Shown here: piece after piece, positions 1 to 64,000 of the stretch | Numbering within the stretch: position 1 is the stretch's first letter | Layout of the letters: the number at the start of each line of letters is the position of its first letter | Assembly (NCBI GenBank): GCA_002049455.2 | Contig: KV918783.1 | Coordinates: 1-64,000 of the forward strand | DNA length: 64,000 nt | From: Porphyra umbilicalis | Taxonomy: Eukaryota; Rhodophyta; Bangiophyceae; Bangiales; Bangiaceae | Direction: 5' to 3' | Notes under the pieces: generated by a model | What the model saw: the letters and a program-made list of their open reading frames with translations, nothing else | Told to the model about the DNA's origin: nothing | The model's database searches: none | Made by a program: the position numbers and the translations under genes

Positions 1-2
1 GG

Positions 3-3000
3 ACGGCCTCGCACATGTCGTCGCCGGGGCATGGGCGGTTCCTCAATTGGACGCTCGAGGTGGAGTTTGCCTTCCCGCGCCCGGACATGGTGGTCAACGC
101 GATTGACATGACCGGCCGGGATGCGTATGGCAACTTTTTGACCGACGACGCGTCTGGTACGCTGCTGTCGTATGAGGGCTCGCCGCTGCGCTTGACGGCC
201 ATCGAGCCGCCCAACGGCGACGCAGGTGCGACGATCGCCCTCGACGGGTACTTCCACGAGGGCACCTCCACCGACGACATCCGTGTCGTCCTCAATGGCC
301 GGTCGCTGCCCGTCGACGCGGTGCTGTTTAAAAACTCGTCGCACATCCGCTTTGTGCTGCCACCCCGGGACGAGGTCAGCACCTCCAACGACATTGACGT
401 GGCGGTGCTGGCGGGCACCGAACTGTCCAACCGCCTCCCCTTTATGTACAACGTGCGCGATTTCGGGGCCCTCATTGGCGTGTCAGGCGCCAGCTACGAC
501 GCCGCCCGCCGCTTGTACGTCATTGGGGGGTGCGCCGAGACGCGCTACGCGGCGGTGCTGCCGCCGGGCACGTCGGCCAACGTCACGTATGGCTGGCGGG
601 TGTGGCCGGTCGGGGCGGGGCCCGACGGCGCCCTGCCGCTCGGCGGGCCCGCCTCGCGCCTCCGCGCCAACGTGTCGACGCTTGTCTTGCCGTCGGGCTT
701 CCTCCCGGCGCCGCCGCTTCGGGTCGACGGCAACGCGTCGACGCCGACGCCGACGCCGGCGTCCGACCCCAACGCGTACCAGTTCATCGTCGAAGTGTCG
801 GCCACGTCGACGGTCGTGCGGGACGCCGTGGCCGTGGCCCGCGTGCAGGTGCAGACGACCAACACGCCGACGCTCGGTGTGGCCATCCGCCGGCCACAAG
901 TGCGGTCGGTGGCGCGCCCAAACGTGCCGCTCCGCCTGTCGGCCACCGTCACGGTGCCGTCGTCTGAGTGCTTCCCCGACCTCCCCCGCTCGATCACGTA
1001 CGTGTGGACGTATGGGGGCGAGACGCAAACGTTTACGCCCGCCACTAACCTGACGGGCTTTGCCGGCGCAGACGAGCGGGTGGCAGGGCAGGTGCCCGTG
1101 CCGGGGAAGCTCGGGCGGGAGCTCATCATCCCGCAGCGGGCTCTGCGGATGGGCAACTGGACCGCCAACCTGTACATCTTCCTCACCGCCGCACCCGAGG
1201 TGTTTGGCAATGCGGAGCAAACAGTGTCGGTGCACCCGGCGCCGCTCGAACTCCGCATCGGCAATGGGGAGGCGATGGTGACGCGGGACGGGGGGTTGGG
1301 TTTCCCCGTCAACGCGACGGGCACGTTTGACCCAGACGCGGCGTATCTGCCCGAGGGAGCGCCGCCGCCCCTCATCCAGTACCGGTGGGAGTGCCGCCTC
1401 GGTGCCTCGGCGGACGCGCAGCCGCACGAGTGTGACGCGGGGCTACTGCCACCTGATCTACGGCCGGCGGGGACGATCGTGGCTGACGGGGTGGCAATTG
1501 GGCAGGGGGTGGTGTTGGGCAACGGGACAATGGTCGTCAATGGCTCGGCCGTTGGATGGGGGGGCCCCGCTGGTGGTGGTAGAGGTGCCGTCGTCATTGA
1601 CAGCGGTACAGTTGTGCTGAGCAACGGCGCCGTTCTCTACAGCAATGGCACCGCCGCGGCCGTCAACGCGCCACTTGTCTTTGGCGCCAGCACGATGGTG
1701 GCGGGCATCAACGGCACGCTCTACTCTGGCGTCACGACCGCCCCGGCGTTTACCGTTGATGAGGAGGATCTTGGCGAGGCGCGGCAGCTGCTGCATGGGG
1801 AGCCCGCCGGTGCCGAGCCTGGGGAGCCCATCTACGTGCGCTACCGCCTGACGGCACTCACCGACGGCCGCCCCCCCGTGTCCACCGATCAGCTGGTGCG
1901 GGTGCTCTCTGCTGATCGGGCGGGCGCTGGCATGGGGGTGGTCTCCCTCGACGGCATTGACGTCAAGATCGCTGACGGGAGCGTTGCGTACAATGACGCC
2001 GTGGAGTATTTTGACGACGTGATTATCATGCCGGCCACCACCGAGCGCGTGTCGTGGACGTACCGGATGGTGGCGCCGGCGGAGCTGACCAAGTTCCTCG
2101 AGAACTCGGCCAACTTTGTACCGTACAGCGGCTACTGGAACACCGAGTCACTGTCGCCCCGCCTGCCACTCGGCCTCCGCGCGTTTGCGCTCGAGCCCAA
2201 CGTCCGCTACGCCGTCGAGGTGCACGCGTACGCGACTGGCGGCGGCGCCGCCGACGCGCTCAGCGTCGTCGAGTTTACGACCGTGGAGAAGCCGCGGTTG
2301 CTCCCCGAGCCGATGCCCCTGGTTGCCGGCGACACCCATACCTTCTTTTCCGTTTCGGCGCAGACCAACCTGGCCTACACCAACTTCCTCTACTCATTTT
2401 CGTACATTGACGCGGACGGCGTCGAGTCGGCGTGCCTCGACTGCTCTGGGGTCAACCACGCGCTCTTCCGCATCGCGACGCCGGGCACCTTCACGGTCCG
2501 CTGTCGGTTGTTTGACGCGCGGGGGCAGACGCTCCTCGACGTGGTCGACTTTGCCGAGCCGGTCGTCGTCGCCCGCGCGCGGCCGCTGGTCGGGGAAACC
2601 AACGAGCCGACGCTAGAGGCGCCGGTTGTGCGTGACCACATCGGCAGCACGGACCCGACCGTGCAGTACGCCGAGGCGTTTGCCGACGCCTTTGTTGCGG
2701 GTGACCACGCAGAGTATGAGTACCTCACGTCGGTCCTCGTGCGGGAGCTCCGCGCCGCGCCACCGGCGGGGGACCCGGGGAGCATCCAAACCGAGACGGC
2801 GACGGCGGCGCGGCTCGTGGCAGACGCGGCGGCGACGCTCCTGCGGATCGTGCGCAACACGGCGCCGACGGCCATCCTCTGCAAATCCTACATCCGCATG
2901 GCCGCCGAGATGGTGTGCCTCGACTCGTCGCTGCTGTCCGACGTGACGCTCTACACGCTGCTGCGCGTCGTTGACGGGGCGGTGTCGTCGACGCCCCCCA

Positions 3001-5180
3001 ACGAGCCTTTTGATATTGTCGACGAGCTGAGCCTCTTTTACAATTGCTCAGCGACGCTCGTCACGGAGAAGGCAGTGACGCTGCCGCTGCCAGTGTCGCT
3101 GGTGTCGACGGCCGAAGTGGCGTCGTCAACCGCAGACGCTGCCGTGGCGGGCCAGCTGTCGGCGACGCCGGTGGCCGACGCGACCGCGTCCGCCTCGCCG
3201 GCGGTCGCGGATGGCGTGTTGGTCCCACCGACGGCCGCGGGCACCGCGTCGCCCACGCCTCTGGCGGCGGCCGCCACCGCCGCGTCGGCGACGCCGGCAG
3301 CGTCTCCCAACGAGTCACCGACGCCTGCTCCTGCCGCCGACGGGGCCAGGCCGGCCGTCGCCACTAACGCATCGGCACTCATGCCGACGGCTCGGCGGGT
3401 GCGGGTGGCGTCCGTCCGTGCCGCCGACGGCGGCGGCGACGAGGTGGGCTTGCCACCCCCCTTGGCACGCTACTATGACGTGGCCGACCGCTCGGCGGCG
3501 GTGGCCAACCTGGTCCTCGACGTCTACCAGCTGCAGATGCAGCACCTCGTGGCGGCCGCGTCGAAAAACCAGCCCTGCGGCTTTGTGCAGCGCCTCTCCA
3601 CGTCGATCGTGCCGGGCGTGCCCGTGTCGACGCGTCGGGGGGCGACGCAGATGCCCCGCTCCGTGCCACCGGCGACGCGGCGGCCGCTGCCGCCGCCCGT
3701 GTCGACGCGCAGCCTTGACGACAGGGAGCAGCGCCGCCTCGAGCTGAATGAGGTGTCACGCGACCGGCAGTACACGGTACTGACGGTGGCGGTGCTGTGC
3801 AACGCGGAGCAGGGTGACAGCCTGCGCGGGGAGGCGACGACGCTCCACTGGTGTCCCACCGTCTTTAACGAGACGGAGGTCCTTGGCCGCCCCTCCGCCC
3901 GCGGGCTCCCGACGCCCACGCCAACGCCGACGCCCGCCGCCGTCGATCGGTCACGCAGCGGCGCCCTCCCCGGCCGCTCTTCGGAGCGGCGCCGCGTCTT
4001 TTCCATGATGGAGTCGACCGACTATGTGACGCTGTCGACCATCCAGGCGGCGGACGTGTCGACCGACGCCCTCTGGTCCATCCAGTTTAACGTGACGGGG
4101 AGCGGCCACGACCAGCGCCTCGGCTCGCTGGCGTGGCAGGCGCCCCTCCCCGACGACTGCTTTCGCCTTAACACGACGCTCGCGCGGCGCAACGGGCTGC
4201 CGCTCGGCGGCTGCACGGGCGCCACGGCGGTGCGGCTGGCGCCCGTCAAGCACCCCTTTGCGACGGTCGCCCGCGGCGACGGCACGTATGCGCTCAGCGG
4301 GGGCGGCGGCGACGGCGACGACGGCGACAAGGACGGCGGCGGCGGCGGCGGCGGCGGCGACGGCGGCGACGGGGCGGCGTCCCCCCTCCGCACGACCACC
4401 TCGACGGACGGCAGCAGCACGGTGGTGGTCACGACCGGCGCCGTCGGCTTGGTGTCGGTCCGCGGCACGGGCTGCCCGTACGGCCTCCGCGCGGTGCCGC
4501 CGGTGCTGCCATGGGGCCACTCGGACGGGCCCCGCGCGGGCGGCCGCGTCCTCGTCGGCCTGCTCGCGGCCGTCGGCCTGACCGTTGCCATTGCGGGGGC
4601 GGTGGAGGCGGTCACCCACCTCGGCGGCGCGGGGGGGCTGATGGGGGGGGGGGAGCCGCCGGGGGGGGGGTCGCCGGCGCGCCCGGCGCCGTCGACGGCG
4701 GGGGCATTGCGGCGACGACCGTTTTATAAGGGCCGCGTGGCTGGGGAGGGGGGGGGGGGGGGACGGCCGTCCACGCCGCGGCGGCGGCGGCGGGGGACAC
4801 GGGGGCGGGGCGCCCAGCGGCGGCGGGCGCGGTTGCCTGTATGCACAGAGCTTTACTCGAGACTCCACTTTTTTTTTCTCTCTTCTCACCCTCGATGGTC
4901 CGCGCCCCGCCTCCGCCGCCGCGCCTGCTGCCGCCGCTGCCCGCAACCAAACGGCGGGCAAGCTGCAATTTATCCCCTCGTTGCGCGTCGACCCCATCCC
5001 CCCCCGCGCGCCCTCACTGCTCCTCCCACAGGGGCGGCACCCGCCCCCCCCCCCCCTCGCCCGCCCACACGAGGGGCACGGCCACCTCGGCCGCCCGCGC
5101 CGCGCCCGGCACGGTTGCAAACGTGCAAATGGCGGGCGCGCCGCGCCCGTTCCACCCGACCTTGCCGTGGAACTGGGTGA
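3..5180 (+). CDS. REJ/IPT-domain single-pass membrane protein, 5' partial
   Basis: The reading frame is open to the left edge, so the N-terminus lies outside the window. Counting from the first internal Met (base 15), residues ~56-145 form an IPT/TIG-like Ig fold. Residues ~155-1010 read as the receptor-for-egg-jelly (REJ) region of polycystin-type proteins: Cys-rich, PKD-like beta segments (such as the YRWEC motif near 465) followed by a helical part. A Ser/Thr/Pro/Ala-rich stalk (~1030-1130) and acidic Gly/Asp runs (~1435-1455) follow. One hydrophobic segment near residues 1514-1537 looks like a transmembrane helix with a short cytoplasmic tail. REJ proteins are cell-surface or extracellular adhesion/sensing proteins; no polycystin channel domain is seen here. 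The true stop is uncertain: after the G run near 4641 another frame ends at 4729, whereas the uninterrupted frame runs to 5180 and overlaps the convergent gene. Confidence 0.72.
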   Translation, partial: TASHMSSPGHGRFLNWTLEVEFAFPRPDMVVNAIDMTGRDAYGNFLTDDASGTLLSYEGSPLRLTAIEPPNGDAGATIALDGYFHEGTSTDDIRVVLNGRSLPVDAVLFKNSSHIRFVLPPRDEVSTSNDIDVAVLAGTELSNRLPFMYNVRDFGALIGVSGASYDAARRLYVIGGCAETRYAAVLPPGTSANVTYGWRVWPVGAGPDGALPLGGPASRLRANVSTLVLPSGFLPAPPLRVDGNASTPTPTPASDPNAYQFIVEVSATSTVVRDAVAVARVQVQTTNTPTLGVAIRRPQVRSVARPNVPLRLSATVTVPSSECFPDLPRSITYVWTYGGETQTFTPATNLTGFAGADERVAGQVPVPGKLGRELIIPQRALRMGNWTANLYIFLTAAPEVFGNAEQTVSVHPAPLELRIGNGEAMVTRDGGLGFPVNATGTFDPDAAYLPEGAPPPLIQYRWECRLGASADAQPHECDAGLLPPDLRPAGTIVADGVAIGQGVVLGNGTMVVNGSAVGWGGPAGGGRGAVVIDSGTVVLSNGAVLYSNGTAAAVNAPLVFGASTMVAGINGTLYSGVTTAPAFTVDEEDLGEARQLLHGEPAGAEPGEPIYVRYRLTALTDGRPPVSTDQLVRVLSADRAGAGMGVVSLDGIDVKIADGSVAYNDAVEYFDDVIIMPATTERVSWTYRMVAPAELTKFLENSANFVPYSGYWNTESLSPRLPLGLRAFALEPNVRYAVEVHAYATGGGAADALSVVEFTTVEKPRLLPEPMPLVAGDTHTFFSVSAQTNLAYTNFLYSFSYIDADGVESACLDCSGVNHALFRIATPGTFTVRCRLFDARGQTLLDVVDFAEPVVVARARPLVGETNEPTLEAPVVRDHIGSTDPTVQYAEAFADAFVAGDHAEYEYLTSVLVRELRAAPPAGDPGSIQTETATAARLVADAAATLLRIVRNTAPTAILCKSYIRMAAEMVCLDSSLLSDVTLYTLLRVVDGAVSSTPPNEPFDIVDELSLFYNCSATLVTEKAVTLPLPVSLVSTAEVASSTADAAVAGQLSATPVADATASASPAVADGVLVPPTAAGTASPTPLAAAATAASATPAASPNESPTPAPAADGARPAVATNASALMPTARRVRVASVRAADGGGDEVGLPPPLARYYDVADRSAAVANLVLDVYQLQMQHLVAAASKNQPCGFVQRLSTSIVPGVPVSTRRGATQMPRSVPPATRRPLPPPVSTRSLDDREQRRLELNEVSRDRQYTVLTVAVLCNAEQGDSLRGEATTLHWCPTVFNETEVLGRPSARGLPTPTPTPTPAAVDRSRSGALPGRSSERRRVFSMMESTDYVTLSTIQAADVSTDALWSIQFNVTGSGHDQRLGSLAWQAPLPDDCFRLNTTLARRNGLPLGGCTGATAVRLAPVKHPFATVARGDGTYALSGGGGDGDDGDKDGGGGGGGGDGGDGAASPLRTTTSTDGSSTVVVTTGAVGLVSVRGTGCPYGLRAVPPVLPWGHSDGPRAGGRVLVGLLAAVGLTVAIAGAVEAVTHLGGAGGLMGGGEPPGGGSPARPAPSTAGALRRRPFYKGRVAGEGGGGGRPSTPRRRRRGTRGRGAQRRRARLPVCTELYSRLHFFFLSSHPRWSAPRLRRRACCRRCPQPNGGQAAIYPLVARRPHPPPRALTAPPTGAAPAPPPPRPPTRGARPPRPPAPRPARLQTCKWRARRARSTRPCRGTG

Positions 5181-6694
5181 CGCGCACCGCCCCGCCGGGC
5201 GCGACCGCCCACCCGTCGCGGCGGGCGGCGGCGAGGAGCCCCGCCGCGGCGGCCGCCGCCGCCGCCCACCCGCCCCCGTCGGGGGGGGTGTAGGGCGCCA
5301 CGCCGAGCACGACCGTCGGCGCGTGCACGTACGCGACGCGCGGGGAGGAGGGGGCGGGGGGGGGGGTGCGCGCAAAGGCCGAGGGGGCGGGGATGGACCA
5401 CCGCACGACGCGGCGGCCGTCCCAGGCGGCGGCCGCCGCCGCGCCGTCAGCGGCGCCGTCGGCGCCGTCGGCGCTGTCGGCCGCAGCGGCGTCGCGGCCG
5501 TCGTTGGCCTTTGCCTTTGCCGCCGCCTCCTCTGCTGCCGCCGCCTCCTCTTCGGCCGCCGCCGCGGCGGCCGCGGCGGCCACGTCGGCGGCCGTCGCCG
5601 CCTCAATCGTCAGCGTAATGCCCGCCACGCTCTCATACTGCTCCCGCCGCCGCACCTCCCCCGTAAAGAGCACCGCCGGCGCAATCGGCACCTCGTACAT
5701 GCCGTGCAGGCGGTCCGTCGGCATCAGCGGCGTCGTCGCAACCAGCTCCATGCGGCCGGGCTGCACAACCACCTCGTACGCGACGGGGGGCGTCGCGGGC
5801 GCGTCGCCGGCAGCACCAATGGCCAACGCGTCGGCCACCTCATCGGGGGTCGGCGGTGGAGGCGCCCGCGCCTTGCCCCCCCAGTTGAGGTTTGGGAGGA
5901 GGCCACCGAGGCGGCTCAGCGCCGCGCCCGCGCCCGCGCCCGCGCGCCCCCCCCCCCCCCGCCAACCACCCGCCGCACGGCGGTGGGGGCTTCCGCGTGG
6001 GGGCTCGCAAACAGCCAATACACATCCACGGCAGGGGGCACGAGTTGGGCGAGGACCGGAAGACCGCCCCCCCGCGTCCATACGTCCGTCCAGCCGACGA
6101 GGCGCCCCGCGGGGCCCCACCGCAGGCGGCTGCCGCCCGCGAGGAGCACCCGCGGGCGCGTCGGCACGCCCCACACGCCGCTCACCGTCCACTCGACGCC
6201 CGCCGCCGCCGCGTCGGCGACCGACGCGGGGGGGAAGTAGACGGCGGGGTTTTCGAGAAAGGCGGCCGTCGCCGCCAGCTGCTCGAGCACCGCGGCCTTG
6301 CCCGACAGGGCAAAGAGGGGCGACTCCCACACGACCGTGTCGTCGAGGAGGGCCGTCAGGGGCGCGTGTTCGCCGTCAAGGTAGGCGGTGAGGGCGGCGC
6401 GAAAGGCGTCGCTGGTGCCCGCCGCTGGGGGGGGGGGGGGGGGGGCGCGCCGGCAACGGCCGCGGCGGGCCGGGGGGTGGGGGACGTTGACGACGGGGAC
6501 CGCGACGACGCGGTGGACCGGGGGGGAGAGGGGGACCGCGGCGCCATTGGCGGCGGCGGCGTCGGCGCCGCTGTGGCCCGTGGCGGCCGCGCCGCCGCCG
6601 CGGCCCGCCGCCGCACGGCCCGCCGCGCGTCGGCGCCGTGTCGCGGGCGTGGGGGGCCGACCAGCGGCAACGCGGGGGCCAGAAGAAACGCCAT
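5014..6694 (-). CDS. Plastid-type DUF2358 (NTF2-like) protein with SOUL-like C-terminus
   Basis: The best start is the ATG at 6694. It opens a transit-peptide-like stretch rich in Ala, Arg and Ser (MAFLLAPALPLVGPP...). The next block, from about 6420 to 5960, matches the DUF2358/SnoaL-like NTF2 fold (AYLDGEHAPLTALLDD, then WTVSGVWGVPT and a W-T-D-V-W end). The last block (5940-5014) has a pattern like a SOUL haem-binding domain, with an Ala/Glu-rich insert. DUF2358 fused to SOUL is known in plant plastid proteins. The three blocks lie in three different frames, and each change falls on a homopolymer: the G run at 6427-6444 and the C run at 5947-5960. These are more likely sequence errors than real breaks. 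The gene converges on the REJ gene. DUF2358 is fairly clear; SOUL is tentative. Confidence 0.5.
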
Positions 6695-7046
6695 GGTCGG
6701 GTGAAGCGGTGGGGCGCAAGGGGAAGCGGAAGCGGCGGCGGCGGCAGCGGCGGCAGCGGCGGCACTGGCGGTGGCGGGGGAGGCGGCGGCAGCGGCCGTG
6801 GTCGCGGGAGCGACAGCCGCACCGGCCGTGGCGGAGGCACCTGTGGGCGGCGGAGGTCACCCCACCGACAGACGCCCCCGGGCGCGCATCTCGGGGTGCG
6901 GCGGGCGAGGCGCGGTGGATGCGCCTTCCAGCCAAAGCGCCGTGGGGCGGCGGTGGGGACAAAATGACACAGCGCTGGAAATCGGGATCTCTACAGCCAG
7001 TTCTCGTAATTGGCCTGGAAGAAGTGAGATGTCTGTGACCGATCCT
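6695..7046. other. Upstream region of the DUF2358 gene, no gene seen
   Basis: The proximal part is G-rich and the distal part is of ordinary composition. It is the presumed promoter and 5' leader of the minus-strand DUF2358 gene. I see no conserved domain in any frame. Confidence 0.4.
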
Positions 7047-7677
7047 TCAAGATCTGAGAAAAACTACTGAAAGCGCGTTCGCGAAAACACCCTGGACTTG
7101 CAAAACGATAGAACTGTTTTCACACGACGAAAGATACATAGGCAAGTCGTGTACCGCCTCCCGGGTGAGCGTCACCTGCACGACCGACGCCGCTCGGAAG
7201 CGCACGTACGAGCGGGAGATCAGAAAAAAGGAGACGAGGAAGGCGGCCATGGCGGCGGTGGTGGCAGTCGCCGACGTGACCACCGCTTGCTGGCGTAGGG
7301 GGCGCTCCGCCCACCGCCGCCGCGGCGTCCACCGCGGCCCGCACGAGCGGCAGCTGCTGCCGTCGGGGGGGTACCCGCCCACTGGTGGGTAGAGGCCGCC
7401 CGCACGCTCCTCGACGACCAGCGCTTTGTCTTCGTCCGAGGGGGGGTAGGTGATCGCCGGGAGGGGCTCCTGCCGCACCCACCGGAGGGTCAGCAGCGGC
7501 CGCCACCGCCGTGGCGGGCGGCGGCTGCCACCGAGGCACGGCCGCCATCATCCGAGCAACCACCGGCCGACGCTGCCTGGGCAGTCGTCGCTTGCCGCAG
7601 CGCAGAATCGAGGCCGAGCTGCGCGATGCGCACGTGCGCGGCGGCGACGCGGTGGATGGGGAGGGGGGGGTATGTGG
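7047..7677 (-). other. Possible host gene fragment beside the copia element
   Basis: Minus-strand frames here give plausible protein-like text: about 30 residues beginning HRVAAAHVRIAQLGL, and in another frame a hydrophobic segment (AAMAAFLVSFFLI) followed by a beta-like stretch. On the other side of the copia insertion (14002-14335) a minus-strand frame starts with an Arg/Ala-rich, transit-like N-terminus and stays open up to the target site. Together these could be one host gene split by the element. No family is recognised and the frame changes are unexplained, so this is a weak call. Confidence 0.2.
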
Positions 7678-8096
7678 TGAGAGAAAGGGTCGTTCTCTTG
7701 TTACCTAGTCCCACGGGTTTCCCCCTGTCCTCTCTCTCCACTGCTTGTATACGCAGGCGGCCCTCCTCTCCCCTCGTCCAAAGACACGCCTGCTCCTCCA
7801 CCCCGTGCGCACCCGCGCGGCACCGTCGTCCGGCACCGCGCCTGTCAGCAAGGCCGCGCCCAAAGGCACGCCTGCTTCTCCCCCCGTGCGCACACGCGCG
7901 GCACCGCCGTCCCTCCTCGCGCCGCCACGTCAACCCGCCAGACAGGCGTCTCCCCCCCCCCGTCACTGGGGGAGCACTTGCGACCGCCCAGCAGCACGGC
8001 ACGGCCGCGCCCTTGCGTGCACCGTGCCGACGCAACGGACGCCTCCACGCTTGCCGCCGGGTGGGCGCGTCCGCCTCCGGCGCCAAATAATTCACA
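7678..8096 (-). repeat. Copia 3' LTR
   Basis: A 419-bp LTR with TG...CA ends, nearly identical to the copy at 13583-14001. The stop codon of the polyprotein lies a few bases inside it. Confidence 0.93.
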
Positions 8097-11000
8097 TTCG
8101 CCCTTCACTGCCGCGCTCCGAAGCGGGGACAATACCCACTTGCTCGGGTCCGCGAGACGCCGGCGAGGACTTGGTGAGGTAGTCGCTCACGGCCAGCCGC
8201 ACGCCGAACATGCCCGTCCGGATGGTCTGCTGCAGCGGCGTGTCACGCCCGGCCTTGGTCAGCGCGTCCGCCAGCTGCCCGCGCGCCCGTAGCCAGGTGA
8301 CAGTGGCAAGGGTCCCGCCGTGGTAGAACTCGCGGAGCTCCTGGACGGCCGCCCCCACCTCCTTAGGCTGCACCACCCCGTCGGCGTCCAGCGTGTTATA
8401 CAGCGAGAGGTTGTCGGTGTAGGCGTCGATGGGGGGCAGGTTGAACTCGTCGCCGGTGTGGATGTGGGCGTGGATGGCGGCAAGCTCGAGGGCCGCACGG
8501 ACCCCCTCCAACAGGGCGTAGACCTCCGCGGCAAAAGACGAGTGCGTGACACGGCGCTGGCGGTGCGAGACGTAGAGCAGAAGCGACAGCACCGCGTCGG
8601 GCAGCATCGGGCCCGCGGGGACATCCTCCGACGTGGAGAAGACAGCATAGCCGGTGTGGGCCGTGGGGATCCCCGTCTTGACGCTGGACGCGTCTACAAA
8701 GAGGCGCAGGCGTTGCGGCCCCCGGACGGCAGGGAAGACGAGCGGAAGGGGCCGAGCCGCCTTGGCCGCAGCGACCACCCGGTTAGCAACCGTGAGGTCG
8801 CGCACGACGGCACTGCCGAACCGGCGGGCGAGCGTCGTAGCCGCGCAGGCCAGGTACGGCATGGTCTGGCCGGTCGCCCATAGCAGGGCGCCTGTCGCCC
8901 GTCGGTAGGCAGTGAGCTCCTCGGGCACGAGGCGCGCGTCCGGGGTCGCCTTGCGCATGGGGCGGATGTCAATGCATTCGATGCTGTCGACATACTGTTC
9001 CTGGTCGGCCCGCACCGACAGGGCGCCCGTGTCCTCATCCACCGACGTGCGCACCCGCACGCCCGTGAACGTGAAGTCGCCCGACTTGGTCGGGCCGGTA
9101 CCAAACGCACGGCGCAACGCGGTGTCGAAGCGCGCAACCGCCGGCGGCGTGCCGCCAAAGAGGAAGTCGTCCACATGGACAGCGACAACCAGCTGCAGGA
9201 CGCCATCGGCGTGCGCCGTGAATAGGCCGTGGTCAAGCGTCGAGCGCTGCAGCGTGAGTTCGACCATGAGGGCGAGCACGCTGTCGTACCAGCGGCGCGG
9301 CGCGTCCGTGAGCCCGTACGCGCACTTCCGGAGCCGCCACACCATCCCCGCCGGGACCTGCGCCTGAGGAGGGGGTTGGACGTACACCGGCGTCGGGCGG
9401 TCGAGGGGCATTCCCTGGAGGAAGGCCGTGCGCACGTCCACCGTGCGGGGGATGAAACCGTGGGCGGCCATCGCCGACAAAGCGACGCGAAAGGTCGCCC
9501 GGGACGCCGTGGGGGACGTGCTGTCGACGTTGTCGCGCTCCGGATCCTCAAACCCCCGCACGACAAGACGCGCCTTGCGGCGCGGCGGGCTCGTGGGCGT
9601 ATCGGGCTCTTTGACCGTGAGGACCCAACGGGTAGACAGGACGACCTGACCGTCGAAGGGGACCTCGGTGTAGACGGCCAGGTCCGCCCACGCAGCGAGC
9701 TCGTCCATGATGGCGCCGTCAAAAGCGGCACCCGCCACCGCAATGGGAACCTCCGCGCGCCGCCGCATCTCGCGACGCGTGACAAACGCCTGGTGCGTAT
9801 GGACGCCCGTGCGCCGTAGAGCCGCCGCCAGCGAGTCGGGACCCGAGAAGACAGCCATGAGGGCGTCCTCAACCTTGCGGCGACGCGCGTCAAGCGTCGA
9901 CGCGCCCGAGAAGCGGCGGCGAATGGCGCCGCGTTGGAACCCAAACCGCTTGACGGCAAAGGCCTCGTCCGCCTGCTGAGGAGAAGTAACGAGCGGCTCG
10001 AACGCCCCGCCGGCGGCGCCGCCCGGCGAGGTGTCGCGCGCAGCGGCAAAGTGGACGGGACGCGACGCGCCCCGCGTCCGCCCGGTCCACGCAGTAGCGG
10101 GCGGCACGCCCACACGGCGTTCCGACACCGGCTCGGACGCGATGCGGTCCAGTGCCGACTGCACCCCCGTCATCATGGACGCCGTACGCTCCGCGAGGCT
10201 CGAGGAGGATGAGGCCACAGACTCAGTGTCCCCGTCCGCCGCCCCAAGGTCCTCCGCAGGGACGCCCGCCGACTCCAACGGCGGGGCAGGAGTGGGAGCG
10301 CCGCCGGGCGTCGGCGGACGCGCGGGTGAGCGCCCGAGAGAGCCGACGGGCCGGACCTGGCTGGCAGCGCGGTTGACCAACAGGTGCCCATATTGCAGGC
10401 GCACCTCATCCTTGGCGACGGCCACGTCGGTGACGTGCGCCGGGCCTTGCCAGCCGCCGCGGCCAGTCCCCACCCCGTCCGTCCAGAAGTAGACCGCGTC
10501 GCCGACCGAGAGGGTGTTGACCGGCACATTGGCAGCGTTGCGCGCCAGGGCACGGCGCAGAGACGCGGCGGCCTCCGCCTGCGTGTGGGCGGACCGAGCG
10601 GCGTGCAGAAGGTCGAGGTGGCGATGGAGCGCCTCGTCACCAGACACGCGGCGGACGCTCAACGCGGGAAGCGAGTCGGCCAACGCCGAGGGTATGCGCG
10701 GCGACGAGCCGCACATGAGCTGATAGGGCGTCGCGCCGTGGTGCTGGCCCATGCTGTTCTTGGCGTGGCAGGCAAGGTCGAGGAGCTCCTGCGCAGGGAC
10801 GTGGACGTGGTCGAGCGCCATCGTGGCGACCATCGTCTTGAGCGTCAGGTTGTGCCGCTCCACGACACCGTTGGACCAGTGCGCCTGCGCCGCCGTGGAG
10901 AGGACCGCAACGTTGTGACGCTCGGCCACGATGCGCCAGACAGCGTTGTTGAACTCGGCACCAGGGTCCGCGAGAAGGGCGCGGGGAGCGCCGTGGTGCA

Positions 11001-13455
11001 CAAACCAGCCCGCGAGCAAGGCACGAGCCACGGTCGTCGCCTCCTTATTGGCAATCGCGACGGCTTTGGAAAACCGGGTGCCTAAGTCCACCATGTGAAG
11101 AAAGGTACCTGCGGGGGCCACTTGGGCCAGGTCAACGGCCACCGTGTCATTGAATTGCAGGGCCCGGGGGACGGCCACCAGCGGACGCGGCGGGCGGGGC
11201 GCCGTCCGCTTGCAGGCGTCACACCCGTCGACTGCCGCCGTCACCGCCTCGAACACCTTGGCATCCTGCGCACCCGCCGTCCGCAGCAGCTCGTTGAGGC
11301 GGGCGGCCGGGCAATGCCCGTACTGGGTGTGCAGCTTGAACGCCTTCCGGTGCAGGTCGGGCGTGTCGCTGGTAAGGACGGCGGCGAGGACGAAGGCGCG
11401 GAGCGCCGGCACGGGCGGGTCGTGCGACGACCCCGCCCCTAGGACACACGCTGCACGCTCGGCCGCGACCGAACACGACGCGACGGCCGCCGACACCGGC
11501 GCCCGAGGGCCGGGACCCCCCCCGTCGGCCACGGCCGCCGACCGGGACGGCGTGGTTGGCGAGGCCGGCTCCTTCCCCTTGCGCGTCGACGCCGGCACGG
11601 GCGCCGCATGCCCCGGGCGCGAGGCGGCAGCAAGGCGGGTGGCACCGGCCGTCGCCGGGGGCGGCTGCAGGTGCACGCGCGGCGCCGCGCTGGAGCTGCG
11701 GGACGGAGGCGCCTTCGCGCCCGCGTCGGCCGATCGCGTCGCTGCTGTGACCATAGCGGGCACCGACGAGGCCCGCGCCGCGGCCGTCACCGCCGTGGGG
11801 ACCGAAGGCACGCCCGCCGCGGCGCGGCTGTCGAGCGCGTTGATCGTCAGGTGGCCGGCGGCGGACAGGGACAAGGGGACCTCCACCCCAAGCGCCTTCA
11901 CAGCCATCCGGCAGGCGGCAACGTCAAGGACCACCCCCAAGGACGCCATTGTCGCGCGACCGAGCAGCAGGGGAAGATGGCCGGCGACTACCCACGTCCG
12001 AATGTAGCAGGTCGCGCCGCCGACGAGCATCGGCAGCGTTACGCGCTCGTAGGCGCGCTGAGAGTTGCCGTCGCCAAACGTGAAGACGGCCGCCGCCTCG
12101 ACGGAGGTGATCCGCGCACGCGTCCCCGGCGGCAGGCGCGCCACATACGACGCGACCCACGCGGCGCCCGCAAGGGTCGCGGTCGCCCCGATGTCGAGGA
12201 TGACGTCGCCGGTCCGCGCCCGCATCTGCTCCCCCGCGGCGGGGCTGGCTACAAAGACGACGTGCGCCACCTCCCGTGCGACAAAGGCACCCTCGCCGGG
12301 AGGCGCCCCGCCCCCGTCCGTGGGCGGCGCGCTCCCCCCCTCGGCGGCCGCCTCCCGGGCGCGCTTACGGCAGTCGCGGCGGATGTGGCCGGTCTTGCCG
12401 CAGTGCCAGCAACCCGCCGGGTCAGCGGCCTTGCTCGGGCCGCGGTACACTTCCGCCCCGCCTTTCGGACGGGGAGCGGGAGTCGTCCCGCGAGCCAAGT
12501 AGGCCTGATGCTCCCCGTACGTCACGACCATCATGGCGGCGTCGGGCGACGGCTTCAGCGTCGTATTCCCCCCCCACAGGTCGCGCGGGGAGATGGTAAC
12601 GGCGTTGAGCGTGTCGCTACCCTTGAGGGTGAGCACCGCCGCGGCCGCCTTTGTGGACGCTTGTTGGTTGGCATCCAGGCCCGCCTGGTCAAGGACGATG
12701 GCGGCGGCCGTCTTGCCGGACATCGAGTACCCGTTGATGCGGCACTGGACGAGCGCCTGCCCGATGGTGGCCAAGTACTCCTCCATCGGCCGCGAGCCCC
12801 GGTACAAGGCCTTGAGCGTGCGATACGCGTCTTGCCCACGCTGCGACTCGCTCCCGCCAAAGATGAGGCGGAGGCACTCGAGGAGCGTCCGGTACCCCGT
12901 CGGGAGGACGAGCTGGTCGACCCCGACGTTACGCGCCGCCTCCTTTGCGACACCGCCGAGCGCCAGGCGCATCGCTCCGCCCTTCTTGTCGTCGGGCAGC
13001 GTCGTCATGTGCAGCCATACCTTGACATCCTCCTCGTACAGCAGGAAGCCGTCGGGACCAGACCACTCGGGTGCCCGCGTGTGCGTCGGCTTGGCGCCGG
13101 GCAGCAGCATTTTGGGCGCGGTCCCGGCGGCGAGCGGGGCGGCGCTCTGGCCAGCGGCGACCTTGGCCGCCGCAGCCGCCGCCTCGGCAGCGACGGCCTC
13201 GGCGGCGGCAGTCCGGGCGCGGGCCGCCGCCTCGGCGGCGGCGGCCTCGGCAGCTGCCATGACCGACGCGGCCGTGACAGCCGCGGCCCGCTCGGCCGCG
13301 GCGGCAGCGTCGGCCTCTTGCTGCACCGTTGACGCCGGCGCCCCGCCGGGGGGCACCATCGTCCCCAGCGAGAAGGAGGGCGGAGGCAGCGGACTGGGCA
13401 GCGGACGGTCGCTCACGCAACGCGACGTGCCGACGCCCGACGGGGCGCCGGTCAC
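8092..13455 (-). CDS. Copia Gag-Pol polyprotein
   Basis: One uninterrupted frame of 1787 codons. By rough residue position: an Ala-rich N-terminus and Gag (~1-340), a CCHC zinc knuckle (~347-360), an aspartic protease (~415-500), an integrase with its HHCC zinc domain (~705-740) and catalytic core (~765-880), a copia-type reverse transcriptase (~1250-1440) with the VDDFLFGG active-site block, and RNase H (~1585-1665). The integrase-before-reverse-transcriptase order defines Ty1/copia. Gag and Pol share one frame, as in many copia elements. Composition is as GC-rich as the host genes, consistent with long residence in this genome. Confidence 0.93.
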   Translation of the reverse strand: MTGAPSGVGTSRCVSDRPLPSPLPPPSFSLGTMVPPGGAPASTVQQEADAAAAAERAAAVTAASVMAAAEAAAAEAAARARTAAAEAVAAEAAAAAAKVAAGQSAAPLAAGTAPKMLLPGAKPTHTRAPEWSGPDGFLLYEEDVKVWLHMTTLPDDKKGGAMRLALGGVAKEAARNVGVDQLVLPTGYRTLLECLRLIFGGSESQRGQDAYRTLKALYRGSRPMEEYLATIGQALVQCRINGYSMSGKTAAAIVLDQAGLDANQQASTKAAAAVLTLKGSDTLNAVTISPRDLWGGNTTLKPSPDAAMMVVTYGEHQAYLARGTTPAPRPKGGAEVYRGPSKAADPAGCWHCGKTGHIRRDCRKRAREAAAEGGSAPPTDGGGAPPGEGAFVAREVAHVVFVASPAAGEQMRARTGDVILDIGATATLAGAAWVASYVARLPPGTRARITSVEAAAVFTFGDGNSQRAYERVTLPMLVGGATCYIRTWVVAGHLPLLLGRATMASLGVVLDVAACRMAVKALGVEVPLSLSAAGHLTINALDSRAAAGVPSVPTAVTAAARASSVPAMVTAATRSADAGAKAPPSRSSSAAPRVHLQPPPATAGATRLAAASRPGHAAPVPASTRKGKEPASPTTPSRSAAVADGGGPGPRAPVSAAVASCSVAAERAACVLGAGSSHDPPVPALRAFVLAAVLTSDTPDLHRKAFKLHTQYGHCPAARLNELLRTAGAQDAKVFEAVTAAVDGCDACKRTAPRPPRPLVAVPRALQFNDTVAVDLAQVAPAGTFLHMVDLGTRFSKAVAIANKEATTVARALLAGWFVHHGAPRALLADPGAEFNNAVWRIVAERHNVAVLSTAAQAHWSNGVVERHNLTLKTMVATMALDHVHVPAQELLDLACHAKNSMGQHHGATPYQLMCGSSPRIPSALADSLPALSVRRVSGDEALHRHLDLLHAARSAHTQAEAAASLRRALARNAANVPVNTLSVGDAVYFWTDGVGTGRGGWQGPAHVTDVAVAKDEVRLQYGHLLVNRAASQVRPVGSLGRSPARPPTPGGAPTPAPPLESAGVPAEDLGAADGDTESVASSSSSLAERTASMMTGVQSALDRIASEPVSERRVGVPPATAWTGRTRGASRPVHFAAARDTSPGGAAGGAFEPLVTSPQQADEAFAVKRFGFQRGAIRRRFSGASTLDARRRKVEDALMAVFSGPDSLAAALRRTGVHTHQAFVTRREMRRRAEVPIAVAGAAFDGAIMDELAAWADLAVYTEVPFDGQVVLSTRWVLTVKEPDTPTSPPRRKARLVVRGFEDPERDNVDSTSPTASRATFRVALSAMAAHGFIPRTVDVRTAFLQGMPLDRPTPVYVQPPPQAQVPAGMVWRLRKCAYGLTDAPRRWYDSVLALMVELTLQRSTLDHGLFTAHADGVLQLVVAVHVDDFLFGGTPPAVARFDTALRRAFGTGPTKSGDFTFTGVRVRTSVDEDTGALSVRADQEQYVDSIECIDIRPMRKATPDARLVPEELTAYRRATGALLWATGQTMPYLACAATTLARRFGSAVVRDLTVANRVVAAAKAARPLPLVFPAVRGPQRLRLFVDASSVKTGIPTAHTGYAVFSTSEDVPAGPMLPDAVLSLLLYVSHRQRRVTHSSFAAEVYALLEGVRAALELAAIHAHIHTGDEFNLPPIDAYTDNLSLYNTLDADGVVQPKEVGAAVQELREFYHGGTLATVTWLRARGQLADALTKAGRDTPLQQTIRTGMFGVRLAVSDYLTKSSPASRGPEQVGIVPASERGSEGRM

Positions 13456-13582
13456 CGGGCTGCCGGGGCCGGCCGTCGTGCCAACCCCGCAGGTACGTTC
13501 CCGCGCGCGGTGGGCGGGAGGAACCGCACGACCCAGGGAGAGGTGCGGTCTGAATAAGAGGCGCCCCGAGGGCGTGCTACCA

Positions 13583-14001
13583 TGAGAGAAAGGGTCGTTC
13601 TCTTGTTACCTAGTCCCATGGGTTTCCCCCTGTCCTCTCTCTCCACTGCTTGTATACGCAGGCGGCCCTCCTCTCCCCTCGTCCAAAGACACGCCTGCTC
13701 CTCCACCCCGTGCGCACCCGCGCGGCACCGTCGTCCGGCACCGCGCCTGTCAGCAAGGCCGCGCCCAAAGGCACGCCTGCTTCTCCCCCCGTGCGCACAC
13801 GCGCGGCACCGCCGTCCCTCCTCGCGCCGCCACGTCAACCCGCCAGACAGGCGTCTCCCCCCCCCCGTCACTGGGGGAGCACTTGCGACCGCCCAGCAGC
13901 ACGGCACGGCCGCGCCCTTGCGTACACCGTGCCGACGCAACGGACGCCTCCACGCTTGCCGCCGGGTGGGCGCGTCCGCCTCCGGCGCCAAATAATTCAC
14001 A
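13583..14001 (-). repeat. Copia 5' LTR
   Basis: A 419-bp LTR matching 7678-8096 with about two differences. It is flanked on its outer side by the TGTGG target duplication at 14002-14006. Confidence 0.93.
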
Positions 14002-14006
14002 TGTGG

Positions 14007-14751
14007 GGCCACAGAGGGGGAGGGGGGGGAAAGAAGCCGTCGATGGCACGGGGGGGCGGGCGCCGGGGTGGAGCGAGAAAATAGCAGGGGAGCCACGCCT
14101 CCGCCGCCGCCGCCGCCGGCACCGCCGCGGCCGCGGCCGCCGCGGCCGCGGGCGCCACTCGCTGCCATGCGCGGGCGCGCGTCGTGCGCACGGTCGTCCA
14201 CTGCTCACCGCCGCGTCGGCGGCAGGCGCGGCGGCAACACCGCCAGCGGCGGTGGCCGCTGCCCCCACCCGCCGCGCGCGGGTGTTGCGGGAAGGGACGC
14301 GACCACGAAGGCCGCAGCGCATTCAGCGCCGACACGACCCCCTGTTTGAAAAATCAAAACCGACGTCTCCCACAGGGCCCGCAGAGCCCGATTCTGGCCA
14401 ACTACCGCGGAATTGCGACATCATGGCCGTTCGTGGCCGCTTCCACCTGCCCCCTCGACCCCGTAAGCGCCGCACCTGCCCTCATGCACCTTTTTAACCA
14501 CGATTCTGCTTCCGCGGACCGTACGGGCGATGAAGACGTCGTCACCTCTAGCAACTTCACAGAAAGATGCGGGCAGCCCCGGCGCATGTTCCCATAGTCA
14601 AGAAAGCGCCGGGTGACGTCCTCCAATGGCGTAGGGAGCCAAACGGACCGCCAAAAACGGTTTTTAAGAACTCCCGCAACGTGCACTAGAAAAAAAGACT
14701 TTTTTTCGACGTGTGGGTGTGAGAAAGTACCCTAGACTAAAGTCCAGAGAA
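14007..14751. other. Interval between copia and MITE, no confident gene
   Basis: The first ~330 bp are GCC-rich and may be the 5' part of the host gene split by the copia element (minus strand). The remainder is less GC-rich and holds no supported coding region. Confidence 0.4.
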
Positions 14752-14754
14752 TTA

Positions 14755-15317
14755 GAGCGTCTCCACCAATGGATTCAAACACCCAAACGCCTAAGCGTGG
14801 CACGGTTTTGATGAACGGGCTTTCGTGGCTGGGATGCGATCCAAAACTAGGGTGTGACGGTCCAAAAATAGACCATCCTCACATATTCTAGTCGCCTAAT
14901 CGACCTCGTGTCCATGACACGCGATTGCTCTAGTTTTGGATCTTCAACGGCAGGGCCACTTCAAACGGGCCCGTGTGGAGGCGCGCCACTCCAAACAGTC
15001 GTGTTTGGATGCGCCTCCAACCTTTTGGCAATCCCCTGATTCCATTTTGAGCCAACCTACGCCAATGGAAAGCGTGACCCGTGGCATGCAAACAGTGATA
15101 TGGCGATCGGCCATCCACCGAGATTCTTCGCCGGGCATTCATGGATGGTCTGCCGGCCACAAAAGAGGCCCACCCATAGTGAGCATCCAGGGGAGCCCAA
15201 GATTGAGACGTGACCTGTTTTGTTTTCGATCGACGTTTGGAGGGCCAGTGACAGGGCCACACGTTGGGCACTCGTGACGTTTGGCTTTGGCTTTTGGCTG
15301 CATTGGTGGAGACGCTC
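14755..15317. mobile_element. PIF/Harbinger-type MITE with TTA target duplication
   Basis: The 563-bp element has terminal inverted repeats GAGCGTCTCCACCAATG at both ends. It is flanked by TTA at 14752-14754 and 15318-15320. TIRs beginning GAGC(A/G)TCTCC and 3-bp TWA duplications are typical of PIF/Harbinger. There is no transposase, so it is non-autonomous. Partial relatives lie at 19022-19624 and 23568-23918. Confidence 0.85.
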
Positions 15318-15471
15318 TTACGCCCGGAGATCGTCGCACCACATGCTCTAGAAGCGTCATGGCTAAACACTTCAGAGAAGCGGCGGTGCTCCTTGAAGAG
15401 ATGTATGCACTGTACACATGGCTGCCATGCGCTTGAAAGCGTGTCATTTTCATCGTTACTGCCGCTCCCCC

Positions 15472-15820
15472 TCGTCACGTCCGTCGCACCTCGCCACGTC
15501 CGTCGCACCTCGCCACGTCCCTCGCACCTCGCCACGTCCCTCGCACCTCGCCACGTCCCTCGCACCTCGCCACGTCCCTCGCACCTCGCCACGTCCCTCG
15601 CACCTCGCCACGTCCCTCGCACCTCGCCACGTCCCTCGCACCTCGCCACGTCCCTCGCACCTCGCCACGTCCCTCGCACCTCGCCACGTCCCTCGCACCT
15701 CGCCACATCCCTCGCACCTCGCCACGTCCCTCGCACCTCGCCACGTCCCTCGCACCTCGCCACGTCCCTCGCACCTCGCCACGTCCCTCGCACCTCGCCA
15801 AGTTCCTCGCACCTCGCCAC
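15472..15820. repeat. 19-bp tandem minisatellite, ~18 copies
   Basis: The unit TCGCACCTCGCCACGTCCC repeats about 18 times with few changes; the first copies carry CGTCG in place of CCTCG. Because 19 is not a multiple of three, all three frames of each strand stay open and make repetitive spurious reading frames. Confidence 0.95.
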
Positions 15821-16486
15821 CCCACTCTCCCAACGCTACTTCTACCTCCCAGCGTCACCCCTCTCCCCGAGCACAAACTCCCCCACCCTGTCCTCCACTC
15901 CCCCCCTCACCCAGTCCCTGCATCACTGTACGCCCGCGACGCCGCAGGATGTTACAACCAGAAACCCAGACGTCATGCAGTCAATCATGCCGAACAAGCA
16001 CATGGCCAGAGGCCGCCACAGCGGAGGAGAGTTAGACGGAAGGAACCAAGACGAGGACCAGTGTCTGCGTCGGAATCGATCGCGACGCACAAGAAGCGTG
16101 CCACAAACACACGGCCCAACGGACGGCACTACGCAACATCAGTTACTCTACGGCAATCCAAGCCACTCCGCACACCGCGAAACTGCGTGTGTCCCGCACG
16201 CGACTCACGCACAGCCACGCCACTGGTATCACCCGCAAGTCGAGCAAGCACCACACAGCAAAGGCCTGTGAGCGCGGCCGCGTCTGAACCCGCCCTCGGC
16301 AGAGGCGGAAGGGCCTGCCGGGAGCCGCCCTTTCTGGTGGTCAAGCAGCTAGCACCTCCGGCAGCACTGGATGCATCTGCTGGGTGACTGATAGCGACTG
16401 ACAAGAACAACGCTTCACACAGGTTCTGAGAGGGGGTCTGCCGTCAAGGTTTAGCTTAAATTTGAAGACCGTCGATGTAGCCCCTA
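15821..16486. other. No gene seen
   Basis: Mixed-composition DNA between the minisatellite and the first ~700-bp repeat. Open frames run through it, but none has recognisable domains or gene-like composition. Confidence 0.4.
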
Positions 16487-17202
16487 TTCCCTGGCCTTTA
16501 GGACAGGGTGCTCTCAAAGTGTAGTGATGCACACTTATACTTAGATCACAGGACTTGCTTTCCGTTTCAGAGTTGGCAGTCTGCATTCGTGTCCTCAGGG
16601 ATCTGAGGGCGTGTCAGCGTTGGAAGGGTCGCGATGACGCTAAAAGCGAAAAGAGTTACGTTGCTGAGAGGGACTGCCCTGCCGCAAGGGTCACAGGGCT
16701 CGGACGGCGCGCGCCCCCCTACCCCCCCCCACCGCCCCGAGTTGCGCACGGCGACCACGCGCAGCGACTTCCGGGGTTCGAAGCGCTCACGATAACCCGC
16801 GAATGATGGTGCCTGCGCGCCGGCTTCTGTTGCGGCGGCGCGTCGGCGGTTGCTGACGCCATCTACCGGCGTGGTTAGAGGCGCCCCGTCGCGCGGCGGT
16901 CGATTCGACCCGCCCACCCGTGCGCTGTGTCGGCCGCCCCGCCCGCCGCGCGCAGATGCGCTGCGCGACGGGGTGAAGGTCCTACCCGTAGGCGTTGCGC
17001 GACGCCGGCGGGCCGCCCCCTCTGCGGTGGCGGTGGCGGCACCCCTTTCCCCGGCCCACGCCCCCCCCGCCACGGCAACGAGGCTGTGCGTGCCCCCGGG
17101 CGTGCTCGAGGCCATGGAGCCAGCCGGCGTGCCCGGTGTCTACGCGTCGCCGAGCGATCCACCGCCCTGAAGGCCAGGGTGTTGCACCCACGTGCCTGGA
17201 AT
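16487..17202 (+). repeat. ~700-bp dispersed repeat, copy A
   Basis: First of four related units. The left end is TTCCCTGGCCTTTAGGACAG and the right end reads ...AGGCCAGGGTG...CACGTGCCTGGAAT, so the termini are imperfect inverted repeats around CCCTGGCC. The centre is very GC-rich, with a recurrent CGGGGTTCGA block. No protein is encoded. It is probably a non-autonomous DNA transposon. Confidence 0.75.
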
Positions 17203-17304
17203 CTAGAAAAAAGGAGGCATGCTTGTGGAGAAGACAGCATAAGTTTAGGCTGATCGTGCGCATTTGGGCGACAGCCAAGATGATACCGATCTGGCCAAAA
17301 AGGG

Positions 17305-18010
17305 TTCCCTGGTCTTTAGGACAGGGTGCTCTCAAATTGTAGTGATGCACACATATAATTAGATCACGGGAGTTGCTCTCCGTTTCAGAGGTGGCAGTCT
17401 GCATTCGTGTCCTCAGGGATCTGAGAGTGTGTCAGCGTTGGAAGGGTCGCGATGACGCTCAAAGCGAATAGAGTTAAGTGGCTGAGAAGAACTGTCCTGC
17501 CACAGCGGTCACAGTGCGCCTGCCCCCCTGCCCCCCCCCCACCGCCCCGAGTTGCGCGCGGCGACTACGCGCGGCGACTTCCGGGGTTCGACCCGACCCC
17601 GATGACCCGCGGGTGATCGTGCCTGCGCGCCAGCTTCTGTAGCGGCGGCTCGTCGGCATTTTCTGACGCCGTCGAGCGGCGCGGTTGGAGGCGCCCCGTC
17701 GCGCAGCGGTCGGTCTCACCCGCCCGCCCGTGCGCCGTGTCGGCTGCCCCGCCTGTCGTGCGCTGGTGCGCTGCGCGGCCGAGTGATGGACCCTCTGGTG
17801 GGCGTCGCGCGACGCCGGCGAAGCGCCGCCGCTGTCGTGGCGGCGGCGGCACCCCTTTCTTCGCCCCGCGCGCCCCCCGCCACGGCAACGTGGCTGTACG
17901 TGCCCCCGTGCGCGCTCGCGGCCGGAGCGGGCCGGCGTTCCCCGTGTCGATGCGTCGCCCAGCGCGCCACCGCCCTGAAGGCCAGGGCATTGCACGCACG
18001 TGCCTGGAAT
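17305..18010 (+). repeat. ~700-bp dispersed repeat, copy B
   Basis: Direct-orientation relative of copy A, about 100 bp downstream of it, with the same terminal blocks and the same order of internal GC-rich segments. Confidence 0.75.
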
Positions 18011-18274
18011 TCTTTGACCTGGCTCACGACATAGTTGGGCCAACAATGCACGATTCCATTGGACAGCATAAAGCTTCCGAACCTGTGGGCGCGACAATCT
18101 CGATCAATTCAAAACTCTGGCTGACAAGTGGTCATATTGTGTGGCAATCCAGGGAAGGCGGAATAATCGAGTTTTGTGGAGCTCAAAGCAGGAGCCACGA
18201 CATCAAGTACGGTTAATTTCCCCTACATGAGACTTTTGGCCACCGTTTTGTGGTTGGGCTTTGCGACTACAGAC
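18011..18274. other. Spacer between inverted copies B and C
   Basis: Unique 264 bp lying at the centre of the large inverted repeat formed by copies B and C. No gene seen. Confidence 0.4.
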
Positions 18275-18895
18275 ATTCCAGGCACGTGCGTGCAATACCC
18301 TGGCCCTCAGAGCGGTGGCGCGCCGGGCGTCGCATTGACACCGGGCACGCCGGCCGGCAACATGGCCGCGAGCACGCACGGGGGCACGTACAGCCACGTT
18401 GCCGGGCGGGGCCGCCACCCCGCCGCGCAGCACACCGGCGCGCAACGGGCGGGGCGGCCGACACGGCGCACGTGCGGACGGGTAGGGTCGACCGCCGCGC
18501 GACGGGGCGCCTCTAACCTTACCGGTAGATGTTGTCAGCAACCGCCGACGCGCCACCGCAACAGAAGCGGGCGCGCAGGCACGATCACCCGCGTGTCATC
18601 GTGGGCGCATCGAATCCCGGCAGACGCCGCGCGCGGTAACCGCGCGCAACTCGGGGCGGTAGGGGGGCGCAGGGGGGCAGCCGCCGCCCGAGCCCTATGA
18701 TCCTTGTGGCAGGACAGTACTTCTCAGCCACGTAACTCTATTTGCTTTTGGCGTCATCGCGACCCTGACACGCCCTCAGATCCCTGAGGACACGAATGCA
18801 GACTGCCACCTCTGAGACGGAGAGCAACTCCCGTGATCTAAGTATATGTGTGCATCACTACACTCTGAGAGCACCCTGTCCTCAAGGCCAGGGAA
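18275..18895 (-). repeat. ~700-bp dispersed repeat, copy C (inverted)
   Basis: Reverse-orientation copy, beginning ATTCCAGGCACGTGCGTGCA and ending CTCAAGGCCAGGGAA. With copy B it forms a long imperfect inverted repeat. Confidence 0.75.
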
Positions 18896-19021
18896 TTGCG
18901 CACTTCTATCAGGGATGACACCAATGGAATGCATGCATGAATGAAAATTGATTTAATAAACATTGGATCTATAGATTAGTCAGATACCGTTCTCTGGTTT
19001 TTGATGAATTTTTGAACTGAG

Positions 19022-19624
19022 GAGCATCTCCACCACTGCAGCCCACGGCCAAAACTATCGGCATCACCCATCAGATCATCTCCAACAATGGCTCCAACCG
19101 TCCGAACAGCCAAACGTTTCCCCGATTGGCCGTTTGGACTGTTAAAGCACTGGTGGCTGAGATCCGCTCCAAAACTAGGGTGTAACGGGGCTGTGACGAC
19201 CCATAAATAGACCTATTCACATTTTCTAATCCCTTAATGCGTCTCGTCGTCGTCTCGCGGGATCGCCATTATTTTGGTGGTTGAACGGCAGCGCCACTCC
19301 AAACATGCCAGTTTGGAGACGCCCCGAGTCGTTTGGCCACCCCCTGGTTCCCAGCTCGGATTACGAAAATCAATAGAAAGCGTGACCCGTGGCTTCGAGA
19401 CAGTTGCGTGACGATCTGGTAGTCATAAAGATTGTGTAAAGTACGTCTGCGAGAATACTAGCGTGCCACAAAAGAGGCTCACTGCCAGTGACATCGAGGC
19501 GAGCCCAAGTTTGAGACGTGATCTTCTTGTTTTGGCTCTGAGTCTGGAGAGCCAGTGACAGCGCCGCACGTTACGCACACGTGGCCGTTGGGTTGGAAGG
19601 TTGGCTCCATTGGTGGAGATGCTC
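19022..19624. mobile_element. Diverged PIF/Harbinger-type MITE
   Basis: It starts GAGCATCTCCACCA and ends TGGTGGAGATGCTC. Internal blocks (CCAAAACTAGGGTGTAACGG, GAACGGCAGCGCCACTCCAAAC, AAGCGTGACCCGTGGC) match the MITE at 14755-15317. A second TIR-like start at ~19073 suggests nesting near the left end. The target duplication is no longer clear. Confidence 0.7.
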
Positions 19625-20077
19625 TCAGATCAAGTCTATCGGTGTGCCATTTTGCCATCCGATGGCCAAGGGCATCTCTATCGGGAGGTCATTTTGCCAT
19701 ATCCTGTGCCATATTGCTATCCTTCGTGCCAAATGTGCGCAGGATAGCCAGAAGGATAGCTATAGCCATCCTTTGTGCCAAAGACGTGGACCAATAGAAC
19801 GAAGAGCAACAGCGTCTCTCGAACGCGCCAGATCGGAATTGTTTTGGCTACCTTACCACAGGCCCTCTGTGCGCGGACTTCGAACCATACAAGGCCACCA
19901 TCTGTACTGGAAGGTGCTTTGCGAGTCATCCGAGAGGTATGGGCCTTCAGAAGGGGGTGAGCAGCTGGATTTACATATATAGCACAAGAATTGACTGATA
20001 GAGATGCTCTTGGCCATAGCCAAAAAATGCGGCCAGATGGCGATAGCACAATGGCCCACGGATAGACTTGCTCTCAA
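19625..20077. mobile_element. Inverted-repeat (foldback-like) element
   Basis: The left arm, CAGATCAAGTCTATCGGTG followed by GCCATTTTGCCATC, is mirrored by the right end (GCAAGTCTATCCGTGGGCCA on the other strand). An inner pair, GGCCAAGGGCATCTCTATC (~19663) and GATAGAGATGCTCTTGGCC (~20001), makes a second inverted repeat. No protein is encoded. The inner repeats resemble the GAGCATCTC Harbinger TIRs. Confidence 0.6.
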
Positions 20078-20430
20078 GCATGGGCAGGCAGGCGTAAATT
20101 CGCGAGACGGCCCCATTCTGGCGGGGTGGCGCGATTCCGATGGGGCGACGGCTTCGAAAGGCTTCGTCAGCAAACCGGTTTTGATCAAAATGATGGAAAA
20201 AGAAACCGAAGGAACTTCTAGTGATGATCGCCCCTAATCGGTTGAAAAGACGAGCATATAACGCGGTCGATTCAGCAACTGATAGAGAAGTTTCAGAGTT
20301 GTCGGCCAACGGATGATGCAGCTTCGATCTGGCGGTAAACCGTTGCGCCACAGCGATCTTGCGAACAGCTTTCGTCTTCTTCCGCACTTTTTCCCTGACC
20401 CTCTTTGCTGACCACTCTCCCACTGCTGTT
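20078..20430. other. Probable left flank of the Harbinger element
   Basis: Non-coding 353 bp before the transposase. The element's left terminus probably lies here, but I could not match it to a right terminus. Confidence 0.35.
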
Positions 20431-21992
20431 ATGTGTGACTCTGAAGATGACCAGGCCATGTGTGCCATTGCCGTGGCTTTCGCCATTGATGATGACGACG
20501 ACGTGGCTGCAGCCGTGTTGGCTGCCGAGCATCACCTCGGACTGCTAGAACATATGATCGGTGACTGTGATACGAGCCGTGGGGGATCGCTGCCAGGGAA
20601 GGCACCCAACAAGCAGCGTGATGTCGTATCGGGGGAGAGGGGACTGCTGAGGGACTACTTCGGAGTGGACAGGGATTCGCCCGTGTGTGATGAGAAAGAC
20701 TGAACCCGCCGCGTTCGTCCTCCCCGCCTTGTTTTTTACCGCGTGTACCGTGACTTGTTGTCTGAGCCGTAATTTCAGCAGTGTTTGAATGCAACAGGCG
20801 AGCCTCAGGCTTCGACCTTGCAGAAACTGACTGCCGCTTTGCGCGTATTGGCTTTTGGTGTTGCGTATGACAGTGTGGATGAGCTCGTTCGTTTGTCCGA
20901 ATCAACTGTGTGCGAGACTGTGCATCGTTTTGCTCGCTTTGTGGTTAACAAGTACCAGCCTGTTTATCTTCGCAAGCCCACTCTTGCAGATCTGCAGCGC
21001 GTATTGAGTGACTACGAGAAGGCAGCTTTCCCGGGAGGCATGTGGTGCGTTGATTACTCTCACTGGGTATGGAAGAACTGTCCGATGTCTCTGCATGGTA
21101 AATGCCAGGGGAAATTTATGAAGCGATCCATCGTGATGGAGACGGTGGCGGACAAACATTTGTATCGTTGGCACTTTTATATTGGCTTACCGGGAGCAAT
21201 GAATGACCTCAACGTTATCTCCTTTTCCCCGCTTTTCCAGTTTTTGCTTGCTGGTTCTTTTCCTCCGCCCATCTCTTATACAGTTAACGGCGGTGAGCGC
21301 ACATTTCCATACTATTTATGCAACAGCATCTACCCGGGGCACCCCGTGTTGATCAACACGTCCAAGGGGGACAGCGAAAAGGACAAGTGCTTTGCTGGGC
21401 AACAAGAAGGGCGGCGAAAAGATACGGAGAGGGTGTAAGGTGTCCTCTATCAAGAGTCGCAAGTACTCGACAGGCGAACGCGCTTCCACAGCGTCCAGAC
21501 GTTGGTGGAGGTAGGCACCTGCTGTGCTATCCTGCACAACATTATCGTCACGCATCGTCGTAAAGAGGCCCACGCTCCTGAGCCAGGTTCGAACCAGCCT
21601 ATTCTCGTCGCCATCTGCTCTTTTTTTTATATCTAATCGCATGATGCAATTCCATGTCTTCTCGCACCATTCTCGTTATTCTGACCGTTGCTGCTACATG
21701 CGCATATTACCGCGGCGGACTCTCCACTTTATTCACCCCTCTTTTTTATGCGTTTGTGTTCTATTTGTTCCGTGCAGTGAGGCGCACGGAACCGTTCCAG
21801 CCAGGGTCAACAGAGGATACCGCCGGTGCATCCGCCTGCGCTGCGCCAGACGCTCACGAGCAGGCGCACGCTCCTCTGCGGGGTCCGCAAGCGATGGCAG
21901 CGGCGCATGCACGAGTGACAAGCAAGGCAGACCACCTGCGGCTCAAGAGGGACCTCATTCAACATGTATGGGATGCTCGTCCAGACGCATAG
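20431..21992 (+). pseudogene. PIF/Harbinger DDE transposase, decayed
   Basis: HARBI1/ALP1-like transposase in one frame from the ATG at 20431. The N-terminal GGSLPGKAPN...DYF block is typical, followed by the nuclease core. Numbered from the Met at 20785, the acidic triad is D90 (WCVDYSHW), D141 (GAMNDLNV) and E215 (RKDTERV). The likely C-terminal end, ADHLRLKRDLIQHVW, lies in another frame at 21778-21992. A GT-AG intron at 21587-21777, with a good polypyrimidine tract, joins the two in phase, giving 457 codons. The frame carries three internal stops (20701, 20770, 21436) and no frameshift, so the gene is dead but not old. It converges on the Myb-like gene at 22081-23306, as in many Harbinger elements. 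Confidence 0.85.
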
Positions 21993-22080
21993 TTCCAACA
22001 GGTGTTGACAAAACGCAAAATTGGTACAACAACGACTCAACATGCCCTGCAAACAAACAAAATACGAACAAACACAACGC

Positions 22081-23306
22081 TCAGACAAACGCACACGAAG
22101 TCGACGCCTTGTGCATTGGCGGCGGCGGCGGCGACGCGTGGCGGCGGCGGTCGACGCCGCCGCACCGTCCGACACCGCCGCGGATGGCTGCCGCCGCCGT
22201 CGACACCGTGCACCCCCCCCGCACCTCCCTCGGGCTGTCGCCAGTGGAAGACGCTGCCACGCGGGTTGCTGTCGCTGCAGCTCGTGCGGCCAACAGCGCA
22301 GCGCGAGCCGCAGTACGCTGAGTGTCTGCCTGCGCCTCGGCGGCTGCGACCTCCTGCAAACGCCGGGCCTCACCGTTCTGTTGTTCTCGTGCTGCTGCAT
22401 CGCCTGCCCGTTCTTCGCTGTCCAGCTTGTCCTCGGCAGCCTTCTCAGAAATCATGCGGGCCGCCGTCCGAGCCCGAAAAGCTCTCCCTTCCGGAGTATT
22501 TTGCATGGGAGAAGAGTTGGAAAACTGGTTCCGTTCCATGTTCTTCAAGATTTGCACCTTAGAAGTAGATGCCTCCGGCAGCGTCATAATATGCTTGGCG
22601 ACGGAGGCAGAAGAAGCGAGCATTGCCGCTGGATCCTTAGACCGTTTTGAACCCATTGTTGGAGCTCCAGGAGTCCCGGGAAGGCACGGAGGGCTCCTCT
22701 CCTCCACTTCCGTCATGACCCGGCGCCAGAGGCCGGTCATCGCCAGCAGCATCGGGTGCCCCGAGAGCGTCCCTGGCGGCCACGCCAGCAGCAACAGGGA
22801 CGCCGCCCGCACCTGCCTCAAATGGACGCGCCTGTTCCCGTCCCGGGCCAGGTGGGTCCACGTCGCGACAGCGCGGGTGGTGGCGCAAGATCAAGAAGGA
22901 TGACAAATGAGCAAAACTCTCCCCACGACCCGGGCACGTCAGCTTGAAACTCGGGTGCCCTAATACCGTTCATCTCCGCAATAGTCATATGCTGAAGATC
23001 GAGCTCTGTCATTCCTGTGTGTGGCTTGCTCTTCACAAACTTGTAGCATGCACTCATTTTCGTGCACAGCGGCGCAATCACGTCAAACCAGCGCGCACGC
23101 ACGGCGACCATGCTGCGGGAGTGCCAGTACCGGGGGTCATCCAATGTAGCAGAATGTCTCGTGCGCGCCCCCAAAAAGTCAACATGCACGCCAGCATAAA
23201 ATGCGGCCCCCCTCATGTTGGTACCCAGGTGCGTCGATATCCGCCCAATAAATGCACGAGTGAGCTCCACCGCCTCACCCTCAGTCCACCTGGTACCCTT
23301 CATCAT
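22081..23306 (-). pseudogene. Harbinger Myb/SANT-like accessory protein, decayed
   Basis: It starts at the ATG pair at 23306-23301. The first ~115 residues are a trihelix/Myb-like DNA-binding domain (GTRWTEGEAVELTRAFI; GTNMRGAAFYAGVH; VAVRARWFDVIAP; SACYKFV; TGMTELDLQ), as in Harbinger ORF1 and plant NAM-associated proteins. The expected C-terminal part (HHPRCRDVDPPGPG, then GSKRSKDPAAML and a Glu/Ala-rich coiled coil) continues in two further frames, with changes near 22900 and 22800. These could be introns, but frameshifts are more likely given the dead transposase next door. Confidence 0.65.
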
Positions 23307-23567
23307 TGCGCCGTGGTGCGCTTGCACGCCAACGCGCTACTTCGATTCTCTGCGACGAAGATGGGCGCGACGTCAATGAAGGACGGCGGTGTGTGCGACG
23401 ACGGTGCGAGCAAGCGCCACCCACGCCAAAAGGAGTGCGACTGAGTCAAATCAACCGCCTATTCATAAATCTTATTACTGCATTGATGAGGTATTTACAT
23501 GCCACTTGAGTACGATCGATCGAGAAAAATCAAGCGCCACTTTCGATCGCGGCGCTTCTAGATATTG
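23307..23567. other. Probable right flank of the Harbinger element
   Basis: Non-coding DNA between the Myb-like gene start and the first MITE fragment. It presumably includes the element's right terminus. No gene seen. Confidence 0.35.
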
Positions 23568-23682
23568 TGTGCCCGCCACGGGTCACGCATTGCACTGGCG
23601 TACGGTCGGAGAGAATGGAACCATGCTTTGGCCAAACGGAGCGGCGCCAAACAGGCCTGTCTAGACCAGTGTTGCCGTTGAG
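23568..23682 (-). mobile_element. PIF/Harbinger MITE fragment (middle part)
   Basis: Reverse-strand match to the middle of the MITE at 14755-15317 (CCACGGGTCACGC...GGCGTA...TTGCCGTTGA). Both ends are missing. Confidence 0.65.
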
Positions 23683-23918
23683 AGCGTCTCCACCAATGAA
23701 GCCAAAAGCCAAAGCTAAACGTCACGAGTGCTTAACGTGTGGCCCTGTCACTGGCGCTCCAAACTTCGCGCAAAACTAAACAGGTCACGTCTCAATCTTG
23801 GGCTCCCTTGGATGCTCACTATGGGTGGGCCTCTTTCGTTGCGGACCGACAATCCACAGGGGCCAGACGAAGAACCTCGGTGGATGACCCATCGCCGCAT
23901 CACTGTTCGTGTGGCATT
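23683..23918 (-). mobile_element. PIF/Harbinger MITE fragment (terminal part)
   Basis: It begins with the intact TIR GAGCGTCTCCACCAATG, then follows the reverse complement of the right half of the 14755-15317 MITE closely. It stops abruptly where the chromovirus LTR begins, so the LTR element probably inserted into it. Confidence 0.75.
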
Positions 23919-23919
23919 T

Positions 23920-24305
23920 ATAACGTTGGTTCAATTACCAGTGTATTGGGACCGACCGTAGCCAAGCAATAAAGCGAGTTCTATCGCCGTCGCGGCGAGG
24001 AAGAAAGACCTTTTGTTGAATGGCATCCTATGGGGAGCCGGGTGGTGCCCACGACGGCCACCCCGGACCCATGGTGATTTAATATAAACGAGGGCACTGG
24101 TCGATCGACCGTCCGATCACAAGCGATCGTAATGAGTGCGGGCAGACAGATAAGTCAGGCAAGCAAACAAACAATAAAAAATGAACAATGCGGAAGTAGC
24201 CCCCCAGAGGGCTTGCCACAGGCCAATTTCCTCAGTACGTGGGCTTTGGCCAGTCAAGGAGGCTACCTGTGGCAATCTGCCAATTGCGGGCGAAGATATG
24301 CTACA
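23920..24305 (-). repeat. Chromovirus 3' LTR
   Basis: Matches 26660-27064 along its length, including ACCGACCGTAGCCAAGCAAT and CTGGTCGATCGACC blocks. The outer end is next to a truncated MITE. Confidence 0.75.
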
Positions 24306-25663
24306 TACCTCCAACGCGAGATTCGAACCGTCCCGGTGAGATCCGAGGATGGTGACACCCGAATGGGCGATCGCGGACTTTTACGGGCCCGCACGGGCGT
24401 AACCGCCTGGGCGGCGCGACTCGTGCAGGGGCGGCGATCCGTCCCGATCGGGGAGAGGTGGCGGTTCGCCGGCGTCGGCCGCGACCATCCGATCACGCAC
24501 GCGCGTGCGTGCGTGGCGGGCAGCTTGCGCTGTGGGTCAGATCGATGCTTACGTGTAGGCACGCCCGCGCAGGCGGATCTACGCATGAGTGCGGGTGAGG
24601 GGGCCCGGTGCCGGATGCCGGATGCTGGGTGCCGGGGTTCAGACCCGTCGGTGTGCAGGCTTGTCGTGCAACACGTGCTGGGGTTACCGTCGTCGGTGCC
24701 GGGTGGCGCCCGTTTCGTCGGGGTTTGACTACGCCGGCGACCAGGCGAAAGCCGGGGCGCGGGTCCGTGGTGTCGAGGAGGTGTGTACCCTGCGGCCGGT
24801 TGCCACCGTGTCTTGCGTGGTTCTTCGAGTTGTCGGCACGGGGCTACCCCGTGTCATCGTGCTCGCGCACAGGTTGAGGTCTAACGGTATTGCTTGAGTT
24901 TGGGCGCTCCACCTTGAGGTGGGCAGCCGCGAGGTTGAGGACCCGGTGAGTGTGGGGGGGGGGGGGGGGGGGGGGAGCGGGGTGGCCGGGGGCGACGTGC
25001 CCGGCGGCGGCGGTGGCGCGCCACGGCGGCAAGGCGCGAGGGCGGCAAGGGCAAGAAGACGCAAGGGCGGCAAAGGCGGCAAGGCGCAAGGTCGGAAAGG
25101 TCGGCAAGGTCCGCAACGCGGGCGGCGCTCCCGGCGGCAAGGCACAAGCGCGACAAGGGCTGCAGGACCGACGGTGCGGGCGGCGTGCCCGGCGGCTAAG
25201 CGCGACGGCGGCACGGGCGTCTAGGCCGGCGGCGCGGGCATGGGCGGCACTGGCCGGCGGCACGGGCGGCAAGGGCCGGCGGCGCGGGCGGTTCGCCTTG
25301 CGGCGCGGGCGACGAGGGCCGGCGGCGCGGGCGGTTTGCCTTGCGGCTACTCATTTAGGCGGAAAGGGTTAATACCCAGGGACACAAGCGTGGACGATCC
25401 CGCGGCGATGGCGGTGGGCGGCGGCAACGCCAACGGCGAGGCGCATGTGGCTCGCGCCGTTGCGGGTGACGGACCCGATGTCGATCGGTCCACCGACCCG
25501 GAGATGTATGCCAGCCTCAGCCTCGCGGCTCGTTCTACGCGCACGTTGGCCCGACCGAGATGGTCGATGGGATCCCGGTCATTGCTGATCAGAGCCTGTG
25601 CGACGTTTGCGTCCGCAACGGCGCTCGCGCGCACACTCGGCGCATCCACTTCGCAGTTTCCTG
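24306..25663. other. Degraded internal part of the chromovirus remnant
   Basis: GC-rich and largely uninterpretable. It includes a G homopolymer at 24955-24975 and an imperfect GGCGGCAAGG-type tandem repeat at about 25020-25340. No host gene seen. Confidence 0.4.
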
Positions 25664-26626
25664 TCAGTCATCATAGCGATGAACGAAGTGGCAGGCCAGC
25701 ATGGCCCATGGTGTGGGATATGTATCACTCGCATCTGTTGATAAAAGTACTTGGTACTCGACACATGCTCGTATTGCGGTAGCGTACCAACTGGTGTTGG
25801 TCCATTGTGGTATGACCACGGTTGCCTCCTCTGTGGTTGTCACCAGGCGTCGAAGGAATGAGTCCAAGTGCTGTACCGGGGGTACGAGAAACCCGTTGGG
25901 GAGCACTGGCATAGTGGGATCGCTCCCGATCAGTGTCGCTTGCGCAGATTTTGGCCACACATACATGTACGGACTGTACTCACGGTTCAGCCGAAGGAAA
26001 TGCCGCAAGGCAAGTTGAGGGTCATACGCAAACTTGCGCGTCATGGAGGGCAGAGTCGACTTAAGCCACGCCACAGGAATTACTTCCCTAATTGCGGCGA
26101 CGGTACTTAAATCTGTCCACGAGACATTGGCATGGATACCTCCGTCACCGGTAACATGGACATGTTGGATAGTGGGTATCCACGTGGAGTCCATGATGAT
26201 GTTTGCCACGGTTGTCAGCCCGGCTTGTCGGCGACTTCGCCGTGTTAGCGTTTGCCACTCGTACCCCGGTACATGCTTCTTCTTCTGTCGAAGGAAGCGC
26301 ACCACCAGGTTGCGTGAAAGGTACTCCAGGGTTTCCCAGGTGTCGTCTTTCGACCCGTAGTCGAACCAGCGCTCCTTAGCGCTACAGCTGGCACCCGTCT
26401 GGCGTAAGCCTACGAGTTTGTCAATCACATACTCGTCGCCGGTTGCCGGGGGTGGCTTGCGTTGGTCTAGACCATCTAGCAGGTGGTGTGGCACCGTGTC
26501 CGTCGTCGTTAGACGAGGAGCTGGTGCGACATGGCCCACGAAGGGTCCAATGGCCTTGCTTTGCAGCTTGATTTTACCGATCTTGGTTGGTCGTGTATAC
26601 GCAGTCGCCGATCTTGACGTCCGCAT
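25664..26626 (-). pseudogene. Chromovirus integrase C-terminus with chromodomain
   Basis: A 320-codon piece. It opens with the basic end of a gypsy integrase, then has a chromodomain-like segment (DEYVIDKLVGLRQ...DDTWETLEYL) at about residues 63-110. The remaining ~190 residues include NGFLVPPVQHLDSFLRR and a V-I-P-Q-W...SWY pattern. That pattern resembles the PP...L..P.W...W block seen after RNase H in some DIRS-type elements, not standard gypsy proteins. It is a remnant of a larger polyprotein. Confidence 0.65.
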
Positions 26627-26659
26627 TGCGGGTTGCGACGCGATGGTCGAAGTAATGTT

Positions 26660-27064
26660 TATAACATTGTTGTGGTATTAATATCGTTAGTTCAATTACC
26701 AGTGTACTGAGACCGACCGTAGCCAAGCAATAAAGCGAGTTCTATCGCCGTCGCGGCGAGGAAGAAGACCTTTTGTTGGAGGGAATCCGATGGGGAGCCG
26801 GGTGGTGCCCACGACGGCGACCCCGGACCCACGGTGGTTTAATACAAACAACGGCACTGGTCGATCGACCATCCGATCAAGCGATCGTAATGAGTGCCGG
26901 CAGACAGATAAGACAGGCAAGCAAACAAGCAAATAAAAAATAAACAATGCGGAAGTAACCCCCCAAAGGGCGTGCCACAAGCCGAGTCACACAAGTCCGT
27001 GGATTCAGCCATTCAAGGGGGCTACCAGTGGCAATTTGCCAATTGCGAGCAGAGATATGCTACA
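26660..27064 (-). repeat. Chromovirus 5' LTR
   Basis: Second LTR copy, with small insertions and deletions relative to 23920-24305. The internal sequence lies to its left. Confidence 0.75.
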
Positions 27065-27524
27065 AGCTCAGAAGAACCTGCGCAGCGGGCCCAGAACCGT
27101 CGTCAAAAGCACGTCTGTTTTCACCTGTTTTGAGCCTCTTGGAAGCCCGTGTTCCTGTTTGAAGAATCAGAATTCCTGTGCAAAAATCAGATCGACCCCC
27201 CTTGACAGCCTCTCAGAGGCCATCCCATGCGAGCTCCTTGCATATTTTTGTTTGCCAGCTCAGGAATCGTGCCTCACTCCACACATAGCGCCTGCTAGCA
27301 GAGCCATCGATGCTTCTCCGTGTCCCTCTCTTTCTAGAAGGTTGAATCACATACTTCTCAAGCAGTGTCTCTCTTTTTTCGAGTGGGAATGCATCTATCC
27401 CGGCGAACAGATGATTCTGGCGCCCTTTCTGGAAAAATTCAGCCTTGACAGAGCCCCAGGGCGGTCTGCATAGTAGCTGTTCGTCGCAAGACACGCAAAA
27501 GCAGACCTGCTCTTGACGACAGCT
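27065..27524. other. No confident gene
   Basis: Less GC-rich spacer. One minus-strand frame (27213-27494, 93 codons) has fairly protein-like composition but no recognisable family. Confidence 0.3.
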
Positions 27525-28691
27525 TTCCCTGGCCTTCAGGACAGGGTGCTCTCAAAGTGTAGTGATGCACACATATACTTGGATCACGGGACTTGCTCTC
27601 CGTTCCAGAGGTGGCAGTCTGTTTTCGTTTCCTCAAGGAGCTGAAGGCGTGTCAGCGTTGGAAGGGTCGCCATGACACTAAAAGCGAATATAGTTACGTG
27701 GCTGAGAAGGACCGTCCTGCCACAAGGGTCACAGGGCGTCTGCCCCCCTGCCCCCCCCCACCGCCCCGAGTTGCGCGCGGCGACCGCGCGCAGCGACTTA
27801 GGGGCTTGACGCGCCCACGATGACCCGCGGGTGATCGTGCCTGCGCGCCAGCTTCTGTAGCGGCGGCTCGTCGACAATTTTTGACGCCATCGAGCGGCGC
27901 GGTTGAAGGCGCCCCGTCGCGCGGCGGTCGGTCCCACACGCCCGCCCGTGCGCCTCGTCGGCCGCCCCGCCCGCCATGCGCAGGTGCGCTGCGCGGCAGA
28001 GTGACGGCCCCTCTGGTCGGCGTCGCGCGACGCCGGCGGGCTGCCGCCGCTGCGGTGGCGGCGGTGGCACCCCTTTCCCCGCCCCACGCGCCCCCCGCCA
28101 CGGCAACGTGGTTGTACGTGCCCCCGTGCGTGCTCGCGGCTATGAAGCCGGCCGGCGTTGTTGAAAGTGAGATTACGGTAGCTCAACCGGGCGGAGCAAT
28201 TTCCCCAGGGTTGGGAAATTGCCTGTGGCCGGGTCCAGATTGGACCGGCCGACACGACCGTTGGCGATGGGTTGCGTGGGAGCCGCAACACCGGGGGTCG
28301 CGGGGGCGAAGCCGCGTGGCGGCTGCCGCCACTGTGGCGCTACGTGGGAGCACGAGCGCACGAGGGGGCGCCAGCGCAACGGGCGCTGAGGAGCACGTGG
28401 CGGAGCCGCGTGCAAGCCTGGGCGCGCGGAGCACGCCGTCGGGTGTGGGCGTTTGGGGCCAGCCTGAGCAACAGGCGGGCACACGCGCGGGCGAGGGCCA
28501 GATGGACGACCACGGCACTGCCGGTAGGTAGATAAGCAGTCGGCGGTGAGGCCAGGGAGGAGAGAGACAGAAAAACAAGATACACACCGCTACCACACCA
28601 CCACACTCTCAACAGGCGTGCTCCGTGTCGATGCGTCGCCGAGCGCGCCACCGCCCTGAAGGCTAGGGCATTGCACGCACGTGCCTGGAAT
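27525..28691 (+). repeat. ~700-bp dispersed repeat, copy D, split by a solo LTR
   Basis: It starts TTCCCTGGCCTTCAGGACAG and ends CACGTGCCTGGAAT, as copies A-C do. The copy is interrupted at 28159-28619 by a solo LTR plus its duplicated target, and resumes with GCTCCGTGTCGATGCGTCGC. Confidence 0.75.
28159..28614. mobile_element. Solo LTR of an LTR retrotransposon
   Basis: The 456-bp insert starts TGTTGAAAGTGAG and ends CACTCTCAACA. It is flanked by the 5-bp direct repeat GGCGT at 28154-28158 and 28615-28619. No internal region or coding sequence is present. The size, TG...CA ends and 5-bp duplication fit a solo LTR left by recombination. It is unrelated to the copia LTR at 7678. Confidence 0.82.
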
Positions 28692-28941
28692 TGGGCCCGC
28701 TGCGCTGTAGCGAGGTGGGACTGGCTCGACAGTAGGGTTTCTCAGAGCGCCCGGCGCGTCGTTATGGGCGTCATCAAGGGCGTCACTAGGGCGTCATTTG
28801 GGCGTCGTGCGCCCCTAACGCCCCAACTCAAAAGGGCGTCAGGAAGGCGTCGCGAAGAGAAAGTGTTCAGGGGGGTCTACATGATTCAGCAGGTGGCGGC
28901 TGTGCACCTTTGTTGGGAACAAGCATGTGCCTGTCCCACTA

Positions 28942-29340
28942 TTGCTGATCCCCGAATTTTGTCCTGGTGGACAGAGACTGACTTGCGGACGGACTCTCTC
29001 CACCAATCAGATGCGCCCCTGGGACTGACTTGGTGCTCCTGATTGCTTACATGTGCCCATGCAGCCTGTAATTCAACATCAGCTCCTCTTCTTTTCTGCA
29101 CTTCTGGCGAGAAGACAGTAGAAAATCTCAAGATCTCGCGTGGGCAGCTCGCTCCGTGCCAAGAAAAGCGGATCATGCAGCAACAAACAGTGAGTTCTGC
29201 TCGACGCAAGGTCCTGGCACAGAATGCGGGCTTTCTATTGGCTTCGATGCCTTCTTACTGTCGTTTTAAACCAATAGAGTGCTCTTAGTCAGAGTCAGTC
29301 TCTGTCTTTGTCCCCCAGGACAAAATTCGGGGATCAGCAA
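28942..29340. mobile_element. 399-bp TA-flanked MITE, copy 1
   Basis: Inverted termini TTGCTGATCCCCGAATTTTG continue for about 45 bp, through TCCTGG...GACAGAGACTGACT. It is flanked by TA on both sides (28940-28941, 29341-29342), as for mariner-like elements. No coding capacity. Confidence 0.8.
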
Positions 29341-29352
29341 TATGCTCTCATA

Positions 29353-29751
29353 TTGCTGATCCCCGAATTTTCTCCTGGTGGACAGAGACTGACTTGCGGG
29401 CCGACTCTCTCCACCAATCAGATGCGCCTCTGTGACTGGTTTGGTGCTCCTGATTGCTTACATGTGCCCATACAGCCTGGAAATCAACATCAGCTCCTCT
29501 TCTTTTCTGCACTTCTGGCGAGAAGACAGTAGAAAATCTCAAGATCTCGCGTGGGCAGCTTGCTCCGTGCCAAGAAATGCGAATCAAGCGGCAACGGACA
29601 GTGATTTCTGACGGATGCAAGGTCTCGGCTCCGAACGCGGGCTTTCTATTGGCTTCGATGCCTTCTTACTGTCGTTTCAAACCAATAGAGTGCTCGTATT
29701 CAGAGTCAGTCCCTGTCTCTGTCCCCCAGGACAAAATTCGGGGATCAGCAA
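29353..29751. mobile_element. 399-bp TA-flanked MITE, copy 2
   Basis: Same length, orientation and termini as 28942-29340, and starting only 12 bp after it. TA flanks at 29351-29352 and 29752-29753. The two copies are roughly 90% alike by eye. Confidence 0.8.
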
Positions 29752-29753
29752 TA

Positions 29754-29807
29754 TGTATTGTTTGCATCAAGACTGGGTGCTCACACAGTCTTGATACAAA
29801 CAATACA
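29754..29807. repeat. Near-perfect 22-bp inverted repeat (hairpin)
   Basis: The arms TGTATTGTTTGCATCAAGAC... (29754-29775) and 29786-29807 pair with one mismatch around a 10-base loop. It lies inside the hAT element, next to the second MITE. Confidence 0.8.
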
Positions 29808-29972
29808 CATGAGAGCATAGTTTGGGTGCCACCTGACTTGTATTGCGAATATTGAGGGTGCTACTTGGGGCGTCGTGAGGGCGTTTTGTCTGCCTAATTG
29901 GGCGTCAGTAAGGCGTTTTATCCGTCGCGCGCCCCTGACGCTCCCGAAACAGGGGCATCGTGTGCAACCCTA

Positions 29973-30914
29973 CTCAACAGACAACAAGTAGCAACATGTA
30001 TTGCAGTACGCCCAATTTTGGCCGATCCGAACAGGAACACAAGTGCATCGAGTAACTATACAGTTCATAACTTAATGAATATTTGTCATGCCGATCTTTC
30101 AGTGACCTATGAGACCTCGTGTTGAAGACCTAAAATCGGCCGTTGACGCATCATGACGGAGGGTTTTCAAATCTTTGACACCTTGCGCGCATGTCATTCC
30201 AACAGCTGTCCTGTTTGCAGCCCGGCGCATGGTAATCCAGTCCTCTGTCCCCCTCGTAGTTCTCAATGGGAGCGTGCTCAGACATAATTGTCTTGCACGC
30301 TGGGAGTCATAATCCGCATCACAGGGCATCTGGGGCCAAAGGGGCCGATACGGACGCAGTCCACAGAAATTTGACCGAGTCTTGTCCGGGTCCAGGCTGA
30401 GACGCAAGGAAACTGGCCGCAAACTCCGGGAAGCGCTGGGAAACGGGGCGCGTCTCCGGTGTGTCCTGGCTTCGACAATCGGCGGAGGGGCACATATGCG
30501 ATCGATCCCAGCTGTGTTCTGGTGCCTCTCAAGAGACGTTTTGCCACCCCATCTTTCCCATTGCCGCCACCCGCTCCCCCCCCCCCACGGCCCCACTCTG
30601 CAACACCTTCCCTTGCTTCTTTCCTCATTGTCATGCAACCATGAAGAAGAGCGCAGATTACATACCCTCACTGAGTGCTGTGTTGGGTCGCCATTGGGGC
30701 TGACCAGGATTTTTTTTATTTCTTTGAAGACCGTCTTGTGGGCAGGGGAACAAGTTCTCTATGCGAAAAATATGCCTACGTTGCTGATGGAGCACGGACG
30801 AGCTTCGGCGAGCGCCGCTGCCGACCGGTCGACATTGGCCCACACCCGCTCCGCCGCATCAACGGTCAGTGACAACTTTGTCCACGGCACATCGCGGACA
30901 GAGCAAGAGTAAAA
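29973..30914. other. No confident gene
   Basis: The first ~60 bp match, inverted, the sequence at 32468-32523 (CCAATTTTGGCCGATCCGAA). The rest has scattered open frames without recognisable domains. Confidence 0.4.
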
Positions 30915-32345
30915 GGGGGGGGGGGTCGTCGTCGGGGGGAGCGGCGTCGTCGTGGGGGGGGGGGGGTCGTCGTGGGCGGGTGGGTCGTCGTTGCGGGCGA
31001 GGGGGCCGTCGTCGAGGGCGGGGGGGGCGTCGTTGTGGGGGGGGGGGCGTCGTGGGGCGGGCGTCGTCTTGGGCGGAAGGGGCGTCGTTGCGGGCGTCAT
31101 CGTGGGTGGGGGGGGCGTCGTCGTGGGCCGGAGGAGCGTCGTCGCGGGCGTCGTCGCGCGCGTCGTCGAGGGCGGGAGGGGCATTGTCTTGGGCGGGAGG
31201 GACATTGTCGTGGGCGGGAGGGGCAGCGTCGTCGGCGCGAGGGGCATCGTCGTTAGCGTCGTCGTGGGCGGGACGGGCATCGTCGTTGGCTGGGGGGGCG
31301 TCGTTGCGGGCGTCGTCGTGGGAGGGGGTTCGTCGTCGAGGGCGTGTAGGGCGTCGTCGTGGGCGGGGGGGTGTCGTCGTGGGTGTCATCGTGGGCAGGC
31401 CGGGGGTCGTCGTGGGCGTCGTCGTGGGCGGAAGGGGGGTCAAAGTAGGCAGGGGAGGCGTCATCGTGAGCGGGTGGGGCGTCGTCGTGGGCGTCCTCGT
31501 GGGCGTGTTTGCAGTCGTCGTGAGCGTCGTCGTGAGCGTCGTCGTGGGCGGGGGGGGTGTCGTCGCGCGCGTCATCGTGAGCGGGGGGGGCGTCGTCGTG
31601 TGCGTCGTCGTGGGAGGGGGGGTCGTCATCGTGGGCGGGTAGGGTGTCGTCGTAGGCGAGTAGGGCGTCGTCGTGGAAGTTGAGGGTGAGCAGGGCGTCG
31701 TCGTGGGCGGGTGAGGCGTCGTCGCGGGCGATGAGGCCGTCGTCTAGGCCGGGGCGCGGGGTCGTAACGGCAGGGGGGTCGTCGTAGGCAGGGGGGGCGT
31801 CGTCGTGGGCTGGTGGGGCGACGTCGTGGGCATGCTTGCGGGCGAGTTGGGCGTCGTCGCGAGCGTCGTTGTGGGCAGGTAGGGCGTCGTCGTGGGCGTC
31901 GTCGTGGGCGGGTGGGGCGTCGTCGCGGGCGAGGGGGCCGTCATCACGGGCGGGGGGCGGGTCGTCGTGGGTGGGGCGTCGTCGTGGGCGGAAGGGGAGT
32001 CGTCGTGAGCGGCATTGGGGGCTGGGGGGGCGTCGTCGTGGACGTCGTCGTGGGAGAGGGAGCCGTCCTCGTGGGCGGGTAGGGCGTCGTCGTAAGCGGG
32101 TGGGGCATCGTCGTGGGCGTTGTCGTGGGCGAGCGGGGTTTCGTCGTGAGCGTCGTCGTGGGCGAGAGGGCGTCCTCTTGAGTGGGGGGGGCGTTTTCCA
32201 GGGCGGCGGGGGCGTCGTCGTGCGCGGGAAGGGCGTCGTCGTGCGCGAGGGGGGCGTCGTCGGGGGCGGGGGGGGCATCGTCGTGGGGCGGGGGGGGCGT
32301 CGTCGTGGGGCGGGGGGGGCGTCGTCGTGAGGCCGTCGTCGTCGG
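30915..32345. repeat. Degenerate GGGCGTCGTCGTGGGCGGG satellite
   Basis: About 1.43 kb of imperfect tandem repeats, period roughly 15-21 bp, built from GTCGTCGTGGGCGGG and GGGGCGTCGTCG. Long frames on both strands (Asp-Asp-Ala-Pro-Pro or Thr-Pro repeats) are products of the repeat, not genes. Confidence 0.92.
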
Positions 32346-32526
32346 CGATGATGGTGCACCGCCCTGCGTCAAAAACTCACCTGCGTTTGGCCGGACAACA
32401 AAAAATTGAAGAGAAAATGACGACTTACGTGAAAGTGTGCAAATTATATTTGAAAGTGAGAGTACTCCTTGTGTTCGTGTTCCTGTTCGGATCGGCCAAA
32501 ATTGGGCATCCTGCAATAATGTACAC

Positions 32527-32905
32527 TAGGGTTGCACACGATGCCCCTATTTCAGGGGCGTCAGGGGCGCGCGACGGATAAGACGCCTTACTGACGCCCC
32601 ATTAGGCAGCCAAAACGCCCTCACGACGCCCCAAGTAGCACCCTCAATATTTGCCATGTGGATCAAGTAGCATCCATATCGTACTTTGATATATAATTTT
32701 TGTGTCAAGACTGGGTGCCTGTCCCTAACCAAGATGCACAGCCGCCACCTGCTGAATCATGTGGACCCCCTGAAAACTTTCTCTGCGCGACGCCTTGTTG
32801 ACGGCCTTGAGTTGGGGCGTTGGGGGCACACGACGCCCAAATGACGCCCTGGTGACGCCCTTAACGACGCCCTTAACGACGCCCCGGGGGTTCTGAGCAA
32901 CCCTA
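32527..32905. mobile_element. hAT-type MITE, 379 bp, perfect 8-bp target duplication
   Basis: The termini are TAGGGTTGCACACG and CTGAGCAACCCTA. ATGTACAC is present on both sides (32519-32526 and 32906-32913). It carries the same end sequences as the hAT element at 28733-29972, in opposite orientation, and without the nested insertions. Confidence 0.88.
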
Positions 32906-34791
32906 ATGTACACTACACAGCTTGTGTGTCTGTACAACTACAGACCGTTCAACAGTTAAACTCTACAAGTTCACGCAGCCGATCTCGGCGATGAGGGAAG
33001 CGCGGCGGCCACTCCGCCTCGCTGACAGCCAAGAGTTGGGGCCGCACAGGCCACGCAGCGAACAGCTCAATGGAGGTGAGGGACCGACGGACTGATGCAC
33101 GTGGCGCGACGAACGAGGCAGTTGAAGCGGCAGGAGTGCCGTCAGCCAGCACGGCGGCGGCGGTCGGCTCCTGCTGTGCGGTTGGGAGGACGCGTGGAGA
33201 AGGCAGCCCGAGGGCGGCCGGGCCGCGGGGCCCAGCACCATGCAAGGCCATGCTTCGAGCGAGGTTGCAAAACTGCTGGCCCCCCTCCTTGGCCTAGGGC
33301 TGCGCCTCCTGCCCCGTGTCCCCGTGCATTTGGCGGTTGGTGGCGGGCGAGACCGCCCCTGATGCACACCCGCAGCAAGGCACAGGTGCGAGGCGTGCCG
33401 GACTGCTGCAACCAATGGGGCTCCCAGAGGCGGCGGGGAGTGGCGCCGTCCTCAGGGCTCGCCCTGACGCTCAGACGGGTGACCGTCTGGCAGACGTGAC
33501 AGGTTCCGCGCTCACGGTCCGCACCTGCTGCGGCGGCAGCGACATGGGGACAAGTGCAACGATGTGAGCGTACGGGCCAGTCTGACGACAACAGCGGGCA
33601 ACCTGTGCGACGCGTGCCGGTCGTTGAGCTCTCGAGCCTTGCGCCGGACCGAGAGCCATGCCACACAGGCAAGAAGAAACGGCAGCTCGTGACGATGCCG
33701 GGCTGGCGCAGCAAGGAATGAGAGTTGGCCTGTGGCGGGCCCTTCTGCGGCCACGGGAGGGGGGGAACGGGTCGTGGCTCCACGAATTGGGTGCGGTCTC
33801 GCGATACAAACCGAGCAGGCGTGATAGATGCCCGCCACTGGCTCGTCGGCGGGCGAAACCTTGACCGATGCAGTTTGCCTGAGTGGCCTTGCACCGCGCC
33901 GGTGGTGAGGCGTGGACGGTGGAGGGGGGGGGGGGGGCTGGCCGGCATGATGGCGGTCCGACCATGTGCTCAAAAACAGTGGCTGTGCTGCACGGCCGTC
34001 TGTGTGTGTCACTGGTCGGGTTTGGTCAGGGAAGATGCTGCGGGTGGCGCTCCGTTTCGACCCCCGTCGCCGAGTGACACGCGTGCCCGCGCGACTTGTC
34101 CGCCGTCCGCGGGGGACCCGCGGGGACCGCCGGGGGTCACCGCGCGCCCGCCGTCTGCTGGGGCCCCCACGCCGTGCAATCCGGGGCCACGGCAGCCTGG
34201 AGGCGGGGGGGGGGGGGCGCGGTTGGGTGGGTGGGTGGGTGGGTGGGCGGGCGGGCGGGTGGGTGGGTAGGTAGGAGGGTGGGTGGGTGTGCCCGTTGCC
34301 GCTCGTCGTCCATCGTCGCCGGCCGGCGTGCGGCACGCACTCTGTCTGGCACCTGGCGCGGGACACCGGGGTGCCGTGTAAACGCCCCGAGTGCCGGTGT
34401 CCACCTCCCAGGTGCCGCTGGTGGCGCTCGAGCGCGTTCACGCGTCGTTTGTGGTGCGCAACGCCGTGTCCACACCGGCACCCGTTGTCAGCGACGCCCG
34501 CACCGCTTGATCGGTTGGGTTGTTGTGGCGTCCATACGGCTAGGACGTCCCCACTTCCCCGCTTTTCTTTCCCCCCCCCCCCCGCTCTTCTTCCGCGCCG
34601 TATTTTTGTTACCTTCTCATACGGTTGTCCACCTTTTTGCACGGCGGAGCGGAGCGGTGTCGGTTGCTACTCTGTTTCTTTCTCCCCCTTTTTGGTCGGG
34701 GTGCCGGATCGGTGTTTCCCGACGCTCGTCACCCCGGACCCCCCCCCCCCTCCACTGGCTGACGTTTTCCTGCCCGTGGCGCCGATCGACG
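32906..34791. other. Upstream region of the Cyc8-like gene
   Basis: About 1.9 kb without a convincing gene, though several frames are open. It holds a G-rich tract (34222-34290) and polypyrimidine runs just before the Cyc8 start. It presumably contains that gene's promoter and leader. Confidence 0.4.
34222..34290 (+). repeat. (GGGT/GGGC)n tract with G-quadruplex potential
   Basis: At least twelve GGG triplets separated by one to three bases on the plus strand, about 500 bp before the Cyc8-like start codon. Confidence 0.85.
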
Positions 34792-37700
34792 ATGCGTAAC
34801 AGCCCCCGGTTTGGGTACGGGGCGCCACCACAGCAACCCGGACCCCGCGGGCCGGACATGCACCGGGGGATATCCGCCGCCGCGCCGCGTGGTGGCGGCG
34901 GCGGCGGAGGCGCCTCCCCCGCAGGTGAGATGGATGGCGCGGCGCGGCCGCCCCCCCACATGCGCGGTGGTTCCTTGCCACTGTACCGTGGACTCACGTC
35001 CCAAGGCGGCAGCATGACGCGCTCGCACGGCGGCGCCGGCGCCATGTCGTCGCCGGGGCCTTTTGCCGGTCGGGGCGAGGGCATCCCGCACATGCAAGCC
35101 CAGCAGCAGCAGCACCTGCAGCAGCAGCAGCAGCAGCAGCAAGCACAGCAGCATCATCATGGGCAGCAGCCGCAGCCGCAGCCGCAGCCGCAGATGCCGC
35201 AACACCCCGCCCATCGGATGGCCTACACGCCGCCACCCGGCCGGGGCGGCGCGGCGGGGGTGCGCGGATCGGGCGCGTCGGGCGGCGACGGTGACCCGAG
35301 CATGTACGCCGGCATCAATGTGCGGGGTGGCACCACCCCCGTGTACCGGGCGGCGGTGAGCCCCCAGCAGCTCGGCGTGGCCCGCTCGCGGGGCCCGCCG
35401 TTGGCCGCGCCGGGGCCCTTTCACAGCCGTGGTGAGGCGTCGCCGTTGCAAGCGCAGCAGCATCAGCAGCAGCAGCATCAGCAGCAGTTGAGCTTGCAAC
35501 AGCAGCATCAACAAGCGCAGCAGCAGCAAGCGGTCGCTGCACAGTCGGCGGCGGCGCAGCGGCAGGCGGCGGCAATGGCACAGGCGCACCAGCAGCGCCA
35601 GAGCCAACAAGAGTACCAGCTGCATGCGCAGCAGCAGCAGCAGCAGCAGATGGTACAGGAGCAGCAAAAGCAAGAGCGGCAGCGGCACATGCGACAGGCA
35701 GAGGCCCAGCGGCAGGCGACGCTCAAGCAGCAGCAACAAGAGCAGCTGGCCGAACAAGAGAAGCAGCAGCTTGAGTACCAACGGCGTGTTGCTGAGCAGA
35801 AGCAACTGCACGAGCAGCAGCAGCAACAGCGGCAGTTGCACGCACAACAGCAGCAGCAGCAGCAGCTCGTACAGCAACAGCATCAACAACAGCAACAGCA
35901 GCAGCAGCAACAGCAACAGCAGCAACAGCAGCAGCAGCAGCCGCATGGACTACATCCCCAAGCAGCCGCCCATCGGATGCACGGTCACGACGTGGCTAAC
36001 GTAGCCGCGGCACCTGTGTCTACCCTGGCCGCGTCGGAACGTGAGGTGGTGCTTGCCACTTCTGATGTCTGGGCGAGCATCGGCCGTTTACGATCGGGAA
36101 TGGGCGACGGAGCGGGCGCGGTGGGAGCACTGGACCGTGCCATCGCCCTCAATGAAAACAATGTGGGCGCCCTGGCGGCCGCCGGAGCAGTGTTTGTGTC
36201 CCGCCGCGACGGCGCGTCGGCCATCCCGCTGCTCCGTCGGGCGGTGGATTTGGCGCCCCGCCACGTGGATGCGTGGTCGTCACTCGGCACGGCAACGACG
36301 CTCACCAACATGGTCGGCGACGCGTTTTCCGCCTTCCAAACGGCCATCTCCTGTGCGCCGGACAAGAACCGCCTGGTGGCGCTCTGGCATGGCGTCGGCG
36401 TCATGTACGACGTGCACGGGTCGGCGGAGCTGGCGGTCGACGCGTTCAACACTGTGCTCAGCTTGCAGCCGACGTACGAGTGCATGGCCGAGGTGCAGTT
36501 TGCGCTTGGCCGGTTGCACCTCCACTTTGGCCGCTCCAGTGACGCGCTGGTCGCCTTCCTGGCCGCCGCCGTTGCGCCCGCAGCACTCGGCGGGCGTGGG
36601 GTCGACCGGGGGATCCGTCCCCTCGCGCCGGCCGACCCGTGGGTGCAAGCCGCCAAGGTGTATGAGGCGCTTGGGGACTTGGCCGGCTTGATTCGCGCCG
36701 TCCGCGCGCTTGTTGCCCTCGAGCCCCTCGACCAGCCGTCGCCGGCGCTGCTGCAACGGCTGGGGTGGTTGCTCTACTCGAGTACCCCCTCGGCGGTCGC
36801 TGCGGCCGAGTCGGCGGACATCATGGGGGTGTCCACAGAGGTGTGGGGGTGGAACAGTAATGCCGTCGACAGCGCCGGCGGCAATGGTGGCGGCTCAGAC
36901 ACTGGGGCGGCAGCCGACGATGGGGGTGCCGGTGGCAGCCGCAACCCCCCCACCGTCACCCGACCGCCAATGCACAAGGACGTGGAGGATCGCACACTGG
37001 GCGAGGCGGCGTCGCTGTTGGAAGGCGCCTCGGAGTTGGCCCCCACCGACGCGAGCAGCTGCTTGATGCTCGGCCATGTGGCGCTGTCGATGAACGACGG
37101 CGCTCGGGCGTTTAGCGCGTTTAGTGCCGCGTCGGACCGGGCGCCCCGCTCCCCCGCGCCGTGGTGCTGCATCGGCCTGCTGTACTTGCGGGCGTCCCAA
37201 TCGTCTGACGCCATGGACGCGTTTGCGCGGGCCATTGAGCGCGACGCGTCGTCGGCCGACACGTGGTGCTACCTGGGAGCCCTGTACGCGTCGTGTGAGC
37301 AGCCGCGGGATTCAGTTGACTCGTACCGCAAGGCGGCGCAGCTGGCGCCACCGTCCATGGCCCTGCAACGGCGGCTCACGGTGGCCGAAGAGGTGCTCGA
37401 GGCCTCGATGGCGGCGGCAGCTGCGGCGGAGGGCAGCGGGGACGCGGGCGGTGCGGATGGCCCGGCGGCCCCGCCAACGTCTGGTGGGGCCGATGGGGAT
37501 CATCGGCTGGCGCCACAGGGCCCGCCGTCGCAAGCCCACTCACAAGGCCACTCGCCAGCACACTCCCAGGAGCACTCGCACACTCAGTCGCAGGCGCCGT
37601 CGGCAGGACGCCTGGCACCAGTCTACGCGTCACACCCGGTGCCGCGAGACGCGGCACTCCGTCACCGAGGTTTGCCCCAGCAGCTGCAGCCGCAGCTGCA

Positions 37701-40566
37701 ACTGTCGCAGCCGCCACCGCAGTCGTGGTTGCAGGGGGGTGGCGCACGCAAGCGCGCCCTCCTATCTGACGACGCGCCGCGTGAGCAAGACGCCCGTGCA
37801 CCCATGGAAGTGTCCTATGACCGGGCCTCCCGGCCCGCGGCGGCTGCAGCCGAAGCGCCCTTGTCCGGTGGTGGACCTGCTGCAACCGCCGTCCACGGCC
37901 GGGACGAGGTGCGCGGGCGGGCCGGGTCGGCGACGGGTGCGCTCAACGAGGCTGGCGCCGAGCCGCCGCCGGCCGGCCGGCTTCGGCAACACGGTCCGTT
38001 CCCCGAGGCCCGCACCGCCGGCGGGCGCGGGGATGTGGCCAAGCCCCTACGCCGGGACGCGTCGCAGCCGCGCTTGTTGAAGCAGGTCAAGCCGCAACAC
38101 CAAACGCTGTTCCCACCCGCGCCACAAGACGCGGCGCCGACCCACTCGGCGTCGTCGTCTGCGCCACGTGACGCAAAGCGCCAGCGCATGGCGGGGGATG
38201 GCGGCGGTGGGGGCGGCGGCGGCGGGGGGGCGGCCATGGCCCCTGCCCCCGCGCCGTCGCGGGACGCTCTCAGCCCCGCTAGCAGCGCCAAGAAGGATGA
38301 AGCTGCGTTTCGGCGCGCCGCCTCCCACGACCTGCTCTCGTTTGCCACCAGCGGGCGGATGTCGGCGTCGGCTGCGCGGCGCACGCCGACGCCGCCGCCC
38401 CCTGGGCGTGTCCCATTGTCGCGCTACGTGCCGCCGCAGACGTTGGGCTCGGCCGGTGCGGGTGGTAAGGGCATCCCGCCGCTGGGCGAGTCGCTTGCGG
38501 GCCCGCGGCGTCTGATGAACTTGCCGCTCACGTCCGCGTCGGCAGGGGGACGGCTGCCGTCTCTGACCTCGCCGGCGCCACCAGACGCAGCTGCGGATGC
38601 TGCCGCTGCCGCCGGCGGGCGGCGGAGCCCAGACGGGCCGCCCCGGGATGGAGGCGGCACCCCACCGCGAGCATCGCCCGGCGCCCGCCGGCTGCCGCGC
38701 GTGCGCTCCTTCGAGGCGCTGCGCGGGGATCCGTCGTCGCTGCGCGGCAGCACCGGCGGCGGTGCAGGGGATGGAGTGCCACCGTCGGGTGTGGCGGCGG
38801 ACCGTCGAGGGGCTCGGGACGGCAGTGGCGACGGTGTCGCCACCAGACCTGGGAGCCGCGGCGGCGGACGCGGTGCGTCTGCTCCGTCCAGTCGTGAGGA
38901 CCCGTTGGCAGACCGTGCCGGCGGCGGTAGAGCCGCCGTCGGCCAGCCGATCGATGGCAAGGCGTCGACGCCGTGGCCCGCGGCGGGCCAGTTTGCGCCC
39001 CCGCCCCCGCGCCTCCGCGGTAGCGCCCTGTCGCCGCGAAATGCGCTGCCTCCCGGGCCGCGGAAGTCGTTTCTGGAGCCGAGCGGGGACGGCAGCGGCG
39101 GTGGGAGCATTGCCACCGACGGCCCGTTGACGGTCGCCGAGCGGCCCAAGGGCGGCCGCCTGTCCCGCCCGACTGCTGCCGTGAACACCGACGGGGCGGC
39201 CCAGCGGGAATCCCGCGTCGGCCACCGTGACGGAAGCAGTCGACCCAGCCGTGGTCGCCCTGCGGACGCCGAGGGGGAGCAAGACGGCACCGGGTTGCGC
39301 GACCGCGAGATCGAGCGCGAGCCGAGATACCGTCGAGGTGGCGCGCGATCTCCCATTGACCACGCCAACGACGTGGAGGCCTCCCCACATGGCGGCGCCT
39401 CGGGTCGGGACGGTGCCCGCGGCTCGGACGGGCGAGCGGAGCGGGGCGCCAAGTCGAACCGGCGTCGCCACAGCGGCGGCGGCAGCAGCGGCAGTGAGGC
39501 CAGCGGTGGGGGCGGCAGTCACGATGCCCAAGCCGGGGGCTCGGCCTCCACGCTCCCGTCCCGGCCCGTCTCGACGCTTGCCCGCTTTGGCCGCCGCACG
39601 GCGACACCAACGACGGCGAGCGGGGGCGGAGCCGAAGGCGACGATGGAAGCAGCCACCGCTTTGGCCGCGAGCCGGGTGCGAGCGGTGACAGCGGCGGGG
39701 ATGGGGACAGCGGCAGCGGTGGCAGCGGCGGCTGGGCCGGGGGGCGGGTGCGTGGCAGCTCCGCCGCCACCAGCCCACCCCGGGATGCGGAGGATGGCGA
39801 CAGCGACTATGACGGGGACCGGGAGCGGCAGGCTGGCGACGTTTCAGACGGGGACAGCGGCGGGGAGGCGTCGACCGACGCCCCCGTCCGTGGCCACGGC
39901 AGCGACCGCAGCAGTGGCGAGCGCAGCCCCGCGGGTCGTGGCGAGCCGCCCGCGGGAGCGTCGCCCTTGCCGCCCCGCCGCCGTGGCGGGGACAGTGGCA
40001 GCGGGGACGACCGGGGCGGCAGCCGCGGCGGCTCGGCCGCTGGGTCCATGGGCGGACGCCGCGGCGCAACGGGCGCCGCGTCTGGCGGTGGGAGCAGCTC
40101 GGAGGAGGACGGCGCGGAGCGGTCGGGCGCGGCCCCGTCGCCGCCGTCGGTGGCGCGCGCCGACGCGGGCAGCCGCTACAGCAGCGGCCGCGGCCGGCCG
40201 GCGGCGGTGCTCGCGCCGCGCTCCCCGCACGCCGACGGCGGCCGCCGGGGTGGCGCCGCCGCCGCTGCTGCCGCCGACGGCCACCCGTCGGGGGGGAGCC
40301 CGAGCGCGCGCCCGCGGCGGGGGCGGGGCAGCCCGAATGGCGGCAGCGCGCGGGGCGGGGCGTCGTGGCACGGGCCGGAGAATGGGGAGGACGCCCCGTC
40401 GGGCGGCCGCGGCGGCGGGCGCCCGTTGAGTGGGAGTGGCGGCAGCCGGGACGGCGCCGCGCGGGGCGGCAGCCGAAAGGGCCACCGCAAGGCGACGGGG
40501 GGGTCCAGCGAGGAAGATGCGGAGCGCGGCAAGCGCGAGTCATCGTCGTCGCCGGCGCGGACGTAG
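34792..40566 (+). CDS. CYC8: Cyc8/Ssn6-type TPR transcriptional corepressor
   Basis: A single-exon gene of 1924 codons from the ATG at 34792. The frame is open further upstream, but that part is UTR-like. Residues ~100-385 are Gln-rich, with long CAG/CAA tracts. Residues ~418-863 hold about ten TPR repeats in the Cyc8 arrangement, including LWHGVGVMYDVHGSAELAVD, a LLQRLGWLLYS repeat, PWCCIGLLYLRASQSSDAMD and DTWCYLGALYASC. The last ~1060 residues are disordered and rich in Ser, Gly, Arg and Pro, with late acidic patches. Cyc8 with Tup1 forms a nuclear corepressor recruited by DNA-binding proteins; its TPRs bind Tup1 and the repressors. The TPRs of the histone demethylase UTX are related, but no JmjC domain is present. 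It converges on UGDH, with 235 bp between the stops. Confidence 0.88.
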   Translation: MRNSPRFGYGAPPQQPGPRGPDMHRGISAAAPRGGGGGGGASPAGEMDGAARPPPHMRGGSLPLYRGLTSQGGSMTRSHGGAGAMSSPGPFAGRGEGIPHMQAQQQQHLQQQQQQQQAQQHHHGQQPQPQPQPQMPQHPAHRMAYTPPPGRGGAAGVRGSGASGGDGDPSMYAGINVRGGTTPVYRAAVSPQQLGVARSRGPPLAAPGPFHSRGEASPLQAQQHQQQQHQQQLSLQQQHQQAQQQQAVAAQSAAAQRQAAAMAQAHQQRQSQQEYQLHAQQQQQQQMVQEQQKQERQRHMRQAEAQRQATLKQQQQEQLAEQEKQQLEYQRRVAEQKQLHEQQQQQRQLHAQQQQQQQLVQQQHQQQQQQQQQQQQQQQQQQQPHGLHPQAAAHRMHGHDVANVAAAPVSTLAASEREVVLATSDVWASIGRLRSGMGDGAGAVGALDRAIALNENNVGALAAAGAVFVSRRDGASAIPLLRRAVDLAPRHVDAWSSLGTATTLTNMVGDAFSAFQTAISCAPDKNRLVALWHGVGVMYDVHGSAELAVDAFNTVLSLQPTYECMAEVQFALGRLHLHFGRSSDALVAFLAAAVAPAALGGRGVDRGIRPLAPADPWVQAAKVYEALGDLAGLIRAVRALVALEPLDQPSPALLQRLGWLLYSSTPSAVAAAESADIMGVSTEVWGWNSNAVDSAGGNGGGSDTGAAADDGGAGGSRNPPTVTRPPMHKDVEDRTLGEAASLLEGASELAPTDASSCLMLGHVALSMNDGARAFSAFSAASDRAPRSPAPWCCIGLLYLRASQSSDAMDAFARAIERDASSADTWCYLGALYASCEQPRDSVDSYRKAAQLAPPSMALQRRLTVAEEVLEASMAAAAAAEGSGDAGGADGPAAPPTSGGADGDHRLAPQGPPSQAHSQGHSPAHSQEHSHTQSQAPSAGRLAPVYASHPVPRDAALRHRGLPQQLQPQLQLSQPPPQSWLQGGGARKRALLSDDAPREQDARAPMEVSYDRASRPAAAAAEAPLSGGGPAATAVHGRDEVRGRAGSATGALNEAGAEPPPAGRLRQHGPFPEARTAGGRGDVAKPLRRDASQPRLLKQVKPQHQTLFPPAPQDAAPTHSASSSAPRDAKRQRMAGDGGGGGGGGGGAAMAPAPAPSRDALSPASSAKKDEAAFRRAASHDLLSFATSGRMSASAARRTPTPPPPGRVPLSRYVPPQTLGSAGAGGKGIPPLGESLAGPRRLMNLPLTSASAGGRLPSLTSPAPPDAAADAAAAAGGRRSPDGPPRDGGGTPPRASPGARRLPRVRSFEALRGDPSSLRGSTGGGAGDGVPPSGVAADRRGARDGSGDGVATRPGSRGGGRGASAPSSREDPLADRAGGGRAAVGQPIDGKASTPWPAAGQFAPPPPRLRGSALSPRNALPPGPRKSFLEPSGDGSGGGSIATDGPLTVAERPKGGRLSRPTAAVNTDGAAQRESRVGHRDGSSRPSRGRPADAEGEQDGTGLRDREIEREPRYRRGGARSPIDHANDVEASPHGGASGRDGARGSDGRAERGAKSNRRRHSGGGSSGSEASGGGGSHDAQAGGSASTLPSRPVSTLARFGRRTATPTTASGGGAEGDDGSSHRFGREPGASGDSGGDGDSGSGGSGGWAGGRVRGSSAATSPPRDAEDGDSDYDGDRERQAGDVSDGDSGGEASTDAPVRGHGSDRSSGERSPAGRGEPPAGASPLPPRRRGGDSGSGDDRGGSRGGSAAGSMGGRRGATGAASGGGSSSEEDGAERSGAAPSPPSVARADAGSRYSSGRGRPAAVLAPRSPHADGGRRGGAAAAAAADGHPSGGSPSARPRRGRGSPNGGSARGGASWHGPENGEDAPSGGRGGGRPLSGSGGSRDGAARGGSRKGHRKATGGSSEEDAERGKRESSSSPART

Positions 40567-40801
40567 GGTTCTTGGTGCGGCTCACCTTTGCAGCCTCTTT
40601 GACTGGTAGCGGTGGCCGGGTGGTTGTGGCGCCTCTCGGTTCTCTCTGTTTCTTACATGATTTCCTCTTGACATTATACGTATTTTTTTTTCTTTTTGTA
40701 TGCTCTTATCAGGAAACCCTTCTACACAGGGAAAAAGCAGAGCGGAAAGCGACGCAGCAAACAGCTGCCTGCAAGCAACCACTCCTCGCTGACTCGCAGA
40801 C

Positions 40802-42620
40802 CTAACAGTTGATGCTGGTGTTCAACTTGGGGTCCAGCGGCTTGCCAATGGCGTACACAATGTAGCCGAGCTCCCGCAGCGCGTCGTGGTCGAGCACGTT
40901 GCGGCCGTCAAACACAAAGGACGGCTTGACCATGTCCTCCTGGATCTTGCCATAGTCCAGAGTCTTGAACTCGTCCCACTCGGTGGCAATCGCCAGCGCG
41001 TGCGCCCCTGACGCCGCCTCGTACGCCGAGTCACACAGCGTCACGTACTTTTGCACCTCCGTCTTGTCCAGCTTGGTTGCCGCCGTGAGGTCCATCCAAA
41101 TCTGGTCGGCCTCCACCTTGGGGTCATAGATGCACACGGACGCGCGCTCCTCAATCAGCCGCCGGCAGATCTCAATGGACGCCGACTCACGCGTGTCCCC
41201 CGTGTCCTTTTTGAACGCAAAGCCCAGCAGCGCAATCCGCTTGCCAGTCACCGTGTTAAACAGCCCGTGGATCATGCGCGAAACAAAGCGCTCTTTTTGC
41301 CGGTCGTTCATCATCACCACCGAGTGGAAGTACTCGGCCACGTCCGCAAGGCCCATGGATTGGCACAGGTACACCAGGTTCAGGATGTCCTTTTGGAAGC
41401 AGGAGCCCCCAAACCCGACGCTGGCCTTAAGAAACTTGGAGCCGATGCGCGAGTCCATCCCCACCGCCCGCGCGACCTCGTCGACGTCCGCACCCGACGC
41501 CTCGCAGATGGCACTCACCGCGTTGATGCTCGACACCCGCTGCGCAAGGAAGCTGTTGGCGACGAGCTTGGACAGCTCCGACGACCACACGTTGGTCGTC
41601 AAGATGCGCTCCCGCGGCACCCAGTGTGCATACACGTCGGCCAGCTTGGCCACCGCCGCCTTGCCCGACTCGTTCATGTTGCCGCCAATCAGCACCCGGT
41701 CGGGGTTGTCCAGGTCGGTCATGGCCGTGCCCTCGGCCAGGAACTCGGGGTTGGAGAGGACATCAAAGCGCGTCTTGCCCGCCCCGTGCAGCACCGCCGA
41801 GATGGCCTCAGCCGTATTGATGGGTACCGTGCTCTTCTCGACTACCACCTTGGGCGTCTCAGCTACCGACGCGATGCGGCGGGCGGCCAGCTCCCAGTAG
41901 GTCAGGTCGGCGGCGCGGCCGGCACCCATGCCGACCTTTTTGGTCGGCGTGTTGACAGCCACAAAAATGATGTCCGCATCACGGATGCCCTGGTCCACCT
42001 CAGTGGAGAAGAACAGGTTCTTCCCGCGGCACGCTTTGACGACCTTGTCCAGGCCCGGCTCATAGATGGGAAGCACATCGCTGTTCCACGCCGCAATGCG
42101 GGAAACAGAAATGTCGACAATCTATGGGGGTAAGGGGGCGGAGAGAGGGATAGTGGCGTCCAACAGTACATACAAAAACCAGCAGAACCAATTTGAGGCA
42201 GGGCATGATACGTGCTTTGGACAGGGGGTTAGCCCTCCATCAGAGCGCGCCACACTCCCCGATAACGCACGGCTACTGGCCCAATGCCGCACAGCCCTGA
42301 CAGCGGGCATGGGCCACCTAGATGGTCCACAACCTGTACTGGGGCAGAGAGAAACAGACATACATGACTCCATCCTGCCACCGAGCACAAAGCAGACTGG
42401 CTCGAGCCCAGCCGCCTGGCCTGGCAGAGACAAGACCCAATGGTCCCTGCGGCCGTCCCCCGGCGCTTGCTCTGGTGGCCTAGTCCCGCGGCCAACGTAC
42501 CGTGATAACAACTTCGGGGCACTTGAGGGCCATCATGGCCATGGTCGGCCCCCCCACATAGCCGGCACCGATGCAGCAGATGCGAAGGCCAGCCAGCTTG
42601 GGCGCTGGTGGTGACGCCAT
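40802..42620 (-). CDS. UGDH: UDP-glucose 6-dehydrogenase, two exons
   Basis: Exon 1 is 42620-42501 (ATG at 42620) and exon 2 is 42121-40802. A 379-bp GT-AG intron (GTACGT...CCCATAG) lies between codons, giving a 479-residue protein, the usual eukaryotic length. The NAD-binding GAGYVGGP is at 18-25. The [10 protein letters not shown] block sits near 164-173. The catalytic Cys is residue 281 in [10 protein letters not shown], and the C-terminal half has the second Rossmann domain ([16 protein letters not shown]). The enzyme oxidises UDP-glucose to UDP-glucuronate with two NAD+ in the cytosol, feeding cell-wall and mucilage polysaccharides. No key residue is missing. The C-terminus ends NTSINC, so it lacks a long tail. 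Confidence 0.97.
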
Positions 42621-44728
42621 GGTGGCGAGAGGGGAAATACACCGCCTGTGGGACCAACAGGCGTAGTAAGGCGGCTGCAGCTCAAGCACGACACTAGGTG
42701 ACGCCGCACGGGGTAGATACAAAAGAGACAACCACGTTTGGGCACGCCTCCACCTGGGGCGACGCGTGGGGCATCCGCCAGCTCCTCCGACAGGCCGTGG
42801 CGGCTGCCGTGGTGACTGCGGCCGTGGCGAGAGGGAGGGGGGCACGCCAGGCTGCGACGACGACAGTGCGAAAAACGTCTGAAGTCGATCGCCCGAGTGT
42901 CAAGCCCCCCTCAATGCGCTGGCCGCGCGACCGCCGAGCGAGCGACTGCGGGGTACCCGGGTGGGCTCGAGGATGCAAGTCGCTGGGTGCACGCCCTCCC
43001 ACTGGTCGGTTGACCAGGCTGTATGGCAGGCGGACGGCGGCAGGTGCGGTTAGCCATTCGGTTCGTGGCAGAACATGCGGCAACGCGCGTGGCCGCCGCA
43101 GCGGGCGGGTTGTCCCTTCTCCTCATTGGCCCCTGTCAACTTATCCGCCAGCCATGCCAGCTGCGCCAGCCTGCCTAGGATATCGTTCTCTCAACTGCGC
43201 GCGCCGGATCAGTAAACTCGAGTGTGCTCGGCCACCAGTTTGAGCAGCCTGGCGGCACGCGGCCGCCCACCTGGGCCCTGCAACGGCCGTCCGATTGCTG
43301 CCACTGCAGCGTGCGGCAGACAGCCGCCGGGAGGCGTGGTAGTGGTTTGTCAGGGCCGCGCAGGAGTCCCCCGCCACCCGAGTCTCGTGGCAACGGCGAT
43401 CGTTGTTTCCCTGCAGACTCAAAACACCAGGCATCAAGGAACGAATTCTGTGAGCCAGAGAGACTCGAAGTGGTCGGACAGCAGCGGGCAGGGTGGGTGG
43501 GGGGACCACACTGTGGTCACCACAGCCGCCGCCGCCACCAGCCAAGGGGCCACGACAGCTGGCTGGAGGCGGGTCGCGGCGCAGTCTGCGGGGCTGTGAG
43601 ACTCGTGTGTTGGACATGCAACGGTCTCATGACACAGAACGGACGGCACTGGCGTCGTACTGGAGAGATTTGTAGGCGATTATCCGGTCTAAACCATATC
43701 CTGTGCCAAGCGCAGTCAGCATCTTGGTGGGTGCGGATCCAGGTGGGCGGTGTGGGGCGGCACCCCTTCCGCGACCCGAGTGACCCGTGGGACCGCCCTT
43801 CGGCGGGTGAGACCAAGCCCGTTTTGGGTGCGACCTGCCGGCGACAGCCGGGCGAGCCGCCACCGGGCCCCGCGTCGACGACGCCGGGTCGCGCGTTGGG
43901 CCGGACGATTGGCATGCGTGTGTCCAAAGGGCGCCCGCCAGGCGCGCGATTGAGCCCCCTGCCGTCGATGTCTTCGACGCCGGTGGGCAACGCGGCAGGC
44001 GCGCCTGGCCGCTGCCAATTCCGCAGTTTTGGTTCCCCGGTGTCCTCCCCATCGGCCCCGTCGCCCGCCTTTGTCCGGTCCGCCACCCCGTGCCTGCTGC
44101 GCCGCGCCCTCCCCCTCGACTTGGCGTGCCGCCCGGTCGGTGTGGGCCGGGAGTCTTTCACATTCCTGGCTCCACCGGACGGCGCCCGAAGGCGTTGCCC
44201 CGAGCAGCCTGGCCGTCGGCCGCTGCGGTCCCGACCAGAGAAACTGCTTGCTACGCGCCCGCCAGCTGTCGTGTCACGAAGCGGTGGCCGGTCGCCTGGG
44301 GTGGCCTTCCAGCCACCAGTGGCGGTCGGCTGGGCCGCCAGCTCCGCCTCCGCGCTTGGCGTTGTCTCGGGCCGAGGCTATTGGGCGGAGGCTGACGGGG
44401 CTGGTTGGAGGTGCCCTCCATGCGCGCAGTGGTGCCATCGGCCGCGACCGCCAGTGACAGGCTGCTGGACCACCCGGTGTGGGTGGTAGTCGGTTGTGTC
44501 TTTCGCCTTGTCTTTTTTTTTTTTTTGTAGCGGTCTCGCCGGTCATCTGTTCTCTCTTCCGTCCAGTAGCTGGATCGCCGTGACTTTATCATTGCGTGTG
44601 GTGCCACGTGGCATGGCGTTGGCGGCCGACGACGAGCCGCCCAAGTCGGCGGCGTTCCGTCAGCACACGCCCGCCTGACGGTGCCGCCGCCGTCGCCGCG
44701 CCCGCCGCCGCCGCCGCCGCTGACGCCG
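42621..44728. other. No confident gene
   Basis: About 2.1 kb upstream of UGDH. A long plus-strand frame (43224-44489, with a possible inner start at 43913) is open, but its composition is Arg/Pro/Cys-rich and no domain is recognisable. A T-run at 44511-44527 follows it, like a 3' untranslated end. Its UGDH-proximal part presumably holds the UGDH promoter. Confidence 0.35.
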
Positions 44729-45060
44729 CCACACGATCGCCGGTCCGCCTGCGTCTTGGATGCGGAACGCGTTTGCAACGCGCGGCGCTGCGTCGGGTGT
44801 TCCCGTAGATAGCAGGCACCGGCCGCGGTGCATATTCATTGTACACCGAGTGCGTGCACCGCCTCGATGGTGGATGGCTTGTATGCTCCCGACCAGGTCC
44901 GCTAGATTCAGTGCTCACAAATCCAGAGGTATGCCAACATGCAACAGGTGGCGGCCAGCTCGTGCCTGCCACCATGGGAGAAGCGCAGGTTCGTGGTGCG
45001 GTGGCGTGACCGTCGTATGCAAGACCACGCTTGAAAAAAGAAACTCGACCAAACCGCGCC
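44729..45060. repeat. Segmental duplication, copy 1
   Basis: Closely matches 45170-45501 (roughly 92% by eye), at a 441-bp offset, starting GCCGCCACACGATCGCCGGT and ending in an A-rich AAAAAAGAAACTC block. Confidence 0.88.
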
Positions 45061-45169
45061 CCACGTCAGCGGCGTCGACGTTGATAACGGTCATGTGGTG
45101 GGCGGCGTCGGTGGGGGCCTCCTCCACGCGGGTGACCACGCTCTTGTCGTCGCCGCCGCTGCCGCCGCC

Positions 45170-45501
45170 ACACGATCGCCGGTCCGCCTGCGTCTTGGAT
45201 GCGGAACGCGTTTGCAACGCGCGGCGTTGCGTCGGGTGCTCCCGTAGATAGCAGGCACCGGCCGCGGTGCACATTCATTGTACACCGAGTGCGTGCACCG
45301 CCTCGATGGTGGATGGCTTGTATGCTCCCGACCAGGTCCGCCAGATTCAGTGCTCGCATATCCCGCGGTATGCCATCATGCAACAGGTGGCGGCCAGCTC
45401 GTGCCTGCCACCATGGGAAGCGCAAGGTCAACGTGCGGTGGCGTGACCGTCGTATGCAGGACTGCGCTCGAAAAAAAGAAACTCAACCAAACCGCGCGCG
45501 T
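45170..45501. repeat. Segmental duplication, copy 2
   Basis: Direct partner of 44729-45060. It overlaps the 3' end of the S1-domain gene on the minus strand, so the duplication probably copied that gene's 3' region. Confidence 0.88.
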
Positions 45502-47383
45502 GCCAACCACTCGGAGAGTGAAGTCGCGTACGCACACCTGGCCCACAACCGGCCCGTCCACCGGGCGCCCGACGCGCGCTACGAGGCGCGTCACAGCACC
45601 CCCGCGTCCTCCCCGCGCCGCGCGTCGTGGGCGGGTGGGGGCGGCCACCCCGCCGTTGCAGGCCCGCCGCCGCCCGCGAGGGGCGGCGGGGGGGGTGGCC
45701 CGGCGGGCGCCGCACCCGCCGCTGCCGTCGCCGTCGAGGCGCCCGGGTACGTGATCGGGGCAGCACCACGGGGCGGGGCACCCCCCTCCCCCCGCCCGCC
45801 CCGCCCGCACCGACGACGGGTGGCGCCGCCGCCGGCGCCGCCGTCAGCTGCGACGACAGCCACCGGTCGAGCGGCAGCCGGCCGAGCGCGGAGAGAGCGT
45901 CGGCTTGGGGTTGTGCGGGCGCCACAACGGCGGCGGGCGGCGGGGCGCCCGCCGACGGTGCCGGTTGGGCTTTCAACGCCGCGAGAAGGGCCCACAGGGT
46001 CGCGGCAGCCGCCGCCTGTTGGGGGGGCAAACCCCCCGCCGCCGGCCGCTCGCCGAGGCCGCCGCCGCTGTCGCCTCGGCCTTCCGCGGCAGCGCCGCCC
46101 CCGACGACCGCGTCGGCGCCGTCGCCCCGTGGCGCGGCCGCCATGGGCGCCTGCCACTGCTCCGTGGGCGCTCCCCAGTGCGCCATGGCCGGTTGCGCAT
46201 ACGACCCGGGGGCGGCCGCATACGGCGCCGCCGCACCGCCATACGCGTAGGGGTGTGGGGCGCTTGGCGGGGCGCCGCCGCCGCTGCCGCTGTCGGCCAC
46301 CCCCCCCGCCGCCGCACCGGCCAAGCCGCCATACGCGCCGGGCGGGGGCGCCGACGGAAAGGGCGTCGGCCGACCGCCATAGTCGCCCCGCGGACCGCCG
46401 CCGTCGGGGTACCCACAGGGGGCGCCCTGCCGCTCGGCGGGGCCTTGAAACCACGCCGACGAGGGGGTGCCACCGCCGTCGCCCCGCCCCGCCCCCGGCG
46501 CCGTCGACAGCAGCGGGGAAAAGGGCGACGGCCAGCCGCGCGGCCGCTTGGCCGGCCACCCCCCGTCGGGGGGCGGCGCGTCGGCCGCCGGCGCCGGCGC
46601 CCAGGGGTAGCCCGCGTCAGCGCGCCCGTCCCACCCCGCCCGACGGCGGTCGTCGTGGCGGTCGTCGTAGCGGCCGCCGGGCGACCGCGGCGGCGACGGG
46701 TAGCTGCGCTTGTGCGGCGGCGCGGGTGCCCACGGGTCGGATCGCCGCCCGTGCGCGTCGGCCCCGTCCCGCACGCGCCCGATCCACGACGGCTCGTCCC
46801 GTGGCGTCGTGCCCCCGCGCGTCGGCCGGCGCTCGCGGCTGCCGCCGCGCCGGTCGGCGCGCTCGCCCCGCCGCCGCCCCGCGTCATGGCGGTCCCGCCC
46901 GCGCTCGGCCGCCCGCCCGCCGTCGTAACTGTGCTCCCGCCCCCGCCGCCGCTCGTGGTCGTCGCGGCCACCGCCGGCACCCGCGACGGCAGCGTCCCAG
47001 TCGACGGCCGCGCCCGCGCGGAGCACCCCAAAGGAGAGGTACCGGTCCTTGGCGCCAATGGCGACCACTTGCACGTCGTCGCCGCGGGCATAGTGCGATG
47101 ACGGGGAAATGTAGCGGTCCAAGCCGCCGCGCATGTAGCGCACGTGGAGGAGGCCCTCGAGGGTGCTGCTCTCGCCGCCGCCGGCCGACACGCGCACGAA
47201 AACGCCATAGGGGGCCACCGACGTGACGACGCCCTTGTAGAGGGTGCCCACCCTCGAGTGGCCGTCCATCAGCGGGCGCCCGACGATCCACTCCGTCTGC
47301 GCACCGCGGCCTTCGAGCGGCAGCCGCCGGGCCCGCGACGCCGAGGGGGGGGACGCGCGCCCATCGGCCCCGTCGTCGGCCAT
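45428..47383 (-). CDS. S1-domain RNA-binding protein with Arg/Asp- and Pro/Gly-rich tail (paralogue A)
   Basis: It starts at the ATG at 47383. A short N-terminus with RARRLPLEGRGAQ leads to an S1 (OB-fold) domain at about residues 44-125, with GVVTSVAPYGVFVRV as its core. A charged Arg/Asp/Glu segment (~135-230) follows, then a long Pro/Gly/Ala-rich stretch with many Tyr-Gly motifs. Near residues 490-512 is a compact motif, DALSALGRLPLDRWLSSQL, also found in the neighbour at 52326-54884. S1 domains bind RNA; the charged tail suggests a nuclear or spliceosomal role, but the exact function is unknown. The end is uncertain: the frame runs to 45428, whereas a switch at the C runs near 45780-45800 would end it at 45591 with more natural composition. 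Confidence 0.68.
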   Translation of the reverse strand: MADDGADGRASPPSASRARRLPLEGRGAQTEWIVGRPLMDGHSRVGTLYKGVVTSVAPYGVFVRVSAGGGESSTLEGLLHVRYMRGGLDRYISPSSHYARGDDVQVVAIGAKDRYLSFGVLRAGAAVDWDAAVAGAGGGRDDHERRRGREHSYDGGRAAERGRDRHDAGRRRGERADRRGGSRERRPTRGGTTPRDEPSWIGRVRDGADAHGRRSDPWAPAPPHKRSYPSPPRSPGGRYDDRHDDRRRAGWDGRADAGYPWAPAPAADAPPPDGGWPAKRPRGWPSPFSPLLSTAPGAGRGDGGGTPSSAWFQGPAERQGAPCGYPDGGGPRGDYGGRPTPFPSAPPPGAYGGLAGAAAGGVADSGSGGGAPPSAPHPYAYGGAAAPYAAAPGSYAQPAMAHWGAPTEQWQAPMAAAPRGDGADAVVGGGAAAEGRGDSGGGLGERPAAGGLPPQQAAAAATLWALLAALKAQPAPSAGAPPPAAVVAPAQPQADALSALGRLPLDRWLSSQLTAAPAAAPPVVGAGGAGGGRGVPRPVVLPRSRTRAPRRRRQRRVRRPPGHPPRRPSRAAAGLQRRGGRPHPPTTRGAGRTRGCCDAPRSARRAPGGRAGCGPGVRTRLHSPSGWHARGLVEFLFFERSPAYDGHATAR

Positions 47384-48494
47384 GGCCCCGCCTAAACGGA
47401 TGCGCGCGCAACGTGGGGCGCGAGGAGTTGACGCCGACGTGAGCTCAGCGGGAAACGAGGGTGGGTGAAGAGGGCGCGCGTGGGTAAAGGGGGTACGAGC
47501 GAGATGCCACAGCAGCCGTTGCGACAGGGCGCGCTGTCGACCGAGGCAAGAAAGGGGGCGCACCACGGGCCCAGGCCATTGTGCTTGGCGCACGGCTCGC
47601 CACGTGGCGATACGTGATCGCTGCTTCTTCGACGACAGGCTGGATGCAGCCCGTATTGGGTCGAGGTAAAGATGGAGGTTTAAAACGAATCCCATTGGTA
47701 TCTCGACACGCTGTAAGGGACAGTTGACGTGCAAGCCCTGCCCTTCAAATTAATGCATGGCGTTGCCGAATAAAACGCCAAAGGACAGTTCGGATCAGAA
47801 CGGGCCTATACATGGGCCACTTTGACCGTCGTGTCGACGCCAATCACAAATGACATGGGCGGATGGCGCCGGCGGGCACGACCATCATGGGCGCCCATGA
47901 TGGGTGCCGACGGCCATCATGGCATTTTGATAGTGCTGGCCCGCCACGCCGGCGGGCGCTCGAGCCGGCGCGGGCGGCGGCGCGCCCCGCGGCCGACGGG
48001 CGTCCCCCCCACGCCCGCGCTGTTCGTGGCGACCGCGCCGGCAGCGGCGGGGCGCGGGGCGCCTCGCGCCACGGCCGCCGTGCGGTCGCCCCCCCGGGGA
48101 TGGGCGCCACGTCAGCGGGCGGGGGGGCATACGGCGCAGGTCGAGGGAGCCGGCGGCGCGTGCGCACGACGCGCACCGCTTTTGGCACGCGCGCCCGGCC
48201 CGCCGCGCGCCCTCCGCGGGCGCCGCCACCCCTTCCGGCCTGTGGGCACACCGTCCCCGACGCCGCCCTCGTCTGGCACCTGCCCCTGCTTTGGCACTCG
48301 GCGAGTTTGCCGCCGCTCGACGTACGCGCGAGGTTGTTAAGCGCGGCGTCGCGCGCCCCCCCCATAGTATGAAGTGTTCTAACGCTGGCGCGTCACCCCG
48401 ACGCGCCGCGACGAAATGGGGGCGTGCGGGTCCACGTGTTCCCTAACCCCCCCCCCTACTCCCCCCCTCCCCCACCCCCCCCCCCCCCCACCCC
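47384..48494. other. Intergenic region, S1-A upstream and AdoMetDC-ODC downstream
   Basis: About 1.1 kb. It holds a perfect 20-bp palindrome at 47883-47902 (CATCATGGGCGCCCATGATG) and a related CCATCATGGCA nearby. Open plus-strand frames at 47822-48372 lack recognisable domains. Confidence 0.4.
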
Positions 48495-51233
48495 TCACGT
48501 GCGCGACGTGACGTAGCGGGTGCGGAAGTGGCGGCCAAAGCCGTTGAAGGAGCTCGCCGCCGACACTGCGTAGGCGCCCATGGCGCGAAAGACGAGCACG
48601 TCGCCGACGTTGAGCAGCGGCAGGCACCCCCCCACACCCGGTCGAGGCTGTCGCACGTCGGCCCAAAGAGCACCGACGGGAAGCGGCCGCGGCCCGGCGG
48701 CCCCGCGCCGAGCGGCGACGCGGCGGCGCCGCCGAGGAGCACCCGGTTAAACGCGCCATACACCCCATCGTTGAGGTAGTAGAGGACCGACGACAGGTCG
48801 GCGGCGGCGGCGGCGCCGGCCGGGCTAACCACGCCGTCGTCGGCGCCGCCGCCGCCGCCGTCGCCGCCGCCGCCGCCGTCGCCGCCGTCGCACCCGTCGC
48901 CGCCCTCGTCGCTGCTGCCGGCGCCGCTGCCGCCGCTGCCGCTGCCGCTGTCGCCCCCGTCGGACGACGCCGCCGCCCCCGCCGCCGTCAGCCGCCGCGC
49001 AATGACCGTGACGGCGAGGGTGACGGCTTCGCCAATGACAAAGGGCGACGCGCCCGCCGACACGTCGCCAAGCACGTCGACGGCGAGGCTCAGCGACGCG
49101 AGCAGCGCCACCGACTGCTCGGCGAGGAAGCCGCCCGCGAGGTGCACGCGCAGGGGTGGGGCGGCCGTCCCGCCGGCGGCCCCACCCCCCCCCCCCCCCG
49201 CCCCACGCACGACCGCGGCGACCGTCGCCACACACGCCGCCGCGCGGGTGAGCGACGCCGCGTCCGCCACCGCCGGCGCCTCGACGCGCACGGCGACGAC
49301 GGTCAGGCCCGCGGCGACGGCCGCGACGGCCGTGGCGACCGACGCGGCGAGCGCCGACGGCACCGCCTCCACCTCCACGTCGCCCGCGGGGAGGTGCGCG
49401 GCGAGCCGCTCGACGGCCGCCCGCCCCGCGCCCGCCGGCAAGACGACCGTCCCCGCGAGGCGGCCCGCCGACACGCGGCCGAGGAGCTTGCGCGGGAGCC
49501 CCACCGACGCGAGCGTCACGCGGGCGGGGGCGACGCCGAGGCGGGCGAGGTGCTCGAGCTCCGCCCCGCCGGCAGCCTCAAAGTCGGCGCCGAGGCGCGC
49601 GAGGAGCGCCACAACCGCCGCGTCGGCGTTGCAGCGGAGGGCGTAGCGGAGGCGCCCGCCCGTGGCCGCCACCGCCACGGCGCGGTCGGCAACGGTGGTG
49701 AGGCTAACCGCAAACGTCGGCTCGTCAAGCACCGCCGCCGTCGAGCGCGCGACGGCGGCGCCGCCGTCGGTCGAGACGGGGACGGCGCCGTAGCGGGCGG
49801 CAACGGCCGCCACGGCCGCGTCGAGGGCGAATTTGGAGACGGGCGCGCCGCCGGGGCCGCCGCCGCCACCGCCGCCGAGGATGCCGCCCTTGTCGGTTGG
49901 GGACTTTGCCCAGAGGCCCCCAGGGGACGGCGGCGACGCCCGCACCAGCGCCGCGACCGGCCCGCCCGTCGCCGCGGCCACGGCGCGGCGGTCCGCGCGC
50001 GGCACCGGCAGCGGCGCCGACACGCGGGGGCCCGTGTGCACGGCGCGTGGGCGGTCGCCCCCCCCCCCCCCCCCCCCCGCCGGGACACGCGCGTAGGAGC
50101 TGACCGACGCGAGGTGCACCCCCCCCCCACCGTCGCCATCCGCCGCGCGACGACGGCGCCCGTGGAGGTGTAGCCCGCCGCCGCGGGCGCGTCCCAGTCG
50201 AGGGGCGTTGCGCGCGTGGCCCCCCCCCCCCCCCCGCCCGTCGGCGAGCACCGACACGGTCAGCCGCCCCGGCCGAAAGACGGCGAGCACCGCCCGCAGG
50301 AGTGGTGTTAAGTCCGCATCGTCAACGTTGCACTCAAACGACACGTAGCTGCAGTGCGACTCGGGGGTGATGTGGACGGTGTAGTAGGTGCCGCCGGCGA
50401 GGCCGTTCATGCTGTAGCCGCACGGCTCAAAGTTCCACGCGTCCGCCGTCGCGCCGGGGCGGAGGAGCGTGTCGAGGCGGGAGGTGGCCGTCGTTGTGGC
50501 CGCGGGACAATCGGGGGGGCGCGTGCCGACGGGCACGCCGCCGCCGCCGCCGCCGCCGCCGTCGCCGCCGCCGTTGGTGGCAGCCGCCGCCGCCAGTGCC
50601 GTCGTGGCCGTGAGCGCCGCCCCCCTGTCGTCGACGGGGGCGGTGATAAAGTGCGCCATGACCGCCGGGTCGAGGTCAAACATAAACACCTCGAGGGTTT
50701 GGGCGGCGCCCGCCTTGGGCGGCGCCCCCACCCCCCTCTCCCCCCCCCCCCCCCCCCCACCTCGGCCGGCGGGGAGCCCGCCACGTACAGGTGCCACGCG
50801 GCGACGCCATCCGGCGTGCCGAGCACCGCCGCGCGGCCGTGAAAAAAGCGGTCCAAAAACGCCACCTCGGCCGCCCACGAGGTGTGCGGAAACAGCTGCT
50901 GGTCTGGGTACGTAAAGGCCGTCCGCGAGTAGGCCACCCCCGCCACGTCGAGGCGCCGCCGCGCGGCGAGGCGCAAGAGGCGCGGGATGGCGCGGAGGAG
51001 CGTCGTCGTCCCACACGTCTTGATCAGCACCCGCCGCGCAAAGACAAAGAGGGACGACTCGGAGAGGAGGTACGCGTCACACGCCGCCCCGCGCGTCACC
51101 GACAGCACCGTGCAGCGGGCGTCGGTGAGGACCGCGTCCCACTCGTCGCGGCCGGCGCCGCGGAGGTCGTACGCACCCCCGCCGCCGCCGTTGCCGCCGC
51201 CGTCGCGGTCGCCGCCGCCACCGCCGCCGTCGA

Positions 51234-51270
<37 letters not shown>

Positions 51271-51507
51271 CCGCCGGTGGGGGGCCGCCGCCCGCCCGCC
51301 GCGGCGCGGCGCCGGCGCCGGCGCAAACGAGAGGACGAGCTTCTTTTCGGGCCCCTCAAACGCGTCCTCCGCGGCCAGCGGCGGGGGTGGTGGTGGTGGT
51401 GGTGAGGGTACCGCCGCCGCCGCCGCGGCCGCCGCGTCGCGCTCCGCCTCGCCGGGCGCAGTGGGGGGGCGCGCCCGCCCGGGGGCGGCGCCCTCGGCGG
51501 CGGGCAT
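48495..51507 (-). CDS. AdoMetDC-ODC-like fusion; ODC half probably inactive
   Basis: It starts at the ATG at 51507; about 1000 codons. The N-terminal half is S-adenosylmethionine decarboxylase: FEGPEKK (~46; processing Glu residues), the self-cleavage/pyruvoyl site LSESS (~147), KTCGTTTLL with the catalytic Cys (~162), and FEPCGYSMNG with the Ser and VHITPE with the His that drive processing (~360-380). A Gly/Pro-rich linker leads to an ornithine decarboxylase domain (~575-1003). It keeps YYLNDGVYGAFN, FGPTCDSLDRV and the end NVGDVLVFRAMGAYAVSAAS...FNGFG. In it the PLP-lysine motif AVKCN reads ALRCN, and the His, glycine-rich and EPGR positions are also replaced. Frame changes coincide with C/G homopolymers at ~50737-50757, ~50220, ~50125 and ~48625. 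Role: polyamine synthesis, with a regulatory ODC-like partner domain inferred. Confidence 0.85.
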
Positions 51508-52325
51508 GGGCGCCGGCGGGGGGGTGGCCTCGCGACGGGGGGGGGGGGGGGGGGGGGCGGCGGCACCGTCAGGGGGGGGGGGGGGGGCTTGCACCGACCG
51601 TGGTCAGACGCGCAGGTGCCGGCAGCGCGGGGGGCGACGGCCGGCGGTGGCGGTCGGGTCCATGGGCGTCGGGGCCGGGCCAGTGTCGCGTCCCGGGACG
51701 CCGGCGATGCCACCGGCGATGCGGTTGGTGGGTTGGGTGGAGGAGCTCCCCGCGCCCGCAGGCGGCACGGCCCCAGTGGCAAATCGGCGTTGGACATCAA
51801 TTGACATGGTCGGTCGTCGGACGAATTGATGCTTCCGGGCGCCCGGCGCCGTTGACCAGTCATTATTGGCCCGGCGCCAAACCAACGGCTGACCGCGGCC
51901 GGCGGCGCCCGACCAACGGACTGCAGTCCAGTCCAGTCCAGTACAGAATAATACTGGGGGGGGGGCGCCGCCCGCCCGCTGCCCCACAAGCGCGTCGGCC
52001 GGTCGCGCCGCGCGCGCTGACGGCGCGCGTGACGCGTCACGCGTGGCCCGTCGACGGCCTCCGCGCGGGCGTCGTTTGGCCTACCAACGCGGGGGCACAA
52101 AGGGGAACACGGTGGAAATCCACGCGCTGCGTGTGGGCGCGCGCGTGCGGGCCCGCGCCGTGGACGCGGCGGGGGCCACCGGCGGCGACGCCGCGGACCG
52201 CCGTGCAAACGCGGTCGTCGACGACGGCAAGCAGCACAAAGAGGCATCTGTCGGGGAAACAATGGAGCGTCCTCGGCGTGACGGCAGCGAATTGTCGTGG
52301 GCGGACCCCCCGCCGCGCCCACAAA
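51508..52325. other. Upstream region of the AdoMetDC-ODC gene
   Basis: About 820 bp between the stop of S1 paralogue B and the AdoMetDC-ODC start. G homopolymers lie at 51538-51557 and 51572-51587, and a CAGTCCAGTCCAGTCCAGTA short repeat near 51921. No gene seen. Confidence 0.4.
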
Positions 52326-54884
52326 TCACGGGGGCGGCCAAACCGCCGGCAGTCCCCCGCCGCGCTCCCCCCCCCTCACCCCGTCACGGCCACCCCGCCG
52401 GTCGCCCACCGCCGCCCCGCCCTTGACTGCCGCCGGCGGCATCACGCCCCCCCCCCCCCCCAGCCACGCCTCCAGCGCGACGCGGCCGAGCACCGCCAGG
52501 GGGTTCACCACCGCCGCCGCGGGCGCCCCACCGGCGGCGCCGCCGGCACCGCCGCCGCCGCCGCCGCCGACGCGCGCGCCCACCGCCGCCGGGCTGAGGG
52601 AGGTCAGCGCCGAGACGAGGAGGCCGAGCGCCTGCTGCGACGCGTCGGGCGGGACCGCCACCGCGGGCGGTGGCGCCGCCCCCGCCGACGGCGGGGGTGC
52701 GTGCCGCGCGGGCGGCGGGCGCGCCCGCAGCGGCAGCGGTGGGGGCGGCGCGCCCGCGTTCCCGCCGCCGGCGCCCGTCGTCGGGGGGTTCCAACCCCCC
52801 GCCCTGCCAGCCGCCGGCGGTCGGGTCTCCAACGGCGGGTCGCGCCAGCGGAGCGGACCCGGAAAGGGTGGCAGCGCCTGCCACGGTGGCGGCGGCGGCG
52901 GGGCCCCGCCCCCCGAACTCGCCACCGTTACGGGCGACGCGTCGGCGCCGCGCGACTGCGGCGGCGGCGGCGGCGGCGGCGACAGCGACGACGACGCGCG
53001 GTGGGGGGGGCCCACCGCCGCCGAGACGTCGACGGCCGTCGGTGGCGGCGGCGGTCGGGGCGGCTGCTGCACGCCGCGTGGCGGCGGCGGAAAGAGGCCG
53101 CGCCCGCCGTCGCCGCCACCGGCCGCCGCCGCCGTTGCCGCCACCGCGGCTGTCGGATACCCGCCCGGCGCTGCGGCACGCGGCGCGCACGGGCGCTTGG
53201 CGGGTGGCCCCTCGGCGGCCCAGTCGGGCGCCCCGTGGGCGGCGGGCGGCCGCTCCCAGGCCCGCCCGTCGAGGCAGCCGGCGGCGCCCGCCCCCCGCTC
53301 GGGCGCCCACGCGGGGTGCACGCGCGGCGGCGCCGCGTCGGCACCCACCCACCCCCCGACGGGCGCGGGCGCGGGCGCGGGCCACGGCCCGCGTGCCCGC
53401 GGCGGGGGCCCGTCGACCCGGTCGCCGGCGGCCGACCGCGCCCAGCCGGCGCGCTCCGGCGCCGTGTGCCCGGGCCACCCGTCGCCACAGCGCGTGGGGG
53501 GTCCGCCGGGGGTGGGCGGCCACGCCAGCTCGCGGCGCGCGGCGTGGCCGACCCTGTGGGCAGCGGCGGCGGCCGCGCCCACAGCCGGCAACGGCGGCGA
53601 CGCGTCCCGCGCCCGCTTGCGCGATGATCGAACTCTATCGCCCCAGACACGGTCACGGTCGCGGTCGTGGTCACGCGCCGATTCCGGGTGACGGGGGCGG
53701 TCATGGTCGCGACCCCGGTCACGGTCCCGTTCGCGTTCGCGGTCGTGGCGTCGGTCGCGTTCCCAGTCACGCTCCCGGTCGCGGTCGCGGTCGTCCCGGC
53801 GCTCCCGCTCCCGCCCGCCGTCACGCTCCTGCACGCGCTCATGGTGGGACGACCGGTCCCGCCGCTCGCACCGGCGACCGCCGTATGCGTCCACGTCGTG
53901 CCGGCTGACGTGGCGCAACCGCTCTAGCTCCTCCCGCTCTCGGCTCGACCGGTGCTCCCGTTCCCGACTTGACAGCTTGTGCTCGCACTCCCGGGCGCGC
54001 CACTTTTCCCGGTCCCGGTCCCGGTCCAAGTCCCGGTCGCGCTCGCGCTCGTGCTCGCGCTCGCGCTCGAGCTCGCGCTCCCGCTCCCGCACGCCAATAT
54101 GGGGCGCCCGCTCCCGACTACCGCCTCGCCGCCACTCGCGGTCGCGGTCACGCTCCCGCTCCCGCTCCCACTCCGCCTCACGGTATGGCACCGGCACGAC
54201 GCCCCGCCCAGGCGACTGGAGCGCGTCGCCGCCCCCGCCGCCCCAGTCGCCGCCCCCCCACCCACCCGCCCCCCCCGGCGCGCATCCCCCCCCCCCGCGC
54301 CCCCCCAACCCGGCTCTTGCTGCGCACCGACCCCCTCCCGCGCCCGCCCCCCCCCCCCCCAACCCCCCCCCCCCCCCCGGGCGCCACGCCCGGCGGCCAC
54401 CACGCGACGCCCTCCCCCCCCGGGCCATCCCCAACTCCAACCGCCCGTCCCGCTCGCCCAGCGCCACCGCCACAAGCGACGTGCCGCGCGTCACAAACGG
54501 GGGCAACCCCGCCCCCTGCCCGTCCGCGTCCCCCCCCGGCATGTTGCGCACGTGGAGGAAGGCTGGGAGGTCGTCGGCCGCGCCGGCGCCCCCCCCCCCC
54601 GCGGGCGCGAGGCGCACAAACGCGCCGTACGGGCGGAGGGCGGTGACCGTCGCGGCGGGGTAGGTGGCGCCGACGGACGAGCGGCCGGCGAGGAGGGGGA
54701 AGCCGACCGCCACGGCGGTGCACGCGCCGCGGCCTTCCAGGGGGAGCCGCCTCAGCCGCGCACACGGCAACGACGCGCTGCGGCTGCGGCTGCGGCTGTG
54801 GCTGCGGCCGAGGCCGCGGCCGCGGTGGGCATGGAAGAGGGGGGGCGGGGAAGCGCGCCGGGGGGGGGGCGGCGCGGTGCCCAT
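52326..54884 (-). CDS. S1-domain protein with Arg/Glu-Arg/Asp repeats (paralogue B)
   Basis: It starts at the ATG at 54884; 852 residues. An RS-rich N-terminus (SHSRSRSRSAS) leads to LRRLPLEGRGA and an S1 domain at about residues 72-150 (core ALRPYGAFVRL, then FLHVRNMPGG). Residues ~225-450 are dense in RE, RD and HD dipeptides, typical of splicing factors. A Pro/Gly-rich region follows, and near 760-806 the segments LGLLVSALTSL and NPLAVLGRVALEAWL. Overall order and both conserved motifs match the gene at 45428-47383, so the two are paralogues. RE/RD-rich S1 proteins occur in the spliceosome (for example DHX8-type helicases have S1 plus RS), but no helicase is present. Function is inferred as nuclear RNA binding. 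Confidence 0.72.
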   Translation of the reverse strand: MGTAPPPPRRASPPPLFHAHRGRGLGRSHSRSRSRSASLPCARLRRLPLEGRGACTAVAVGFPLLAGRSSVGATYPAATVTALRPYGAFVRLAPAGGGGAGAADDLPAFLHVRNMPGGDADGQGAGLPPFVTRGTSLVAVALGERDGRLELGMARGGRASRGGRRAWRPGGGGGLGGGGAGAGGGRCAARAGLGGRGGGGCAPGGAGGWGGGDWGGGGGDALQSPGRGVVPVPYREAEWERERERDRDREWRRGGSRERAPHIGVRERERELEREREHERERDRDLDRDRDREKWRARECEHKLSSREREHRSSREREELERLRHVSRHDVDAYGGRRCERRDRSSHHERVQERDGGRERERRDDRDRDRERDWERDRRHDRERERDRDRGRDHDRPRHPESARDHDRDRDRVWGDRVRSSRKRARDASPPLPAVGAAAAAAHRVGHAARRELAWPPTPGGPPTRCGDGWPGHTAPERAGWARSAAGDRVDGPPPRARGPWPAPAPAPVGGWVGADAAPPRVHPAWAPERGAGAAGCLDGRAWERPPAAHGAPDWAAEGPPAKRPCAPRAAAPGGYPTAAVAATAAAAGGGDGGRGLFPPPPRGVQQPPRPPPPPTAVDVSAAVGPPHRASSSLSPPPPPPPQSRGADASPVTVASSGGGAPPPPPPWQALPPFPGPLRWRDPPLETRPPAAGRAGGWNPPTTGAGGGNAGAPPPPLPLRARPPPARHAPPPSAGAAPPPAVAVPPDASQQALGLLVSALTSLSPAAVGARVGGGGGGGAGGAAGGAPAAAVVNPLAVLGRVALEAWLGGGGGVMPPAAVKGGAAVGDRRGGRDGVRGGERGGGLPAVWPPP

Positions 54885-55229
54885 CCCGCGGCGGCGTGGG
54901 AGCAAACCGGCCGACGCAGAGGGGCGGCCGCCGCGGTGCGCCCGGGCGACGCCGGCTGGCGGTGGGCGGTACGAGACCACGAGGGGAGCGGCAGAGTCAG
55001 CAGGGGAGGCGGACAGGATGGTAAAGGGCAGACAGGCCGCCAGAGAGCACGGCGGGCGCGGGGGAAGAGCGACAGGCGGGGTGGTGAGTAGGTGCCGTGG
55101 TCAAGGCGGCAGGCAGCTGGCGGGTCGACCGACCCGCCGCGACCCGGAAGGGCCACGGATCCTCGCCCGAGATGACCGGGCCAGCGTGCACCACGTCTGC
55201 GGGGCTCCTGGCGCATCCGCCGAGACAGT
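54885..55229. other. Upstream region of S1 paralogue B
   Basis: 345 bp of promoter/leader candidate sequence between the S1-B start and the first small MITE. No gene seen. Confidence 0.35.
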
Positions 55230-55395
55230 GAGGGTTATTCTACTACACCAGCCCGAACGTCCGAACGCTGAACGGCCATATCGACATCTCATTGGGCGAC
55301 GTGGCCTCGGCTTGAATGCTTGGCCAATGGAAATTCAACATGGCCGTCCAGCGTTCGGACGTTCGGGGCGTTCGGGCTGGTGTAGAATGACCCTC
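55230..55395. mobile_element. 166-bp inverted-repeat MITE, copy 1
   Basis: The ends are GAGGGTTATTCTACTACACC and GGTGTAGAATGACCCTC. Arms of about 50 bp (CCAGCCCGAACG...GTCCGAACGCTGAACGGCC) pair around an ~60-bp centre containing TTGGGCGACGTGGCCTCGGC. No coding capacity. Confidence 0.85.
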
Positions 55396-55428
55396 ATTGG
55401 GCTGGTGTAGAATGACCCTCATTCTACA

Positions 55429-55595
55429 CCTCATTCTACACCAGCCCGAACGCCCCGAACGTCCGAACGATGAACGGCCATACTGATAGTCCATTGGCCA
55501 AGCATCCCAGCCGAGGCCACGTCGCCCAATGGGATTTCGATATGGCCCTTAAGCGTTCGGACGTTCGGGCGTTCGGGCTGGTGTAGAATGACCCT
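55429..55595. mobile_element. 167-bp inverted-repeat MITE, copy 2 (inverted)
   Basis: Same arms as 55230-55395, with the centre reversed (CCGAGGCCACGTCGCCCAAT). The two copies are separated by ~33 bp that itself repeats the arm end (GGGCTGGTGTAGAATGACCC). Confidence 0.85.
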
Positions 55596-56370
55596 GACTC
55601 CTGAGTCCCCGTTGGCTAATTTGAGACACAGCCGACCCCCAGCCCAATGGGTGGCCGACACACGGCGTCGCCTCGAGTGCGTGCCCGTCCTCGGTGTGTA
55701 TCCTACAGTATGTACAACGGTGTATGTACCACCCGCAAAGACCGAGCGCACCCACGGGTGGTGCGCTGTGGGCGCGGGGGGTCCCCCCCACCACCCCCCG
55801 CGGGTCGTGGAGCCAAACCGTGCGCCACAACGGGTGCCGGGCGTGCCGGCCCCTCGTTGAATCGGTTCCCCTCCCCAGGTGGGTACATCATGTGCTGTAC
55901 CCGCCTCTGATGGCCCTGCCGCGGCCCACCCCGCACCCGTCGCGGGTGCCACCCGCGGGCACGACGCGCGCCCGACCTGCCGCCGCCACCGCGTGTGTGC
56001 CACCCCCGTCGCCCCCCGCCGGGCGCCAGGGAAGCGAGGCGGCGACGGCGCAGGCATCCAACCGCGTCGGGGGCGGTGCGGGCACCCATCATGGGGATGA
56101 TCCCCGCCCCACACCGGCACGCGACGCGGGAGGCCGCCCCCGCGGGGGCGGCCAGACGCGGCCGCCCGCGTCGGGGGCACCAATGCAGCGTGCCGGCGCG
56201 CGCGCCGCCCGCCCCCCCGCGCCCGTGCCGCCGGCGCCGTCACCCGCAACGAGCGTGCCACCCGCCGGCGGTCCACTGTGCCCGACCGCACACCCCGTCG
56301 CGTCCCATCACACCACCGTCCGCCCGCGCCACACACTCAACCCCGCCCCCCCCCCGACGCCCCACCACCC
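55596..56370. other. No gene seen
   Basis: GC-rich spacer between the MITE pair and the 3' end of the methyltransferase-like gene. Long open frames here have no recognisable domain. Confidence 0.4.
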
Positions 56371-57397
56371 TCACAAGGCCTCGGCCACCGTGTCAAACAT
56401 GCGGTCCACGTCAATCCCCATCACCTCCCGCCCCGCGTCCCCCCCCCCCGGCTCGAGGACGCCCCACGCAAAGGCCTCGTTGAAGAAAGAAAAGGGGCTC
56501 AGCCGCAGGTTGTAGCGGTGGCCACCCCCCCCGGGGGCGGCCCACCCCCCCCGGGTGGCCCCGCGCACGCGGCGCCACACACCACCCGCGCCGCCGCCGT
56601 CGGCGGCGGCGGCGGCGGCCGCCGCCGCCGCCCCCCTCCCACCGTCGTCCCCCCCCGCGTTGGACGTGACGGCCGGGTAGTGGTCGACAATGAGGGTGGC
56701 GGCGCCCGCGTCGCGGAGCGCCGACAGGAAGCGCACCGCCTCAATAAGGCTCAGCGTCGGGAGCACGTGCAACGCGAGGACCACGTCCAGATGCGCCGGC
56801 AGGTGGGCGGGGAGGCCGACGGTGGGGAGGAGGACAAACTCCACTTGGCCGGGGAAGGGCGCGTACGCCGCGCGCGCGCGGGCGAGGGGGTCCGCCCCCG
56901 GGGCGGCGGCGGGGGCGAGCACCCCCCCCCCCCCCCCCCCCCGCGACGAGACGCCGACGCACACCAGCTGCACGGGGCGGTACTCGCGCGCGAGCCGGTC
57001 GAGCACCTTTGGCAGCCACCCCGTGTTGCCCCCACACCCGACATCCAACACGTGCGCCGCGTCCGTGCGGCGGATGAGGCGGTGGAGCGCGCGGCAGTAG
57101 GGCGTCGTGCGCGCGTCGCAGTGCGTCGCCCACGTGTCCCGGTGTTTGGCCGAAAAGACGCTCCCTTCGTCGCGCACGGCGGGGCGCCGCCGCTGCGCGG
57201 CGGCGGCGGGCCCGCCGCCGCCGCCGCCGCCGCCTCCCCACAGGGGCCCCCGCCAGGCGCCCAGCGACGGCAGCGGGGGGATGGTCACGTTGCGCACCGC
57301 GTCGAGGAGGGCGTCGGCGCGGCGGCGGGCGAGGGCGGCTGCGAGGGTGGAGAGGGAGTCGCCGGCGGCGCCGTCGCCACCGCCGCCGCCGCCACCG

Positions 57398-57446
<49 letters not shown>

Positions 57447-57639
57447 CATGGTCGGCGCCAGCGACGGGGCCGCCGACGGCGGCGGGGGCGGTGGGCAGAC
57501 GTCCCGCACCACCAGCGCGGCCGTCAGACAAAGAGAGGCGCCCCTCGAGCGCCAGCAGGCCGCCCGCAGCGGCGGCGGCGGCGGCGGCAACGAGCGCCGC
57601 CACCCGCGCGTGCCGCCGTCGGGCCCCCGCCGCCTGCAT
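56371..57639 (-). CDS. Membrane-anchored class I SAM methyltransferase-like protein
   Basis: It starts at the ATG at 57639, chosen because it directly precedes a basic-hydrophobic signal anchor (ARRRHARVAALVAAAAAAAA); 422 residues. A poly-Gly stretch (~65-90) and a second (~135-145) are low-complexity spacers. Motif I of class I methyltransferases is clear at about residues 200-210 (HVLDVGCGGNTGWLP). Later LDVVLALHVLPTLS suits motif IV, and ATLIVDHYP suits motif V/VI. The C-terminal end (RYNLRLSPFSFFNEAF...DRMFDTVAEAL) is well formed. The anchor predicts a type II protein facing the Golgi or ER lumen, or an organelle membrane. The substrate is unknown; methylation of cell-wall galactan or a glycan is one possibility, by inference only. 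Confidence 0.62.
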
Positions 57640-57709
57640 CGTGGGCGGCGAGGAACCGGGGGGGGGCAGGGCGACGTGGAGCGCCCCGACGCCGGTACCG
57701 CGGCGGCGG

Positions 57710-57752
<43 letters not shown>

Positions 57753-58616
57753 GCGGCGGCGCGGCGGCACCGTGGCGACGACGCCGGCGGGGTCGTCGGC
57801 GGGGCGTCGTCCCCACCGCCTGACGCCAGAAAAAAGAGAAGTACGGGTAGCAGCGGAACCGAGGGGGTTTTGACGAGGGAAGAGGACGACAGCGTCACGG
57901 CGTTGCGTTTTGACGAGGGAAGAGGACGACAGCGTCACGGCGTTGCGTTTTGACGAGGGAAGAGGACGACAGCGTCACGGCGCTGCGACGTCAATGCGCG
58001 GTCGGCCCCACGGCTGAGTGGGCAGCAGGTGCGGCTGGCACGGAGCAGTTTCCCCCCATCCCCCCCCCTAGGTCGGCCGCGACAAACCGCTCAGGCCATC
58101 GCGGGGAACTTGCAACCGGCGTCGGAGCAGGTCGACGGGGCGGCCGCGGCGGGGCGTCTGCCGCAGCGGCGGTCAATTCAGCGGCCGAGGCGATGGGGGG
58201 GGGGGCGGACCAAGGCGGGGCGACCGCGTCCAAGTCAAGGTCGGCCGCGCCGCCGAGTCGATCCGACCAAGATTTCGTCGTCGGAACGTATGCGGTGCTA
58301 CTCTTTTGCAAGACGTACAAGTCCGCAATTGGGGTCTGTCTGTTGGAGATCCGAAGCCCGTTGACGGCCGTCGCACCGACCTCCTCGGCCCTCGCCTCGC
58401 GGTCCGCGGATCCGGTCCTCCCACCGGCTGGGGCCCACCCGTACCAAGGTCACGATCCCCACCACGACGTGGAACACCCACTGCCGTGCAAGCAGCCCAG
58501 CCGCCCCCTCCCCCTGCCCTGGCGCCGCTGTGACCTGTCACCCTCGTATCCCTGGTGTCTTTGCTCTCTTGTTGAACGGCGCCCACCCCCCTTGTTCGTT
58601 GCCTCTCCGCGGCGCC
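57640..58616. other. Divergent promoter region, methyltransferase and fibrillin
   Basis: Nearly 1 kb between two divergent genes. It holds three tandem copies of a 40-bp unit (57868-57986). No gene supported. Confidence 0.4.
57868..57986. repeat. Three tandem 40-bp repeats
   Basis: The unit GTTTTGACGAGGGAAGAGGA + CGACAGCGTCACGGCGTTGC repeats three times, almost without change, in the region between divergent genes. Confidence 0.95.
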
Positions 58617-59547
58617 ATGGCGCCCCCCGCCTTTGTGGCGGCCGCCCCCCCGCTGCCGACCGCCCGCCGGGCGGCCGCCGGTCCCACCGGCTGGGCCGGC
58701 CGCCGCCCCGCGGTCTCCCCTGTCCCCGCCCACCCACCCCCCTGCCGGCGCGCCGCTCCATCCCCCCCTGCCATCACGGCCAAGAAGCAGCCCCCCCGGC
58801 GCGCCAAGCCTGCGGCCGACGCGTCCCCCCCCCCGCCGCCGCGCCGTCGACCGCCCCCGCCCCCGCCGCCGCCGCCGCCGCCACCGAAGGTACTGCTCCC
58901 CCCTCTCCCTCTAGCGGCAGCTCCCCCCCCCATCGGAGCTCGCGGCGCGGCTGCTCGCCCTCACCCGCCCCGTCAATTGCGGCTATGACTTTATCGAGGG
59001 CACCCCGGACCCCGTCGAGTACGACATTGACGATGCGGTGGCGGCGCTGGAGGCGGCCGGGGAGGCGGCCCCCCCCGCGGCGACCTCCCCCGACCTCGTC
59101 GGCACGTGGCGCCTGCGCTACACCACCTCCCCCGCGGTGCGGTACGTGGGCGGCCTGACGGGCATGCAGGGGCTCCTCCCCGGCGGCGGCACCTCCGTGT
59201 CGGTCGACCGCCTCATTGACGAGCCGGACGAGCCCGTTTGCCGGATGGTCGAGGAGCTCTCGTGGACGCCCCCGTGGGGCAACGACCCGCGCCCAGTCAC
59301 CGTGTCGGTCGTCGGCAGCCTCCGCCGGGGGGGGTCGGGCTGGGGGGGGCTGAGCGGGGGGGGGGTCGGCCGCCTAAAGTGGGCCCCCGAGCGCCTGTCG
59401 GTCGGCCCGCTGCGGCCGTGGGGGGACAGCTGGAAGAGCCTCCGTCCGTGGACGGTTATGGACGTGAGTTGGGTGGGGGACGGGGTGCAGGTGGCGCGGG
59501 GGCAGACGGGCTACGTGTTTGTGTTTGAAAAGGTGGAGGACGCGTGA
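58617..59547 (+). CDS. Plastid lipid-associated protein (PAP/fibrillin family)
   Basis: It starts at the ATG at 58617 with an Ala/Pro/Arg-rich transit-peptide-like leader (~100 residues), including a long Pro run. The mature part reads in another frame from about 58930: ELAARLLALTRPVNCGYDF, then DLVGTWRLRYTTSPAVRYVG, DRLIDEPDEPVCRMVEEL, RLSVGPLRPWGDSW and the end DGVQVARGQTGYVFVFEKVE. That is the lipocalin-like PAP/fibrillin pattern, with the conserved start (VGTWRL) and end (RG..GYVFVF). Fibrillins coat plastoglobules and thylakoids and bind lipids or quinones. The frame switch falls on the C run at 58920-58930 (a 25-bp GT...AG just before it is too short for an intron). Divergent from the methyltransferase gene. 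Confidence 0.75.
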
Positions 59548-59847
59548 AGGGGGGGGGGGGGGGGGGGGGGGTGCATGGGGCTGCGGGAGCGTGTCGGGCG
59601 TGTCGTGTGCGTGGCGGCGTTGACCGCCTTGGTTTTTTTGCTTTTTTAGCGGGGCGGGATGCAAGCACGGAGCAGACGGGTTGGCGGCGGCTGGCCGACG
59701 GGCGGGACGGAACGGTCCTGTATGCCTGCTCGACCTCCTCTTTTTTTTTTTTTTGTTCTCTCTTCCCTTTGTGTTGCTGCGTTGCTGCCGGCCACCTGTG
59801 CCTTTGCGCTCATCTGTACAAGTGGCGCCGCCGCCCCCCGCCGCTGG
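59548..59847. other. Intergenic, between convergent fibrillin and UBA3
   Basis: 300 bp with a G run (59550-59570) and a T run (59741-59754). Probably the 3' ends of both genes. Confidence 0.4.
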
Positions 59848-61198
59848 TCACGGCCACGTCACGACCACGGTGCGGGCCCCCCCCATGGCGCGGTCGGTCA
59901 CGATGAGCTCCCCCCCCCGCTCGAGCAGCGCGTCGACGCGCTTCCCCGCGTTCCCGCGCGTCGCTTCGACGAGCGCCGGGGGCCCCTCGGCGGCCCACAC
60001 GAGCGCGCCCGTCGCGGCGACGCGGAGCACCGGCGACCGCGTGCGGAGGGCCGGCTCGGCGGCGAGGGCGTCGAGGAGCTCCTCGAGGGGCACCCCCCCC
60101 CCCCCCCGAGGGTCACCGTGCGGGGCACCCCCCCCCCGCCACACACCTCGCAATCGCCCCGCCGCTCCGTCTCGTACGTGTACGAGTAGACGCCGGCGGT
60201 GCCATTGACCATCACATAGTTGCGGAGGGGGCCCGCCGCGCACGTGGCGAGCTTCCACGCCTCCACCGCGCACGCCGCCGCAATGACCGCGTTGGTCGAC
60301 GCAACCGCCGGCACAATGTGTTTGACGACGCCCGCGGCGAGGCGGCGCGTCACGCCGGGGATGTGAAAGGCCGCCGCGCGCGCGGCCGCCGCGTCGGTCA
60401 ACCACGTCAGGTGGTTGGGGTTGTCCGCGTCAAAGGCGACGCCCGCCCCAAACGGCGCCGCCCGCGGGTACTCAACGACGTGCGCATACTCGACGCAGTG
60501 TTCCGGCAGGCGCGGCGTGTTGGCAAGCGTACACAGCGGGTACGTTTTGGGCGTGTCAAACATGGAGAGGGTGCACTCAAAGCAGGCCGACAGGCGGGGG
60601 AGGATGACCCGCGCTTGGCCCATGAGGCCCTCGGAGCCGCCGTCAATCCACGGGATGAGGCCCGAGCGGTCAACTTCCCCCGTGTCGGGGTCGACGGCGA
60701 CGAGGGAGACGAGCGTCGCGTTGAGCCACCGCCGCGCGTCGATCGAGTCGAGGCCCGCGACGATCAAGTTGAACTGCGCGTACCACTCGGGGGGGCGCCG
60801 CGTCAAATCCCCCACGTGCGGGGTGACGGTCAGCCCCGGCACGCGCGCGCGGATGTAGGCGGCGGCGACGGCCGCCTTGGGCTTCCCCACGTCGGCCGCT
60901 CGAAAGAGGAACTGGCGGTTGAGGTTGGACACGTCAATCGTGTCCATGTCAATGACGTCGAGGCGGCCAAAGCCGGCGAGCGCCAAATCCTTGAGCAACT
61001 CACACCCGAGGCCCCCGGCGCCAACGACGAGGACGCGGACGTCATTGTGGAGCGTCGCCAGCACGTCCGTCGCGTCGGCGGCGGAAAAGTCGGCGGTTGC
61101 CGACGGGCCGGGGCGGGTGAGGAGCCGCCGCGCGTCTGACCAGCGGGGGCAGCCGGGGGCGTAGGGGGCGGGGGGGGGGGGGGGTCCGACGTGTCCAT
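59848..61198 (-). CDS. UBA3: NEDD8-activating enzyme E1 catalytic subunit
   Basis: It starts at the ATG at 61198 (MDTSDPPPP...). The body has the ThiF/E1 adenylation fold: VLVVGAGGLGCELLKDLAL, DMDTIDVSNLNRQFLFR and DVGKPKA near the N-terminus. The catalytic-cysteine segment YPLCTLANTPRLPEHCVEY is diagnostic for UBA3. IPGVTRRLAAGVVKHIVPAVAS and the CEVCGGG zinc-type end follow, then a C-terminal ubiquitin-fold domain (LEELLDALAAEPALR...GGARTVVVTW) that binds the E2 UBC12. UBA3 with APPBP1/NAE1 adenylates NEDD8 and passes it to UBC12 for cullin neddylation. Two frame changes fall on homopolymers: the G run at 61168-61184 and the C run at 60091-60107. All motifs are intact in their own frames. 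Confidence 0.92.
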
Positions 61199-62130
61199 GG
61201 CAGCCGCCACTCGGGCGGCCGGGTGCCGGCGGTGGGCGGCAGACCAGCAGGCAGGCGCGGGGGAGGGGTGGCGCGTCTCGGCGGCTTGAAGCACACACAC
61301 GTGGTGACGGCACCGCGGTGGGTGTGCCGAGCGAGGAGGGGTGGCTCGGAACAACCGGCTGCGGGACACGGGCGCTGGTCAGTGGCCAAGTCGGTGGTGG
61401 GTGGGGCGCAACCGCATCGAGCCCGCCAGCGTGATGCCCGCTCAAGCCACGTGTGTCGAGGTCCACGGAAGCGTGCCAACCCCACCAAAAAGGAATGATA
61501 GTTGGGCGCCAACGAAATAAGACGGGACAGAAAGTGCTGCAGTTGGTCACAGATAGGCATACCAGGGCTATAAATGCAAGTTCCTGGCACACGCTCACCG
61601 GCTTCAATCTCCATCTTCCACCGACCGCCCTCCACCGCCTGATCCTCGCTCGCTGGCCGCGTCCCGCCGCGGGACCAGTTCAACGGTTGGCCGTGCAATC
61701 CGGCGCCCGCTGCTGCGCACCAGCACGCGCCCGCGCCGCCGCCACGCACGCGGCGGCGGCGGCGCGCCGCCGCCGCCGCCGCCGCCGCCCCCTTCCACCC
61801 GCCGCCACCGCCCCGCGCCCGCGCACCGGGGCCGCACGGCGGGATGCGGCGGCCGGGCCGCACGGCTGCGGCAGCGTGCGGCGAGGCGGCGGCGCGGGCG
61901 CCCCCCGGTGGCGGCCTCGGGGGGCCGCGCGTCCCCACCGGCTGGGCGGCGTAGACGCGGCGCGCGCGCTCGGTGTAAAAGGCGACCGCGTGGCCGCCTC
62001 CCCCAATCTCCCACCCCTGCCGTCAAGCAACACACGCCGCCACGTCTGCCGTGTACACACTTCCTCGTCCCCGCCCAACCGACAACCAGCTACCCTCTTC
62101 CTTCCTCCCCCCCCCCCCCCCACGAGTACC
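61199..62130. other. Divergent promoter region, UBA3 and one-helix protein
   Basis: About 930 bp. A TATAAATG at 61569-61576 could be a core promoter on the plus strand. The remainder is GC-rich with no supported gene. Confidence 0.4.
61569..61576 (+). promoter_or_regulatory. Possible TATA box
   Basis: TATAAATG in otherwise very GC-rich DNA, about 555 bp before the one-helix protein start. It would imply a long leader or an unseen intron. Confidence 0.3.
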
Positions 62131-62520
62131 ATGGCCTTCATCGGCTCTGCCGCGGCGCTGCCGCTCGGCGCCCCGCGGGCGCCTCTCGCCGTGTCGGCGC
62201 GCACGTCGGCCTTTACGGCCGCGCGCGGTGCGGTCGCCCCCTGCCCCCCCGCCGCCGCCCCCGCGCGGCTGGCCATGATGGCCGGCAAGCCGCCCAACCG
62301 GTTTGACAACAAGGTGGCGTCGACGCAGGACAAGCTCGGCGCCCCGTCGGTCGCGCAGGGGTCGACGGGCAAGGGCTTTACGCGCTCCTCAGAGATCATC
62401 AATGGCCGCTACGCCATGATTGGCTTCATCGCGGGGCTGGTGGTGGAGCTCGGCACGGGCCGCAGCGTCTACGAACAAATCAAGCTGCCGATTGAGCTCA
62501 TCACCAAGGTGCTGCAGTGA
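62131..62520 (+). CDS. One-helix protein (HLIP/OHP-type, LHC superfamily)
   Basis: 129 residues from the ATG at 62131. The first ~50 residues are a plastid transit peptide (MAFIGSAAALPLGAPRAPLA, ending near ARLAMMAG). The mature protein has one membrane helix with the chlorophyll-binding signature TRSSEIINGRYAMIGFIAGL (E..NGR.AM.G) at about 86-105. That is the helix shared by high-light-induced proteins and LHC helices 1 and 3. Such proteins sit in thylakoids, bind pigments and protect photosystem assembly or quench excess light. High-light induction is known for the family but not shown here. Divergent from UBA3. Confidence 0.9.
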   Translation: MAFIGSAAALPLGAPRAPLAVSARTSAFTAARGAVAPCPPAAAPARLAMMAGKPPNRFDNKVASTQDKLGAPSVAQGSTGKGFTRSSEIINGRYAMIGFIAGLVVELGTGRSVYEQIKLPIELITKVLQ

Positions 62521-63161
62521 GAGGGGGGCGCGGTCGGTGTCCCCAAGGGATGTACATAGCGCTGGTGCGAGACGTGGAGAGGTGGATGAGATGTGTAGTG
62601 TCCATCATGTCTTTTGTGTGCGTTTGCCATGAGTTTGGAAGATGTTTTGTCGCGAACAGTTCGAGACAAGGGCAAACCAGTGGTGTGCGGAACTCGATGC
62701 TCTCAACCGCAGTTGCACCAGGCGCATGGGGCGTGTGGCTTTGGGCGTTCCCAGTCTTCCACTGTCCACGGAACTTGTCCATGCGCTCCGCAAGGTGGTG
62801 GCGCAGCTCCCGCGAGACACTGGTATGCATCTACTCATGTGCTGGAGCGGCTCTTACCCAGAAGTCCACGCCCCTCGTGTTTGCCAAGCCGCCGGGCGTG
62901 TCGTCTGCCGTCGGCGCGAGCGCTCAGCACGTGCTGGGCAATGCCACCACGAGCAACGGTTCCGAGGATGGCGGGACGACAATCCCCCCGCGTACCGCTG
63001 AGTCATGAGGTCGCGGCGCCCGCTTGCCGCTGACATCCATCACCGGCCGGTCTGTGTAACGAGGCAGAGAAAAAGGCACAAAAAAATCATGTCAAACCCC
63101 CGTTCCCACATTCCCTCCCCCCTTCCTACCCCCCCGCCCCCGCCACACCCACCCCCCCCCC
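62521..63161. other. Intergenic between convergent genes, no gene seen
   Basis: 640 bp of mostly balanced composition between the one-helix protein stop and the homogentisate dioxygenase stop. Open frames here lack domains. Confidence 0.45.
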
Positions 63162-64000
63162 CTATGGCCGGCGCGGGTCAAAGCGGCTAACCAACCCCGC
63201 CCAACAGTCGAGGTAGTCGTCGTCCACGCACGGCCCCGACGCGGCCCAGTCGGTCAGCCGCAGCATCATGCACGACTCAAACATAAACGCGAGCCCGTCC
63301 CCGTCGGCCGCTTCCCCATCCTCCCCCGCCACGCCCACCCCCGGCGCCGGCGCAGCCGGCGGCCGCCCCATCCGCACGGGCACGTCCGGCGGCGCCGCCT
63401 CGGACGCGGCGTACGACACCGCGTCGGGCCCGTGCGGCGCGTGGTGCGGGTGCAACGACGCGGCGCCCGGCACAAAGCCGCCGTCCGCGTCCGCGTCCGC
63501 GTTCGCGTCGGCGCCGTCCCGCCCCCCCCCCGCCGCCTTGGCGTCGTACACCCCCCGGAGGAGCCCCATAAACTCGCTCATCCCGTTGCGGTGCAAGTAG
63601 GGCGCGCGGAGGGTGTGTTCGGCGACCGACCAGCGGGGTGGAAAGGCGACCACGTCGAGCACCGCCACCCCCGGCGCGGACCCCGACGGCACGGTGAGGA
63701 CCGTAAAGACGGACGGGTCGAGGTGGTCGTACCGCACCGCATTGACGGGGCAGTAGTCGGCCAAGTCGTACGCGTAGGGCAGGTGGTTGCCGTGCCACGC
63801 GACCACGTCAAAGGGGGTGTGGCCGGCGCGGTAGGGGGCTTGCCAGAGCGCCCCACCGTATTTTTGGTAGAGCGTAAAGGGGGGGGGGGGGGGGGCGCCG
63901 CCCCGCCGTCACGGCCGCCGCCGCCGCTGCTGCTGCCGCCGCCGCCGCCGCTGCTGCTGCCGCCGCCGCCGCCGCTGCCGCAGCCGCCGCCGCCGCCGCC
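63162..64000 (-). CDS. HGD: Homogentisate 1,2-dioxygenase, 3' part
   Basis: C-terminal part only; the gene runs off the right edge. Clear blocks include FTLYQKYGGALW, HTPFDVVAWHGNHLPYAYDL, VRYDHLDPSVFTVLT, and the iron-binding region YLHRNGMSEFMGLLRGVYD (His and Glu ligands) followed by HHAPHGPD (third ligand His). It ends LDCWAGLVSRFDPRRP. The enzyme opens the ring of homogentisate in tyrosine breakdown; homogentisate is also the plastoquinone/tocopherol head-group precursor. A C/G homopolymer (63878-63895) and a Gly/Ser-coding GCC/GCT repeat (63911-64000) lie just upstream in the gene, so the frame at the window edge is uncertain. A spacer rich in Asp and Ala sits between the Glu and His ligands. 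Confidence 0.93.

Follow-up and report, generated by a model that had tools for sequence, protein, structure and literature searches.

An AdoMetDC gene that continues into an ODC-like domain

The window (the whole 64,000-nucleotide stretch of DNA that was analyzed) carries a gene on its minus strand, at 48495..51507, in which an S-adenosylmethionine decarboxylase (AdoMetDC) is followed by an ornithine decarboxylase (ODC)-like domain. It runs from an ATG at 51507 to a TGA whose last base is 48495, the bounds already given by a first-pass annotation, and encodes 996 amino acids when read across four poly-G frame changes. Against Pfam, this frame-bridged 996-aa protein matched SAM_decarbox (PF01536) with 273.5 bits over profile positions 27-299 of 343, and it also matched Orn_Arg_deC_N (PF02784, 31.5 bits) and Orn_DAP_Arg_deC (PF00278, 39.1 bits), both above the cut-off. 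All features of the gene described below lie on the minus strand.

The first AdoMetDC segment (50759..51507) comprises a Gly/Ala-rich extension, the beta chain and the start of the alpha chain, as placed by a PF01536 match of 151.6 bits at 50776-51168 and by alignment with AdoMetDCs in the PDB. It includes the LSESS proenzyme processing site (51052..51066, aligned with human AdoMetDC), where the first serine after the glutamate is the predicted source of the pyruvoyl group. The second segment (50236..50739; PF01536, 109.4 bits at 50237-50707) carries AQTLEVFM, NFEPCGYSMNG and HITPE. A short segment in the first frame (ATPLDWDAPAAAGYTSTGAVVARRMATV, 50129..50211) probably forms the AdoMetDC C terminus, judging by its position and a weak resemblance. 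The AdoMetDC part aligns with human AdoMetDC over both chains, and its processing site and catalytic Cys, Ser and His motifs are preserved. The first-pass annotation had noted every processing and catalytic motif, and FEGPEK, LSESS, KTCGTT, CGYSMNG and HITPE are present. Judged by its sequence, this part is a eukaryotic-type AdoMetDC whose processing and catalytic motifs are intact. Counted along the alignment, the equivalent of human AdoMetDC D174, a putrescine-activation residue, is Ala (50704-50702, minus strand), while the equivalent of E178 is kept; putrescine activation of the algal AdoMetDC may therefore differ from the human type.

No single frame covers the whole gene. The homology switches frame four times, each time within a run of G: at 50740..50758 (19 G), 50220..50235 (16 G), 50119..50128 (10 G) and 48627..48633 (7 G). 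Two more G runs in the gene (21 and 15) leave the frame unchanged, and all six runs of at least 7 G together make up 2.9% of the gene. We searched the genome (83.8 Mb, 665 contigs) in six frames with an intron-blind procedure in which only the best candidates were scored, and no second AdoMetDC was found in this assembly, which may be incomplete. Since no other AdoMetDC turned up in the genome and the motifs of this one are intact, the simplest reading of the four frame changes is that they are homopolymer length errors, as their location suggests.

The two halves had been described as joined without an in-frame stop. This holds for 50119-48634, including the AdoMetDC-to-ODC junction, but not for the whole gene with its four frame changes. 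The linker between the AdoMetDC and the ODC-like domain (49859..50118) is an open frame with no in-frame ATG. Over 50119-48634 the frame used has no stop, and the other two frames have four and five. The GC contents by codon position are 0.83/0.65/0.94, a coding signature similar to that of the barrel of the separate ODC-like gene described below (0.73/0.48/0.91). By itself the open frame is weak evidence, because at such a GC content 7% of 5000 first-order Markov trials, with a stretch of about the same length and a start one base out of frame, were also open. We considered a separate ODC gene within the window and rejected it, as 50119 to 48634 contains no in-frame ATG; an open frame without an ATG, together with a GC content of 0.94 at third and 0.65 at second positions, makes a separately translated ODC unlikely. 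We regard the fusion as real, and the best explanation is that the gene encodes a single polypeptide in which a pseudo-ODC tail follows the AdoMetDC.

The gene is flanked by two long frames (45428-47734 and 52326-54980, minus strand) that both contain RLPLEGRGA followed by a similar S1-like stretch (VTSVAPYGVFVR, VTALRPYGAFVR), which suggests that they are paralogues. A Pfam search of both frames gave no match.

The ODC-like domain has a degenerate barrel and a conserved C-terminal domain

The ODC-like domain matched human ODC through its C-terminal part, with 86.2 bits for query residues 264-393. Its two parts differ widely in conservation: identity to human ODC is 18% over 214 aligned positions in the alpha/beta barrel (49049..49858) and 45% over 114 in the C-terminal domain (48495..49048). 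The first-pass annotation had read an arginine at the PLP-lysine position (human K69), and we find the same residue, encoded by CGC at 49634..49636, a codon that a single-base error cannot explain. It had also listed H197, the glycines 235-237, E274 and R277 as lost. H197, E274 and R277 are indeed gone, although the strong divergence of the barrel makes the alignment near H197 uncertain; the glycine motif is kept in part (G236 and G237 are present and G235 is Ala). Further barrel changes are D88E, R154E, the loss of G276 and the absence of the K169-F170-G171 loop.

The C-terminal domain, which crosses the frame change at 48633-48627, contains NDGVYGAFN, GPTCDSLDRV and MGAYAVSAASSFNGF. GPTCDSLDRV is thus present as had been noted, in a domain that is well conserved and not degenerate, and the Cys equivalent to human C360 is encoded by TGC at 48653..48655. 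The barrel and C-terminal beta domain of a fold-III ODC are both recognized, by Pfam and by Foldseek and VIA on a low-confidence structure model. This model is weak (mean pLDDT 63.4, 133 of 408 residues below 50, Foldseek TM-scores of about 0.5), and it was built from an alignment of ODC-like rows, which biases it to the ODC fold. Of the residues expected in a competent fold-III ODC, K69 (Arg here), R154, E274, G276 and R277 are absent. The best explanation is that the tail keeps the ODC fold and cannot hold PLP.

The only separate ODC-like gene found lacks Cys360

Matches to the PLP-barrel family occur at four places in the genome: the window gene and contigs C186, C562 and C132. The C186 protein was rejected as an ODC since it is a diaminopimelate decarboxylase (lysA, 382.3 bits, above the cut-off of 297.9). 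The C562 protein was likewise rejected, being lysA-like with 213.2 bits, below the same lysA cut-off of 297.9. A search for a separate ODC, as the first-pass annotation had proposed, thus yielded one ODC-like gene, on C132; besides this gene and that of the window, the intron-blind six-frame search of the possibly incomplete assembly returned no further fold-III ODC.

The C132 gene is an unbroken 718-aa frame whose closest solved relatives by sequence are ODCs, and its structure model (pLDDT 84.2) matched human ODC in Foldseek with an E-value of 4.6e-44. The barrel is 48% identical to that of human ODC, and the PLP side is intact, as C132 keeps PYFAVKCN, FDCASK, HVGSGC, DIGGGFPG and EPGRY. In the C-terminal domain, C132 has CGPTNDALD and CTGFDDTEK, compared with WGPTCDGLD and STFNGFQR in human ODC, so that C360 is replaced by Asn and N398 by Asp; the HMMER alignment gives the same gap-free pairing. 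A Cys at position 356, four residues from 360, might act as a stand-in for C360.

Given the frame changes, we considered whether a misassembly produced them or the junction, the true genome having separate genes or an intact ODC. All four frame changes do lie within poly-G runs, but the junction and the K69R, E274 and R277 changes lie clear of them, the Arg is encoded by CGC, no in-frame ATG is available for a separate ODC, and Asn360 of C132 stands within an unbroken frame of 718 amino acids. We consider such an artefact very improbable.

It is also conceivable that C132 belongs to the family without being an ODC, its chemistry or substrate having changed; Asn360 would then be an adaptation of its own, with no relation to the pseudo-ODC. 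D332, a substrate contact, is Leu in C132 (the pseudo-ODC has Gly), and the segment preceding it is altered as well (GSFKDAVILG). However, the closeness of the C132 barrel to human ODC and its grouping with human and Chlamydiota ODC-like proteins (support 96/76) argue for an ODC, and the acid at 332 is missing from the pseudo-ODC too, so both proteins may share a changed pocket. We give little credence to a C132 protein whose Asn360 has nothing to do with the pseudo-ODC.

Regarding the pathway setting, the genome has a spermidine synthase family member and an agmatine deiminase family match. A protein of the fold-I Orn/Lys/Arg decarboxylase family is encoded on contig C427 (L011), for which no NCBIfam model scored above its cut-off. 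There may be a second putrescine source via agmatine, and with matches to both the agmatine deiminase and the fold-I decarboxylase families, ODC need not be essential. No match to the antizyme family was found in the genome, a result that shows little because the positive control was also silent in that search. Phycobilisome linkers gave 12 matches in the genome. Contig C665 has four of them, including three within a single long frame, and the other eight are spread over further contigs, which fits C665 being plastid DNA of a red alga.

Near-invariant residues lost in one protein are kept in the other

To place these losses against the conservation of the family, we compared both proteins with 110 related decarboxylases, encoded by bacteria or by viral contigs of IMG/VR and with diaminopimelate-type rows included, with human ODC as the sole eukaryote. 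The baseline was drawn from matches to alignments of C132 and human ODC, or of those two and the window protein; 60 extra loci were hand-picked from the listed rows and are not a random sample. The 121 open reading frame hits were reduced to 110 by removing sequences contained in others. Four IMG/VR viral contigs (L019-L022) encode fold-III ODC-like decarboxylases, and all four have the equivalent of C360.

We identified 23 positions that are at least 97% conserved in these rows and have the same residue in human ODC. C360 is Cys in 110 of 110 rows and N398 is Asn in 109 of 110, with one gap. K69 is Lys in 109 rows, again with one gap, and Arg in the window protein. C132 loses just two of the 23 near-invariant positions, C360 and N398. 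The pseudo-ODC loses 12, all of them in the barrel, and retains 7/7 in the C-terminal domain, C360 and N398 included; none of the 23 positions is lost in both proteins. Fisher's exact test of protein against domain of the losses gave p = 0.011, a thin result because C132 adds just two losses. The chance that both C132 losses fall among the 11 positions kept by the pseudo-ODC is 0.22; for both to lie in the C-terminal domain it is 0.083. With the conservation level set at 90% and the distant rows L017, L018 and L065 left out (48 rows), the barrel has 25 conserved positions, of which C132 keeps 23 and the window protein 11; the C-terminal domain has 11, of which C132 keeps 8 and the window protein all. 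C132 therefore differs at three C-domain positions at this level, and at one of these, position 39, it has the human residue.

Trees were computed separately for the barrel and the C-terminal domain, with rows L013, L017, L018 and L065 left out. The end branches (barrel/C-domain) are 9.48/1.12 for the window protein, 0.53/1.08 for C132 and 0.65/0.27 for human ODC; the C132 branch is thus longer in the C-terminal domain, and the reverse is true of human ODC and the window protein. The C-terminal domain of the window protein groups with human and Chlamydiota sequences (support 97/92). C132 and the pseudo-ODC are not sisters in either tree, although their placement is unsure given the long branches.

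The very long barrel branch of the pseudo-ODC, which carries a composition flag, and the presence of Gly-rich insertions are what one would expect if the tail were a decaying relic of a bifunctional AdoMetDC-ODC, with a C-terminal domain that outlasts the barrel only through the folding needs of the fused protein. Decay does not, however, predict the matching loss in C132, and it sits poorly with near-invariant C-domain positions kept in full and with a frame that has stayed open at a third-position GC content of 0.94, against four and five stops in the other frames. We therefore regard a relic as improbable.

Three roles had been suggested in the first-pass annotation for the ODC-like domain, namely a built-in regulator, a dimerization partner or an antizyme target. 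A purely regulatory or scaffolding pseudo-ODC, similar to trypanosome prozyme or to antizyme inhibitor (AZIN), would stabilize the AdoMetDC or bind ODC allosterically, and C132 would work alone with its Asn360. This account does not explain how C132 came to lose C360 and N398 when the pseudo-ODC has kept both. A simple regulator is disfavored because the pseudo-ODC keeps all seven near-invariant C-domain positions and the only separate ODC found is without C360 and N398; we judge the regulatory account less likely than the pairing proposed below, but the strongest of its rivals. The role of antizyme target is unsupported, antizyme not having been found in a search without a responding control. 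Among these roles we favor that of dimerization partner.

A possible active site split between two proteins

ODC works as a dimer whose two active sites lie at the subunit interface; in each site, one subunit provides K69 and the PLP pocket, and its partner provides C360 and D361. In work on the mouse and trypanosome enzymes, K69A and C360A mutants reportedly complement each other on mixing. We propose tentatively, and at only a little under an even chance of being right, that the pseudo-ODC pairs with the C132 ODC and supplies the half of an active site that the latter lacks, an interpretation based on a single genome and on just two C132 substitutions.

In this arrangement the pseudo-ODC tail would pair with C132, which has a barrel able to hold PLP and a C-terminal domain without Cys360. 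A C132 homodimer would have Asn at both 360 positions and a fusion homodimer would have no PLP site, so that a complete set of residues would occur only in the mixed dimer, and there once. To its complete site, the C132 barrel would contribute K69, D88, R154, H197, G235-237, E274 and R277; from across the interface, the pseudo-ODC would add C360 and D361, and probably also F397 and N398. N398 is assigned this role from its place beside F397. The second site of the mixed dimer, formed by the dead barrel and the Asn360 domain, would be silent. The outcome would be a two-protein AdoMetDC/ODC complex, with an ODC activity that depends on the AdoMetDC polypeptide.

Other positions bear on whether the two proteins could pair. 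D364 and G387, which are dimer contacts, are kept in both C132 and the pseudo-ODC. K169, the partner of D364, is present only in C132, which is consistent with a dimer that has one working side. Because the pseudo-ODC barrel is so degenerate (18% identity to human ODC), dimerization is not assured. Ornithine would be the expected substrate of the mixed dimer, but D332 is missing from both proteins, which makes ornithine binding uncertain. The stronger form of the proposal, an obligate heterodimer of the fusion and a Cys360-lacking ODC with one working, naturally split site, is a possibility that we hold with more reserve.

Comparison with known systems

AdoMetDC-ODC fusions, dead paralogues that activate enzymes of polyamine synthesis and dead homologues of ODC are all known, and the comparisons with apicomplexan parasites and trypanosomes made in the first-pass annotation are reasonable. 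Plasmodium, an apicomplexan, has a bifunctional AdoMetDC/ODC with an active ODC domain. The algal gene resembles it in the order of AdoMetDC and then ODC in one polypeptide. It differs in that the Plasmodium ODC is active whereas the algal ODC domain is without the PLP lysine K69 and the intact barrel is on a second protein, so this is not the apicomplexan type of bifunctionality with two active domains on one chain. As apicomplexan plastids derive from a red alga and the order of the fusion is the same, the question arises whether the apicomplexan fusion is of red-algal source.

The prozyme of trypanosomatids is a dead AdoMetDC paralogue that activates allosterically. By analogy, the algal protein may be another dead paralogue tied to the activation of a polyamine enzyme, but its dead domain, which is joined to AdoMetDC, is a homologue of the C132 ODC and not of AdoMetDC, and its action would be the direct donation of catalytic residues. 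AZIN acts by binding antizyme; unlike the algal pseudo-ODC, it is not fused to AdoMetDC (solved structures 3btn and 4zgz), and the algal antizyme search was without a match and without a control.

A further likeness is to the K69A/C360A hybrid dimers of ODC, in which two inactive mutants are said to restore one site (Tobias and Kahana 1993; Osterman and others 1994). There too, one active site is restored across a dimer from two inactive subunits, as the algal proteins might do. Those hybrids were engineered, whereas the algal division would be natural and would have an AdoMetDC attached to one partner.

We know of no dead ODC that is fused to AdoMetDC and matched to a separate ODC without the complementary residue. 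Classically, polyamine synthesis is controlled at two points, ODC and AdoMetDC. If the proposal is correct, these two controlled steps would be tied by one active site split between two genes and locked into one assembly by shared catalytic residues. The alga would then hold a natural version of a mixing experiment that is known to us only with engineered ODC mutants, and a third way to couple or control the pathway beside the apicomplexan fusion and the trypanosome prozyme.
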